A DNA stretch of 64,000 nucleotides. Source: Pilaira anomala. Its lineage: Eukaryota; Mucoromycota; Mucoromycetes; Mucorales; Mucoraceae. Each line of letters starts with the position of its first letter. Position 1 is the stretch's first letter. Location: NCBI GenBank assembly GCA_025716855.1, contig JAIXMQ010000014.1, positions 169,001 through 233,000 on the forward strand. The letters are read 5' to 3'. The translations under genes and the position numbers were made by a program. The notes below the pieces were generated by a model, which ran no database searches, had not been told where the DNA came from, and saw only the letters and a program-made list of their open reading frames with translations. Below are positions 1 to 64,000 of the stretch, piece after piece.

Positions 1-160
1 AAAAAAAAAAAAAAAAAAAAAAGAAGGACTGGAGTTGAGAGGGAAATATACAAAATAAAAAAAAAATGAAAGGGATGGGGAAAAGGGTAAAAAAAAAAAA
101 GAGAGATATATAGAGATTTGGGATATATGTAAAACAGGGTATTTTTGATTAAAATGTTAT
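1..160. other. A-rich intergenic edge
   Basis: Mostly poly(A) and purine-rich sequence downstream (3') of the minus-strand Rab GEF gene. No coding or RNA signal is visible. Confidence 0.6.
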
Positions 161-2425
161 TTAATGAACAATAACAATTTGTCCACTATTACTTTCTAAG
201 CCTTGAATGTCACTTACACTAACAATACTTGCGGTATCACTACCACTACCGGAATGATCAAATACGATACTTTCTCTATTTCTTCTTTGTCTTCTTTGTT
301 GTTGATACTGTTGTCGTTTTGAAGAACTAGAAGTGTTTGAAGAAGAGCTTAATCTTCTGTTGATGATATCATTATAATCATCTTCATCTTCATCATCAAT
401 AAATAAACCAATCGAGCCCACTTTTGCTAAACTCATCTTTCTTCTATGATGCATGACTTGTTTAAAAGTACTTAATAAAGGTGATGAAGCCAATAAGAGT
501 TTAAGATGAGACATGAAACTATAATATCCACACACTGCAACTAATCTATCTCGACAGAATCTATCAATAGGTAACCAAGGTTGGGGCTGTATCGAATTTC
601 TTTTTTTAGTTGTTGAAGTAGTAGCTGTAGTAGGAGGTGGTAAACGCATTTTGAATTCACATACACGCAAGATATTACAACAAGCACATTTTGTCTTTGG
701 TGGCATAGGTACGGTCATACTTTGTTGAGAAGAAGAAGAGATATGACTGGTAGCAGGTGAAGTACTGACAGAAGAAGAAGAATTTGTTGTTGTTGTTGTT
801 GTTGTTGTTGTATAAATTGAAAAAATACTACTGTTGTCATGCCAACCCTGAATTTCACACTTGTTTTTTGAGATAGCATCTAATAGCTTCTTTTTAAACC
901 AAGGAGATTTCCACCAACCTTGAGATTGTTGAAAGAATAAGCAAGGTTCAACATCTTCAGCTAAAACTCTTTTAACAAAAGGAGTATTTGGTATAATAAT
1001 GGAAGGATTTTCTGTTACAGCTTTAATATGAAGTTGAAATTCAGATAAAATGAAACCATCGATACGAATTGTGTTTCTATCGATACGTTGATTGTTAGTT
1101 TGTTGTAATTGTTGTTGTTGATCAAGAGAGAAACGAAGTGGATGATTTATAAAAGAAGATCTAGCAGCTAAACGAGAAACAGTAGTTGGAGGTGTGTTAT
1201 TATTAATAGTAATAGAAGAGGGTTGAGGGTGAGAAGAATAACGACGTGCAATCGTGCAGCTTGCATTTGCACTTTGATGCACAACAGAATCTAGTTGTAC
1301 CAATAATTCTTTTACTTGTTTTAATCTTGAGTCTCTTGTATCCCAAGCATCCAACACATGAGACAATTTACCCATTGTTTCACGATGGATTTGAACTAAG
1401 CCATCTCTATCAGTTACTTCATCCATTAAAATTTGATTTAAAGCCAAGAATAAGGAAGATGTAATATCACCTACATCTTGTTCTAATGCTTCTTTATCTT
1501 GTTCAATAGTTGACCTTATATCTTCTTCATCAGAAAGGGCAGATGCAAGGGAACTTATATCTCGTTTCAAGTAAGCTTTTTGTTCTATTTGTTGATCTAG
1601 TTGAGTTAAAAGTTGTTTACAATTTGTACAAAAGTTATTATTATCATCATCATTATTAACAACATAAGTTGTTGGAATAATTCTTTCTTCTTGTTGTTCT
1701 GCAATAATACAATTTGATTTAGTTGTATGTGAACAAGTAGAAGATAAAGAAGGTGAAGAAGAAAGTGAGGAGAGTCCGTCCATTAAATTGACAACATTAT
1801 TATCACATGTCTTATTGTAAGCCGGGTCAGTTGAAAAATGGTCTGGTATGTCACTACGTCTCCATTCAGTTACGGCAGCTTGTCGGCGTTCAAGTTCACC
1901 TTCTTCTAAATCTTCTCCGTTATCCTCTTCATTAAACCGAATCGTTGTTGGTTCTGGTTCTGTCTGTCGAAGATAATTTAAACATAATGTAATCGTTGAT
2001 TTTACTACTTGTTCATCCATTATTCCATTATTTGTTGATAAATCTGATAATAATACAATCGTTTCTTTACTATTAAATTCACTCTTTTGAAGTTTACTTG
2101 ACAAGTGATTTATATACTGATCTTTTTGTGAAAGTCCAACTAACCAATCATTTCTATCATATTCATACTTTCGATGAATCGTCTTTTTTAAGTATATAAT
2201 ATTAGTATCCCCTTAATCCATTACATACAAATATTTTTTTTTTTTTTTACTCACGGATAAATCAGTTTCGAGTTCTACTACTCTTGACTCGAGTTTAGAT
2301 ATAATATCTTGCGCTTGTAACAAGAATGGTAAAACGTCTTGTTCTGAAAACTCTTGTTCAAATAAACTACTAGTTTCGTCATAATACTCTTCTTGTAAGT
2401 TTTCTTCAGTTAAACAATCTGACAT
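161..2425 (-). CDS. Sec2/Rabin8-type Rab guanine-nucleotide exchange factor
   Basis: Two exons, complement(161..2182, 2255..2425), 730 aa; the 72-nt intron has a GTGAGT donor and a TACTAAT branch site. Residues about 245-358 form a long acidic coiled coil with the core ITSSLFLALNQIL, resembling the Sec2p GEF helix (typically LTxSLFEEANxMV). The C-terminal third (about 435-630) matches the Rabin/GRAB tail: FVKRVLAEDVEPCL, then a Cys cluster CACCNILRVCEF, then FCRDRLVAVCGYYSFMSHL. Low-complexity Thr/Ser and Gln tracts separate the blocks. Family knowledge: Sec2/Rabin proteins activate Sec4/Rab8 on secretory vesicles and promote polarized exocytosis, which would fit hyphal tip growth. The start is the first ATG of the exon encoding MSDCLTEEN. 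Seen: exons and motifs. Inferred: the Rab substrate. Confidence 0.75.
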
Positions 2426-3370
2426 GATGACTTAATCTCTCTAAAACAAGAACTTTTAAAAGTTCTTTTTTTTTTCTAATGTTTAGATGTTTTTTTTTAT
2501 TTTTAAAAGAAAAAAAAAAAAAAAAGGGAAAAAGAGAAAGGAAAATAAAAATATTAAAAAAAAAAGGGCAAGAAATAAGAAAGAGAGGCAGCAAAAGAGT
2601 AAAAAAAGTGTGTGTATAGGATACCGAAAAAAAATTTTTTTTTTTTTTTTTTGCCCTGAATGTTATTTATTTGCGTACATGTATTTATATGAAGCAAACA
2701 AGGTTTTATTTCACTCTTTTTTTTTTTTTTTTTTTATCTCAATATCAAATAATTGTATATGTAAACAAGTTTTATATATATACATATGTTACATAAAAGG
2801 GGAACCCTTGGTGTTTTAATAGTATATAGCATTCAGTTGTAGTTAAAATAAGGAATTATATTATACTCTGTAGTGTTTCATGTACTGGCATGATTGACAC
2901 ATAAAACAAAAAAGAAAGAAGAAAGAAAAAAAGAAATTACAATAGTAAATATATAATACTACCTAGAGATGAGACTGCTGCTGCTGTGGATTACTAACTA
3001 TAACAAATGCCAAGGTAATACAAAAGTGTATTAACCAAAAAGTTGTTTTATTATAATTTAACAGGAATTCAAAATGCCTAACACTAAAAAGGTGTGTGCG
3101 CACTCCTTCAAGGTACGAATATTGACGATCTTAATAAATTCTTGTGTTCTTTTTTTTCATCAGTTTTATAATGTTGGGACTTTTAAATTTTTTGTGTAAT
3201 AAAATAACCGGGAAAAGAACTATATTATATATTTTACAGTCTCCCCCCCAAATTTTTTTTTGTGATATATAAAAGACTTTTGTATTTTTGAACTTGTTTG
3301 CCTTTTTTTTTTCTTTTGATTCTTGATTATTCCCTCTTTACCTTTCCTTAAATAAAAAATAATATATAAA
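2426..3370. other. intergenic, poly(A)/poly(T)-rich
   Basis: Divergent promoter region between the Rab GEF and the wall-protein gene. It holds many A or T runs of 10-20 nt. A few splice-like signals (TACTAAC near 2995, GTAATAC, ACAG near 3062) occur, but no convincing exon chain could be built. A C-run and a T/C-rich tract lie just before the ATG at 3371. Confidence 0.5.
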
Positions 3371-3797
3371 ATGAAGTCTATTGTTGCTGCCCTCGCTGCC
3401 ATTGCTTGTTCCGTTGTTTCTGCTCAAACCATTACCTCCAGCAGACCTTCTCTCAACCAAGTTCTTGTTGCCGGTACCTCTGCTCAAATCGTCTGGGCTC
3501 CCGTCGATGGTACTATCTCCAACATTGATCTTCGTCAAGGTGATAAGAGTGCTTTAAGCTTCTTGCAAACCATTGCCACCAATGTTCCCGCTAACACCGG
3601 TTCTTACTCTTGGAACATCCCTGCTGACCTTCCCGCTGGTACTGACTGTAAGTAACAAATCATTTCGTGTTTTTTTTTTTGTACTTGTATTCATCTTTTT
3701 TGTTTTTAGATGCTCTTTCTTTCGGTCAAAGCCCTAACGAAAGCTACAGTCCCTTCTTCGCTATCCAAGCTGGTGATGGTGCTGGTATGTATTTGAT

Positions 3798-3834
<37 letters not shown>

Positions 3835-4129
3835 AATTGAATTACTCATTCTTTTTTTTTTTAATATAGCTGCTCCTGCTGCTTCTTCTTCTTCTTCTGC
3901 CGCTGCTCCTGCTTCTTCTTCTTCTGGACCTGCTGCCGCTGCCTCTTCTGCTGTCGCCTCTGTCGGTAACAAGGCCTCTTCTGTTGCCGCTGGTGCCACT
4001 AGCGCTGCCAAGTCTGCTGCTTCCGCTGCTGCCTCTGCTACTGAAGGTGCTACCTCCGGTGCCAACAAGAACGTTGCTGCCGTTGGTGCCATGGCCCTTG
4101 CTGGTGCCGTTGCCGCTGCTTTGATCTAA
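3371..4129 (+). CDS. secreted Kre9/Knh1-like Ser/Ala-rich GPI-anchored wall protein
   Basis: Three exons, join(3371..3647, 3710..3784, 3870..4129), 203 aa. The N-terminus (MKSIVAALAAIACSVVSAQ) is a clear signal peptide with cleavage after about residue 18. Residues about 22-115 form the Kre9/Knh1 (Ser-Thr-rich anchored) beta-sandwich family domain: Pro-Ser-x-x-Gln-Val, IVWAP, SYSWNIPADLPAG and the ending NESYSPFFAI. An Ala/Ser-rich stalk follows (about 118-185). The hydrophobic end (AAVGAMALAGAVAAALI) after Gly-Ala-Asn-Lys-Asn looks like a GPI-attachment signal. Codon use is strongly biased to C-ending codons, unlike most genes here, which suggests high expression. Family role: extracellular or wall-linked, implicated in beta-1,6-glucan assembly in yeast; here the exact function is inferred. 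Confidence 0.85.
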
Positions 4130-5526
4130 ATTTAAAATACCATCTAGTAATAATTATATAATCTTAATCTTATAGCAAAAAAAAAAAAAAAAAAAAAAAG
4201 TCATTTTTTTTTAAGTGTCCTCTCTTTTACAATTCAAACTTCTTCTTTATTAATTTAATAGTATGGTTCTTTTTCTCTATATAAAAAAAAAAAAAAGCAT
4301 ATTAAAATCTCATTTTGTACTCATATTATTCAATTGTTTGTTTTTATTCACCAGTATATGAGATCATGATTACCTCAATTGTTTGTATCCTGTTTACATA
4401 TGTAAACTTTTTTGTTTCCCAGAAGAAAAAATAATAATAGATGGCTATTTTTAAATCAAAAAAGTTTTTTTGCACGTTTTTTTTCTCTTTTTGAAATGAA
4501 TGCCTCTCTCTGTCTCTCTCTCTCTTTTTACGTTATTGAATACAGTAACTTTTTCATAAAATGGTTACAATTTTTATTAATGTATTACATTGACCAAAAA
4601 AAAAAAGTGTTCAAATGATGTTATTACACTTGAGCAACAGCAATAAAAAAGGTTTTTGATAACACGGCATTCGAATTGTTTTTTATAGCGTCCCTTTTTT
4701 GTGTTACTTTTTTTTATTTATTCAAACATCATCTTTCATCATTGATGAAACTTGTTTTATTATTATTTGTTTTGTAATTAGATAAACAATTGGGAGAGAT
4801 TCGAGAGCTCTGTATTAGTTTAGCTAATTGATTATACAATGATAAAAAAAGATTTCGTTATTTTTTAAGAGAAATTATTAGAATGTATTTGTACACTCGT
4901 TTTTATCGTTGGAGCGGAAAAAAAGCGCGGTCGTTAAAGTTTAGGATTCACAAACCTTCTTAAATAGTAAATTTAATAATTATGTTCAATGTACAATAAT
5001 GGATGTGTGTGTATTCAGTTTTATATTATGAAAAAAGAACGATAGGACACGAGGATCTTTTATTTTTTTTGGTATGTACTTGGTCCAATAGACTTGTATA
5101 AAACTTAAAAAAAGTAGTTTTTTTTTTTTATGCCAGTCAATTGATATCTTTTTCACCTCTCCCCCAAAACTGAGTTTTCTTTTTTGTAAAAAAGGATCGG
5201 TGGACACGATTGGTCTTGATGACCTTCTAACCTCAACAAAAACATTTAGCTTGAGAAAAAAAAAAAAAAAAGGTCTCATTGCTAAATTTAAACTTTAAAA
5301 GAAGGTCAAGATTAGAAGTGGGAAAATAAAATAGTAAATCCTATTTAAATATTATGTTAATATAAACTCTATGATTCTCTTTGTATCCGTGCGTCTGATC
5401 CTCTTATTATAACATCTCAAAAGAATACATAGTAGTTATATATCAAGACCTAATTGCAATTCTTCAATTTTCCCTTCATTGCTCCTTTCGGTATATTATT
5501 AGCCGCGGGTATCGGGAAAGGTAATA

Positions 5527-5838
5527 ATGACTGCAGCAGATAAAACCGGTACTAAATCAATTTTCAAGTATACGGGTAATAAATAGGGCCTTCAAAAAGA
5601 GAAAAGGCTCTTTTTTCTTTCACGCGATCCTTTTTTTTTTTTTTTTTCTGGAATAAATAAGGCCGAGTTTTAGCGCTTAGAATTACTTTTCAGCTAGATT
5701 CATTTTATTTAAATCAGAAAATAAAAAAAACCAATCCTAAAAAGGTACAAGTTTGCAGGTGGGAAAAGAACAAATGCAGCAGCAGCAATTGATACATTAT
5801 ATACTCCTGATCATCGAGTGTGTAAAATAGCTCAATAG
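5527..5838 (+). CDS. possible 42-aa two-exon small protein (weak)
   Basis: join(5527..5575, 5759..5838). The exon beginning MTAADKTGTKSIF runs into a GTAATA donor. A GTTTGCAG acceptor rejoins the frame exactly to give a 26-codon second exon ending in VCKIAQ and a stop. Neither half resembles a family I know, and the exons are short enough for this to be chance. Reported because the frame is preserved across a plausible 183-nt intron in otherwise empty DNA. Confidence 0.2.
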
Positions 5839-6284
5839 AAGTCAGAGAAATAGTTTTTTTTTTTTTTTCGGAGAAGAGTACTTTATACGATTCGCCCGCG
5901 ACATTATTCTGAACGTGTTAAAATTGACATCTCAGATATAAAAAATTAAATATTTTGACATCTAGTAATATATATATAAAAAGACGTGCCCGTCGCTGCA
6001 CGATTCATATTTTTTACAGACAGCAAACGTCATTTAAGTTGCATGAAAGAGCATTCATACCGAATCTTTTATTTTTCTTTACAAAAAAAAAACACAATAT
6101 GCGGTGCAATGTAATACATATGGACACTATTCATAAAATTAACTACATATTATACATGAAAATCACAGGTAGATTCGTCTCTGTTAAATAAATCAATAAG
6201 CGTATTCGTTTTCTTGTCTAAAAACTGGTAAAAATATTATATTTTCTGACTGGTTATTTACAGTCTGTTGTTGTAACAAACAAA

Positions 6285-6286
<2 letters not shown>

Positions 6287-6323
<37 letters not shown>
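6287..6323. repeat. (CT)n microsatellite
   Basis: About 18 uninterrupted CT units in intergenic DNA about 400 bp beyond the 3' end of the SmE gene. Confidence 0.95.
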
Positions 6324-6325
<2 letters not shown>

Positions 6326-6723
6326 GTTTGTCTTTTCTTTTCTTTTTTTTTTACATACTTCATTAAATTAATATAAATATACATTTACGTACATGTCTGC
6401 AAATTTTTACGCAGCAATTGAGATAGTTTGACACATCATGTGTTATATATGTATACTTTTTGATCAGAGTACTCGACGCAAGTTGCATAATGCAGGCTCC
6501 AATAAAACCTTTCTGTTGTGTATCTCTCTCATCTGTTCTTTCCAGGGCATTTATACTCCAACATCATATCCTCCTCGGTACATTTTACTTTTTTTTTTGT
6601 AATACAAAAATCGCAAAAAATAAATATATATATATATATATATATATTACATAATATCCCCCCTATTTTTTTAAAAAAAACACAGTTTTTATTCAAATAT
6701 GGTGAATTTAATTTGAATTTTTT

Positions 6724-7275
6724 TTAGTTATCTACACCTTGTATCAGAGTAATATTGTCGCCCTTCAACATGAGTCGACCTATAATGATAATAAATGAAT
6801 TTAATAACACTCTGCATGAATTTCGTTCTGCCTGTATTATTTTACCAATTTTAATTCTTGTGTTGTTCTTGGTATCGATTTCTTCACCATCTTCAAGAAC
6901 CAAGTTCATGAATTCATCAAAACCCTTTATAATGACGCGTCAATAAAACAATCCACATTTGTTTCTAAAACGTAATTTTTTTTTTAAAAAAAAAAATATA
7001 TATATATAAACTTACAATAATTTGACCTTCGATTCTCATATCGGTCTTATCGAATAACCAGATCTGAACTCTAGATTTCTATTAAAAAAAGTAATGAGAA
7101 GGATTAGATTATCTATTTTGAAAAAAAAAATAGATCTATCTTTTTACGTTTTGAAGGTATCTGAAAATCAGATTCTATAAAAGAAAAAAAAAAATAAGTA
7201 ACTTTTCAGAATTTACAAATATAAATTAATATTTACAATGGGTTGAACCATAATCTTTTGAACTTTAGATGACAT
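6724..7275 (-). CDS. SME1: small nuclear ribonucleoprotein SmE
   Basis: Five short exons, complement(6724..6779, 6846..6924, 7016..7078, 7148..7174, 7237..7275), 87 aa, the usual SmE length. The spliced protein reads [33 protein letters not shown], then [16 protein letters not shown] (Sm1 motif) and [12 protein letters not shown] (Sm2 motif), nearly collinear with human SNRPE. The fold is an Sm beta-barrel. SmE is a subunit of the heptameric ring on U1, U2, U4 and U5 snRNAs in the spliceosome. One exon is only 27 nt. Gene order places it immediately downstream of GID7 on the same strand, 117 bp apart. Very secure. Confidence 0.95.
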
Positions 7276-7392
7276 CTTTTATTATTTTTTTTTTATTTAA
7301 AAATGTGAGAACAAAATGACAAAAAAATAAAAAAATTAAAAAAAAAAAATAAAAATAATAATAATAATAAAAAAAAAAAATATTTTTATTCA

Positions 7393-8780
7393 TCACGTCA
7401 CGGATTCGGGGCATACATTTTTAAAGCGAGGACTTGCCCAACTAATTATATAGAAATGATTAAAATTATATATATATCTATTTTTTTTTTTTTACTTACA
7501 CTCGAATTGTATGATCATCACTAGCAGAAACGAATTGCATAGGTTCAACAGGACACCAACTAATACAATTAACGGTACTTGTATGTCCTTCCAATACCTC
7601 TAATAATTTTTCATTATCTCTACTCCAAATATAAATACGATTATCTAAAGAGACATCATGAGTCTCCTAACTCCACTTCATATTTTATATATATATATAT
7701 ATACAAACCTTCACTTCCACTTAATATAAACGATTCACTTTGTCCTCCCAAAGTAGATCGGATGATATAAGTCAATTGCTTTTGTCCGGTATATTTATGA
7801 ACCAACTTTAGTTCATCCAAATCCCATAAATGAAGTTCTTGTATATCCTGTACATTCACTAAAGCATATTTTCCATCCTTTGTTATTGTCAAAGAAGTAA
7901 GCGTACCATCTTCTTGGATTTTTCCTAGTTCAGTTAATTTCAAATCATCTACGCGATACACTGTAATACATGTATCGATCCCAATCGTGACTAATTTGGT
8001 GCCATCTTCTGTTATTTTCATATCTGTCGTTCTCGGGACCGGCCAACGCGTCACTGGTGTTGATTTATCTGTGTCCCATAAACAAAGCTCTTTATCACAA
8101 GCACCTGAAATGAAATGTCGACTATCGGGTAACCAGACACAACTCGTGACTTGATCCGCATGGTGTTTAAATGTATGTAATAAAACTCCATTGAATGGGT
8201 CCCATAAACGTAATGAATAATCTGTTCCACAAACTAACAGTTTCGTATCGTCTGGAGACCATGCACAATAGGAGCCGCTCACTTCTCCTTTTAATGATCG
8301 TAATTGGGTCAAGTTCTACTTATGCAAGTAAAGATAGTATTTAGATTAAAAAAAAAAAAAAAAAGAAAGTTTCATTGGTCGTTTTACCTTCATATCCCAA
8401 ATGATACATGCTTTATCTTTTGATACAGATGCTAGATATTGACCATTGTGAGAGTAAGAAACATGCCATATTTCATCCACATGACCTGTTAATATCTTGA
8501 TAGTTGAGGTAGGAAATAGCTCTCTAAAATAAAAATAAAAATCATTTACTTGATGATAAAATGTGTACTTTTTTTTTTTTTTTTACTTGTCACAGATATG
8601 ATCTGAAAATAAAGAGAGTTCAACGTCCTGACTTGGATTATGATAAAGACAAGTACGCTTTTGCCATTCAATTGATTGACCAAGTAACTTTAATAACCTT
8701 TGATTTGGTAACATGGCAGATGGGTCGATATAGTCTATTCAAAAAATAAAAATTAATATTGAACGTGTTTTTCAAATAAG

Positions 8781-8817
<37 letters not shown>

Positions 8818-9406
8818 GTATTTCAATTAATAATTGGTCTCTGGAAGTACCTCGAGCACCGTCCCATTGCGCTTGTTTCTTAACATCTTCAACCGAAGAA
8901 CAAAGTACAAGACTCGTGAGTTGATGAAGTCTTTCCGTATTTTGACCAAGAGGTGTTATTTCAGTTCTTAAAACGTGTAAAGCCTGCATGGTCTCGTTTT
9001 TTTCTAACAATTCGAGGTATTTTTGTTGTCGAATCAAGAATTGAACTTTAGGTAACTCGGTTTCAATATTAGTGGAAATGAAGGGGATCTTTTGTAAAAG
9101 TTGTTCGGACGTTTGCCATTCTCCTTGTAAAATACAATGACGAAACGTTTCTACTAGGTCTGACTCGAGTGTTATTCCAGACTCTAGCTCTAAACTTCCT
9201 GCTGCTTCACTATATTATATATATAAAATTCTATATATAAAAAAAAAAAGGTTTTTTTTTTTTTTATTTATATATATATCTTACTTGTATCCTAGGTCTA
9301 TTAGTGATTGTAACATAAGTCGAACAAGTTCATCGTCTCTGATACGATTTATTATTGACCTATTTGTTGTTGTCTGTATATTATTTGCTGGTAACGTTAT
9401 TTGCAT
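7393..9406 (-). CDS. gid7: GID7/WDR26-type LisH-CTLH-WD40 protein of the GID/CTLH E3 ligase
   Basis: Seven exons, complement(7393..7441, 7500..7644, 7709..8315, 8388..8523, 8587..8734, 8815..9209, 9285..9406), 533 aa. The LisH motif spans about residues 25-57 (LVRLMLQSLIDLGYNEAA). The CTLH region and the WDR26 signature follow (IRQQKYLELLE, LRTEITPLG, ERLHQLTSLVLCSS, then YIDPSAMLPNQRLLKLL). A WD40 propeller fills about 225-533 (GHVDEIWHVSYSHNG, SKDKACIIWD, SGSEDNRIYIW, SASDDHTIRVW). Splicing at TCTCTTTAG restores the canonical SGSEDNRIYIW. One intron uses an unusual GTTTGT donor. Family role: substrate-recruiting or oligomerizing subunit of the CTLH/GID ubiquitin ligase, which in yeast degrades gluconeogenic enzymes. 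Confidence 0.92.
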
Positions 9407-10509
9407 ATAGGTTTTTATGAGAAAAAAAAAAAAAAAAAAAAAAAAAGAAAAAAGAGAGAGAAAAAGGGGAGGTTAAAAAAAAAAAAAAAATTAAAGCACA
9501 TGAGGCGTGTAAAGGATTCTTATCCAATGAAAACTTCCAAAGGGGGCCACAAAGGAAAAAGTTAGCAATGACAGTAAACTTGTCATTTTGTGTGGAGGAC
9601 GACATAAGAGTTTCTTTGACGGAATATATTGCACTTTTTTTTTTTTTTCTCCCTCAAATCACTCAGTCAAAACGAGCCCTTTTTTAAAACTTACTAATAA
9701 CAAAAAGAACCTATGCTAGGTACCTGTTTACTGTACCTTCATTCGTCATTTCTCGTGTAGTTGTCATTCGTAACACTATATTGGAGGTGCCTTATTACAA
9801 AATATGGATAGTCTTATTACATGTGTCAGAGATAAAAAAAAAAAAAAAAAACGAACCGATGATAGAATAGCACGTGTGTAACAATCGTAAACTAATTGGC
9901 AAAAGTAATAAAATTTACAAGTTTTTTTACCGTTTTTAAATCATCATAATGTTTTTTTAAAAAGAAGATCTTTAATCAGTACTAAAGGTAGTTGTTATTT
10001 ACTTCTTTAAAAAGAAATTATGTCTGGGACCCTTATATTCAGAAAACAATAGAGAGAGAAAAATTGTATTTTTTTCAACCCGTTTATGGACTATTCATAC
10101 TCAGCAGATTTTGTTGATTAAAAAAAAAAAAATACAAAAGGATGAGAATTCCTCGCTTAAAAATGTATGTTATGATCAAGCTATTTTTATATTCCTATAC
10201 GCTCAACTCTTTTTTTTTAAAAAAAAAGATGTAAACGTATAAAAGGCTAAATAAAAAAAAAATGGAAGCATGAATTCAAAACAATGACACACTTGGAAAA
10301 AAAAAAAAAAAAAAAAAAAAAAAGCGGAAAGCGGTGACTCAAATAGCTTTTTTAAAACGGGAAAAAAGTGTGAAGGGGGGGCTTGTAAATCCAAAAAAAA
10401 TATATATAAATTAAAATCGATCATTCCCTTTGCTTTTTTTTTTTTTTTCTTCTTTTTTTTCTTATACTTTTTTATCAAACCCCCCACTCAAAAACTTATT
10501 TTATAAATC
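9407..10509. other. divergent promoter region between GID7 and cytochrome c
   Basis: AT-rich DNA with long A/T runs (for example 9421-9446 and 10300-10323). One single CACGTG occurs near 9870. The final 60 bp before the cytochrome c ATG is T/C-rich, a common fungal core-promoter feature. No gene seen. Confidence 0.5.
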
Positions 10510-11100
10510 ATGTCTACTCCTGGTTCAGGTAACGCTACTGCTGGTGCTAAGCTTTTCAAGACTCGTTGTGCTCAATGTCACACCGTCGAAGAGGTAATAA
10601 GAAAAGAATATTTTTTTTTGCGTAGAGAATTTGCATAGTGATACGATTTTTTTTTTTTTTTTTGAAAATTAGGGTGGACCTCACAAGGTTGGACCTAACC
10701 TTCACGGTTTGTTCGGTCGTAAGTCTGGTGAAGCTGCCGGTTATTCTTACACCGCTGCTAACAAGGATAAGGGTGTTGTCTGGGAAGATCAAACTCTTTT
10801 CGATGTAAGTTTATAATTTTTAATGTTTTAATTTAAACTAGAGAGCGAAATAAAAAGAGAGAGAGAGAGAGAGAAAGTGGAACAAAATGAAAGAGAGAGA
10901 TCCTAATAAATTTTGTCCTTTAAATAGTACCTTGAGAACCCCAAGAAGTACATTCCCGGTACCAAGATGGCTTTCGCTGGTTTCAAGAAGCCCAAGGATC
11001 GTGCTGATGTCGTTGCTTACTTAAAGGTAATAAATAGATAAGCTCTTTGTTGTCATGGAAATACTAACTGATCGACTATTATTTGTAGGAGGCTTGTTAA
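10510..11100 (+). CDS. CYC1: cytochrome c
   Basis: Four exons, join(10510..10593, 10673..10804, 10928..11026, 11089..11100), 108 aa, normal for fungal cytochrome c. The heme-attachment motif CAQCH is at residues 20-24 with H24 as axial ligand. M86 in PGTKMAF is the second ligand. Conserved blocks [21 protein letters not shown] and [11 protein letters not shown] are intact. The last exon encodes only EAC and the stop (12 nt) and is preceded by a TACTAAC branch site. Function: soluble electron carrier of the mitochondrial intermembrane space between complexes III and IV. C-ending codon bias suggests strong expression. Very secure. Confidence 0.98.
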
Positions 11101-11893
11101 ATTGTTTTCAAAAAAAAAACACTTTCTTAATATTTATATAATGTTGTTATAAACATTTATTAGAAATTTGATCTCTTTTCAAAAAGAAAAATAGGCAAAT
11201 ACATTTTTATATATTTTCAAATAATAATAAAAAAAAAAAAAAAAAAAACATTACATTAAAAAAAAGTAGTTTTTTTTTTTTAAAAAAAAAAAAAAAAAAC
11301 AAATACCTTGTAATTATGACATGGGATCAATAATTACCATTTTAATTTTTTCGCTTTTGTAATACCTTTTAGTGGATACTACGAATTGAAGAAAATACAT
11401 TTGTAAACCCAAGTAGAATCATAATTATGACTCAAATACTACGTACTATGTACTTCTATGAGCTTCTATATGTGCTGATAGATTACCCTGTAAAATAGCT
11501 CCTCCGATCCAAAAAAAAAAAAAAAAAAAAAAAAAGCGTATCTTGAGCCATATACATACAACATGTAGTCTCTAATGAAATTTAAAACTATTGTGCAGTC
11601 GTTATGTGTATTTTTCAATCAACTCTCAATATACATTTTTTTTTTTTTTTTTATGTTCGTCTGTGCGTGGTGTATATAACAAAAAAGAAAAGGCGTTTTC
11701 CGATACAAGTTAAACAACTACCAAGTAAATCAAAAGGCTCTTTCACTACACACAGGAGACCCATGAATATTCACAGATGTTTCCATTTATAATAGAAGTA
11801 TACAAGATGATACATTTTATTTTTAAAAAACAGTTTCATGTAATCCTAAATATGCCCAAAAGGTACGTCATATTATAGTTATCATGTCATTTT
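11101..11893. other. intergenic between convergent cytochrome c and R3HCC1-like genes
   Basis: Convergent 3' regions. Long A/T runs at 11229-11300 and 11510-11535 are the main feature. No coding support. Confidence 0.5.
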
Positions 11894-12937
11894 TCAAAAA
11901 TGGAGTGCTACTTCTTCAGCTAAAATTATACGTAAAATAAATAACTATTCAATGATAACTATATAAATGTTTTACCTCTCATTGAATTTCTGTTGGATGC
12001 TCTACCACCATAAGCATTTAATGATTGTCTTTTGATATCTACAGACATTGGTCTATTTGTCTTTTGATTTTGAGAATCCTTCAAGAAATCAGTAGGACCT
12101 TCATAAGGGCGAATTTTAGCAAGTGCATGTGTTACATTGTCAATATAAGCCTTTTTAGCTATTTAAACTTGGACTGTTAGTAAAGTGGAAAAAAAAAAAA
12201 AAAAAAAAAAAAGAGGAACCCATACTAACCTGTAGAAGGATGATCAAAGATAATTAAAGCACGCGTATCACTCAACCATTTAATCTTATATCCGCCACGG
12301 ACTCCTTCATAACATCTAAAAATATCATGTAAATGATGAGTTTTAAAAGCAGGTGGGAAATCATAGCAATCCAAAACTACAGTAGGTTCATCCACTACTG
12401 GAACTTCAACTAATTTATATAAAAAAATTAAAACTCATATAAATTAACCATTATTTCCTTTTCTTTACCAGGTGAATCATGATAGGAGTCCATGATACGA
12501 CTAGCTCTTTTACTCTTTCTTTTATCTTCATCATTCATACTATATCTATCGTATTGTTTAAGAATATTTTCCCAATCTTCTTGAGGGCATTCCGTATTAT
12601 CATTATCCTAAAATAAAAATAAAAAAAAATTAGCTTTTTTTTATTTTGACTCCTTATTTATTTATTTAAAACTTACATAATACTCCAAGTCATCATCACC
12701 CATAAAACTATTACGACTATAACGATTGTTGCTAGTAGAAGGAGGACGACGATGAATCATAGAAGACCGTTTGGATGAAGTACTTGTCTCCATTTGCAAG
12801 TCAGCGGGTGGGTTATGGATCGAAGAGCGAAACTTATTACGCTTTACATCTTCTTCTTCATTACGACGATGAACAGGAACATAAGCCGACATACTATTAC
12901 GGTTATTCTTCTTTTGTTGAAAAGAATCAATATCCAT
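11894..12937 (-). CDS. R3HCC1L-like RRM-type protein
   Basis: Five exons, complement(11894..11919, 11976..12158, 12230..12409, 12469..12607, 12677..12937), 262 aa. Residues 1-130 are polar and low-complexity (Ser, Arg, Asn-rich). Residues about 140-215 match the RRM-like C-terminal domain of animal R3HCC1/R3HCC1L (CYDFPPAFKTHHLHDIF, GYKIKWLSDTRALIIFDHP, AKIRPYEGP). No R3H domain is visible, so this may be a short fungal relative holding only the RRM-like part. The last exon is 26 nt. Family function is poorly known; RNA binding is inferred from the fold. Confidence 0.7.
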
Positions 12938-13347
12938 ATTTTTTTTTTTTTTTTTTTTAAGGAGAGTTGTTGGGGTATAGAGTGAAAAACAAAAAAGAGA
13001 AAAACAAAAACAAAAAAATTAAAAAACGAAAGAAAAGCAAATTTTTTGAACTCTCCCCCCACTTCTCTCTCACGCACACCTTTTTATTTATTTTTACAAC
13101 TCTTTTTGCTCTCATACCCCGCACACGTATACACTTGCCCCCCTCTCTCTCTCTCTCCTTCCCTTCAGACACACACAGTAGAGTTCGCTTTGGTCGAGTT
13201 TTAATAAAATAATTTAAAATGTAATGTACAATTTGGGCAACAAAAACAAGGCCTTTTTTTTTTCTTTGCTTGTTTTTTTTGTTTTTTTGTTTTTTTTTTT
13301 TTGTTCTTTTTTTTTTTTTTTTTTATATTATTATTAAATTGTTTAGA
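12938..13347. other. intergenic, C/T-rich promoter and poly(T)
   Basis: Upstream of the R3HCC1L-like gene (minus strand) and downstream of PAB2. It holds a CT-rich block at 13040-13170 and poly(T) at 13250-13325. No gene seen. Confidence 0.5.
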
Positions 13348-14414
13348 TTAATATGGTGAATAATAGGCACCTCTTCCACGTCTAAAATAATAATAATAAT
13401 AACAACAACAGCAACAAAAAAAAAAAAAAAAAAAAAAAAAGAATGTCAATTTTTGTTGATAATTATATAAAAATAAATTAAAATAAATATTTACCCTCTT
13501 CCACGATATCCATACATAGGAGAATGACCGCTATAATAGGGTGGTACGCCCATAGCACCACGGAATGCTCCACGTCCTCTACCACGACCACGCGCAGAGA
13601 ATCCAGGTACATTTGTACGTTTGGGTGTTACCTTTAATAAACGTGCACGGAATAAACTTTCATTTAAAGCGACAGCTGCATTGACAAAGCTAGGTTCTGC
13701 AAATTCAACATAGGCATATCTATGAAACAAAAAAAAAAAAAAAAAGTTAGTTTCTTAAAACTACTCCCTTTTTTTTTTTTGTAAGGTCTAATCAAATAAT
13801 TTTACCCTTTAGGATGACCAGTGAATTTGTCACATAAAATTGTAACTCTATTAATTGTACCACAAGATTGAAAATGTGCTTGAAGTTCTTCAGGTGAAGC
13901 ACCATAGTCAACCTAAACAGGTTTACAAAAAAAAAAAATAAGTTTAATTATTTTTATTATCATGATTATTATAAATCAAACTTACATTGCCGACATAAAC
14001 AGAACGATTATCAACCGCTTCCTTGTCTAAAATAAATACAAAACGAGTGAGTATATACAACATAGGATTTTTTTTTTTTTTTTTTTTTTGTAACTAGACT
14101 ATTTTTTTTTTCTTTTTTTTTTTTTTTCTTTAATACCTTCTTCAGGGTTCATAGACTTTTCAACCTCTGCTTGCATATCACGTAATTTTGCTGCTTCGTT
14201 CTCCATATCTTTAACACGTTGTTTCATAGCTTCTAATTCCTAATGTTTAAATTCAATCTTGTTAATTTTAATCTATTTTTTTTTTTTTTTAATCTTTTTT
14301 TCTTACCTTATCAACTTCGCTGCTTTCTTCAGCAACTTGGTTTGACTCGTTATTAGATTCTGACAACTGTTGTTGTGTTTGTTCTGTAACTGTTTCCTTT
14401 TCCAAGTCGCTCAT
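13348..14414 (-). CDS. pab2: nuclear poly(A)-binding protein PABPN1/Pab2
   Basis: Six exons, complement(13348..13381, 13495..13719, 13806..13912, 13986..14026, 14137..14239, 14307..14414), 205 aa. An acidic N-terminus is followed by a short coiled coil ([19 protein letters not shown], residues 37-55). One RRM spans about 78-155, with RNP2 VYVGN and RNP1 KGYAYVEF and the PABPN1-typical [18 protein letters not shown]. The Arg-Gly-rich tail ends in AYYSPY, as in human PABPN1. Family role: binds poly(A) in the nucleus, stimulates poly(A) polymerase, and in fission yeast channels transcripts to the exosome. The RG tail is a likely arginine-methylation target (inference). Confidence 0.95.
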
Positions 14415-15220
14415 TGTTATTATATATATATAAAAAAGACGCGAGATAATTTGCTATAAAGAAAACGGAAAAAAAAAAAAAAAAAAAAAATTTGGAAAAA
14501 TCTTTTTATTTGTCTTTCGTGGGTGGAGAGTAGTCACGTCACTCTCTTCCTCAACTCCGAAATTAGATACCTATTTTTCGACCTTGGTTTTTTTTATCTA
14601 AAAAAAAGAAGAGTTGTTTAGCTTGGGAAGTGAATCAAGTAGAGTAGTAACAATGGTTATCAAAAAGACATAATAATAACAATTGTTTGCTCTAAATATA
14701 TATATATCAAGTACAAGATCATATCTTTGTGAGATCATTGATGTATTCGAAGCCTTACTTTCTTGCTTGTACTGTAACAGTAGTGAGGCAGAAGAAGAAG
14801 GAAGATATGCGACACATTGGTTACACGGGGCTTTCTCCCAAACAAACTAATGTTAATTAAATCAGCAATAAGTTTAGATAACCCAAAGAGACTGGAAAAA
14901 AAAAAAAAAAAAAAAAAAGCAATGAACACGTTTAATACATATCGTAAATAGACTTCGTTTCTTTTTCTTTCCACTCTCACTTAAAGCAACAATGCTTGGA
15001 CGATTGAAATTTCCCATATGTTTTTTCTTTAAGCTGTATATCTCATCTGACATAGATGCATAACATCTTATACATACTGCTCTATATAAAGTATACATTA
15101 CGTTTTTGAGAAGAAACAACCCAAAGCTTTATTTCTCAATTCTAAAAAAGTGTCAACAATTTTAAACTTCAGATAATTTTCTCTCTCTTTTTTTCTAAAC
15201 TTTTTTTTTTTTTTTTTGGC
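14415..15220. other. divergent promoter region PAB2 / NEPRO-like
   Basis: AT-rich with A/T runs (14470-14490, 14895-14918). A T-rich tract of 16 nt ends directly before the ATG at 15221. No coding support. Confidence 0.5.
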
Positions 15221-16311
15221 ATGTCAGTAAAGCCTCCACCTTATTATACGTTATTGAACCCACCTTTACCAAGTGTCTTGGTACTTCCAAAAGTTCGTAT
15301 CGATAACAAAATACAGATAGATCATGCCGACTGCCTTAAAAAGTTAAGAAAGTATACTGCATCGCTTGGCGGTACACCCTCGTTTTGGATCGAAGTAGCC
15401 GTGCTCGATAAACTTCATTACAAACACTTGAATCAACAAAGACCTTTTCACCGATTCAAACGAGGTATGGAAATACGTCGTATTGTCAAACGTTTAAAGG
15501 CTTTAGCTCTTGATAAAGAATTGGAAAGATTGTACTTGACTTTTTGGGACGCAAAAACGTAAAAGAGAAATTTTTTCTTTATTAAAAAAAAAAACATGAA
15601 AATTGATATATATTTTTTTTTTAAAAAAAAAAAAAGGTTGGAACAGTGTCAAGGACCTAATTATTATATACCAACAAAAGAAAGTATCCATTATACAATG
15701 CATAAAGTAATTGGAGCAGCTTTATTACTTGATAAAGTAAAGTATAATGAAAATAAGAAGAATCGATTAGATAATAATAACTGATTCAATAATTTAGCTT
15801 AAAGTGACATTACTTGAAACTTATCGAGCCAATTCTACCTTGTTAAAATTAGAACATTTTGTATCCATGGCGTTAGTTTATATGGGTATCTGTAGTAGAT
15901 TATACGTGTTGAGTCATGATTTATTGACTCAACTGAATGAATGTTATCAAATCTTATTACAATGGTCAAAGAGCTTTCCTAGTGGATTTAGACATAAGGA
16001 AAAAATTGAGTTTGCTGCTGCAAATAATCTTGAATGTGACAAAGATACTTTGAAAAAAGCAAGAAATCAATTTGCAGAAAATAGGTTGAAATCAAAGTCT
16101 TGTCATCAACATAAAATTCATTTGGAATCTTATATGGCTAATCCTGCTGTAATGGAAAAAGTACTCGAGTTAAAAAAAGAATTAAATATCGATGAGAATG
16201 CGGATGATAATTTGAAGGAATTTGAAGACCTTGGAGGTAATAGAATATATATATATATATATAATGACATGATATTTATGCTTCTTTTATATAGAGATAA
16301 TTCAACGATAG
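15221..16311 (+). CDS. NEPRO-like nucleolar protein (RNase MRP-associated family)
   Basis: Four exons, join(15221..15558, 15637..15736, 15798..16236, 16295..16311), 297 aa. The segment LLLDKLKVTLLETYRANSTLL, followed by EHFVSMALVYMGICSRLYVLSHDLL, resembles the core of animal NEPRO (nucleolus and neural progenitor protein, DUF4477). The N-terminal FKRGMEIRRIVKRLKALALD also fits. NEPRO-type proteins have been linked to RNase MRP and rRNA processing; that role is inferred here. The last exon is 17 nt (EIIQR then stop). The gene converges on TRM11 with only 68 bp between stop codons. Confidence 0.6.
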
Positions 16312-16317
16312 GATTCA

Positions 16318-16353
<36 letters not shown>

Positions 16354-16379
16354 CTAAATAAATGATAAACACTGTTTTC

Positions 16380-17967
16380 TTAATGACCAAAGTTAAAGTA
16401 TTTTTCACGGAATAAAAAGTGACCAGGTCTCTTGGGATCTTCCTGTCCTTTTTCCATGATTTCAGCCTTTTCAGCGTCAGAAACCACAGATTGTTCTACG
16501 ACTGCCTCATCCTTCTTTGACCAATCCTTTACTTTTTCCATTGTAATTAATCGACGAGACCAAAGACCAAAATTCTGTTCACTATTTGAAATCAAAGTCA
16601 TACAAGGATGTTGAGGCACATCAGTATTTGAGTACTCATCCACAATTGTAGGAAGCCAATAAACCAATCGACCACCCAACAATAAATGTTCTGCAGCAAA
16701 ATTTAAAAGATCCGTCAAAACTTCAGACATCTCATAGGGTTTAGTAGGAGGATAATAATCTTCTCGGGTATGCATCGGTATACCATCATAAGATCGCATC
16801 GTCAATTCTTTACCATCACTTCTACCTAATTTCTTTGCTCCAGCACGTACACCATAAGGTGGATCGGTCACGATCGCATCTAACCATTGTTGTGATCTCC
16901 ATGGGTTATGACAGATATCAAATACAAGTGCGTCCAGGACTCTTCCTTGCAAGTTGTATTGTTCAATGTTTGTCTTTACGCCTGATTTTCCTTTACCCCG
17001 AATTTGTCTTCCATCGATATCTGAGCCCATGGTGAATGCTCCAAAATGTGCACAGGTAAATAAGAAACTACCTGTACCTACAAATGGATCGTACACAATC
17101 TTTCCAGGTGCAGCTAATGCTTGGTTTGCCATCACAAGTGATAATTCTGCGTCCATAGATGTTGTTCCAAGATACTTTCTCTTTTTTAAATTATACAAGT
17201 TGACAAGATCACGACTACCTGTAGCTACCTTTTATATATATATATATGTTAATTTTTATATTTTTATACATTTATATATATATATATATATAAACATACC
17301 AAAATACCCATATAGATATGAATGGGCGCAGATAATTCAGTTCCATTTTCAGCCCCATAATCAGCCAAGACATGAAATTTAACATCGGGATTCTTCATAT
17401 CAATAGGACCTTGGAATCCAAGATAAGAAAATGAGTTGATGATATCTAATTGTTCCTTATAAGTGATGGTGGAACCAAATGCGGATACAGTGAATCGAAA
17501 TGAACAAGTCATATAATCGTTCCAACGGTCTGATGTTTGTTGTTTTACTTGAGTATGGACTTCTTCATAATTGCTTCCTTCTCCCCATAATTCAAAAATA
17601 TGTCTAATCGTATCACTATTAGAAAAAAAAAAAAAAAAATAGTGTCTAATATGTAAATATTTAGTTGCTTACTTGATTAAAATAGCTCTTTTAACAAGTT
17701 TTTGTGCATCTTCTTTTGACTCTAATTGAACTTTGAAGAATGGGTTCTAAAAACGTATTTTTTTTAAAAAAAAAAATCAGTTTTCTTTCATATATATATT
17801 GGCGTGTGTGTGTGTGTGTGTGTGTGTGTTCTAAATTACTTTACGTCCAACTTGTAATCCTCTTCATTGTAGGATACTTTGACTTTTTCTAACTTTGCAA
17901 GTGAAAGAAACTCGGGAAGTCTAAACTCGTCATGAGACTGAGCAAATTGTACAAGAAAAGTAGGCAT
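16380..17967 (-). CDS. TRM11: tRNA (guanine10-N2)-methyltransferase catalytic subunit
   Basis: Four exons, complement(16380..17228, 17300..17615, 17673..17746, 17845..17967), 453 aa. The N-terminal THUMP-like half contains FRLPEFLSLA and RAILI. The Rossmann methyltransferase half has the SAM-binding motif DPFVGTGSF (about 218-226) and the catalytic DPPYGVR (about 293-299), preceded by KYLGTTSMDAELS, a TRM11 hallmark. Function: with Trm112 it forms m2G10 in cytosolic tRNAs. A (TG)n microsatellite lies in the first intron. Length matches the family (about 430-460 aa). Secure. Confidence 0.95.
17803..17829. repeat. (TG)n microsatellite in a TRM11 intron
   Basis: About 13 TG units inside the 98-nt first intron of TRM11; the sense strand therefore carries (CA)n between donor and acceptor. 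Confidence 0.9.
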
Positions 17968-17996
17968 TCTTAAGTAAAAAGAGTTTCAAAGAAAAG

Positions 17997-18027
<31 letters not shown>

Positions 18028-18391
18028 TAAAACAAAAAGTTGCAGTAAAGATGAAAGAAAGTCCATCGCTAAGCCACAGCATGAATTGAATTTTTAAGGG
18101 GAAAAAAAAAAAAAAGAAAGAAGCAAAGCAAGCAAGCAAAGCAGCAGCAGCTGATTCAAAAGGAAAAGCTCACGTGTAAAAAAAAAAAAAAAAAGTCATG
18201 TTCGGGGTATACGGTAAGTATCCAATCAATGCATTTCCGAACAACATAACAATAAACAAAAAAGAGAAGAAAAGAAAAAAAAAAAAAAAAAAAAAAAAAA
18301 GTTTGGAGGGGAGAATTAAAAAAAGTATAAAAGGTGTTACATTACTTTTTTATTCTTTTCTTTTTAAGAAGTATATAAAAATTTAAAAATC
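17968..18391. other. divergent promoter TRM11 / SVF1
   Basis: Contains poly(A) runs at 17998-18024 and 18270-18300 and one CACGTG at about 18171, a possible bHLH site. No coding region seen. Confidence 0.5.
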
Positions 18392-19695
18392 ATGTCATCT
18401 TGGCGTAAGTTTTTTTTTTTTTTTTTTTCTGGATGATGTTGACAATGATAAAAGTTACTAACATGTAAAAAAAAAATATAGTCTCACAAATTACTAGTAC
18501 AGTAAGCAATATTGCAGGACTCACAGAAGAAGGTTCAGTCAAGACACCTGGTGATTCAGCTAAAGATGGTCAATATTATAGTGAATTAACTTCAAAGGAT
18601 TATGAATGGACTTTAGCCTCTGGTTCTGCAACAGAAAACCAAATTTTTTATATGACTACCAAGACGGGTGGATTTATTTTTGTTCAGTTGATCTATTCTG
18701 GTATTGGGTAAGAAAAATAATCATGATAGCGACAAGAAAAGCTTATTTAATTTAATTTTTTTTTTTTTTTTTTTTTTGTAAGTCTCTTTAAGCCTACAGT
18801 ATCTTTTACTTGTCGTTTCTATGATCCATTATCTAAAAGAAACAAGTTCAAGAACTTTAATCAAGCATCTGAATTTACACTTTCTAAAGATCGTCGTTCA
18901 GTTAAAACTGAATTCTTTAATGTGACACTAGATGATGCATCTAGTCGATTCAAGATTTCTATTACCCATCCAGAATTGATTGCAGATTTAGATTATGTTC
19001 GTATCGATAAAGGTTTCAAGGTAGGAGAAGGTAAAACTTTTTTGGGTGGTAAAGATCAAAGTTCAGCAGCTGGTATTGTTTCACACAAGTTTTGGCCTCG
19101 TTGTGCTGCTACAGGTACAATCATTATTGAAAAGCAATATTATGAAGTGGATGCATATGGTATGTTTATTCATGCCATTCAAGGTATGCAACCTCAATTA
19201 ATTGCTTCTAAATGGAATTTCATCGATTTCCAAGCAAAAGATGCTGCTCTCTCCATGATGCAATTCACTACCACAAAACAATATGGTGGTGTTGAAGTGA
19301 ATCAAGGTTCCATTGTACTTCATGATAAATTAATAAGTGTCTGTGTTGAAAATAATGTTGAATTACTTGATCTTAAAAAGGATACTGAAACTGATTATGA
19401 TATTCCTCAATCCGTAAAATTAACTTGGAAAGGTAAAACTGTTAAAGAAAACCCAAATGATCAAATCAAAGATGTTTCCGTTGTCATGGTTGTACCCTTA
19501 AAGAATTTAATTGATAAGATTGATATCTTGGCTGAAATCCCTTGGTTTTTGAAGAAAATCGTTCAAACTTTTGTCGTTAAACCTTATGTTTATCAATGGC
19601 TTGATGAAGCTACTGCTGAAATCACTGTGGGTGATGAAAAGTTTACTTGTCCTGGTAAATGTTATCAAGAGCTTGTATTTGTTTCTGCTTTTTAA
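18392..19695 (+). CDS. SVF1: Svf1-family survival factor (lipocalin-like)
   Basis: Three exons, join(18392..18404, 18482..18707, 18783..19695), 383 aa. The first exon is 13 nt (MSSW plus one base), followed by a TACTAAC-containing intron. N-lobe signatures include ATENQIFYMTTKTGGFIFVQLIYSG (read in two parts across the sheet). C-lobe signatures include KFWPRCAATGTI, IHAIQGMQPQ, ASKWNFIDFQ and YGGVEVNQG. These fit the two-lipocalin Svf1 fold. Yeast Svf1 (481 aa) promotes survival under oxidative and cold stress and carries ceramide from ER to Golgi; this copy is shorter, mainly at the N-terminus. Convergent with the RGS gene, 70 bp between stops. Confidence 0.85.
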
Positions 19696-19765
19696 AAAAA
19701 AAAAAACTCTTTCATTTTATATATATAATATAATACTAAATAATAATAATAATAATCTCTTTCTA

Positions 19766-21226
19766 CTACTTTGTCCTTGTTTTATTAGTTTTTGAAAAAA
19801 TTGTATCAATTTTACTACTAATAAAATTTCCCTTTTTATCACTACTATTTACACCCACACTTTTACTTCGACTTCGACGATTTGTCACTTTTGTTTCTTC
19901 TCTTATATTATCCACTGTCGATCGAGCATCGTAACCAAGAGGTAAATAAATTCGACAGAATGAATGTACAAGTTTAAATAAAGAGGGATTATTATGTCGT
20001 TTCACAAAAGATAACAATACATTGACAACAAGTGCTTGTGCTCTATCTCTATAATGACCATCTATTTTTGTATGTAAGTTTTTTTTTATCCTTATCATGT
20101 ATTAATAAAAAATTTTTTTTTTTTTTTTTTTACCACACTTTGCTTCCATGATATCCCAAATTGAGCTTACTCTAAATCGATGATAACTCACATTAAGTAA
20201 TGAGAACACATGTCTTTTAGCTGCATCAAATTCGTTTCCAGTAGATAAAGAAGGTTGTCTTTGTTGCTCTAGCAACGCCTTCTTGACCGCTCTCGAAATT
20301 CGATCCTCAAGATTCACTTCCAGTTCGGAGTTCCTTGTTAAATACGCTTTTGCTATTTTATTAGCTACTTGTTGTCGCTCTAAATGATTTGGGAAGTTGT
20401 AATTTTGATAATTATCTACAGCTAAATAAAAGAACTATAATATATACACACGTTAAAAAAAAAAAAAAAAAAATCTTATCTTTTGCCTTCTTCTTCTTCT
20501 TACCAGATTTTCACTACTGTATTCATTTAATAAATGGTATAAAAAGTAACCTAATGGTGCAGTAGAGTACAATAAGGCTTTTAATCCTTCCTTTCGTACT
20601 TCTTTTGCAGTGACTTGTAACTTGACTTGCTCACCAAAGAATTGATGTGCTTTTTTATTACTTCGGTCTGATTTATCTGTATAAGTTGTATAGATGGGTT
20701 CGATAGGACCAGTAGTAGTAGTAGTATGAGTCTTAGTCGTAGAAGGTGTTCCGGGTGGATAATATTCATTAAATGCAGTAGCTGTTGTTTGTGCTGTACT
20801 TGAATTATTCATATAATGTGTAGAGACTGTACTTCCAATAGATAAAGACCGAGAACGATACGGTAAACTTGTATTGGATCGATTTATTGAAATATTTTCG
20901 TTGATGTTGTTATCTTCTTCTTCTTCTTCTGAGTCGGACTTTTGATAAGCTGTTGTTGCAGAAGATGCAGATGGATCAAAGTAATAAGAAATATCGTAGT
21001 TACTTCCTGGTGTATTTATCTTTAAGTAGTCATCTTGTGCTTGAGAAATATCTGAGGCTGTGCTGATAGAGCTGTCATTATAGTCCGAACAATGATGTTC
21101 TGGTGGTGGTGGTGGTGGTGGTGGCACTAGTGTTGTTGATGTATTCGTTCTTTGATTATTATTATTTGTATTATTCGAGTGAAATAGCATAGTAGTATGT
21201 AATTCACTAAATGAAACAGGCATCAT
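19766..21226 (-). CDS. RGS-domain protein
   Basis: Three exons, complement(19766..20061, 20134..20434, 20504..21226), 439 aa. Residues 1-200 are low-complexity (Asn, Thr, a run of eight Pro, a run of five Glu). Residues about 210-365 read as an RGS fold: LKALLYSTAPLGYFLYHLL, then ENLFFYLAVDNYQNYNF, IAKAYLTRNSELEVNL and FDAAKRHVFSLLNVSYHRF. RGS proteins accelerate GTP hydrolysis by G-alpha subunits. No transmembrane segment, DEP or PX domain is seen, so it is neither a Sst2/FlbA nor a typical Rax1 protein. Two adjacent Met codons start the ORF. The target G protein cannot be inferred. Confidence 0.7.
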
Positions 21227-23082
21227 ATGTGTTATATGTTATAAAGAAAGAAAGAAAAAAAAAGATAAAGAAAAGAAAGAAAAAAAAAAGGGGGGGGGGG
21301 AAAGAAATAAATAAAATATTAATTTATTACTCGTACCACTTACTGCTTTATTCACTAGTGTCGTACTATGTGAGACCACCAAGCAAAATTATTTAAAATA
21401 ACACAGTTTCTTTAAGAGCTTCATCCGTAATCATATAGATATATATATATATATATATAACCAACTAGTACATATTGTTAATGTGCAAATGTAAATTCAA
21501 GTTTAACTTCATAGAGACTTACAGAAAGAAAGAAAAAATTGACATTTTTAAAAGTTTCAAAGGTAAACCAAAAAAAAAAAAAAAACGTAGGAGTGAGCTC
21601 ATATTTAATAAAATGCGTGTGTATGTGTGTGTGTGTGTGTGTGTGATACTTGAAGAAACCCATCTCGATTCCTTTTATCTTGACAGTACTACAATTATAG
21701 TCCTACAAACAAAGTAATAATTCTCGCTTCATTTCTTTTGTTTTTAAACACGCGTGATACTTTAATTTATTCACTTTTGAATTAGTTACAGCTCTCAAAC
21801 AATAAAAGAAAAAAAAAAGAGGGAGAAGGTCGTCGCTGTCAGCTTAAAAAAAAGGGGGAAAGAAGACGGGAAAATAATACACCCGTTTTTTTTTTTTTTT
21901 TTTTTGTAATACATTTGTGTTTTAATTGATCCAATGACTGATTTTCCTAAAAACTCGGTAATCCTCTTTTTTTTTTTTTACCGCATGATTTATAATTATC
22001 CATAAAAGTAATCGAAAATTACAATTTACCCTCAAGAAAAAAAAAAAAAAAGACACTTTCCCTGAATTTGATGCCACGTTTTTTTTTATGTATCGTGCTA
22101 CACAGATCCTGTTTCTTTTGTAATTCACCGATTTTTTTTTTTTTTTTAGTTGAGATCAATCAAGAATGTTATTTTAAATAGGGCTTTTGAGCTGTGCTAC
22201 ATTGCTCTCTTGTCCTCAACAACTGTTAAAAACATTTAGGCTTTTACATTTTATTTACAGTCACGTGCTTTTTTTTTCGCACGCCACACAGTTTGTTTTT
22301 TTTTTAGTTTCATTATTTAACCAACTTTTTTTTTTTTTTTTTTTTTTTTTTTCTTCTCTTTTCTTTTCAGAACAGATACCTTTCCTTTTAATACTGTCTG
22401 AATCTCTTGTTTTGATACGCGTACGTTATCGAAACAAGGGATTGTATCAAGATATAAATGATATGACATAAAATCATGGCTGCTCCAGAGTAATGATATA
22501 TTACAGATGCATTCTCAGTGCTGAACATTTTGTGTTAAGGGAGTATATAGTTTTTAACTGCTTCTCTAAAAAAAACAAAAAAAAACTAAACGCGTTGGCC
22601 TACTCACTTCGCTTGCTAAAACGGCCATTTTACTCAACATAAACGCGTCTTACCCGGTTTATGTTCAGTACTAAAGACATCATCGTCTTTTTTTTTTTTT
22701 TTTTTTTTTTTTGTAGAAGGTGCCTACACCATCGATATGCGCAATCTTGCTGAGGAGGATTGTATATACACAATAAAAAGTTCAGTGATTGGGCTTTAAA
22801 TATTAAAGCAAACAAATACAGAAGTGTGGGGGGGAGGGGGTCTACTATATATCGTCAACACGGCCAATAACACTGAAGTAGTTAATCGAAAGACCAATTA
22901 CTTCACAACGTAAGTATACAGTTACTTGTCTTTTTATCACGAATGATGTTTTAACTTTATATGATCGATAGTATATAGTCTTGCCATGAATCCACATTGT
23001 CGATTTATCTCTGATACATCACCAGGCTCGCGATTCGATCTTTTTTTTTTTTTTTTCACATGCTCAACAGCAACAAATCATT

Positions 23083-23120
<38 letters not shown>

Positions 23121-23420
23121 TTCCGTACCAAATTCAAATGAAAAACATGTTCTGCATTTGAAAATGTTATCAGAAAAAGAGAAGGCTCTGTTTGTTTTCG
23201 GAGCTATTAAACTATAATCACTTTATTTTATTGTACATACATATATACTCAAAGTTTAAAAGCAATTATTAAAGATGAAAGTATGAAGAAGACGATTAAA
23301 GAAATTCGTGATATGAAGAAACCGGAGATAAATACACAAAAAAGATAGTACATCTCCGAGTGTATGTATAATTTTTGACGATAACAACAAGAAAGAGATA
23401 ATATAGTCATTTTTACCTGG

Positions 23421-23479
23421 ATTGATCCAAATGAGAAAACCAGTGAGAAGGGTTTTCTCATCAAACTGCATGGATCAAT
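23421..23479. other. long two-tier hairpin
   Basis: Inner stem ATGAGAAAACC (23431-23441) pairs perfectly with GGTTTTCTCAT (23451-23461) around a 9-nt loop. Outer arms ATTGATCCA (23421-23429) and TGGATCAAT (23471-23479) are also exact complements. The separators are 1 nt and 9 nt. Function is unknown. Confidence 0.7.
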
Positions 23480-23689
23480 TATGGAAAGCCGAGACACAGA
23501 TATGGTAGTATAAGCGTATTCCTGCCAATTTACTTTACGAGCATACTTCTTTTTAAACAATTTTGACTAACAATAATTCATTTTTTTTGCTATAGGGGGG
23601 GAAGGGGAGACACTAAGCCCAAAGAGTGTATATATAAAAAAAAACCGGTTTTAATTGCAGGATTGGTTTGAGAACTACCACTAAACACA

Positions 23690-24192
23690 TGCAAGCACAA
23701 TGATCTTAGTTCAGTTGTTGAATATGCCAACAAGCCTGCTGGACGATCAAAGTATTGCAAAGACAAGCTAAAATTAATATCATCAGGTCAGCATGTAAAA
23801 AGATGCAAATCCTAATGTTAAGGCTATGTCTTTAATGCTAGTAAAAGAAGGCTTAGAAGGTGAATTTTTCGAACTTCCTGTTGCTGATGATGACTGGCCT
23901 TTAGTTCAAAAGATTGATGACGTTGACGTTCACCAGATAGCATTGAATCAATGAAGGATGGAGACATTGCTTGGTATCTTAAATCCCTGACTGTTTTTAA
24001 GGTATGTTAAAAAACATAAGTGTATTTTTTACTTCATATTTTCATGTAGGATCATTGTTTGGGTTTAAAAAATAAGACGTGGTGAAAAATGAAAAACATC
24101 ACAATAAAAGTAATAAGCAGTACGAACCCAGTTTGAACCTGTCAGGAAGAGCCATATTTGATGATGATGATGATGATGATGACGATACATGA
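23690..24192 (+). pseudogene. decayed coding stretch, possibly PARP-zinc-finger-like
   Basis: Coding-like peptides appear in successive frames without a start: DLSSVVEYANKPAGRSKYCK (resembling the VEYA-x-RSxCKxC opening of a PARP-type zinc finger), then SLMLVKEGLEGEFFELPVAD, then DSIESMKDGDIAWYLKSLT, then KQYEPSLNLSGRAIF with a run of eight Asp and a stop. Frame changes occur without good splice sites, for example near 23803 and 23935. This suggests a frameshifted relic. The zinc-finger resemblance is weak, and an unrecognized multi-exon gene remains possible. Confidence 0.35.
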
Positions 24193-24701
24193 TTCTTCTT
24201 TTATCTAGTTTTTAATGTAATGTAATAGAGGGTTTCATTTTTAACTTATCCCACTTTTGGGTAAACAATTTTTTTTTTTTTTTGCACCACCAAATCATTT
24301 TTACAGTTGATTTGATCGAAATAAGCTACCATACAGTTTTAGCGTAAAAATAGAATAAAAGGAGAGTGAGTATGGTGATGTAATTTCATAAGAAGATGAC
24401 AATAAGAAAACTATTTGGTCAAGAACACATGTTTCTTTTGCCACAAGAAATAGTATATTAAAAATCAGCCGAAATAGTTACGGGATTACCAGTGGAGTTT
24501 AGGTGCCGAGATTTTTTTTTTTTGATTTGAGAAATAACTAGTATATACAGAATATTAACTCACTTTATTTCTATTACATACGTCTGAATTTTGGTCATTG
24601 TATAGATGATTCATACTATATTCTGTTTAATGACGCATTTTACAATAATAATAATACGAAAAAAATGAATTTATTTTTATGGTAGATACAAAAATATTTT
24701 A

Positions 24702-24951
24702 TTAGCCGGAACTGCCTTTGCTACTACCACCTGTGATTTCAAAACCTTTTTTCGCCATTGCAACCTTTTCATTTTTCTAATTATAATGATAATAAAATTA
24801 GTTATGACTTTAATAATGATAATAATAATAATAAAGTGGCTACCAGTTGTTTATGGTTCTTTTTTTCTTCCTTCTTTTCTGCTTTTGTCTTGGGTCGATT
24901 CTTATCGACTTTTTGGGTCATATCTTTATTACTTGTGTGTTTTTTTGGCAT
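24702..24951 (-). CDS. 60-aa Lys-rich small protein, unknown
   Basis: Two exons, complement(24702..24776, 24844..24951), 60 aa, with a 67-nt intron (GTAGCC donor, TAACTAAT branch-like site, AATTAG acceptor). Exon 1 is MPKKHTSNKDMTQKVDKNR followed by a Lys/Glu-rich helix. Exon 2 ends MAKKGFEITGGSSKGSSG. It is very basic, likely helical in the middle, and has no signal peptide or membrane span. I do not recognize the family. The clean splice and coding composition in an otherwise empty region argue that it is real. Confidence 0.55.
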
Positions 24952-26588
24952 TGTTTATTGAATAAAATGAAATATTAAAGAAAATGAGTTGTGATCTTAT
25001 TTTTATATAACTTTACTTTGAACATGGGTTTGTTTTAACAAGTTTTTTGCATAAAAATGAATTTCATATCAATGTATTTTATGCAACCCGATGCAATCAG
25101 TTCAAAAAAAGAAATAATATGTGTGTCATGCTTTTTAACTATAAAAAGTCAGTTGAAAAACGCATCAATGTTCGATCTAAGATAATACTGCAAAAAAAAA
25201 AAAAAAAACAAGAAGGTGGCTGTAGTAGATCCCGAATACAACGTTAGCATTTAAAGGAGTCAATTTCGAATGTTATGTGAATAACGTGATTTTTTTTTTT
25301 TACTGATTTGACGTTAATTAAAAAAAGGAATAGTATTTTGACAAGGCACTAAAAAAAAAAAAAAAAAGTCTCGGTCTGTCCAGACCCTAGAGTTTTTTTT
25401 TTTTTTTTTTTTTTTGTTTGTTCAGCATTCAAACTCTTATAAGGTTGAGGCAAGGGTTCCAAGTTCTGTGTCACTGCATAAAACTAAGAAACGAAGTTTA
25501 TGCTTTTATTATTAAATGTAAGGTCAGTTTGTGCCACTCAATATCGACTCTTCTTAAATTGGTAAGAAACAATTCATCATCAATGAGAGAGAGTGAGTGT
25601 GAGAATGAGAGTGAGTGTGAGTGAGTGAGTGAGTGAGTGAGTGAAAGTGGGTGAGTGAGCGAGTGAGTGAGTGAGTGAGCGAGTGAGTGAGTGAGTGGGA
25701 ATTCATATCACTGCATTGTACTCTTTTGTTTGTAGCTATATATAATATGTGCACTGTTTACATTATACAGTTATAAATTTTACTAGCATGTAACGCTATT
25801 TTTGACGAAAACGACAGGTTTTACGTTGATCCGCACCCTCGCCCCCTTTTTTTTATAAATAATGTTGCACTGATAAATTAAAAAAGAAATTTGATTCACT
25901 TGGCAACATATTTTTTTTTTTTTTTTATCTTGGCATGGGACAAAAAAAAAAAAAAGATAGAGAAAAAAAAGAAACTTGATGATGATGATGTTGATGATGA
26001 TGAATAATGTGATGAGCTCAGTAGTAAAATCAAATTTCAATCCAGGCCTTTTTTTTAATAATGTATCCAAAAAAAAAAAAAAACGTGTCCAGACCTGGTT
26101 ATAAGCCAATGAAAAGAGAGAAAGTGTGTAAATGTTTGCGATGAAAAAAGAAAAAGCGGATTTACTCTCGGTCCCTTCGGGCTGTTATTTTTCCACTAAA
26201 ATTTCTTTTTGGGCCTTCGGATCTATCTTTACCACGATGACGTTCCCTTAATTATCCGAACTTTCCGCAGCAAAAAGAAAGAGAAAGAGAAAAAAAAAAG
26301 TGATTGAGACAAGACTTTTCTCTTGTAGGTTGATATTTTTGATGTTGAATAAGTGTTTCTCTTTAGAAATATAAAGTAATACATTGTAAAGCGGTTAAAA
26401 TGAATAATAAATAGAATGATGAAGGTTGCGGGTGTATAAATCAGATTATTAAGGGTCGGCTTTTTTGAGTACTCTTTACCAAATTAGGGTTTGTGCGTGG
26501 TCATCCTTTATAAAAAAAAAAAAAAGAAGCGAAATAAAATTTCTTTATTTACATTTCTTTTTCTTTCTTTATTTATTAAACTATCATC
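24952..26588. other. intergenic with GAGT microsatellite and kinase promoter
   Basis: AT-rich with long A/T runs and a (GAGT)n array at 25584-25697. A GAT/TGA trinucleotide run lies near 25978-26003. A T/C-rich tract immediately precedes the kinase ATG at 26589. No coding support. Confidence 0.5.
25584..25697. repeat. (GAGT)n imperfect tetranucleotide microsatellite
   Basis: About 110 bp of GAGT/GAGC/GTGT-type units. The repeat creates open frames on both strands, which are artefacts. Confidence 0.95.
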
Positions 26589-28260
26589 ATGAGCACACAT
26601 TCTATTATAATTGACTCTAGTCATTTAAATGATAATAACGATAATGGATTTGCTGATAAATTATACAATGTTGATTTTCATTCACCCGCCAAAATCTTTC
26701 AAAATAAGCATGCAATTCATCAATTTGAAAATGTAACTCCAGATGCATCTATACCTGGTACACCTTCTTTATTACCTCAACATAATCGATATGATTATGG
26801 TTCAGATACCTCATCTAATGGTTATCCATCTCCTTCTTTACCACCTACTGCAGTACATACTCCACCTTCATTATCACCTCAAAATAGTGATCCAACAAAT
26901 ACAGTTGAATCAAGCTCTCATTCATTACCTGGTAGACCTAATACGCCTTCTCAATTTGTTTTCAAGAGACCCACTTATAACAAAGAATATAAAAATACCC
27001 ATTTTCATCATCTTGAAAAAAAAGATACCATCTTTCATGATTTAAAAAGATTTTTCAAGCCTCAGAAAAATAAAAAGAAGAATCAAGACAAATTAAATCA
27101 TCATTCTTCCTTGACTTCACTTAATAATTCAAGTGAAATTTCATTTGGAAACGAATTTAACCGAGGCCTTGAAGGCAAATACGGCAAATGGGGTAAAGTT
27201 TGTTTATATGTATATATATATATTCATTGTACTAAATAAAAATCATTTAGGCCGCTTCGTTGGGAAAGGAGCTGGTGGCTCGGTGCGTTTAATTCGTCGT
27301 AGCTCAGACAATAAAACATTCGCAGTCAAACAATTTAGAAAACGTTCACCCAATGAACCAGAAAAAGAATACGTTAAAAAGGTGACAGCAGAATTTTGTA
27401 TTGGTTCTACTTTACATCATGTAAATATTATTGAAACATTGGATATTATTCAAGAAGGAACAAATTTTTATGAAATTATGGAATTTGCACCCAATGATTT
27501 ATTTAATATAGTCATGAGTGGTAAAATGTCACGTGAAGAAGTCAATTGTTGTTGGAGACAATTATTAAATGGACTTGAATACATGCAACAAATGGGTTTA
27601 GCCCATAGAGATTTAAAACTTGATAATATGGTATTAGATGAAAGAGGTATTGTCAAGATTATCGATTTTGGTTGTGCTGTCGTCAACAAATATCCACATG
27701 AACATAAAGTACATAAAAGTAAAGGTATCTGTGGTTCAGATCCTTATATAGCTCCTGAACAATTTACTGAGCCTGATTATGATGCTCGTCTCACTGATCT
27801 TTGGTCTTGTGCTATCGTCTTCATCTGTATGTCAATTCGTCGTTTCCCTTGGCGTTTACCTCGTCCTGAAAGAGATCAATCTTACAAGAATTTCATTACG
27901 CCTTCTTCTCTTGGTGCTGATAAATTATTTAAAATGTTACCTCGTGAATCAAGATCTATCATCAGTCGTATCTTGACTCCAAATCCTGATAACCGTTGTA
28001 CTTTAACTGATGTATTAAATGATGATTGGGTCAAATCTATTCCAATGTGTACTACTCAACATCCTCAGTTAGAGCATACGCATCATCTCTTGGTTGAACC
28101 TCGTCCTGAAGTAAAACAATCTTGTAATGTTACCGTATTAGATATAGCTCCTCCTTCTTCTTCTGAAGATTCTTCTGATCCTGCCACTGCTTCTACTCTA
28201 ACTAATCCTGAACCAAAGAAAAAGAGACATCATCTTTTAAAGTCACCTAAAAAACATTAG
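26589..28260 (+). CDS. HAL4/SAT4/HRK1-family Ser/Thr protein kinase
   Basis: Two exons, join(26589..27192, 27251..28260), 537 aa. Residues 1-200 are disordered, Ser/Pro-rich, with a Lys-rich patch before the kinase domain. The domain (about 203-470) is complete: Gly loop GKGAGGSV, K228 in [14 protein letters not shown] (D322), DFG at 340-342 and APEQF. The segment [21 protein letters not shown] is a signature of the fungal NPR/HAL5 kinase branch. The C-terminal tail is Ser/Lys-rich. In yeast Hal4 and Hal5 stabilize the Trk K+ transporters and Hrk1 activates the plasma-membrane H+-ATPase; which role applies here is inferred. The intron splits the WG/RF junction. Confidence 0.88.
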
Positions 28261-28329
28261 AGATCTATTTTATTTTTATTTTTTTCACATACATTTTGTA
28301 CATAGTTATTCCGCATACACACTCTTGTT

Positions 28330-28434
28330 AAATAAATCTTTTTCTTAAATAAATCTTTTTCTTGAATAACTCTTTTTCTTGAATAACTCTTTTTCTTGAA
28401 TAACTCTTTTTTTTTCTTAAATAAATCTCTTTTA
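28330..28434. repeat. 17-bp tandem repeat between convergent 3' ends
   Basis: Units of the form (A/G)AATAA(A/C)TCTTTTTCTT: five copies (28330, 28347, 28364, 28381, 28398, the fifth expanded by T insertions), then a partial copy. They lie between the stop codons of the HAL-type kinase (28260) and the FMP46-like gene (28438), so they would be part of one or both 3' UTRs. Confidence 0.9.
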
Positions 28435-28437
28435 TTA

Positions 28438-28827
28438 TTACTTTCTTTCATTAATTAATTTTTCAATGGCTTCTAAAGGACCGGTAACAGCAGTACCCTT
28501 CTCCCAATCAACCACAATAGGACATTTAAGTAAATCAGGCTTCTGTTTCAATACCTGAAATGCATCTTGAGCATTCCCAATGTCTTTATCGTTCACCAAC
28601 ATATCTTTCCAAGGAGTTGGACTCTTTAAAAAGCTTGCAATCTGCTTTAGTTGCGTATCCGTCGGTATTTGATCATGTTCTTCCATAATATCAATACGAT
28701 ACTTTTCTTCTCCGCTTGCATTCTTTTGTTTCTGTTGTAAAAGTGCAAGTGCTGCTCTACTTTGATCTGACTTTACGTTATGAAATAACGTAAGAATGGG
28801 TAATGAACGAGGTGGACGAAATGACAT
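28438..28827 (-). CDS. FMP46-type thioredoxin-fold putative redox protein (DUF1687)
   Basis: Single exon, 129 aa. The sequence pattern RSLPILTLFHNVKSDQSRAAL, then YRIDIMEEHDQIPTDTQLKQI, and a C-terminal LLKCPIVVDWEKGTAVTG fits the fungal Fmp46/DUF1687 family, annotated as putative mitochondrial redox proteins with a thioredoxin-like fold. No strong mitochondrial presequence is evident beyond a short basic N-terminus (MSFRPPRS). Length matches the family. A redox role is family-level inference; one Cys is visible in LKCPIVV. Confidence 0.75.
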   Translation of the reverse strand: MSFRPPRSLPILTLFHNVKSDQSRAALALLQQKQKNASGEEKYRIDIMEEHDQIPTDTQLKQIASFLKSPTPWKDMLVNDKDIGNAQDAFQVLKQKPDLLKCPIVVDWEKGTAVTGPLEAIEKLINERK

Positions 28828-29639
28828 TATTGTTACTTTAATAAAGAGAGAAGAGAAGAGAATCCCGCTTCTTTTTTTTTTATTTTTTATTATTTATTCA
28901 CCTATACGTCATTTTTTGTCCCAGTTGACTGTTTCTTACGCGGCTAAACCTTACCAATGCATGTGAACAGACTATTACCAAGAGAAAAAGCATAAAAGAC
29001 CCTTCTTCTAAAAAAGAATAGTATTTATAAAAGTTAGAAAAAGAGTTTTTTTTTTTTTTTTTTTTTTCATTTAAAAATGGATCATTTCTTCTGTATTTTT
29101 CAAGTTTATTTATCATTACCATGACAACGGGAATTTCTTGATAGAATAGTAACATCTTATTCCTGACCACATAGATGCTTTAATAATATCAACTCTTTTT
29201 GTTATACTGTTTTAATAAAGAAATTATCAGCAGTTTTTATATATATATATATAAATTTTTCTGTAAGCTCTTTCATAATGTATGCTGTTGAGAGCCTTTT
29301 GCAACACAACGATATCAATAGTGACCAGAACAGTGGTACTCAGCTTTTTCTAATAATTTTTTTACCTCGTTTTATTTCTCCCCTTTCTAACAAAAAAGTG
29401 ATGTATGTGCGCACATAAAAAAAAATATATATCGGGTGGTCTTTTAAGAAATATTATGAATGGAGTACAACAAAGAGATTCCACTTGCTTCATTAAAAAG
29501 AGAGAAACGATCATCGTTACACTACATTACTCCCCCCCTTTTTGTTAATCAACAAGGTATTTATGTTTTTCAAAAAAAAAACAAAATTTTTTTTTTTTTT
29601 ATTATTATTATATCATTTTTTTTTTATATATATTATATT
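28828..29639. other. intergenic, AT-rich
   Basis: Upstream of the FMP46-like gene. Contains T24 near 29045-29068, an (AT)n run near 29240, and (TTA)n near 29600. No gene recognized. Confidence 0.5.
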
Positions 29640-30182
29640 TCAAGGAAATAACGGGAAATCACCAAAGTCTAAATCGGCATCATCATTATCATCAGAAGGA
29701 GATAGAGAAGGAGAAGGTGGAGGAGAGGATAAGAATCTTGTGGGAGATTGAATAAAATGATCAAATTCATCAAATATTTCGTAATCTTGTAGTAAGAGAG
29801 ACGAATTAGATGATGATGATTGATAATTAGTTGAAGTAGTAGTAGAAGTAGTAGTTAGAGAAGGAACAGGACCAAAAAAAGGATCATCCTGTTCTTGTTG
29901 TTGAATAGATTCTTGTTGTTGTGCGTTGTTGTGATTGGAAGAAGGTTTTTGGTAAGGTTGATAACGACGAGGAGGAGGCTGACGACGACGATTTATTAAA
30001 TCCAAATTATTTGGTTTTTCTTGCTTTAATATCCTTTGGTTGTTGGATAACAAGAGAGAGGATCTTTCCTCATGGCCAAGATTTTGTTCATCTGGGCAAT
30101 GGGTATATGGGTTTGCAATTGAGCGTTGTTCATAGTAAAGGTATTCATTATTTAGGTTTTTAGTTGTTGATACTCTTAACAC
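29640..30182 (-). CDS. low-complexity hypothetical protein, 5' end unresolved
   Basis: An open frame of 180 codons ending GDFPLFP and a stop. It has Gln-rich, Thr/Ser-rich and Pro/Ser-rich stretches and an acidic end (DDNDDADLDFGDF). Composition is coding-like, but no in-frame ATG exists before an upstream stop; the farthest possible initiator is a GTG. A first exon upstream therefore seems missing, or the locus is decayed. No domain recognized; the acidic-aromatic C-terminus resembles a short linear interaction motif (inference). Confidence 0.45.
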   Translation of the reverse strand: MLRVSTTKNLNNEYLYYEQRSIANPYTHCPDEQNLGHEERSSLLLSNNQRILKQEKPNNLDLINRRRQPPPRRYQPYQKPSSNHNNAQQQESIQQQEQDDPFFGPVPSLTTTSTTTSTNYQSSSSNSSLLLQDYEIFDEFDHFIQSPTRFLSSPPPSPSLSPSDDNDDADLDFGDFPLFP

Positions 30183-30595
30183 TTGTTTAGATGTAATGTT
30201 CTTTCTTTAGACTGGCCCTTTTCTTATTTAAAAAAGGGTCAACTCTGGGGTTGGCTTGGGTTTTGAAAAGTACAAGTAATGTAAATGTGTTTAATGGTGA
30301 AATTGTAAACAATTATTTATTCACCAATTTTTTTTTTTCTCCAAAATAAAAAAAAAAAAAAAAAAAGAAAAAGAAAGAAGAAATGATTTTTTCTTTTAAA
30401 ATCCCCCCGTTTTTTATAGCTCAACTTTTTGTATTGTAAAAATATACATCTTTTAATACAAACTTATTTTGGAAATAGTGATCTTATAAAAAAGAAAAAA
30501 AAAATCCCCACACTTATCATATTAAAAAAAAAAACATAGCTTTTTTTATCTAAAAATCAGTAGAAATCCGAAAATATAATAATAGATTTTTATTT
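30183..30595. other. intergenic, purine/pyrimidine tracts
   Basis: Poly(A) and T/C-rich DNA between the low-complexity ORF and the 3' end of the GH5 gene. No supported gene or first exon for the neighbour was found. Confidence 0.5.
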
Positions 30596-32961
30596 TTAGT
30601 GTTGGACAAAAGAAATACCCTTCAAATTTAATTTAGCTTCTTCAACCTCTTCTTCATCCATCCACCAAAGAAGTATCCAGTAAGTATCATTCACCACATT
30701 TACCTTCCAAGTACCTGTACTAACCTCTACTTGAGGAGGACAAGGGAAGTGACAAGAAGGTACATAAATCTCAGTCGGTCCTTCACAACGGGTATCTTGT
30801 TTCAAAACATATTCAAATGAGGCGCAAGTGGATTCTGTAGGTGGTACAAAATCAATCTTTAAAGGTGTTCCTGAGGTCACTTGTGGATGAGGTCGATGTA
30901 AACTCAAGATATCTCTTACATTTTCACCAGAGATCAATTGTTTAAATGAATCTGTACTTGCCATAAATTTACTATCCATCTCGATCGCTGCTACTGTAGC
31001 TGAGGAACTTGTAGAATGTGTTGCAATAGATGATAAATTATTCGTACCAGAGGATTGCCAGATACTAAGGTCTTCACCATTCCATAAATCACCCCATTGT
31101 GGACTATTGTCTGGTGTATAATTCCATAAAGAATAATTCAAAATGTTCTTTTCTAATGCGTTAATACTAGCATCCATTGCTTTGTTTTGTGCTGAATTCG
31201 GTTCACCCATGTGTGCTTTGTTAGATACAGACATGAAAAAAGAAGAGAACCAACCCCAGATAGAGGAGGACGAAGATGAATCTGCTTCTAAATCATAGGG
31301 TATACCAATCTCCCCAAAGATACAAGGATAGTCACCTACATTCTCTAATCCTTCTCTTTTAATCGTACTCAATTGATCTACAAAGCATTGTCGAATCGCT
31401 TTTTCTCCAACACGAAGTGCACGCAAGAATCGAAGTGGACCTGTACCATATTTTCCTCGGTTCAGGTTAATGAAATCTACATTATAACTACACCATTTCT
31501 TCTTGACCAAGGTCAAACCATCATACCAATGAGGTGCATAAACAATGCGTTTGAGAGAAGTAGGTATCTTGGGTGGACAAGCCAAGACAGGAGGTTGAAC
31601 AAATAAAATAGCATCATGATGAATTGTACGAAGAGAGGCAGCATACTTTTCAATGTAATCAATCCAGTAAGGACTATAATCCGTCAAATTTCCTGTATTG
31701 GGATCAGTTGCAAAGTAATTGGGTAACAAGATTTTTCGTGCAGATTTATCCCAAACACCATGTAAAGCCCAGATACAACCTGGTGTCCAGCCTGGATCTC
31801 TTTTCCAACCAAAAGTAGCATTCGCTTCTTCTTGTTCATCTGGAGTGAACCAAGCCATGACTTTCCCTGGGTCAATCACGACATGACCTGATTTCTTGGG
31901 ACCGTTCCATTTGAATTCCCAGTTTTCTACTTCGGTTGCAATACCAGAACCTAACAACATACCTTGATAGGCAGTTGGCATCAAGCCCATTTTAAAATCA
32001 GTGTCTTCTTGATTTAATTTGGTAAGATCTGGAATAGATAGGTATCCGTGACCAGGTTCATTCATTGTGTCATAACCAATCACACAGGTATTTTCTAGCC
32101 CATTCTCATGAATCACTTGAGCTACCTTTTCAAAGCAACGATAATAATGTTGCTGTAAATAATCTTGAACATGAATACCGTTTACGATACATTTCGGTGC
32201 ATAGGTTTTACCGGCAAAAAATAATGTGAATAAAGTAGACGCAGCTAATTTTTGATAATTTGTGTTCCAAATCATCTTTGGGAAATTGGCTGGATCGGGA
32301 TAGAGGTTATGAACAATAGCTGCATTTGTTTCAGAGAAATGAAGTGGGTTAAATCCAGCAAGTGCTAGTGTCCATCCAGGATGTCCTGAACCACCACAAT
32401 GACGTGACCACTGCAAATGTTTAATTATTTTAGTTTTTTTTTTTTTTTTTTTAGTTCCTATACTATAAGCTTATATATATATATATATATATATAAAATA
32501 CTAACACTATCTTGGTGGGGGTCAATGTAGACTTGTAATTGATACTCTTGGCATTTCTTTAATAATTTAACTACATAATCAAGGTATGCTTCATCATAAA
32601 TACCACTATATATAAAAAAAAAAAAACGATCAATTTTGTACACATACAAAAAGCATAACAACAAATTTAAAGATAAATTATTATCTTACGGTCCTTCATG
32701 TTCAATAGCTTCCCAAGTGACAACAAAACGAAGTAAATTGAACCCATAATTCACCAGTCTTTGTAAATGTTCATCAGCTTCATGTAAAGGAAAAGGTCTT
32801 CCAACAAAATTCACTCTTCTGTCGTAATCAACCCAAAACCCGTCTCGTTCATGAGAAGGAATGCCAATAGGTAACTTTGTACCTGCGCCCAAGTTAACCC
32901 CTTTAAAAAGTACGGTTCGCTTTGTTTTTTTGTCAATAAACCAACTTCCGTCTAACTCCAT
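30596..32961 (-). CDS. GH5_12-type steryl-glucosidase / glucosylceramidase (EGCrP-like)
   Basis: Three exons, complement(30596..32410, 32506..32605, 32690..32961), 728 aa. The N-terminus ELDGSWFID and FKGVNLGAGTKLP opens a GH5 barrel. IDPHQDSWSRHCGGSGHPGW is characteristic of the endoglycoceramidase-related branch. The acid/base Glu is about E242 in DTMNEPG and the nucleophile about E491 in FGEIGIP. A C-terminal beta-domain ends in WILLWWMDEEEVEEA. No signal peptide is seen, as for cytosolic EGCrP1/EGCrP2 (yeast Egh1), which hydrolyse glucosylceramide or ergosteryl-glucoside. Exact substrate is inferred. One intron uses a GTTAGT donor. Confidence 0.88.
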
Positions 32962-34203
32962 TGTAAAAGAAAGAAAAAATAAAGATAAAAAAAAAGAGAG
33001 AGAGAGAGGAAAAAGAGTATTACGGCAATAACTGACCCTTTAGCATGACTTTCGGAGTTTATCTGATTTTTTTTGTGCCTACTATATATGCTTTAAAAAA
33101 ACGATAATGCAACCTCATTTATGTCATATGACACAGAGCATAATTGTAATAAGCAAAACTTGAATGATTGGTTCCTAACTCTGAGAAGAGTAAATATGAA
33201 TTGTAAAAGTTATTAAAGATATATATGTATAATTGTTGAAATGCTTTCATATATTTGCACATCTATCTTAAAAATAAGTTCTTAATTTTATCATAAAAAA
33301 AGTATTAGAGTAAATATAAAGTAAATTTTTTTTTTTTGTTTATTTAATGTAAGAGATATACAATTTATACTGCGATTTTTGACGTTAGCATCAACTGTTA
33401 TGAACCAATTGGGTAGAACATACACCTTTTCTCAAAAAGCAACAGGATTGACAAAGTTGACAAAAAGTTGACCTTTTTTTTTTTTTTTTTTCATGGATTT
33501 ATCAGGGTTTACAGTCTATTTGAAAATGTAACCTCTCCTCTCTCTGCGTCCGGGTTCTGACTTAATGACAAAAGATGTTTTAATAGACTCTTCATTTATC
33601 AAGATAGTTGCTTCAGCTTTAGTCAATAGTAACGATATGACTATATCGTTGCAGATAGTGTGAATGGCCCAGTGTGGTTGCCGATCAGATTTAGTACTAG
33701 AGAGCCAAAGTCGTTTTCTATTGACTAAAGTTGAGGTGATTATCTTTGTAACCGAAGAGTGTCTCGAAACGCCTTTTTCCATTAAGTCAGAACCCAAACA
33801 TACAGAGGGAGGAGAGGTTGCATTTTTAAATATGAGGAATTGATACACACACGCACCGTTTTCGTGTACCGTTGTCGTGCCGCATTTTCACACACTATTT
33901 TCACGCACCTTTTTTTTTTTTTCGCTCGCTGACAGCCACCTCACCACTAATGGATTTGGACAGGATACTTTCTTTATTAAATACATACACTCTGTGCAGT
34001 GATAAAGTTATTAAAGCTATATTTTATCTTACCACTGACAACATGTACTATGCAGGTTTTAAAGCTATTTACCTCTTGATGTAATCTCATGTTTAGATGG
34101 GGTACATAATCAAAGAGTATATTAAGACAGTAGAAGCAAGAAAAATTCATTTTGAGATAGTTGTAAAAAAAGAAAGTGAAACAAAAAAGAAAGAACCAAA
34201 AGG

Positions 34204-34239
<36 letters not shown>

Positions 34240-34912
34240 GATTTATAAATAAATAAATAAAAAACCTGTTTTTATGGCGTGTGAAAAAAGAAGCAATCAA
34301 AGTGGCTCTCCAGTTGTGGCGATCGATCATTTTCTTTTTTGTAACATTCAAACCAACATTGAAGTCGGTTTTGTACCGTGTTTCAACCAGTGGGCCGCTT
34401 TATTAATGTTACAAATTACCAAAATCTGAGGTAATCATTTTGGGATGTATGGATCAAGAAAATGATCAATCATCACCTAGAGAGTGCTTACTTAAATAAT
34501 ATAAGACCTAATGTTTTTACTTTTATAGGATTGATAATGGAGCACGAATAAATGTGGTGCACAAAAAAATATGATACGCGTATCTATCCCCAAATATCAT
34601 TATGCGACTTCATTTTGAGAAAAGGTGTAAGAAAAGTTTGGTAAAAATGAAATCCTGTAGGAATACTTTTGTATTGAACATTGTAGTGAGAAAAAAAGCA
34701 ATAAAATAGATACAGAGGTATACATCATTTCAAGTCAATTTATGGTTTCCCAAAAGGTGAATACAGACCACAGACGACAAAAAAAAGTTAAAATTTTATT
34801 TATGGGATTTTTTTGATCCCAGCCATTTTTCTCTCTTTTTTTTTTTTTTTTTTTTTTGTTAATTTTCTTATTGTACTTGATTTAATCAAAAGAGGAGCAT
34901 ACGAAAAATAGA
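32962..34912. other. 2-kb intergenic region with a foldback MITE
   Basis: Divergent region between the GH5 and HDAC genes. The only structured feature is the palindromic element at 33519-33830. Poly(A) of about 33 nt lies near 34205-34237. A T23 run at about 34836-34858 precedes the HDAC start. Confidence 0.6.
33519..33830. mobile_element. foldback MITE (Tc1/mariner-type, TA target)
   Basis: A 312-bp element flanked by TA on both sides (33517-33518 and 33831-33832). The two ends are long imperfect inverted repeats of about 115 bp each (33519-33635 and 33712-33830). They share, among others, AACCTCTCCT, GGGTTCTGACTTAATG, ACTCTTC and CTTTAGTCAATAG when one arm is reverse-complemented. No transposase is encoded. 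The open frame spanning it on the minus strand is incidental. Confidence 0.8.
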
Positions 34913-37529
34913 ATGCCGTCAGAAAGCAAAAAGCGTGTTTGTTACTTTTATGATGGTATTGTAAATTGAGAATAAGACAAGTTTTAGTTATTAACTGTTT
35001 TATGTAATAGCTAACGTGGGCAACTATCATTATGGACCTGGACATCCCATGCGTCCTCATCGTATCAGAATGTGTCATGGTTTAGTCATGAATTATGGTC
35101 TTTATAAGAAAATGGAAATCTATGTAAGTTTCCTTAAAGATGAATCTCTTATTATCTTTGTATTCATTGCCTTACTTTTTAGAGAGCTAAACCTGCAAAT
35201 AAATGGGAAATGACTCAATTTCATACGGACGATTACATTGATTTCTTATCTCGCGTTACTCCTGAAAACATGGAACAATTTCAAAAAGAACAAGCTAAAT
35301 GTAACTACTTTTTTTTTAAAAAAAAAAAAAAATCCAAATTATTGATTTTTTCTTTTTTTCTTTGTAGTTAACGTGGGTGATGATTCTCCTGTATTTGAAG
35401 GATTATTTGAATATTGTGGTCTTAGCGCTGGTGGATCCATGGGTAATGTATATATTTTAAAAAAAAAAAAAAACTTCGAGTTCAAAAAAAATATATATAT
35501 ATATTCATAGATAAATAATAGAGGGAGCTGCTAGATTAAATCGTGGTTTATGTGATATTGCTATTAATTGGGCAGGTGGACTTCACCATGCTAAAAAATC
35601 AGAAGCTTCTGGATTTTGTTACGTGAATGATATTGTTTTAGGTATTCTCGAACTTTTGAGATATTATGCTCGTGTGTTATATATCGATATTGATGTACAT
35701 CATGGTGATGGTGTCGAGGAAGCTTTTTATACAACAGATCGTGTCATGACCGTCAGTTTCCATAAATATGGTGAGTTCTTTCCTGGTACTGGTGAATTAA
35801 AAGATGTTGGTGTTCAAAAAGGAAAATATTATAGTGTAAATGTGCCTCTTAGAGATGGTATTGATGATGATAGTTATCAATCTACCTTTGAACCCGTTAT
35901 TGAAAAAGTCATGGAATGGTATAGACCTGCTGCTGTTGTGCTACAATGTGGTGGTGATTCATTAAGTGGTGATAAGTTGGGTTGTTTCAATCTTTCCATG
36001 AAAGGTTTGTTTAAATTATTTATTCATCTAAATTTCTTTATTTATTAATATTCAATTCCTTTCTTAGGTCACGCTAATTGTGTAAAATTTGTTAAAAAGT
36101 TCAATTTACCTACCCTCGTATTAGGTGGTGGTGGATATACAATGAGAAATGTAGCACGAACTTGGGCATATGAAACAGGTGTTGTTGTTGGTGAAGATAT
36201 TGGACCTGGTAAAGAAAATCTTGAATACTTCTTTTTTATTGGTAAACTAAAGGTTTCTTAGATATGCCTTATAACGATTATTATGAATATTTTGGACCTG
36301 ATTATAAGTTGGATGTTCGCCCTAGTAATATGGAAAATATGAACACACCAGATTATTTAGAAAAAATTAAGTAAGGATCTTATAGTGTATTATTTTATAT
36401 TATTTCTAATTTTTTTGTTTTATACAGAACCCAAGTATTTGAGAATTTATCTAGAACATTATTTGCTCCCAGTGTCCAAATGCAAGGTAAAAAAAAAAAA
36501 AAAAAAAAAAAAAAAGTGAATATTCTTATTAAGATATATGTCTAATATATAAAATAGAGGTTCCTCGTGATCATGATATGTCTGAAGATGAAGACGAAGA
36601 AGATCCTGATACCAGATTCAATGGTAAACATAGTTATTGTAGTATGATTACTATTTTTGCTAAAATTGTAATTTAATAGAAAATGGTTGGGATCGTCGTA
36701 TTGTACCCGATAATGAATACTACGACTCTGATGAAGGTGAAGCATCAGGTCCAGCAGGAAATATCAAGAGTCATCATGAAAGAAATTTTAATGACGATGA
36801 AGAGAATGAAGATACCGACTCCAAAGAAGGAACACCTATGGATATTAAGATGTCACAAGAGGAAGAAGAAGAGATTGCAAAAGCATTACGAGATGATCCT
36901 ATCAAAGAGGAAGAAGTAGATGATAGAATGGAAACGGACGTAGAAGATAATGTAGAAGATGCCATCATGACAGGTATGATTTTATAATCTATTTATACGC
37001 ACTATATTTATTTTTTTGTTATTTAGAAAATGAAAAAGAAATTATCCCTCCCCCTCCTCCTGTTGCTCCTATAATTGAACCAGTTACGCTTGCTGATATT
37101 AGACCAGTAATTAAAGAAATTTCATCTGCTAATTCAGAAAAAATAACCATTAGCTCTGAAGCAGCAACTATCGGTTCCGAAACACCAAGAACTAGTATGG
37201 TTGATGAAATCCAAGTTAAAGTTGAAGAACCGCCTACTATTCAAGAACCTGTAGCTGATGAAACAGAAACAAACATGACTAAATTACAAGTAGAATTAGA
37301 TCAAGATAATGATGGATCTAAATTAGGCGTTGATAGTGAAGAAGAAGGAGAAGTCAAATCAATAAAATCCCAATCTCCTCCTCCTCCGGAATCACCGAAA
37401 AAGGTGATTGAACAAACTGTGCAAGAGCCAGTCACTACAACCACTACTAATACTACTAATACTGTTACCGTTGAAAAACCACAAACTCCTATTGAAGAAG
37501 CATTAGAAGATGGTGAAATTGCAGAGTAA
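34913..37529 (+). CDS. RPD3: class I histone deacetylase, RPD3/HDAC1 type
   Basis: Eleven exons, join(34913..34955, 35011..35123, 35183..35300, 35368..35442, 35522..36004, 36068..36208, 36262..36370, 36428..36486, 36558..36623, 36680..36973, 37027..37529), 667 aa. The catalytic domain (1-380) is complete: [34 protein letters not shown], zinc ligands in [25 protein letters not shown] with the catalytic Tyr, and [15 protein letters not shown]. The active-site [13 protein letters not shown] has Gly where Ala/Thr/Ser is usual. Function: removes acetyl groups from histone tails in Sin3-type repressor complexes. The roughly 285-residue acidic, Pro-rich C-terminal extension is much longer than in yeast Rpd3 (433 aa). 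Confidence 0.95.
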
Positions 37530-38102
37530 ATAAGCTTTTTTTTTTTTTTTTTTTCTATTCATATTACTTTCATCATTTTTGTTTTTGTTTTACATTAAAA
37601 AAATTGTATTTCAAACATATTTTTAAAAAGCGTGTTTTGTCATTAAAAACATCATTATGTATGATGCCATCATAAATTTCACTGTAATAATCGATATTTA
37701 AACGAAACTGTCTTCGTTAGTTCACGGGTTGTTTTATTTCTTTTGTACATTCAAATGATGCTAACAAAAGGAGAGAAACCAACAATGTTATGTTTTATAA
37801 TGTAAACATAAAAATATAAATAAATAAAATTGCTAAAATAGAGGAGTTGTGCAGCAATTGACATGCAGTAAATAAAAAATAAAAAATAAAAAAAAAAAAA
37901 AGTTGTTCAAGGAGACAGGAGAAGGCTCTAAAAATTACCAAAGATGTGTTTAATTTTTTTTTTTTTAATTTTAACGTAACATCGATTCCCTTACATTATA
38001 GTAATATGTAACATGCTTCGCTTTTGTTTTAATTAAAACCAATATTCTACGCTTTTCTTTTTCTTTCTTATTCTTTTCTTTTCTTTTATTCTTCAAAAAA
38101 AA
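37530..38102. other. intergenic HDAC to kinase
   Basis: AT-rich tandem-gene spacer; a T/C-rich (TTTTCTTTTC) tract ends just before the kinase ATG at 38103. No gene seen. Confidence 0.5.
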
Positions 38103-39166
38103 ATGTCATCTATTACTTGTAATAAATTTAATCCTAAAAGTTTACTCTATTCAATCATTGATAGTCAATCAATTCAATTGGTATCTATCCTTGGTCTTGG
38201 CGCTTATGGTATTGTCTATTTAGGCCTTAATGTGTTTAATGGAAAATACTTCGCAGTCAAATTATTGACACATATGAGTATAAGTTACAAAGAAGTAAAT
38301 ATACATGCCTATCTTTCAGGTCATCCCAACATTTTAAATTTTGAAAAGGTGGTTTATGAAGACAATAACACATTTATGGTTATTGAGTATACACCGGAAG
38401 GAGATCTATTTTCTGCCATCACATCAACTCGTAATCATCAATATCGAATTGTAGGCAATAATGAGGCCATACGCCACATTTTTTTACAAATTATTGATGC
38501 AGTCTATTATTGTCATCAAAATCACATCTCTCATCGTGATTTAAAACCAGAAAACATTATGCTCGCATCTAATTTACAAGTCAAATTAGCTGATTTTGGC
38601 TTGGCTACAGTAGAACTGGTTTCTAACGAATTTGGGTGCGGATCTGCATTTTATTTCTCTCCAGGTATATAGTACTTTAAAAAGTTTAATTGATTTTTTT
38701 AGTATAATTAACTCGTCCATATATATTTAATTTAGAATGTCAAGGGGGTAGTACTGTAGCACGACAGCACCATCGTATCAAGGGTTACAGCACACAGAAA
38801 AACGACATTTGGAGTTTAGGTATTATCCTCATTAATTTGACAGCAGGCCGAAATCCATGGAAACAAGCCACTACTCGTAATCCTTCCTTTGCCAGCTATG
38901 TTCGTAACCCACGTAACTTCTTCCGTACTATCTTACCTTCGATTTCTGAAGAATTAGAACGAATCTTGTTACGCATACTTTGTATTAATCCTGCTAAACG
39001 TATCTCACTTCCGGAGTTACGCCATCAAATCTTAAATTGCCAATCGTTTGTTGTACAAACAAAGCATGATTTGCCTCAACAACAACAACAACAACAACAA
39101 CAACAAAATGAATTAAATAACAGCGTTGGATTAAAAAAGAAGCCTCAAACCCATTGTCTATGTTAG
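38103..39166 (+). CDS. Ran1/Ksp1/Sks1-like Ser/Thr protein kinase
   Basis: Two exons, join(38103..38664, 38736..39166), 330 aa. Complete kinase core: GLGAYGIVYLG (31-41), AVKLL (K53), HRDLKPEN (D146), DFG at 164-166, SPECQGG in place of the canonical APE block, and IWSLGIILINLTAGRNPW. The helix LPSISEELERILLRILCINP and the insert-bearing SPEC segment fit the fungal Ran1/Pat1-Sks1-Vhs1 branch. A run of ten Gln (CAA repeats) lies near the C-terminus. Family members control growth versus meiosis or filamentation and glucose response; the role here is inferred. Confidence 0.82.
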
Positions 39167-42100
39167 CTCTACTGCTCAACCAAACCATATTATCTTAGCA
39201 GTATTAGCAATAGATTAAAAAATTACTTGGTTTGTTTTTTTTTTCTAATATATACTGTACAGTTTTTGAAGTTTTTAGAGCGTTTGGAAAAGAATCTCAA
39301 TAGGCTTTAGATAGAGTGTAGCAATATTAGTTATCTTTTGTGTTAATTTTAATGATAAGAACTTTTTTGAAGTCTGTCATTTATAATATACGCGTTTTTT
39401 TTTTAAAAAAAAAAAAGAAAAAAAAAAACTATAAATAAAATTTAAAAGAGGTTAACTTAAAATAGCACGGTGGTATGCTCTGTGTAATCATGTTAAGAAT
39501 CTTCTTTTTATTTGTTTACGCTTGCATTACTTTTTAACATAAACAGAAAAGGCTGTATTATATACTTCTATAAAAAGGAAATTTTGTAATACAATAATAC
39601 GCCATAAATCAAGACACACAGCTGTTAGTAGACTATTCTGGCTTTATTATTATTTTTATTATTATTTCTATTTATTATTTTCTCAGTATGATTGTGATTT
39701 ACAAGCTCTTAATGGTTGGTACTAATAAGATGTCAATGAAAATTAAATTACATACTTTTAAAATGTGGTGCTCATTCATATAATTTTGATAGTTTTACTT
39801 TTAGCGAAAAAGAAACTTGTTTTATTATTATAAAAGATACCAAAGATGCTCAGGCGCATATATAGAAAACAGGCGTCGCATAAACAAGTTAAACACAATT
39901 TTAGTCTCAACTTTCAATTGACCATGATGTTCATCTTAAATAAAGTACTAGCTCCTTGACAACGACTACCTTGTTATACCTGATAATTATATAAAAGGAA
40001 ATATATTGACCATAAAAACGGTGCTGTCATATATACAAAAAAAATACGTATTGGGCGGTTAGAGTAGATAATAACCTTTATTGCATGGAACAATAGAAGA
40101 AAGTTAGAGGATACGTATCATTATATGAAGATATAATAGAAAATTTTAAGCCTGATAAGTGAACGGCATAGCTACAAATCAATAAAGATAAACCCCTGAA
40201 ACATGATTTTACAGAAATTTTTAGAATTTCAATTATTCTTGTAAGGTTTAAAAGGATAAGGGATAAATAAAAGAAATAAAAAGTGGGCATTTGTTCCTGT
40301 TTATAAGTAAAATAAAAATGATGTAAAAACTAATAATAGTAAAGTGAAGGAATCAAAAAATTACAAGTCAAAAAACAAGTATAAAGTAATACTATAGAAG
40401 GATCAATAAAAATATTGATTATATAATCTTTTTAGAGGGTTAAGTTTTAGAGTGTAAAGAAAAACGTATGATTCAAAAGAAATGCCAGTTAAAAAAATAG
40501 TTTAAATTTAATGCGCTGTTACAGACTGATTTTTCAACCATTCCTAAATCTCTAATTTACACTTTCAGCTTCTGAAAACTATAAGTTCTTTTGACAGGTT
40601 GTAAATTCTTTTTTATTATTTAAATTCTATATCCCTTTTTTTTTCATTATTTAACTTTACTAAGTCATTTTTTACTTTTGATTTACTTAGAATTGTTCAA
40701 CATCATTTAAATGTCTTGTTGCCTAGCTAACTTTTAAGTTTAACACTTTTTGTTAATATTATAGAACGGCATTACGAGCACCTTGTAAATAATCAAATGG
40801 AGGAAATAAAATAAGATGTGAATACTTAGCTTGTACACGGGAAGGGAAATGTATGTTTATAAAATATATAAATTCCATCAAACAATAAATATTTATATTT
40901 CAACAACTGCTTCAAACTTTTGTCCTCTTATTATTTGAGCTACTTGTAAACTCATTGTATCTTTACCAAAATACAATAACAAGAACGTAGTACTTCTTTT
41001 CTCTGTATAATCTCAATATTTGTTTTTGTAATTGAACTCTTTTTATTATTTATTTTACCGCTTTAAAAATAATGTTACATATCGAATCTCACTCTTTCTT
41101 CAGTACAACTTTTACCACTATTTCCTTTTTTATTATTATCACTCCATTTATATTTCAGCTCACTTTTGCCGTATCACTTTTCATATTTCATTTTCACTCA
41201 TGAAACTTATTTTTTAAACACATTTCTTTTCCGTATTTACTTTGAACACAGCTGTCAAACTCGCTTATGTAATTTTATACATCATACTCCTTCAGTATCC
41301 TTTAATTTATATTTCGTTTTCAGAACTATTATTCTTCCTTTTCCTAAATTAACTATCTATTATTATCAATACCTTTTCATATTAGTTTATTCATCTATCA
41401 AGACATCATCTTATTTTATTAGAAACACGCTTATCACAAAGTACCTTTTTAGTTAGAAATACTTTGATTACCTAACATTTTGATTGAAAAAAATCTCTAC
41501 CATTCTAAATGTCAAAAAGAAAATTACATAATATCTTGGATTTGATATTTATCGAACCTTCTCTTTTCTTTATAATCACACACAAAAACATGTCAGGTAC
41601 AAAATAGAAGATATCTAATGTACTTTATAATTAACAAGAAGATATATTTTTAGATAAAAGAAAAAATGATGTTTATTAAGATGAGCTTCAGGAATAATTT
41701 ATATCTAAGGCTTGCCAGTGTTATTTTAATAGACTGGACTTTTACAATAATTAATATATAATAGAGTGGTAAAAAGATTGATTTGTATTTTTGGAATGAC
41801 TTTATATCTAAATTAAAGTGGTACACAGCTTGTCTAAATTTAGTTGTGACAGGCTGTTAAAAGTTGTTTGTTCGTGGTTAAAGAAAAAGAAGTTCGATAA
41901 AGATAAAAAGAGTTTCGTGAGCACCAGATCTTGTTGACAAGTAGAACGGCTTGATAGAGTAAAGTAAAAAGATAAGAAAATAGAGTTTTTAAAAGTAAAA
42001 TGCAATGGAGAGTTAAATATCCAAGGGAATCCAAATGTAAGAAATAAAATAAAGTATAATAAAAATAAGATATTATTAATATCAAAAGACAAGGTCTTTA

Positions 42101-42437
42101 AGTATAAAGAGGAACAATAAGGGTTTTAATTGTTACAAAATAGTGAATTGATTTTTATATAGTTTGATATTTTTAAAGGAGTATCGTCGTTGAGGACAAT
42201 AGATAATTATATGTGGTAATACGTTGTCACGGTTAAATTAAATAAGCTGTATACTATATTAGATTAAAACATAAAAGGTTCTTCAAAAATAGAAATCAGT
42301 AAACATCATCTTTTTACTTCTATACGTTATTTATTATATGTACAGTCATTTAGAATTACTCTGACATTCAGTGTAACAAGGCCGAGGTAACACACAAGTT
42401 ATTTGTGTGTAACAAAAATTCAATGCAATTAAAAAAT
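39167..42437. other. start of AT-rich gene desert
   Basis: No gene recognized. Base composition shifts to AT-rich sequence with fewer long homopolymers than the left block. Repeat-family copies begin at about 41713 and 41895. Scattered open frames of 60-96 codons are Phe/Tyr/Ile-rich by-products of T-rich DNA. Confidence 0.6.
41713..42110. repeat. dispersed repeat copies (desert family)
   Basis: Unit A (about 41713-41859) contains AGACTGGACTT, AGAGTGGTAAAAAGAT, TTTTTGGAATGA and AAATTAAAGTGGTACACA. Unit B (about 41895-42110) contains GTGAGCACCAG, AAGTAGAACGGCTTGA and a weakly conserved CAAGGGAATC. Both recur at 43.4-44.5, 48.4-49.0 and 51.9-53.5 kb. Confidence 0.8.
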
Positions 42438-42511
42438 TGATTCCATCCGGGTTCGAACCGGAGACCATGGCCGTGTAAAGGCCATGTCATAACCAACTAG
42501 ACCATGGAACC
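42438..42511 (-). tRNA. tRNA-Val(UAC)
   Basis: 74-nt cloverleaf without intron. Acceptor GGTTCCA pairs with TGGAATC (one G-U). The anticodon stem TGGCC/GGCCA encloses TTTACAC, giving anticodon UAC. T-arm CCGG-TTCGAAC-CCGG is intact, with the B box GGTTCGAACCC. Poly(T) follows the gene on the sense strand as Pol III terminator. Identical in sequence to the tRNA at 51762-51835. Confidence 0.95.
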
Positions 42512-42565
42512 AGTTATGGTTTTTTTGATTTTTATAATATTAAATACAATTAGTTTTAAAAACAT

Positions 42566-42582
42566 CACGTGACAAGCACGTG
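42566..42582 (-). promoter_or_regulatory. paired CACGTG module upstream of tRNA-Val
   Basis: In tRNA sense direction: CACGTGCTTGTCACGTG, ending 54 bp before the tRNA. A TATTATAAAA box lies between module and gene. Same architecture as at the other three tRNAs. Confidence 0.75.
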
Positions 42583-43197
42583 ATTATCACGAGGCTGCGG
42601 AGCAGCCCTTTTGTAATTTATGTATTGAGACTTGCACTTTTTTTTTTCGTCATGTCTATAGTTTTAAAGCGCCTTGTAATAATAAAATCTTAAAAGAGCA
42701 AAATTGATAAATATGTTTAAACGTAGTAATTTGTTGAAAGTCTTAAAAATAAGATAAGGTTTTTATTTATGAGAAAAAAAAGGAGGTTGTATTATTTATT
42801 ATATTCAAATAAAAGGGTGGGAAAAGAGTCTACTCTTTTCACATAAGATTGACAGTCTTGATTCATAATAATTTATATGTTACACGTATGACCTGGTCAA
42901 GACGCGTTGTATTGCATGAAAGTTCAGAAAGGGTTTGTGATACCGGGATATTAATCATTTGTGAGAAATCAAGGAGAATTAAATAATAATAATGTCAAAT
43001 AATAATAGGTGGAACCACCTATTAAATAGTAATCAATGATAAAGATATATAGCTGGTATATATCAAAAATATCTACGTTCGGTTTTAGGTTACAAAAACA
43101 GAAGCAAAGAACAAATAGAAAATGCATTATTTATTACATGAATGTAAGATATATACATTAAATCTCCAACTTTTCAAATCATATGCGTCTGGGTTGT

Positions 43198-43214
43198 CAC
43201 GTGCATATCACGTG
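43198..43214 (+). promoter_or_regulatory. paired CACGTG module upstream of tRNA-Gln
   Basis: CACGTGCATATCACGTG, ending 60 bp before the tRNA, followed by ATAAAAAATG and AT-rich DNA. Confidence 0.75.
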
Positions 43215-43274
43215 ATAAAAAATGAGACACACAGTTAGAATATATATTATTTGTTGATTTTATAAATGTATTAA

Positions 43275-43346
43275 GGTTTCATAGTGTAATGGTTATCATA
43301 TCGGTCTTTGAATCCGGTGATCCGAGTTCGATTCTCGGTGAGACCT
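43275..43346 (+). tRNA. tRNA-Gln(UUG)
   Basis: 72-nt cloverleaf. Acceptor GGTTTCA pairs with TGAGACC. The anticodon loop CTTTGAA gives UUG, set in a stem with the T-T mismatch-type closure seen in other eukaryotic tRNA-Gln. T-arm CCGAG-TTCGATT-CTCGG. A T7 terminator directly follows. Confidence 0.95.
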
Positions 43347-45186
43347 TTTTTTCAAAAAAATTTTTCATCGCTATTTTTGTCAACGTCTGTAGTATGTGTT
43401 AAACTTGGATAAGTGTATATGAAATATCTAAAGTATAAAAGATTACTTTTTATTTAGTGAGGATTGAATACAGTTTATATAAAATTAAAGTAGTACAAAA
43501 TAAATATCTTATTTTGACTAAAAAGAATAGTGACATTTTCAGTGTTGTTTGCGTTCCTTAGTTTTCTTTAAAATTGAACAAGTCGTCAGTGTGTCAGAGT
43601 TGTTAATCAAAAGATGTTGTGGTAAAGAATAAAAATAAGATAATAAGGCAAAAGTAAATGAAAAGTGAGCACCCGTTTCTGTTGACAAGTAGAACGACTT
43701 GATAAAATAAAGAAAAAGTGTAGTTTTAAGATAAAGTTACAATGAATAAGTTTTTAGTATTCAAAGGGATTTAGGTACAAAATAAAAGTAGGTAAGGAAA
43801 CGATTAAATAGAAGATCAAGTTTAATATAAAAGGTTTTTAAATTGAAACAAAAAGTAAATTGAATTTTTATTATGATAAGATGTTATGAGTATTTACAGT
43901 ATTATTTTTAGTTTTAAATATTTAGTGATTACAATCTAGGTAGATTTAATATGTTTTGCTGCAAAGTAAGTAGATCCAAAAAGTCGGTAGATTTTCGTGT
44001 AACAGAGTGTCAGAGTTACTTTAATAGACTGGATTAATAATAATTAAAATATATAATAATAGAGTGGTAAAAAGATGATCTTTATTGATTTGTATTTTTG
44101 GAATGATTTTATATATAAATTAAAGTGGTACACAACTTGTGTAAATTTAACCATGACAAGAGTAATTCTAATAGACTGAACTTATTATTACGTTCGAAAA
44201 GGTGATGTTTGAAAGTAGATGAGAAAAAATTAAGAATAAAGAAAATTAAAGGTGGTAAAAAGTTCCAAGGATTATGTTCTTGCGTGAGCACCAGGTTTTA
44301 AGTTATCCAACTAAAGTTTTGTAAAATAAATATATGAAAAAAGAGTTTATAACAATAAAATATAATGAAGAAAAATAAAAGGAATAAAGATAATTGAAGG
44401 GATTTTTTAAGATAATATAAATCTGTACGATATAGAATAAAAATGTATAGTAAAAGTAAGATAAGATTTATTAGAATTGCAGTTTTATGGATTGTATTCA
44501 TACTAATATAAAGAGAGTCGGTTATGAGCTCCTTTGATAAAATGTCAAATCCTGGATGTTGTGTTATTATCTTTTTGACATTGAAATAATTAAGATCTTT
44601 TTCGATCCAGATGTCGTGTAATAAAAGGTACTATTTCTAAACTAAAATAATTGTTGGATTAATAAACGTGTATCTAAACTAAAAAGTTGTTGGACAAATA
44701 AAAATAATAATTCTAAATAAAATGATATTGTGTTCTGTGGAAATTAATAAACTAGTAAAATATATTGTTGTTTTGATAGACAGATAAACTAAGAGAAAAA
44801 GAAAAAGAAAGATAAAAGTTCTAGAAGTTAGAATAAATAAAGGGAACTGGAAATAATAATGGGTTAATAAATTAAAGTAAATGCTAGTTTTGTGCTCAGT
44901 TTAAGAAGTGGTTTTTATTTAAGAGGAATATACTGGTTTATCTATAGATGTTAATAGATTCCTTTAAGTACTAAATTAATGGGAGGGAGAGAACTTATAA
45001 GAAGTGTGAGATATGGAAACTAAAAAATCCAATAGGACTAACGAAGAAGTAAAAAAAGGTAAGAGAAAGAGTAGGAGTGCACTAAGGTGCTACGGGCTGA
45101 ACATGATTTAGAGGGACAATCACCGATGAGGAACTTTGAAAGCATGGCTACCAAAAAGCCGCACCAAAAGACACGACGAGACTTTT
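43347..45186. repeat. repeat-family copies and unassigned AT-rich DNA
   Basis: Copies of the desert repeats occur at about 43396-43535 (diverged unit A), 43655-43830 (unit B), 43996-44157 (unit A) and 44280-44480 (unit B, diverged). The rest is AT-rich without coding support. The 3' part (from about 45000) is less AT-rich and leads into the LINE fragment. Confidence 0.7.
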
Positions 45187-46317
45187 TCACTTAGGGTATT
45201 GATACCACGAGGTCCCCAGGGAAGGGTCAGGCGATATGTTTTTGTTTGGATGACACAGCGCGTCCACGTACCAGAGGAGGATTAAGAGGCTTTCCCAAAA
45301 AGCGGGAGGACTTGATTTAGCTTTTGTTGGCAATGATGAAATAGCAAAATAAATTCTGTTGACACCTGGAGGAACAACAGGGAGAGAGTGAAGAAGATCA
45401 TGTGGAATTGCACGACAGGTCAAGAAGTGTTCACGTGAAATAAGAGCACCTATATCAGTACAAGGACATTCAGTTCTAGCCATAGCAGTAAATCTACCGA
45501 GACGCCAACGAACTAGACGACTACGAGTACAATTATTCATTGGGAGATAGAGAATGGGATCGGGCCTGGTGGGATCAGAGCGGCAGGCACGTAGGAGAAC
45601 ATTTGTACCTTTTCGAGCATAGATCAGTCATTGGGCATCACAACGATCCTGGCAGAATTTTTTGAAGTGTGGGCTTAAAAGAGCGGGGCTTTCTGGTAGG
45701 GATAGATACAAAGGATTATTGGTCTTGAGATAATTATTCAGTCTTGAGTACCGAAGAGAATTTTGTAGATGAACAACCAGTAAATCATCAGGAAGGTAGC
45801 TGGACCGAAAAGAACAAATTTTGTAACTGTTGTGAACGAGCACATTATATTCTCATATAATTACACATGCTCTAATATCCTTCACTACTTTACGATACTA
45901 TAAGTTTATTCACACTACAATAATTATCTAATTGGCTAATATATAAATCACATCATTGTCTCTATGATTAACAAGCCTCTTTTATAATTATCAGGTACAG
46001 CAACCAGTTATAATACTTGGGGACCTTTTATCTTATTTTCAGCAACATGTTTATTGTAATAGATCATTGATCATGGCTATGTTTCACAATTCATGCTTCG
46101 CTTGTTTAACTTCTATTTACTATATATAACCAAACACTTTTTGTACCTTTTAATAAAGTTTAGTTTATTTTGGCAGTCTGATTTATTTAACTTTGTTATA
46201 TATTTTTTATAGCTTTTATTTCCGTTTGTTCTATCACTATAATAGCTCGAACATCTCAGTAACCAAAGAATTATAACGATGGATAACACCAGGGATACAA
46301 GTGATATGTTTAGCAAC
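45187..46317 (-). pseudogene. LINE-like (non-LTR) retrotransposon ORF fragment, broken
   Basis: Reading the minus strand: a stretch before the solo LTR (46264-46317, ITCIPGVIHRYNSLV) continues after it as FRSSYLPDDLLVVHLQNSLRYSRL, then KGTNVLLRACRSDPTRPDPI, and ends in SRLVRWRLGRF with a Cys-Cys-His-Cys knuckle (CPCTDIGALISREHFLTC) and LWYVDALCHP. This pattern is that of the C-terminal part of LINE reverse-transcriptase proteins common in Mucorales. It is interrupted by a solo LTR (45828-46258), a frame shift, and a stop near 45630. No reverse-transcriptase catalytic core is present in the window. Non-functional relic. Confidence 0.65.
45828..46258 (+). mobile_element. solo LTR 1 (431 bp), target duplication GTAAC
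   Basis: Begins TGTTGTGAACGAGC and ends GAACATCTCA. It is flanked on both sides by GTAAC (45823-45827 and 46259-46263), a perfect 5-bp target duplication. It is about 75-80% similar by eye to the LTR at 50768-51220. No internal retrotransposon sequence adjoins, so it is a recombined solo LTR. It interrupts the LINE fragment. Confidence 0.9.
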
Positions 46318-47265
46318 TGTGGTGTGGTCACTGTCGTATTTGCGTCATCTCTACTTATAAATATAAGTAGATCAGGGTTATAAACTAAACATTATAATAA
46401 AAACCTGACATATCTTCATAATAATATACATGTTTAACATTGTATATTATTATCAATATCTTGAACCTAAGGAAATATTCTATATTCAAATGCATATACA
46501 AATTGACGTAAAATAAGATCAATGGTAAAAAACCAAGATCAAATAATAAAATATAATTGAGAATAAAACAATACAAATAAAGTAAATACTCAATTCATAT
46601 TAATAGAAAATAAGAGATATTTACCGGTAATAGTCTCGATACAAGCTTAGCTACCTTGTGTTGGGGTAAGAACGGCTATTACTGGCAAAAATACATTATT
46701 AATCTATTAATATTAAATAGTAATATTATATAACCTGTTTACAAAATAAATAAAAAAGAATAACATTGTTGGAATAAAGATTATCCCAGCAACCGTCAAT
46801 TCTATCCCGAAACTGGGAAAACATGATATCAATCTAAGAATAAGGTTGATCAGGTCGTATGATAGAAAATAGTTCTTGTCAATTTAAAAGTATGCGCATT
46901 TACCAATGAAATCTGTAACAACGGAATCCAGACTAATAACAACCATGTAAGTAATTACAAGGTGATCTTTAGTCAGGAACCAGATATGTTGTTATCCAAT
47001 CGGGTAGATAGGATCCACGATTATTTATGGTCAATTCGAAAGAGTAGAACGTACTTATTCAAAGGCAGAAGAGTTGGGTATAGATTCATTTAAACCCATC
47101 AAAAAGATGGTCCTTATTCAAACACAACTCATCAGGATATTCAAGATATAAAAGATGATTATTATTTTAGTTTAGAAGAGTTCTTTCAGTTTTATTTTAT
47201 CTAATAAATCAACCCTAAGTCTTTTCTCATTAATTACTGATTGTCCACAGTCACTACGAGACTGA
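46318..47265. repeat. left arm of ~0.9-kb inverted duplication
   Basis: Imperfect reverse complement of about 49535-50482. Shared blocks include CACTGTCGTATTTGC at the outer end, TAAACATTATAATAAAAACC, ACACAAGGTAGCTA (as reverse complement), TTTAAACCCATCAAAAGATGG-like sequence, and TAAGTCTTTTCTCATTA at the inner end, which lies inside the last exon of the gene at 47172. Confidence 0.8.
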
Positions 47266-48004
47266 GTATCTTTTGTAGGGCTTACCCTATACTTTTTTAA
47301 AGCGGAATACATAGTAGGAAGGCAATAAAATTCTTTCTTGCTTTCTGGAAAATAAATTGATGTTAATTCCAGCATCGTGTACAGGTTATCTTCATTATCA
47401 TCAACATCTTCATGCTTGTAAAACATATACATAGTTACCAATCGGCCTAGAAAGATGCAACGCTGTTAAAATTATATATATGTCTATATTTGTGGAATAA
47501 AAACTAACCTTCTACCTGGATGCCAAAAAGTTGATAATTATAATTGTTATAAATAATGGCATCCTTAAGGGATGATGCTAGCTTTAATAAATCTCCTTTG
47601 ATTTTCTCTTCTGAAACCATCGGTCTTTTGGTTTCTATTATAATAAAAGGAGTGTTCGAATCTTTGAATACTATTCCTCCGTCAACCTTTTTTGGAATGG
47701 TAGTGTCAGGTTGAGAGCTAGGTACAGACGTTTGCTGTAAATAATATGAATCAGAGTCAAAACTTGATACCATATCGTCAGAGATGATTACAGGACTTGT
47801 GGCAGAGTTACTAGTAACAGGTGAGGTTACAGATGAGACTTGGGATTGAATAGCTTCCCCCAATTTGGAATTAACATGCTTCTTGGTAGCAGCAGAGGTA
47901 GGTTTAACTTTTGAGATAGTTCCAGTAGTCACAATGGGAACTGCATGAGCAGGACCAGTTGTAGGAATGTCTCTAGTTAAAGGTTTTTTAGTAAATGGAC
48001 TCAT
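47172..48004 (-). CDS. repeat-associated two-exon protein, possible PD-(D/E)xK-like fold
   Basis: complement(47172..47462, 47516..48004), 259 aa. The N-terminal half is Ser/Thr/Pro-rich. The second part reads GGIVFKDSNTPFIIIETKRP, then DLLKLASSLKDAIIYN, then GIQ / RCIFLGRLVTMYMFY, and CLPTMYSALKKY. The spacing Asp-x(n)-hydrophobic-E-x-K recalls the PD-(D/E)xK nuclease core, and similar uncharacterized proteins are, to my memory, abundant in Mucorales genomes near mobile DNA. Phase-0 joining at CAG-GTAGAA restores the frame. The last 30 codons and the 3' flank are duplicated inversely at 49.5-50.5 kb. Function unknown; nuclease activity is only a hypothesis. Confidence 0.5.
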
Positions 48005-49534
48005 AGAGGGTAAAATAATTTACAACCTGTATGAGCGCGAATTGAAATGGTCGAATGTAATTCAAATGAGGACAAGATCGTGTTAGTTCAGCAAAGATGC
48101 GAGTGAGATTCGATCGATTTGATGACGGATGGATGCGTTGAAGAAGTTTTCGGATTCGGATTAAGCAAACTTACTGAAAAATTCTTTAATGTAATTATAG
48201 AATCAAATAAGGTACGAAACTGAAAGCGGATTATGAAGAAGTGTAACGTTGAAATATGTTAAAGTTTAAATGGTGTGATAATAATTTGAGGTGTATGTAA
48301 CAATATGTAGTGTATGTAACAAAAATATTTTTTGTTAAATACTGTTAGGTTTTGATAGTCTAAGTAGGTTGAAAGATATACGACGTATAAAATGTAGTTC
48401 GCGTGAGCACCAGTCCCTGTTGTATAAGTAGAACGACTTAAAATGTTATTATTTATAATAAGAATTACAATGAACTATTTAGAAATTCAAGGGAATCGAT
48501 TTTACAAAGCGGGGAAAGAAATTTGGATAATCCTCTTCATGCATTTTCCGTAGGATGGTGTAACAATAGGTAAAACACGGCGTGTAACATAATAATAAAT
48601 ATATATAGTAGTAAAAAGGTGATCTTTATAGGTTTCTATTTTTGAGGGACCTTTTATGTTTTAATCTAATGTAGTACTCAGAGATAGAATTCAATTTTAA
48701 CTGTGATAAGTGCGTCTGATTGATTTGGTTTAAAGTTCCGAGTAGTCAAAAAGTGGTAAAGAGATAAGAAACGAAAGAGTTCGTGTATAAGTTCAAAGAG
48801 ATGTCTTTATACAAAAAGTGAGTACCGCGTTATTGTTATTATACTTAAGTTAAATCCAAAGGTAGTAGGTATAACGAACCAAAATTAAAATTAATAAAAT
48901 AAAAAGATAAAGAAATTGAATACGATAAGTTTACTAACAAGTAGTTCAAATGAATCAAAGAAAATGAAATCATAAGTCTTTAGATTATAAAAATAATAAA
49001 GAATATATAAGCTCTAAAATATATATGTTAATATATGTTCGAAAGAATAAGTTAGAAATTGATTGATTTCATTTCAGTATGTCAAAATGTTTGATATTTA
49101 TAGTTTTAAAAGTATGGTAGGATCGTAACGATGCCCATGATTTCGTCAAGAAATGATGATGAGGTAAGATTGATAAATTTCGGCTAAAAATATAGAAAGA
49201 TAAAGATAAAGAGATGTAATAAAAAGAGATGATACTAATTCGAAAAAAAATATAGAGTGTGTGAGTTGCTTGAATATCGTTTCAAGTTCAGGAAAAAATG
49301 GACTAGAAGATGTTGTGATATAGAATAGATGTGTAATAAAAGAGATAAAAAACTAATAGAGTAGTTTGAGACTGTTTACAATATGTTTATTAGAGTAAAA
49401 AGAGTAGGAGAATTATATCTATTCTTCTATTATTTGAGAGGGTATTTATATTCTTTGTTTTACAGACTAACGAGTTAGTGATGTGATATCATAATAGAAA
49501 GATATCAGCATGTTACTAATAAGATTTATATGTT
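48005..49534. repeat. AT-rich DNA with desert-family repeats
   Basis: Contains unit B at about 48395-48500, a diverged unit A at about 48580-48705, and a further unit B at about 48820-48990. A block at 48505-48560 recurs in inverse orientation at 53150-53215. No gene recognized. Confidence 0.7.
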
Positions 49535-50482
49535 TCTCGCTATTTTAGTGTGAGTGTGGACAATACGGCTTAATGAGAAAAGACTTAGGTAATTTTTATT
49601 ATAAAATAAAACTCAAAAGAACTCTTCTAAACTAAAATAATAATCGTCTTTATATATCCTAAATATCCTGATGATTGTGTTTGAAAAGGACCATCTTTTG
49701 ATGGGTTTAAATGAATCTATACCCAATTTCTCTGCTTTTGAGTATAAACGTTCTACTCTTTCGAATTGACCATAAATAACCTTGAATCCTGTCTATCCGA
49801 TTGGATAAAAATCTATGTCCCTGATCAATTGTACCTTGTAATTATATTACAGAGGTTATCGATCTGGATTCCATTGCTACAGATTTCATTGGTAAATGCT
49901 TTTACTTTAATTGACAAAGAACTATTTTTATTGTACGTCCCGATCAATCCTATTGTTCTACTTGGATTGAATTATGTTTTCCCGTTTTTGGGATTGAATT
50001 GACAGTTGTTGGGATCTTGTTATTCCAACAGCGTTATTCTTTTCATTCTTATTTTTTTATATACGGGTAATATAATATCGCTTTATTATTAATAGATGAA
50101 TAATGTATTTTTGCTGGTAATAGTCGTTCTTATCACAACACAAGGTAGCTAATCTTGTATCGAGACTATTAACAGTAAATATCTCTTATTCGATTTATTA
50201 ATATAAATTGAGAATCTGTTTTGGCTTTTATTTTTATTTAATCCCAATTTTATGTTTTAATATTTGCTCATGGTATTCTAACGGCAATCATATTTGAAGC
50301 CAATTGTATCTGCATTTAAATATAGAGGATTTACTTTAGGTTCAAGATATTGATAATGATATACAATGTTAAACATGTATATTATTATGAGGAGATAACA
50401 GGTTTTTATTATAATGTTTAGTTTTATATCCCTGATCTACTTATGTTTATATAAGTAGAGATGATGCAAATACGACAGTGAG
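49535..50482. repeat. right arm of ~0.9-kb inverted duplication
   Basis: Counterpart of 46318-47265. The outer end is GCAAATACGACAGTG. The inner end carries a decayed copy of the final exon of the gene at 47172, but the rest of that gene is absent here. The 78-codon open frame inside (49766-50002) has no counterpart support and is probably chance. Confidence 0.8.
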
Positions 50483-50767
50483 AATTCACTATCTTTATGA
50501 TTTTAATGTTTAGTGTGGGAAACCACCTCTTTATCTTTTTATTGTTACTATTATGATTTCATGCACTTCCTATTTTATTTGATATTTAAATCTCAGTGTC
50601 TGGATGTAACACATTACTGCTTTATTTACTATGCTAGATCACCACAGAAGACTGAGGTTAATAACGCTGGAAAGTGACATTGTAACATTGCTTAAATTTA
50701 TTTTTCTAATCCATTGTTGGAGAAAACGAAATTCATTTTTAGTTTGGTAATGACAAAGCGGTGAATG
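50483..50767. other. unassigned AT-rich spacer
   Basis: About 285 bp between the right arm and solo LTR 2. No repeat match or coding support seen. Confidence 0.5.
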
Positions 50768-51220
50768 TGTTGTGAACGAACACATTATATTCTCATATAA
50801 TTATCATATTATGTTCTCAACTTCCTTCTATTTTTCTATACAACAAGTTTATCTACTATTACTCTGATTACTTAATTGGTTCTTTTATATAAATCACATC
50901 ATCGTATTTATTGACATAAATTCTTTTTATACTAATTATCAGGTACAGCAGCCAGTTACATTAATTTGAGTAATCTTCAGGAACTAGTTTATTCATGACA
51001 AGCAACGTAGGCAACTGAAGGTCGAAACCTAGGTCAGGCTTCACTATTTATGCAACGCCTCTTTAATTACTACTATTTTACTATATATATTAAGATGCTC
51101 TTTGTATCTTCTAATAAAGTTTACTTTAATTTTGCAGTCTGATTATTTAACCTTTTGTTATACATTTTTATTGCGTTTTATTTTCGTTTGTTCTATCTCA
51201 CTAATAGCTCGAACATCTCA
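50768..51220 (+). mobile_element. solo LTR 2 (453 bp), target duplication GAATG
   Basis: Begins TGTTGTGAACGAAC and ends GAACATCTCA. It is flanked by GAATG on both sides (50763-50767 and 51221-51225). Same family and orientation as solo LTR 1. Different target duplications show two independent insertions. Confidence 0.9.
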
Positions 51221-51380
51221 GAATGAGCCATTTTACAAGCTCAACTAACACTAATAGCGCAACTGACAGCAGCACTGTATTTTTTAAATTTATTCTCTTT
51301 TGGTTTTATTATTATGATTTATTTAATTGAACCACCACTGCTAAAAAAAAAAATGAGTTTTATTATAGAAAAAAGCAAAA

Positions 51381-51412
<32 letters not shown>

Positions 51413-51687
51413 ATTGCATTAAAATAATTTTAGCATTGACTGTTGGAGGTAAAAAATTGAAAATATTTGCTGAATCGAGCAGAATTTTTTTAACCCCACT
51501 GTTGGAGATGCGCTTACAGTTTCATGAGTTCTGAAGACATAGGACTACTTGTGTGAGAAATACTATCCGCCAAAAAACAACAAAGATAATGGGTATTCAA
51601 AAATCTAGTAATCAAATTTAGTACGGCAAACGAAGTATTTTTGCAAATGGTGAACCCCTTATTAGGCACTAGATTGTCTCCGGTAGT
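51221..51687. other. unassigned spacer with poly(A)
   Basis: AT-rich, with poly(A) near 51376-51412. No gene seen. It leads into the tRNA-Val upstream module. Confidence 0.5.
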
Positions 51688-51704
51688 CACGTGAAGGTCA
51701 CGTG
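51688..51704 (+). promoter_or_regulatory. paired CACGTG module upstream of tRNA-Val
   Basis: CACGTGAAGGTCACGTG, ending 57 bp before the tRNA. A TTTATATATTTTAA box at about 25-38 bp upstream of the gene follows. Confidence 0.75.
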
Positions 51705-51761
51705 ATAAAATTTGATGTATTTTTTTTTATTTTATATATTTTAATTTGAGAAAATATCAAT

Positions 51762-51835
51762 GGTTCCATGGTCTAGTTGGTTATGACATGGCCTTTACAC
51801 GGCCATGGTCTCCGGTTCGAACCCGGATGGAATCA
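51762..51835 (+). tRNA. tRNA-Val(UAC), second copy
   Basis: 74-nt cloverleaf, base-for-base identical to the minus-strand copy at 42438-42511. Anticodon UAC. The 3' flank has TTTT a few bases downstream. Confidence 0.95.
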
Positions 51836-53584
51836 TATTTTGCTTCTTTTTACTATTTTTTTCATTTGAAAGATTGTCAGCGTCTGATTAAGTTTTATAG
51901 GAGTGTAACGCTTGTACTTAGTTGAGAAGTGGTAAATAAAGTAAAGAAAAGAGAGTTCAAGTATAAAAACAAAAGATTGAGTTTATACTGCGAGCGAGCA
52001 CCACGTTATTATTATTATATTTTGGTATAAAATACAAAATTAGGTAACGAACCGAGAGAGAATAAAGTAAGAAAAAATAAAATAAAGATAAATAAAAAAA
52101 TAGATACAATGAGCTTTACGTATAAGTAATTCAAGGGATCAATCAAAGTATAAAGTATAAAAAAAGATATTGTTTTTGGGTGAAAATATATAAGGCAAGT
52201 TATTAAGCAGTTGAAAGATAATTGTTTATTGATTCAAGAATCTGATGTCTTTTATAGACGTTCAGTTCCCATGTAAAGAAAGATATATCAAATAAAATAA
52301 ATTGGAAAGGGGTGCCTGAGGTAAAATATGATACTCTTAGTGTCGTGCTACTGTGAGTAATAAAAGATAATAAAACTAAAATGTTAGCTTGGTAAAACAT
52401 TAAAATGTATGTTGAACAAGTCTAGTGAATTGAATGTAAAAATAAAGTAAAATAAAGTTATGTGCTAGAATAAAATGGGGGTTGAGTTGATAGAAGTTCA
52501 ACGAAGAAAAAAATAAAAATTATAAAGAGGATCTGTTGTAAATTACAACCTGTCAAAATAGTAGAATTTCGGAATATAAAAATAAAATAAAATAAGAGTT
52601 ACGAACGGTAAAATACCAGAGCGTAACAGGAGTTTATTATTTTATTTGATAAAAGATATATATATATATTATATGTTAGTTAAAGAGTGATCTTTTATTA
52701 ATATTGATAGAATATAATTTATATATGAAAATAAAGTAGTACAAAATTGAGATACAATTTTGACTAAAAGAATAGTGACAAGATGTTGTCAGAGTTATTC
52801 TAATTGACTGGACTTATAATAAATAATATATAGTAGTAAAAAGATGATGTTTATTGATTTCTATTTTTGAAGAACCTTTTATGTTTTAATCTAATGTAGT
52901 ACACAGCTTATTTAATTTAACTGTGACAATGTCAGAGTTATTTTAATAGACTGGACTTACAATAATTAATGTATAATAATAGAGTGGTGAAAAGATGATC
53001 TTTATTGATTTGTATTTTTGGAATGATTTTATATCTAAATTAAAGTGGTGCACAGCTTGTGTAAATTTAGCTGTGACACTAAAAAGGATATTGCTACACT
53101 ACAAATTCTGTTTTCTAAATTTTTTCTCTGTGGATTATCCATGCGACGGAATATCCATCCTACGGAAAATGCATGAAGAGGATTATCCTAATTATTTCCC
53201 CGCTTTTAAAAAAAATATATATATAAAAACCCAAAAAATGACGCTTACAATAAAATCAATCAATTTTTAATTTATACAATAATCTTAAAAGATTTATCTT
53301 ATCAATACCTATTTGATCCCTTTTATAACATTTTTCTTTACTTTTCTTTTAAAATTGTAAAATCGATTCCCTTGAATTTCTTAATAGTTCATTGTAGTTT
53401 TTATCCTTTTTTTATTATATAAATAATAACATTTTAAGTCGTTCTACTTATACAACAGGAATTGGTGCTCACGCGAGCTATATTTTATACACCGTATATC
53501 TTCCAACTTACTTAGACTATCAAAACCTAATAATATATAAGTTTATAAGTGTCTGAATAATTCTAATTGACTGAACTTATAATA
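51836..53584. repeat. clustered desert-family repeats
   Basis: Unit B at about 51990-52160; diverged unit A at about 52640-52795; two further unit A copies head to tail at 52796-52928 and 52929-53082; and a reversed unit B at about 53330-53470. The two adjacent A copies each open with GTCAGAGTTATT and close with TGTGACA. No gene recognized. Confidence 0.75.
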
Positions 53585-53818
53585 GGGGTGTTCAGACCAA
53601 TTTATGCTAAAATCTGACAAATTTACGTTAGCCAATAAAATTATTTTGGGTCTGAACACCCCAAATGCAAAAAAAATTCAATTTTTTAGTTGACAGATGA
53701 TGAAAATCTTTCATTATGCAATTAGTTTCTTAAGTGAATAAACTTTTTTTTTTTTTGCTCCTACTCTTCTTTATCTTCTATACTTTGTATTTAACTATAT
53801 CTTGAATCTTTATAAAAA

Positions 53819-54023
53819 TGGCCAATCAACGTCCCATCCAAAAAAAAAAAAAACTAATGCTATTACTGCTATTGAACAAAACAGACGTGATAAAGGAAAG
53901 GGTAGACAAATCGGGGTAGTTCCTGAAACCAATGTTAGCAAAACATACATTAATTGTGATAAACCCGTCAACGAGCGTAACCAGCAATCTCCTACGGATT
54001 ACTTGGTGGATTTCGAGTTCTAG
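53819..54023 (+). CDS. small ORF inside the MITE-bounded element
   Basis: From ATG at 53819 (MANQRPIQ) the frame runs into an A13 tract (53841-53853). The coding-like continuation (NAITAIEQNRRDKGKGR, ending YLVDFEF and stop) is in another frame, so reading it requires a shift inside the homopolymer or a start farther upstream in that frame. About 68 codons, basic in the middle. Unknown; possibly a degenerate cargo gene. Confidence 0.3.
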
Positions 54024-54059
54024 TGAAATGATTCTCAATGTGATCTTTACATACATTTA

Positions 54060-54209
54060 TCAATATCTTGTATAGTGCACGACGCTTAAAATCACAGTAA
54101 CAAGACGTTGCAATGTTTCCATGCAGGATTTGACAAGTACCTTTGTTTCTTTTTCACTTTTCTTCAAGGACTTTATCAAGTTGGATTTTGGGAAAACTCT
54201 AGGCATTGT
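54060..54209 (-). CDS. 49-aa ORF inside the MITE-bounded element
   Basis: Starts MPRVFPKSNLIKSLKK and continues ETKVLVKSCMETLQRLVTVI before a stop. The two amphipathic segments with FPKSNLIKSL resemble, loosely, helices 1 and 2 of a histone-fold protein (as in NF-Y/CENP-type LPK-x-x-hydrophobic openings). Too short for a full fold unless further exons exist downstream. Low confidence. Confidence 0.3.
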   Translation of the reverse strand, partial: TMPRVFPKSNLIKSLKKSEKETKVLVKSCMETLQRLVTVILSVVHYTRY

Positions 54210-54489
54210 ACGATATTGCTGTTTGGTTGTTTTGATTGTTATTATATTATAAAAGAGAAAATTATACATACACAGATATAAAAGAGAAAAAAAGAAAGTA
54301 ATCTAGTTGTTATAATGACATATATTTTTTTTTTGACATGACGCATAATTTGTACCAAAATGCAAATTAAACAAAGATTTGTTTTGCGATTTTAGGTGTT
54401 CAATTATAAAAATCTGACAATTTTTTTTAACCAATCAGATTATTTTAAATTTTGCACGATTTTAGCACAAATTGGTCTAAACACCCCTA

Positions 54490-55926
54490 AATATATTTGA
54501 AAAATAATTAAACTATTAAATATTTAGCTAGCTATTTATTTTGGGAAATGTGAATGAAAACAAAGTGATCTTGTTAGATCATTTAATAAACGGCTACGCC
54601 ATTCCCGTTCTCCTCATTAATAAATAAAGTGAAAAACAGAAAAAGAAGTAGTTTTTCAACAAAAATATTATATTAAGGTACACGATAAAAATAAACGGAA
54701 TTTTAGTAGTGCTGATACATTACTAATACTTACTAGTGAATCATGTATTGGTAGATATACGAAGAATATTTAACGATTTATTAGCAAACGTACTATGGCT
54801 TAATTGTAATACAAAACTTTAAATTTAACTTTTATTTAGCTTGTTCATGCATAAATCAAAGCATTCACATTAATTGAAAGAAAGTACATGTGTCTTGTTA
54901 GATCATACATTTATCATCTATATACACATGTTTAATGTATTTTTATTCATATATTTTATTTCTGACGTTTTTTTTTAGAGTCCATTTCAATAAAATCCTT
55001 AAATAAAGCAATTTTTTTTATTGATAAAAAATTAGAGTAACAGTTTATTATTAAATAATTTTGTCAGAGAAAAGATACCTACTATATGTACCATGTTACT
55101 TCATATTGCTCATGATACAAAAAATATATATATATATATATCGCTTGGAACATGAGACTATACAGTTATATTAGCCCACAGACTTAATTCTAAATAAATT
55201 GATGATACTACTTTTTACTTATAGCAATCCGAAGTTCTTCATAAGTTTACTTTTCTGAAGTGAATTTCATTTTTAGAAACGTACTTAACTTCCTTTTATT
55301 TTCATATTTTAAAACTTTCACGCTTTTAATCCTAGCTGTTGTATGTACAAAATCTTTGATATATACTACGTGCTTGAAAAGAAACATCTATATAAACATG
55401 ATTCAAGTCTAAGAGGATATTAAGCTTGCGTTTATTTTTCGCACGCCACAATGTATCTGCTTTCGCACGCCACAATATATCTTCTTTCGCACACCACAAT
55501 ATATATGCTTTCGTACGCCACAGCATTTTTTTTCCTTTTAGTTTTGTTATATCTAGCACCTATAAGTGATAAGGCAAACTTATTAACAGCCCCAGGTTGC
55601 TATTATAATACCTATCTACAATCTTATGTTTGTAGTATCGTATTTCTGTTCTTGAGAAGTATTGTCCTTGAACAATGATGCTCTGTTTAAAAGCTTAATG
55701 CTTTAGATAAAAAATTATGGTAGTTAATAAGAAAAACACATTAATACTTTTGTCAAAATCAATCCAATGTTTATAACTTAGTTATGTTTGATCTTTCTAT
55801 CATATTTTACTTTATCCAAAACAGGAGCTGATGTTTATCAACTTCATTGAACCTTTTTTTCTTTACTTAAATTTCTTAGCAGGTTAAATATTTATCCGGA
55901 TTTTTATGGAAAAACAAAAAAAATAT
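54490..55926. other. unassigned AT-rich DNA with a 24-bp minisatellite
   Basis: No gene recognized. The tandem repeat at 55437-55532 is the only clear structure. The octapeptide-repeat frames read from it are by-products. Confidence 0.5.
55437..55532. repeat. 24-bp tandem repeat, four copies
   Basis: Units TTTCGCACGCCACAATATAT plus 4 bases, at 55437, 55461, 55485 and 55509, the last diverged. The core TTTCGCACGCCACA also occurs once near 22276. Confidence 0.9.
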
Positions 55927-55999
55927 TGGAGTAGCTGGGCGTCGATCCCAGTGCCTCTCACATGCTAAGCGAGCGCTCTTCCATTTGAGCTACAACCCC
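55927..55999 (-). tRNA. tRNA-Ala(AGC)
   Basis: 73-nt cloverleaf without intron. D-arm TAGCTCAAATGGAAGAGC, anticodon loop CTTAGCA giving AGC, T-arm CTGGG-ATCGACG-CCCAG. The acceptor pairs GGGGTTG with CTACTCC with one mismatch (position 6-67) and one G-U. A T8 run follows on the sense strand. Confidence 0.93.
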
Positions 56000-56066
56000 T
56001 GTGTTACACGAAAGTGACCAATAATTTGTCGCTCTTATACCAAGTAGCTAAATTTATTTTTGCACG

Positions 56067-56083
56067 CACGTGACTTACACGTG
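56067..56083 (-). promoter_or_regulatory. paired CACGTG module upstream of tRNA-Ala
   Basis: In tRNA sense direction: CACGTGTAAGTCACGTG, ending 67 bp before the tRNA. This is the fourth instance with identical spacing. Confidence 0.75.
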
Positions 56084-56330
56084 ATATAATACCGAATTTT
56101 ATTACAGCATCATTTTTTTTTTCACGAAGAAAATCTCTATCTTAGCTTAAAAGCAAATCTTAATAATAGCAGTATTAGACATACTACGACGATATACTCT
56201 AGCTGATTCCTATTTTGAGTAAAAAAGAAATATATCGCCAGTGGAACTACTTGTTAAACAAAAATAAAAAAAATAAAAAAAAATAAAGTTTTACTTAAGG
56301 AAAAGAAATGAAATGGAATATCAAAGGGTT

Positions 56331-57664
56331 TTATTTTAATTTTTGAATGGAATCTACTTGTTCACGAAGCTCTCGAATAACACATTCGCAAAACAAGGCA
56401 ACTGTATTCTTTATCATAACCAATCCTTTGTCTGTTTTACGTGCAATTTCTGAAGGGTCAAATTCGTCGAAGGTAAGTTCAAACCTAAATTTACAAGCAC
56501 TATGTATTATATATGTCAGTATTGGGGGATTTTTTTTTTAAAATAAAAAATAGGCAAACTTACGCTGAGAAAAAACGGAGGTTTTCGATAGCTCTATATG
56601 TTCTTCTACTATCGTTGTGAATTTTGGTAATGAATCCAAATGGCCTTCTAGAGCGCTTTACAATATTATTATATACATTACAGAGGATAATTCCGTCTCT
56701 GGATATATACATATATATATATATATAAAATGTTAGTGAATAAGTAGAGAAAAGTTAATGTTTTTGTTATTTACGCTAAAAATTGTAAAAATGCGTCTTC
56801 ATCTTCCTTAGGATCAGGAATTTCATGATTTTCAATTGAATCGCCATCTAAATTATCCATTAGCAACGCATGATATCTTCCTGTATTTGTGTTTTATTAC
56901 GTTAATATACACATTCAAGTAGTTTTTCCTCATATTTTCCTACCTATAGAATCATTCACAAATGATCCACGTTCAAGCCAAATAGGCGTACTATTTGAGT
57001 AAGTAATGTCTGTTTTAGCTGTTCCTTTTTCATTTAATTCATCCTCTGTCAAACTTAAAATTGATGTCTTTCCCAACAAAGCTTGAATTTCAGGTGTATA
57101 CATGGCAGGAGGACTACCAATATGATGAGGTGGGTTGAAAGCATATTTTTCGACTACTTCAAGATATTTATGAATTGCTTGACGTTCCTTTTCTAACAGC
57201 TCAAAATCAGATGAACGATAAAGAAACCCATCCTCTTCTCCTTCATCTTCAACACGATGTTGATTTTCTAATTCTTTCATCGACTCTAATAAATCCAAAG
57301 ATGCATGTCTTAATTTACTAATTGCCGTATCAGATAAATTATGGCGATGAACAGTATAATTTCTTACAGAGCTAAGCATTTTTGTAACAGTTTGTAATAA
57401 TGGTAGAATTTCAAAATCATTGTTTTCAGCTGATTCAGCTAATGGATGTGATGATGCTGAAGAAGAAGATAGTCTTGGTCCTGTGATCATTGCCCATGTT
57501 GAAAGTGTAATTTGGATATCTTCAAAACATAAGTGTAATAACACGTCTAGATCTGTCTCGATATCTAAATCAATCCAACTTGGCGGTGGAGCTTGTGGAG
57601 TTGGTATATGATCATCGATATCATCTGGCTCTTCCATTAATGGCCCTTGAAACCCTAAAGTACC

Positions 57665-57715
<51 letters not shown>

Positions 57716-58147
57716 ACTGATTGTTAGGCTTCATTCTTTATTTATCTCTAGATACTTACTTGTTTACTTTCAAGTCTCTTTTAGCGTAAAAATTTTGTAA
57801 CCTTTCTATAGAACCCAAAGTTAAGACAGAAGATCTTCTTTGAGCTAAGATAATTAATAGAGAATATTAGATTTGATTCCTTAATATGTATGGCTGCGGC
57901 ATATGATAATACCTGATCGAGCAAAGCCTTTTGTTTGAATCCCGTTAATAGGTTTTAAGTATCTACGACCAAAAGGACTTTGGGCACGTACAATAGAATC
58001 GTTTTGAGGATAGGGCGAAGAAACCCGCCTTTCAAAACTGGAAAGGTCATCGTCTGTTAGCGGAGGATAACTTGAAAAAGAATCAAGACTATCTTGTCCT
58101 GAGGGAGACTCAGTGGGAGACTGTGAATCCAAAGGATGTTGTAACAT
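56331..58147 (-). CDS. conserved fungal protein of unknown function, six exons
   Basis: complement(56331..56484, 56564..56698, 56775..56880, 56944..57668, 57760..57844, 57913..58147), 479 aa. The N-terminus is Ser/Pro-rich and disordered. Around residue 80-115 lies RRSSVLTLGSIERLQNFYAKR. The central part (ETDLDVLLHLCFEDIQITLS, then SSVRNYTVHRHNLSD) is helical. The C-terminal part (FLQFLADGIILCNVYNNIV, RRPFGFITKIHDNSRRTYRA, ENLRFFSAFEL) recalls a calponin-homology-like module (LxDGxxLCxLxN). I cannot name the family. The third intron is almost pure poly(A) on the sense strand. All exon phases join without a stop, which supports the model. Confidence 0.7.
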
Positions 58148-58783
58148 GCTAAAAACAAAATGAAATGAGAAGCCAGAAAGAAAAGCACAAGTAAAAAAAA
58201 AAAAAAAGAACAATCGTTTAAAGAACAACAACTTGTCCGGTCACAGTGTTACAATGTACATTTCTCCAGTGGATCTATCAGGTTAAAAATAGATCTTGAT
58301 GTTTTGTTGTTCTTCCAGTCCGAAAAAGACTAGTTAAACGTGTTTTCTGAAAAACGACACGTAAAAACTTATTTCGCACTACTGCATTATCCTAATATCG
58401 AAACTGAATCTTAACCAAAAGTAATATTTGGAATATCTAGACTGTTGTCCAGGAAAAAAACTGCAAAAAGTTATGAAGAGAGGAACTATTATCTTTAATT
58501 AATCAGTATATACTCCTGGTTTCCTTCACTTTTGGAAAATAATTTGTTTCTCATTACAAAAGTATTAACTCGATTTATTTCAATTTTTATACCATAAACA
58601 ATCCTCTTATCACTTGGAAAAATTTAAAGATGTTGGTAAAATATGTAATATAAACAGAGACTGAATAAATATTTCCTTCGCCCAAAATTAAAAATAAGAA
58701 AAATATAAACATACAAAGCAAAATTTTTTTTTTTAGGTAAACCCATCAAGCGTTTTTTTTTTATGTATATAATTTTATCCTTT
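58148..58783. other. intergenic upstream of the unknown-function gene
   Basis: AT-rich spacer between two minus-strand genes. No coding support. Confidence 0.5.
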
Positions 58784-59152
58784 TTACATGGAGGTGTTTC
58801 TCAGTTCTTCAAGTCTCTTGACAATGAACATGCTGGTATCGAGGAAACGATCAACACAGTTTGCCAAACATGCTTCTTCAGAGCGATCCAATTTGTTGTT
58901 GACCTTAGAAATACACTTATCCTAATTATCTATTTAGTTTCCCTATATCTGGTTTACTCTTTTATATTAACTTACCCAACAGCTATCGGTTAAAGAATGT
59001 ACAGTTTGTTGAACACGAGCCTTTGCTTGTTCAGCTTCGAGGAACTATCATTGACACGTATTATTATCATTTTTCTGTTGGAAACAGCGTTCTAAGAGTT
59101 TTACCTGGGCGAGTTCACGTTGATCGTTCTCTGTAAATTGAGGTTGAGACAT
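58784..59152 (-). CDS. TIM8: mitochondrial small Tim chaperone Tim8
   Basis: Three exons, complement(58784..58921, 58976..59044, 59105..59152), 84 aa, normal for small Tims. The twin CX3C motifs are intact: C38-W-D-K-C42 and C57-L-A-N-C61, with 14 residues between. FLEAEQAKARVQQTVHSLTD before the first and CVDRFLDTSMFIVKRLEEL after the second are Tim8-type. Function: Tim8-Tim13 hexamer in the intermembrane space, chaperoning precursors such as Tim23 to the inner membrane. Secure. Confidence 0.95.
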
Positions 59153-60286
59153 TTTTGGTTAAGAAAAGGAAATGAAAGGGTAAAAAGACTAGGGGGCCAC
59201 CAACTACTAGTTTTTTTTTTTCCTTACTCCGCATAGAATACACTAGTTTTTTTTTTGTCAGCCACGATTAAAAAATGACATGACAGAACTATTTTTGTTT
59301 CTCACTATTGACAATAGGAAAGAAAAGAGAAGGTGCCACGGTTGTTTATACCTCTCTCTCAAACATCGCATACAGTCAATATTAGTGCAATTAATGTCAA
59401 TAATAAAATAGTTAGTGATTTAATTAAATATACCATAAAGCATAGTAGTACCAACATCATACAAAACGTTGCATTACTACTACGTACTTGACATTTCTCA
59501 ATTTTTATCGCAGAGCGTTAGCTTCTATAATTTTTAATGTATCTGTTTCATTCAATTTATATATGAGATAAAAAAAACAATGTATTTTGTCTTTTTTTCT
59601 CGAATAATCTTTTACTTCTTCTGATATACAAAATTTGAAATATAAATCACTTTAAATAGGGGCAGTAGTAAGTGTTGTGTTGTCTACTCAATTATAGACA
59701 ACAGTAAATGTCTTTACAGATTTTTGAATATATTCCAACACTGTTTCCGGATTTTTTTCTTCCAAAATATAGGTGTCTTTTATTCCTTCGTATTTAGGGA
59801 CAAACCTTTAAGATGATTGCAGTTTAATGCAAAATAAAAGTTATTATATTTGTTCGGGTTATCATCTCTTTCCGAAAAATGCATTTCATAAATATGAAAG
59901 GACACACTCTAATCTTCCTGAAAATCTTCATACTTTGCATAATTTTTATGCGCATATGGTAAATTGTTGTTAGCTCTTTAAGTCTATTCTTCTGCCCTAT
60001 TTTACTATTCATTCGTCTTGAGTTTTACCGATTTTACTTTGTTTCAAGTTGACCAAAAGTTGAGTTTCTGAGTACATTTTCATTATGAAGGCTGAACGAT
60101 ATGATCCAAACCAATCTTTATTGATGTTTGACTGTTTTTCTCAGTCAAGTTAAACTTCGTTAAGAAGTAATGCTTCTCCCAAAAAAAAAAAAGAGGGTAT
60201 TGGGGTTGTGACTGTATTAAAAGTGTCATTACCCTTCACTTTTTCTCTACCCTTTTTTCTTTTTTTTTTCAAGATAACACTATAAT
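59153..60286. other. intergenic with a decayed coding fragment
   Basis: Divergent region between TIM8 and the small membrane protein gene. It contains the fragment at 59690-60088; the rest has no visible features. Confidence 0.5.
59690..60088 (-). pseudogene. decayed gene fragment, unknown family
   Basis: On the minus strand: MKMYSETQLLVNLKQSKIG, later FHIYEMHFSERDDNPNKYNNF, then (one base out of frame) KYEGIKDTYILEEKNPETVL and a stop after FTVVYN. The peptides are polar and coding-like, but stops and a frame shift separate them and no consistent splice solution was found. Probably a relic. Confidence 0.3.
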
Positions 60287-60710
60287 ATGGCACCTCATCC
60301 TATACCTACGATTTATCCAACCCCTACACCAGAAACTCAAGAACGTTTGAAACGTAGATTACAAATGCCACAAGCTATGGCACCCGTACCCAGAGCTAGA
60401 AAGATCCAAGTTTTATCTTGGGCTATTTCGCTTTGTAAATTCTGAATTGGTTGAAACTTGTCAAAATTCTAACTTTTTCTTTTATTGTAGCCTTAAGTGC
60501 GTATGTAGTGTTATATGCTGATTTTGGTACAGAAAAAAACTGCTATACTCCTGTAAGCCAATTCAATGTAACATGTCATTTTCACAACACAGCTAATGGT
60601 ATTTATTTAATTTTTTTCAGATTCGTGAATGGTTTCAAAAAAAGAAACAAAATTTCTGGACCTTGAGTGATCAAGAAAAGGAGGATTTAAAGGAACAGGG
60701 AAAACTCTAA
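60287..60710 (+). CDS. 99-aa single-pass membrane protein, unknown
   Basis: Three exons, join(60287..60434, 60491..60552, 60621..60710). A Pro-rich N-terminus and a basic stretch (RLKRRLQMPQ) precede one transmembrane segment (about 42-57, VLSWAISLSLSAYVVLYA). DFGTEKNCYTPIREWFQKKK and a charged tail follow. Size, single span and basic N-terminal side suggest a small mitochondrial inner-membrane protein (for example a respiratory-complex assembly factor), but I do not recognize the family. Exon joins keep frame at two intron phases. Confidence 0.65.
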
Positions 60711-61359
60711 GTGTATAAATAAAATTAAATATGACTTACTCCACATAATTAATTTGAGTTGAATGAAACGCAGTAACATTAGCAAATCGGGAGAGGCATA
60801 ATATTTTGACATGATACCTAACTACATTTAAACTCGCTTAGTAGTCATTCGAGGAATAAAATTCAATCATTCCAAATAATATCAGCATATATGTGATCTA
60901 TTTTGAATTTATTGCTATATACTAGTTGTTGTATGTTGCTAATGCACATATCTGAACAATTATAACATGAGCAGATGTATATCTCACACTTTTAAAAAAA
61001 CTAAATGTGTCTATATAGGTGCATAGTTGTTATTTTTTTATCGTATCGCAAAACACGCTTAAAGCTCATTTCTCCATTCTTAGACAAGCAGTCAGTATTT
61101 ACGTAGTTCTTTAGAAGTCACGATGAGAAAAAGACTATAGAAAATACACGAAGAAAAATAAACTGGACTTTTACAGGTTCAAAAAATAGCCTCATTTGTT
61201 TATTTTCAAATTCATCAAAAGGAACCCAATCCAAATCCACTTTTTTTTTTTTTTTTTTTTTCGTGACTTCTTCAATCAGAACCAGGGTAAAAAATAAAGG
61301 GCCTGGATTTTTTTTTTGACATATTCTTCTTCTTTATCCCTTTCTTTCATCAAACAAAA
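60711..61359. other. intergenic upstream of EF-Tu gene
   Basis: AT-rich; poly(T) at 61242-61261 and a T/C-rich tract before the ATG at 61360. No gene seen. Confidence 0.5.
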
Positions 61360-63180
61360 ATGTTCTCTTTAAAGACAGCAGCTAACAAGGTTGTACTTCC
61401 TGCTACCCGTGTTGCTTCTCGTAGATGTATTTCATCTTCTGCAACCAAGTCTGGTAAGCTTTTCTTTTTATGCCACTTTTATTTTTTATTTTTTAAAATA
61501 TACTTATTCAAATTGATTTATTAGCTATCAACTCTACCCGTATGGCTCTTGCCTCTGGTAACAAGTTTGTAAGTGATAGGGAAAAAATTGGAATGGATTA
61601 GAAACTTACGAATACAGAAAGAGAAGGGAGGGGGGGAAGAGCTAGAAAAAAATAAATAAATAGAAAAATGGAAAAAAAAAGGGGGGAGGGGGGTTGGGGT
61701 TGGAAATAATAGAATTAGAAAAAAGAGAGAGACTAACATTTTTCTTTTTATCAATATAGACTGCTAACCTTCTCAACCAAGCTTATGTCTCATCCGCTCC
61801 TTCTCGTTTGATGTTCTTTGGTAAGATAATGATTTGTGATTTTAATGATATATATTGATTCTAATATTTTATTCAAAAAGGTCGTCGTCATATGGCTACT
61901 GATTCTAGCAAGTTCAGTCGTGCTAAGCCTCATGTCAACATTGGTACTATTGGTCATGTCGATCACGGTAAGACCACTTTGACTGCTGCTATTACCAAGA
62001 CCTTAGCTATTGAAGGTGGAGCTGAATTCATGGATTATAACCAAATTGATAAAGCTCCTGAGGAGAAGGCTCGTGGTATCACTATTTCCACCACTCATGT
62101 TGAGTATGAGACTGAAAACCGTCATTATGCTCATGTTGATTGTCCTGGTCACGCTGATTACATTAAGAACATGATTACTGGTGCAGCTCAAGTAAGTAAT
62201 AACAGGAAGAAGAAGAAGAAGAAAAAAGAGAAATAAATTTTGTATAGATGTATTAATTTACTTTATAGATGGATGGTGCTATTATTGTAGTTTCTGCTAC
62301 TGATGGTCAAATGCCTCAAACTCGTGAGCATTTATTATTAGCTCGTCAAGTTGGTGTTCAAAGATTAGTTGTTTTCATTAATAAGGTTGATCAAATTGAT
62401 GATCCTGAGATGCTTGAACTTGTTGAGATGGAAATGCGTGATCTTTTAGCAGAATATGGTTTCGATGGTGAGAATACACCTATTGTTAAGGGTTCTGCAC
62501 TTGCTGCACTTGAAGGACGTGATCCTGAGATTGGAGAAATTCCTGTTAAGGAATTAATGGCTGCTGTTGATGCTTATATTCCTACACCCGTTCGTGATTT
62601 GGATAAGCCATTTTTGATGCCTATTGAAGATGTTTTCTCTATCTCTGGTCGTGGTACCGTTGCTACTGGTCGTGTTGAACGTGGTACAATTAATAAGGGT
62701 TCTGAAGTTGAAATTGTTGGTATGGGTCCTACCATCAAGACCACACTTACTGGTATTGAAATGTTCCGTAAGGAATTAGATCGTGGTGAAGCTGGTGATA
62801 ACATGGGTGCTCTTTTACGTGGTATTAAGCGTGAACAAATTCGTCGTGGTCAAGTTATGTGTGCTCCTGGTAGTGTTAAATCTCACAAGAAGTTCATGGC
62901 TCAAATCTATATCTTAACTAAGGATGAAGGTGGTCGTCATACTCCCTTCATTAACAACTATCGTCCTCAAATGTTCGTTCGTACTACAGATGTTACTGTC
63001 TCCCTTACACATCCTGAAGGTACTGAGGATCCTGATGATAAGCTCATTATGCCTGGTGATAACGTAGAGATGCAATGTGAACTTGTTCATGATATTGCTC
63101 TTGAAGATGGTCAACGTTTCACTATTCGTGAAGGTGGTAAGACTGTTGGTACTGGTGTTATTACCAAGGTTATCGAGTAA
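61360..63180 (+). CDS. TUF1: mitochondrial elongation factor Tu
   Basis: Five exons, join(61360..61453, 61525..61568, 61760..61820, 61881..62191, 62269..63180), 473 aa. Residues 1-70 form a Ser/Arg/Ala-rich mitochondrial presequence encoded by three small exons. The GTPase domain begins [16 protein letters not shown] (P loop G91-T98). It continues with RGITIS (switch I), DCPGH (G3), NKVD (about 207-210, G4) and SALAALEG (G5). Domains II and III are complete to GVITKVIE. Function: delivers aminoacyl-tRNA to the mitoribosome. The alpha-proteobacterial-type sequence plus presequence confirms the organellar form. Confidence 0.97.
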
Positions 63181-63421
63181 ATTCATCCTTTTAACCTGAC
63201 TGTAAGATAAATAATTAAATAAAATAAAAAAATAGAACAGATTATTATTATTATGTAATATTTTTATTGTGTGTGTGTGTGTGTTTTTTTTTTTAGTTTT
63301 TGACAACCTGTGACTGCAGGACACAATTACGCTTACACAATCGTATATCTGTATTAGTAACAGCTTGTTTTTATTTCTGTAATATCGTTTCTCTCTCTCT
63401 TTTTTTTTTATATATATAATT

Positions 63422-64000
63422 ATGACTGATATATTCGAAGCAGCTGCAACAGGCGACTTAAAGTTTCTTGAAAAGAATGTCAAATTATTTAATGAAAAGA
63501 ACGAAAGAGGATGGACACCACTTCATTTCGCAGCACGGTTTGGACATTTGGAAGTAGCTAAATTCTTAAAAGAGCACAAAGTTGATTTAACCCATATCAA
63601 TAACGAAGGAAAGACTGCAGGTCAAGTAGCTGAATTTTGGGGATATGATGAAATTGCCAAGCTTATTTCACCTCCAACAATTGATACATCAAATACCATT
63701 ACCAATAGTCCTTTTCCTGATAACTATCAATCTATTTTTGCAGGCAATCCTTTAAACAGGCAAGTAAAGAAATAAAATATTTGAAACAGTAAAGTAACGA
63801 TTTTTCATGTATGCAGATTTGGTTGGAATCGTGATAAACCAGAATTTCTTGCACCTTTGGCTCGTTCATCCAAATCAAATTATATCGTTTTAAATGGATT
63901 AAAAGCATTATACGATACTAAAGGAAATATTCATTATATAAAATATGATCAAGTTGCTTCTATTGTAGATCGTGTTTTTACAGAGCAAGATGGTTTTAAC
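63422..64000 (+). CDS. NUDT12-like ankyrin/NADH pyrophosphatase, 5' part (cut by window end)
   Basis: join(63422..63759, 63817..>64000); at least 173 aa, C-terminus outside the window. Residues 1-85 form ankyrin repeats (ERGWTPLHFAARFGHLEVAKFL, NNEGKTAGQVAEFWGYDEIA). Residues about 105-173 match the N-terminal domain of Nudix NADH pyrophosphatases (SIFAGNPLNRFGWNRDKPEFL). The Nudix box and zinc motif would lie beyond the window. Frame requires splicing at AAACAG-GCAAGT, a GC donor; the nearby GT would cause an immediate stop. Family role: NADH/NAD+ (and NAD-cap) hydrolysis, often peroxisomal. Confidence 0.85.

What the first reader, a model, noticed from the sequence alone, without database searches (positions are those of the whole stretch)
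42566..56083. All four tRNA genes share an upstream CACGTG-N4-T-CACGTG module with exact 11-bp spacing
Seen directly: at 42566-42582 (tRNA-Val, -), 43198-43214 (tRNA-Gln, +), 51688-51704 (tRNA-Val, +) and 56067-56083 (tRNA-Ala, -), two perfect CACGTG hexamers stand 11 bp start to start, about one helical turn. They lie 54, 60, 57 and 67 bp before the first tRNA base. Read toward the tRNA, the base before the second hexamer is always T. The N4 differs each time, so this is not simply copied sequence. Elsewhere in the window CACGTG occurs only singly (about 9870, 18171, 22262, 27530, 45430). Known: CACGTG is the bHLH (Cbf1/Pho4/USF-type) site, while tRNA promoters are normally internal A and B boxes. 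Inference: a bHLH dimer pair bound on one face of DNA may act as an upstream Pol III element or a boundary/nucleosome-positioning site at tRNA genes.
Basis: partly seen in the sequence, partly recalled or inferred. Interest (0 to 1): 0.85.

Follow-up and report, generated by a model that had tools for sequence, protein, structure and literature searches.

The report
Paired CACGTG sites upstream of tRNA genes
In this fungal genome at least half of the tRNA genes examined have a matched pair of regulatory DNA sites at a fixed place just before the gene, and a jumping gene found wedged between such a pair and its tRNA gene carries a spare copy, which suggests that the pair is a real switch for making tRNA.

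Summary
All four tRNA genes in the window have CACGTG-N5-CACGTG upstream, T before the tRNA-side hexamer. Genome-wide (34.25 Mb) the pair occurs at 150 places against 0 for the reversed control; all gaps 0-30 together give 171 against 19, so only gap 5 is enriched. Of 44 tRNAs picked by Rfam score where module lists are complete, 22 have the exact pair 54-69 bp upstream, 0 downstream. In 30 score-picked tRNA loci: 17 exact, 6 degenerate, 7 none. Three 5S loci have no CACGTG nearby and four U6 hits no exact pair. Each half reads RTCACGTG towards the tRNA, a Cbf1-like flank; a Cbf1-like gene is present. Best reading: an upstream Pol III promoter element bound by paired Cbf1-type dimers. Binding, expression and other species were not testable.

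The parts
42566..42582 (-). paired CACGTG module of tRNA-Val (TAC); reads CACGTGCTTGTCACGTG towards the tRNA
   Evidence: 53 bp from the tRNA 5' end
42437..42512 (-). tRNA-Val (anticodon TAC)
   Evidence: ARAGORN
42530..42539 (-). TATA-like stretch TATTATAAAA at -27 to -18 of tRNA-Val, outside the genome-wide cluster at -37 to -31
   Evidence: sequence; cluster
43198..43214 (+). paired CACGTG module of tRNA-Gln (TTG); CACGTGCATATCACGTG
   Evidence: 59 bp from the tRNA
43241..43249 (+). TATA-like stretch TATATATTA starting at -33
   Evidence: sequence
43274..43347 (+). tRNA-Gln (anticodon TTG)
   Evidence: ARAGORN; Rfam RF00005 60.9 bits
51688..51704 (+). paired CACGTG module of tRNA-Val (TAC); CACGTGAAGGTCACGTG
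   Evidence: 56 bp from the tRNA
51733..51739 (+). TATA-like stretch TATATAT starting at -28
   Evidence: sequence
51761..51836 (+). tRNA-Val (anticodon TAC)
   Evidence: ARAGORN
56067..56083 (-). paired CACGTG module of tRNA-Ala (AGC); reads CACGTGTAAGTCACGTG towards the tRNA
   Evidence: 67 bp from the tRNA
56033..56039 (-). TATA-like stretch TATAAGA starting at -40
   Evidence: sequence
55927..55999 (-). tRNA-Ala (anticodon AGC)
   Evidence: ARAGORN; Rfam RF00005 47.6 bits

Best explanation
The module is a tRNA-gene upstream promoter element: two (sometimes three) tandem RTCACGTG sites 11 bp apart, whose gene-side end lies 52-67 bp before the mature tRNA, just upstream of where TFIIIB should sit. 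Shown here: its genome-wide link to tRNA genes, fixed gap, fixed side and distance, direction, absence from the 5S and U6 genes examined, and LTR elements that hold a copy at the same place when they stand before a tRNA gene. Inferred: Cbf1-type bHLH dimers fill both sites on one face of the helix and help TFIIIB load or keep the tRNA promoter open, acting with the normal internal A and B boxes.
For: 150 exact gap-5 pairs against 0 for the reversed control; all gaps 0-30 give 171 against 19. Exact module at 22 of 44 score-picked tRNAs with complete module lists, 54-69 bp upstream, 0 of 44 at the same distance downstream; independently 22 of the 100 listed B-box matches have one upstream, 0 downstream. 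Of 30 score-picked tRNA loci 17 exact, 6 with 1-2 mismatches, 7 none; in a control stretch further upstream 1 of 58 tRNAs reaches two mismatches or fewer. In 45 exact-module tRNAs: T before the proximal hexamer 45 of 45, R before that 43 of 45, but A after the distal hexamer only 18 of 45, so the unit is directional; a third unit 11 bp further out has at most 2 mismatches in 14 of 45, against 0-2 at the other 29 upstream offsets and 0-3 downstream; 23 of 36 TATA(A/T)A matches start at -37 to -31. 40 of 45 have no match to LTR A/A' or repeat B. No CACGTG within 1.5 kb of three 5S loci; no listed module near four U6 hits, none in the 100 bp before one of them. At one of two LTR A insertions with both flanks held, both flanks carry CTAA, a native near-module (CACGTGTATATCACATG) survives on the far side and the LTR's own module stands 56 bp from tRNA-Lys. 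One gene matches the yeast Cbf1 bHLH-zipper at 48% over 100 of 104 residues.
Against: Seven of 30 score-picked tRNAs lack the module; three of them share another leader with a TATA box, so it is not indispensable. The sample is skewed (14 of the 30 are tRNA-Lys; of the 10 tRNA-Lys with anticodon CTT only 2 have the exact pair). No binding, chromatin or expression data. No second genome was tested. Of 58 sampled pairs 25 have no intact tRNA: 15 match repeats and 10 are other, at least two of those at tRNA stubs. The other LTR A insertion with both flanks held (L080/L079) has no native module in its flank and no ARAGORN tRNA. TATA-like position varies.
Confidence: 0.62

Rival explanations
1. The pair is a boundary or nucleosome-excluding site: Cbf1-type dimers act as a general regulatory factor that separates tRNA genes from neighbouring chromatin, without directly helping Pol III.
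For: One-sided, fixed position just outside the expected TFIIIB region would also suit a nucleosome-edge function; bHLH factors can bind tandem E-boxes on nucleosomes (PMC12424780, a preprint, passages read).
Against: A boundary need not keep a 52-67 bp distance or a direction, nor sit on one side only; LTR A and repeat B hold it at the same distance from the gene.
Confidence: 0.2
2. The module is a retrotransposon feature first: Ty3-like elements carry it, insert before tRNA genes, and the tRNA-linked modules are remnants of old LTRs without a promoter role.
For: LTR family A/A' and repeat B both carry the pair; the tRNA-Pro (L067) and tRNA-Ser (L086) modules lie in diverged LTR-A-like sequence; the third-unit traces at other tRNAs resemble the three-unit LTR array.
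Against: 40 of 45 exact modules show no match to LTR A/A' or repeat B (older or other families were not modelled); at L067 both hexamers are perfect while the LTR-like body is 68-72% identical; the far flank at L084 shows that a near-module stood there before that insertion.
Confidence: 0.08
3. A protein other than a bHLH reads the pair, for example a Hac1-like bZIP or a Pol III-specific factor.
For: A yeast bZIP (Hac1) also prefers CACGTG (PMC3334620, passages read); no binding data exist here.
Against: Hac1 prefers A or C before the core and Cbf1 G or T (same passages); here it is T in 45 of 45 proximal and 38 of 45 distal sites.
Confidence: 0.1

Closest known systems
Upstream TATA elements of tRNA genes in S. 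pombe and plants
   Same: A recurrent 5' element outside the gene added to internal A and B boxes; TATA-like stretches occur here too.
   Different: The conserved element here is a paired E-box 52-67 bp upstream. [quoted passage not shown] pombe; it took 50 bp upstream of each gene.
Gaf1 (GATA factor) at S. pombe tRNA genes
   Same: A sequence-specific factor that binds tRNA genes genome-wide (PMC7068653, passages read).
   Different: A GATA-type factor that represses tRNA genes after TORC1 inhibition; here a bHLH-type DNA element with fixed geometry, role untested.
Myc/Max at mammalian Pol III genes
   Same: bHLH-zip proteins that recognise CACGTG near Pol III genes (PMC4482074, passages read).
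   Different: There an E-box in the 5S spacer and E-boxes near 7SL are described, and c-Myc is said to bind the TFIIIB subunit Brf1 directly; here a pair stands at a fixed place before tRNA genes.
Cbf1 sites of yeast (RTCACRTG, consensus recalled)
   Same: T before CACGTG, R before that; a Cbf1-like gene is in the genome.
   Different: Tandem pair with 11-bp period at tRNA genes; use of single sites at centromeres and Pol II promoters in yeast is recalled.
Ty3, Tj1 and other tRNA-targeting Ty3/gypsy elements
   Same: Insertion a few bp upstream of the tRNA: Ty3 1-4 bp from the start of transcription, Tj1 5-11 bp from the mature tRNA (PMC5911963 and PMC4600332, passages read).
   Different: The LTR carries a copy of the host's upstream element at the native distance. 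The Tj1 authors argue that insertion between upstream elements and start would very likely disrupt a promoter; here that insertion is seen and the LTR holds a replacement.
CLOCK:BMAL1 tandem E-boxes
   Same: Two E-boxes with exact short spacing.
   Different: 6 or 7 bp between sites there (PMC12424780, preprint, passages read), 5 bp here.

Membership tests
tRNA-gene upstream Pol III element | Recurrent at tRNA genes on the 5' side only | tested here: met
   22 of 44 exact upstream, 0 of 44 downstream; the other 17 of 61 tRNAs have incomplete module lists (5 with one upstream, 0 downstream)
tRNA-gene upstream Pol III element | Constant distance from the gene | tested here: met
   52-67 bp in 44 of 45 exact-module tRNAs held, one at 87
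tRNA-gene upstream Pol III element | Needed for tRNA transcription | not testable with these tools
   no expression or mutant data
Cbf1-type binding site | G or T before CACGTG | tested here: met
   T in 45 of 45 proximal and 38 of 45 distal; preference from PMC3334620 passages
Cbf1-type binding site | A Cbf1-type protein encoded | tested here: met
Cbf1-type binding site | Occupied by that protein | not testable with these tools
   none
Gene-external (type 3) Pol III promoter | Internal A/B boxes not needed | not tested
   the genes are ordinary tRNA genes, which argues against; need was not tested
Ty3/gypsy tRNA-targeting LTR element (element A) | LTRs with inverted ends, gag and target duplication | tested here: met
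   TGTCAA..TTGACA ends (TTGATA in A'), PF03732 gag E 1.3e-11 in L080, 4-bp duplications CTAA and AACT in two of two insertions with both flanks held
Ty3/gypsy tRNA-targeting LTR element (element A) | RT-RH-IN order of Ty3/gypsy | not tested
   only gag and a sub-threshold protease match lie in the held stretch
Ty3/gypsy tRNA-targeting LTR element (element A) | Inserted within about 10 bp of the tRNA | tested here: met
   L083 9 bp and L087 10 bp; other copies have no ARAGORN tRNA beside them
CLOCK:BMAL1 tandem E-box | 6-7 bp between E-boxes | tested here: not met
   150 sites at 5 bp; all other gaps 0-30 together 21

The most novel reading that the evidence does not exclude
tRNA genes of this fungal lineage run on a composite promoter in which a bHLH dimer pair outside the gene is a regular part, tying tRNA output to a growth-type bHLH factor. 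The Ty3-like elements that insert between this element and the gene have evolved or captured a spare copy in the LTR end, at the right distance, so that insertion replaces the promoter part rather than breaking it; as LTRs decay around a conserved module, tRNA promoters are renewed by retrotransposons.
Probability: 0.35. Interest if true: 0.9.

Novelty: new variant of a known kind. Interest (0 to 1): 0.77.

Why it matters
tRNA promoters are taught as internal, with only weak or TATA-type 5' signals. A widespread paired bHLH site at fixed geometry would make tRNA transcription in these fungi directly tunable by a known class of growth regulators, and would explain how a retrotransposon can land inside a promoter without harming its host. 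It is testable with one deletion and one ChIP.

Tried and rejected
Chance: rejected. Copied sequence: rejected as the general cause, since 40 of 45 exact-module upstream regions have no match to LTR A/A' or repeat B, and alignments among them are short (about 20-87 bp) and overlap the module; it holds for five (L025/L083, L087, L062, L067, L086). A general Pol III element: not supported by three 5S loci and four U6 hits, three of them over cut-off (and my reading of the lists). An Rfam scan of 20 of the 23 module loci then without a tRNA found no known RNA. Of the 58 sampled sites seven remain unassigned by me (L043, L044, L046, L058, L059, L061, L068), and L070 is only tentatively a tRNA stub. 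A search upstream of the seven module-less tRNAs for displaced modules within two mismatches (1.5 kb, only 0.5 kb for L009, and a restricted set of variants) found none. A first count of tRNA-linked modules, 35 of 58, credited neighbouring sites; the own-site count is 33. In print: the listed rows (at most 20 per search, of up to 127 papers) showed no title or abstract start that describes a CACGTG pair at tRNA genes or an LTR carrying one; the library is open-access papers only, and one search failed on a malformed term. Other Mucorales were not compared: the tool holds no relatives of G000, and I made no scan of the viral or prokaryote contig collections.
Full report
OBSERVATION. Pairs of this kind are expected 0.02 times in shuffles of the window.

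GENOME SCALE. The window lies in a held assembly, G000, of 34.25 Mb. CACGTG-N5-CACGTG occurs 150 times and its reversed control 0 times. With any gap of 0-30 the counts are 171 and 19, so all gaps other than 5 add 21, about background. Module coordinates were listed for 128 of the 150; the 22 unlisted ones lie past C182:448238 in the list order. Rfam RF00005 gave 61 tRNAs (63 of 1882 first-look candidates were scored, so this is a sample, rich in tRNA-Lys). For the 44 tRNAs where the module list is complete, 22 have an exact module 54-69 bp upstream (two overlapping pairs in one case) and none has one at the same distance downstream; of the 17 with incomplete lists 5 have one upstream and none downstream. 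As a second handle, 22 of the 100 listed B-box matches (136 in all, about half likely noise: reversed control 67) have a module 90-170 bp upstream and none downstream.

DEGENERATE AND ABSENT CASES. Thirty tRNA loci chosen by score alone (L005-L034) were examined: 17 exact, 6 with one or two mismatches at exact 11-bp spacing (L019, L020, L021, L024, L027, L034), 7 without (L006, L008, L009, L013, L022, L026, L028). Fourteen of the 30 are tRNA-Lys; of the ten with anticodon CTT only L023 and L025 have the exact pair. A matched stretch further upstream reaches two mismatches or fewer in 1 of 58 tRNAs. The seven are evidence that the element is not indispensable. L006, L008 and L009 share a 56-63 bp leader with TATAAAAG directly before tRNA-Trp and tRNA-Lys.

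ANATOMY. In the held loci 58 distinct tRNAs were found, a set biased towards modules because many loci were fetched by module: 45 exact, 6 with 1-2 mismatches, 7 with 4 or more. The 45 cover 15 amino acids. The module's gene-side end is 52-67 bp from the tRNA in 44, and 87 in one. The proximal unit reads R (43 of 45) T (45 of 45) CACGTG A (31 of 45); the distal unit has T in 38 of 45; the base after the distal hexamer is A in only 18 of 45, so the units are directional rather than palindromic in their flanks. A third unit 11 bp further out has two mismatches or fewer in 14 of 45, against 0-2 of 45 at the other 29 upstream offsets and 0-3 at the downstream offsets tried. Of 36 TATA(A/T)A matches in the last 60 bp, 23 start at -37 to -31. 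In yeast TFIIIB lies at -15 to -32 from the start (PMC8632968, passages read), and the start is about 10 bp before the mature tRNA (PMC5911963, passages read); if the same holds here, the module lies just outside TFIIIB.

OTHER POL III GENES. No CACGTG lies within 1.5 kb of three 5S loci (two good, one partial). By my reading of the lists, no module lies near the four U6 hits (three over cut-off), whose contigs have complete lists, and the 100 bp before one U6 gene hold none. The other U6 upstream stretches could not be read, so degenerate pairs there are not excluded.

WHERE ELSE THE PAIR OCCURS. Of 58 module loci fetched by pattern, 33 have an intact tRNA with the module at 53-87 bp, 15 match repeat families, and 10 are neither. 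Among the 25 without an intact tRNA, L002 (Lys), L053 (Leu), L037 (His) and L040 (14 of 15, Val- or Pro-like; L041 is the overlapping site of the same locus) carry only the first 15 nt of a tRNA, 51-63 bp from the module, followed by unrelated sequence; shuffled flanks reach at most 12 of 15. Seven sites stay unassigned.

THE LTR ELEMENT. Eight loci without an ARAGORN tRNA share LTR A or A'. The LTR runs TGTCAA to TTGACA (TTGATA in A'), and in L080 the part inside encodes a Gag protein (PF03732, E 1.3e-11) with a sub-threshold protease match. The LTR carries CACGTGAAGGTCACGTG 47 bp from its 3' end. In L083 and L087 the LTR ends 9 and 10 bp before tRNA-Lys and tRNA-Glu, which puts the LTR's module at 56 and 57 bp, the native distance. 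On contig C151 two LTR copies in the same direction bracket about 5.8 kb. Both outer flanks carry CTAA, and the far flank still holds a native near-module, CACGTGTATATCACATG, starting 75 bp from the LTR. So here the insertion separated the native module from tRNA-Lys and supplied a new one. The second pair of LTRs with both flanks held (L080/L079) shows AACT on both sides but no native module in the flank, and only tRNA-like sequence by eye beside it, which does not support the displacement story. L073's flank has, by eye, a decayed pair, CACGTA-N5-CATGTG. A second repeat, B, not proven to be an LTR, carries a module 53 bp from its end and lies 11 bp before tRNA-Ser (L062) and 10 bp before a tRNA-His stub (L037). 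At tRNA-Pro (L067) sequence 68-72% identical to LTR A/A' ends at the gene-side end of the module; both hexamers are perfect although the spacer has changed. The LTR query found 25 matches, not all full length.

WHO BINDS. PF00010 finds 47 HLH hits, 44 over cut-off (hits, not genes). Yeast Cbf1 prefers G or T before CACGTG, and Hac1 A or C (PMC3334620, passages read). The flank and the gene together point to a Cbf1-type protein; binding is inference. A 2008 paper (PMC2570694, passages read) suggested that an ancestral bHLH may have tied CACGTG to growth genes in opisthokonts; a tRNA role would fit that idea.

VERDICT. The best reading is an upstream tRNA promoter element used by paired bHLH dimers, with a retrotransposon that carries its own copy. 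It is a new variant of a known kind; the LTR copy is the most surprising part, and rests on few copies. The main gaps are other species, binding and expression.

Noticed in passing
L002, L053, L037, L040/L041 (and tentatively L070): tRNA genes cut after 15 nt, inside box A, followed by unrelated AT-rich sequence; no 3' half of any tRNA in my set was found in the held flank. Another tRNA-directed insertion may act at box A.
   Followed up: partly
L001, L004, L010, L019, L021-L028, L038, L052, L072, L086, 29-37 bp 3' of the tRNA: A one-strand motif like GGTGYRTGTAGAC stands 29-37 bp downstream of 16 of 58 tRNAs, and 0 of 58 in an upstream control or on the other strand; the pattern was written after seeing the sequences.
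   Followed up: partly
L006, L008, L009 upstream; L092: tRNA-Trp and tRNA-Lys genes without the module share a 56-63 bp leader with TATAAAAG and AAGCGAAA; one U6 gene has TATATAAGAAGCGAAA before it, so a second promoter class may exist.
   Followed up: no
window 41855-42179: A repeat of about 325 bp recurs at 70-93% identity in a dozen or so of the held loci, which are nearly all tRNA or module loci by selection (45 of 69 rows shown).
   Followed up: no
window 42705-42885 and 42907-43059: Sequence between the two divergent tRNA modules resembles sequence in L077.
   Followed up: no
window 45818-46258 and 46331-47249: Near-identical repeats (98-99%) shared with L037, and with L052 and L028, suggesting recent transposition near the tRNA genes.
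   Followed up: no
L054, L057, L060: A further repeat family (C), with no ARAGORN tRNA in the held 3 kb, carries the CACGTG pair plus a near third unit (CATGTG).
   Followed up: no
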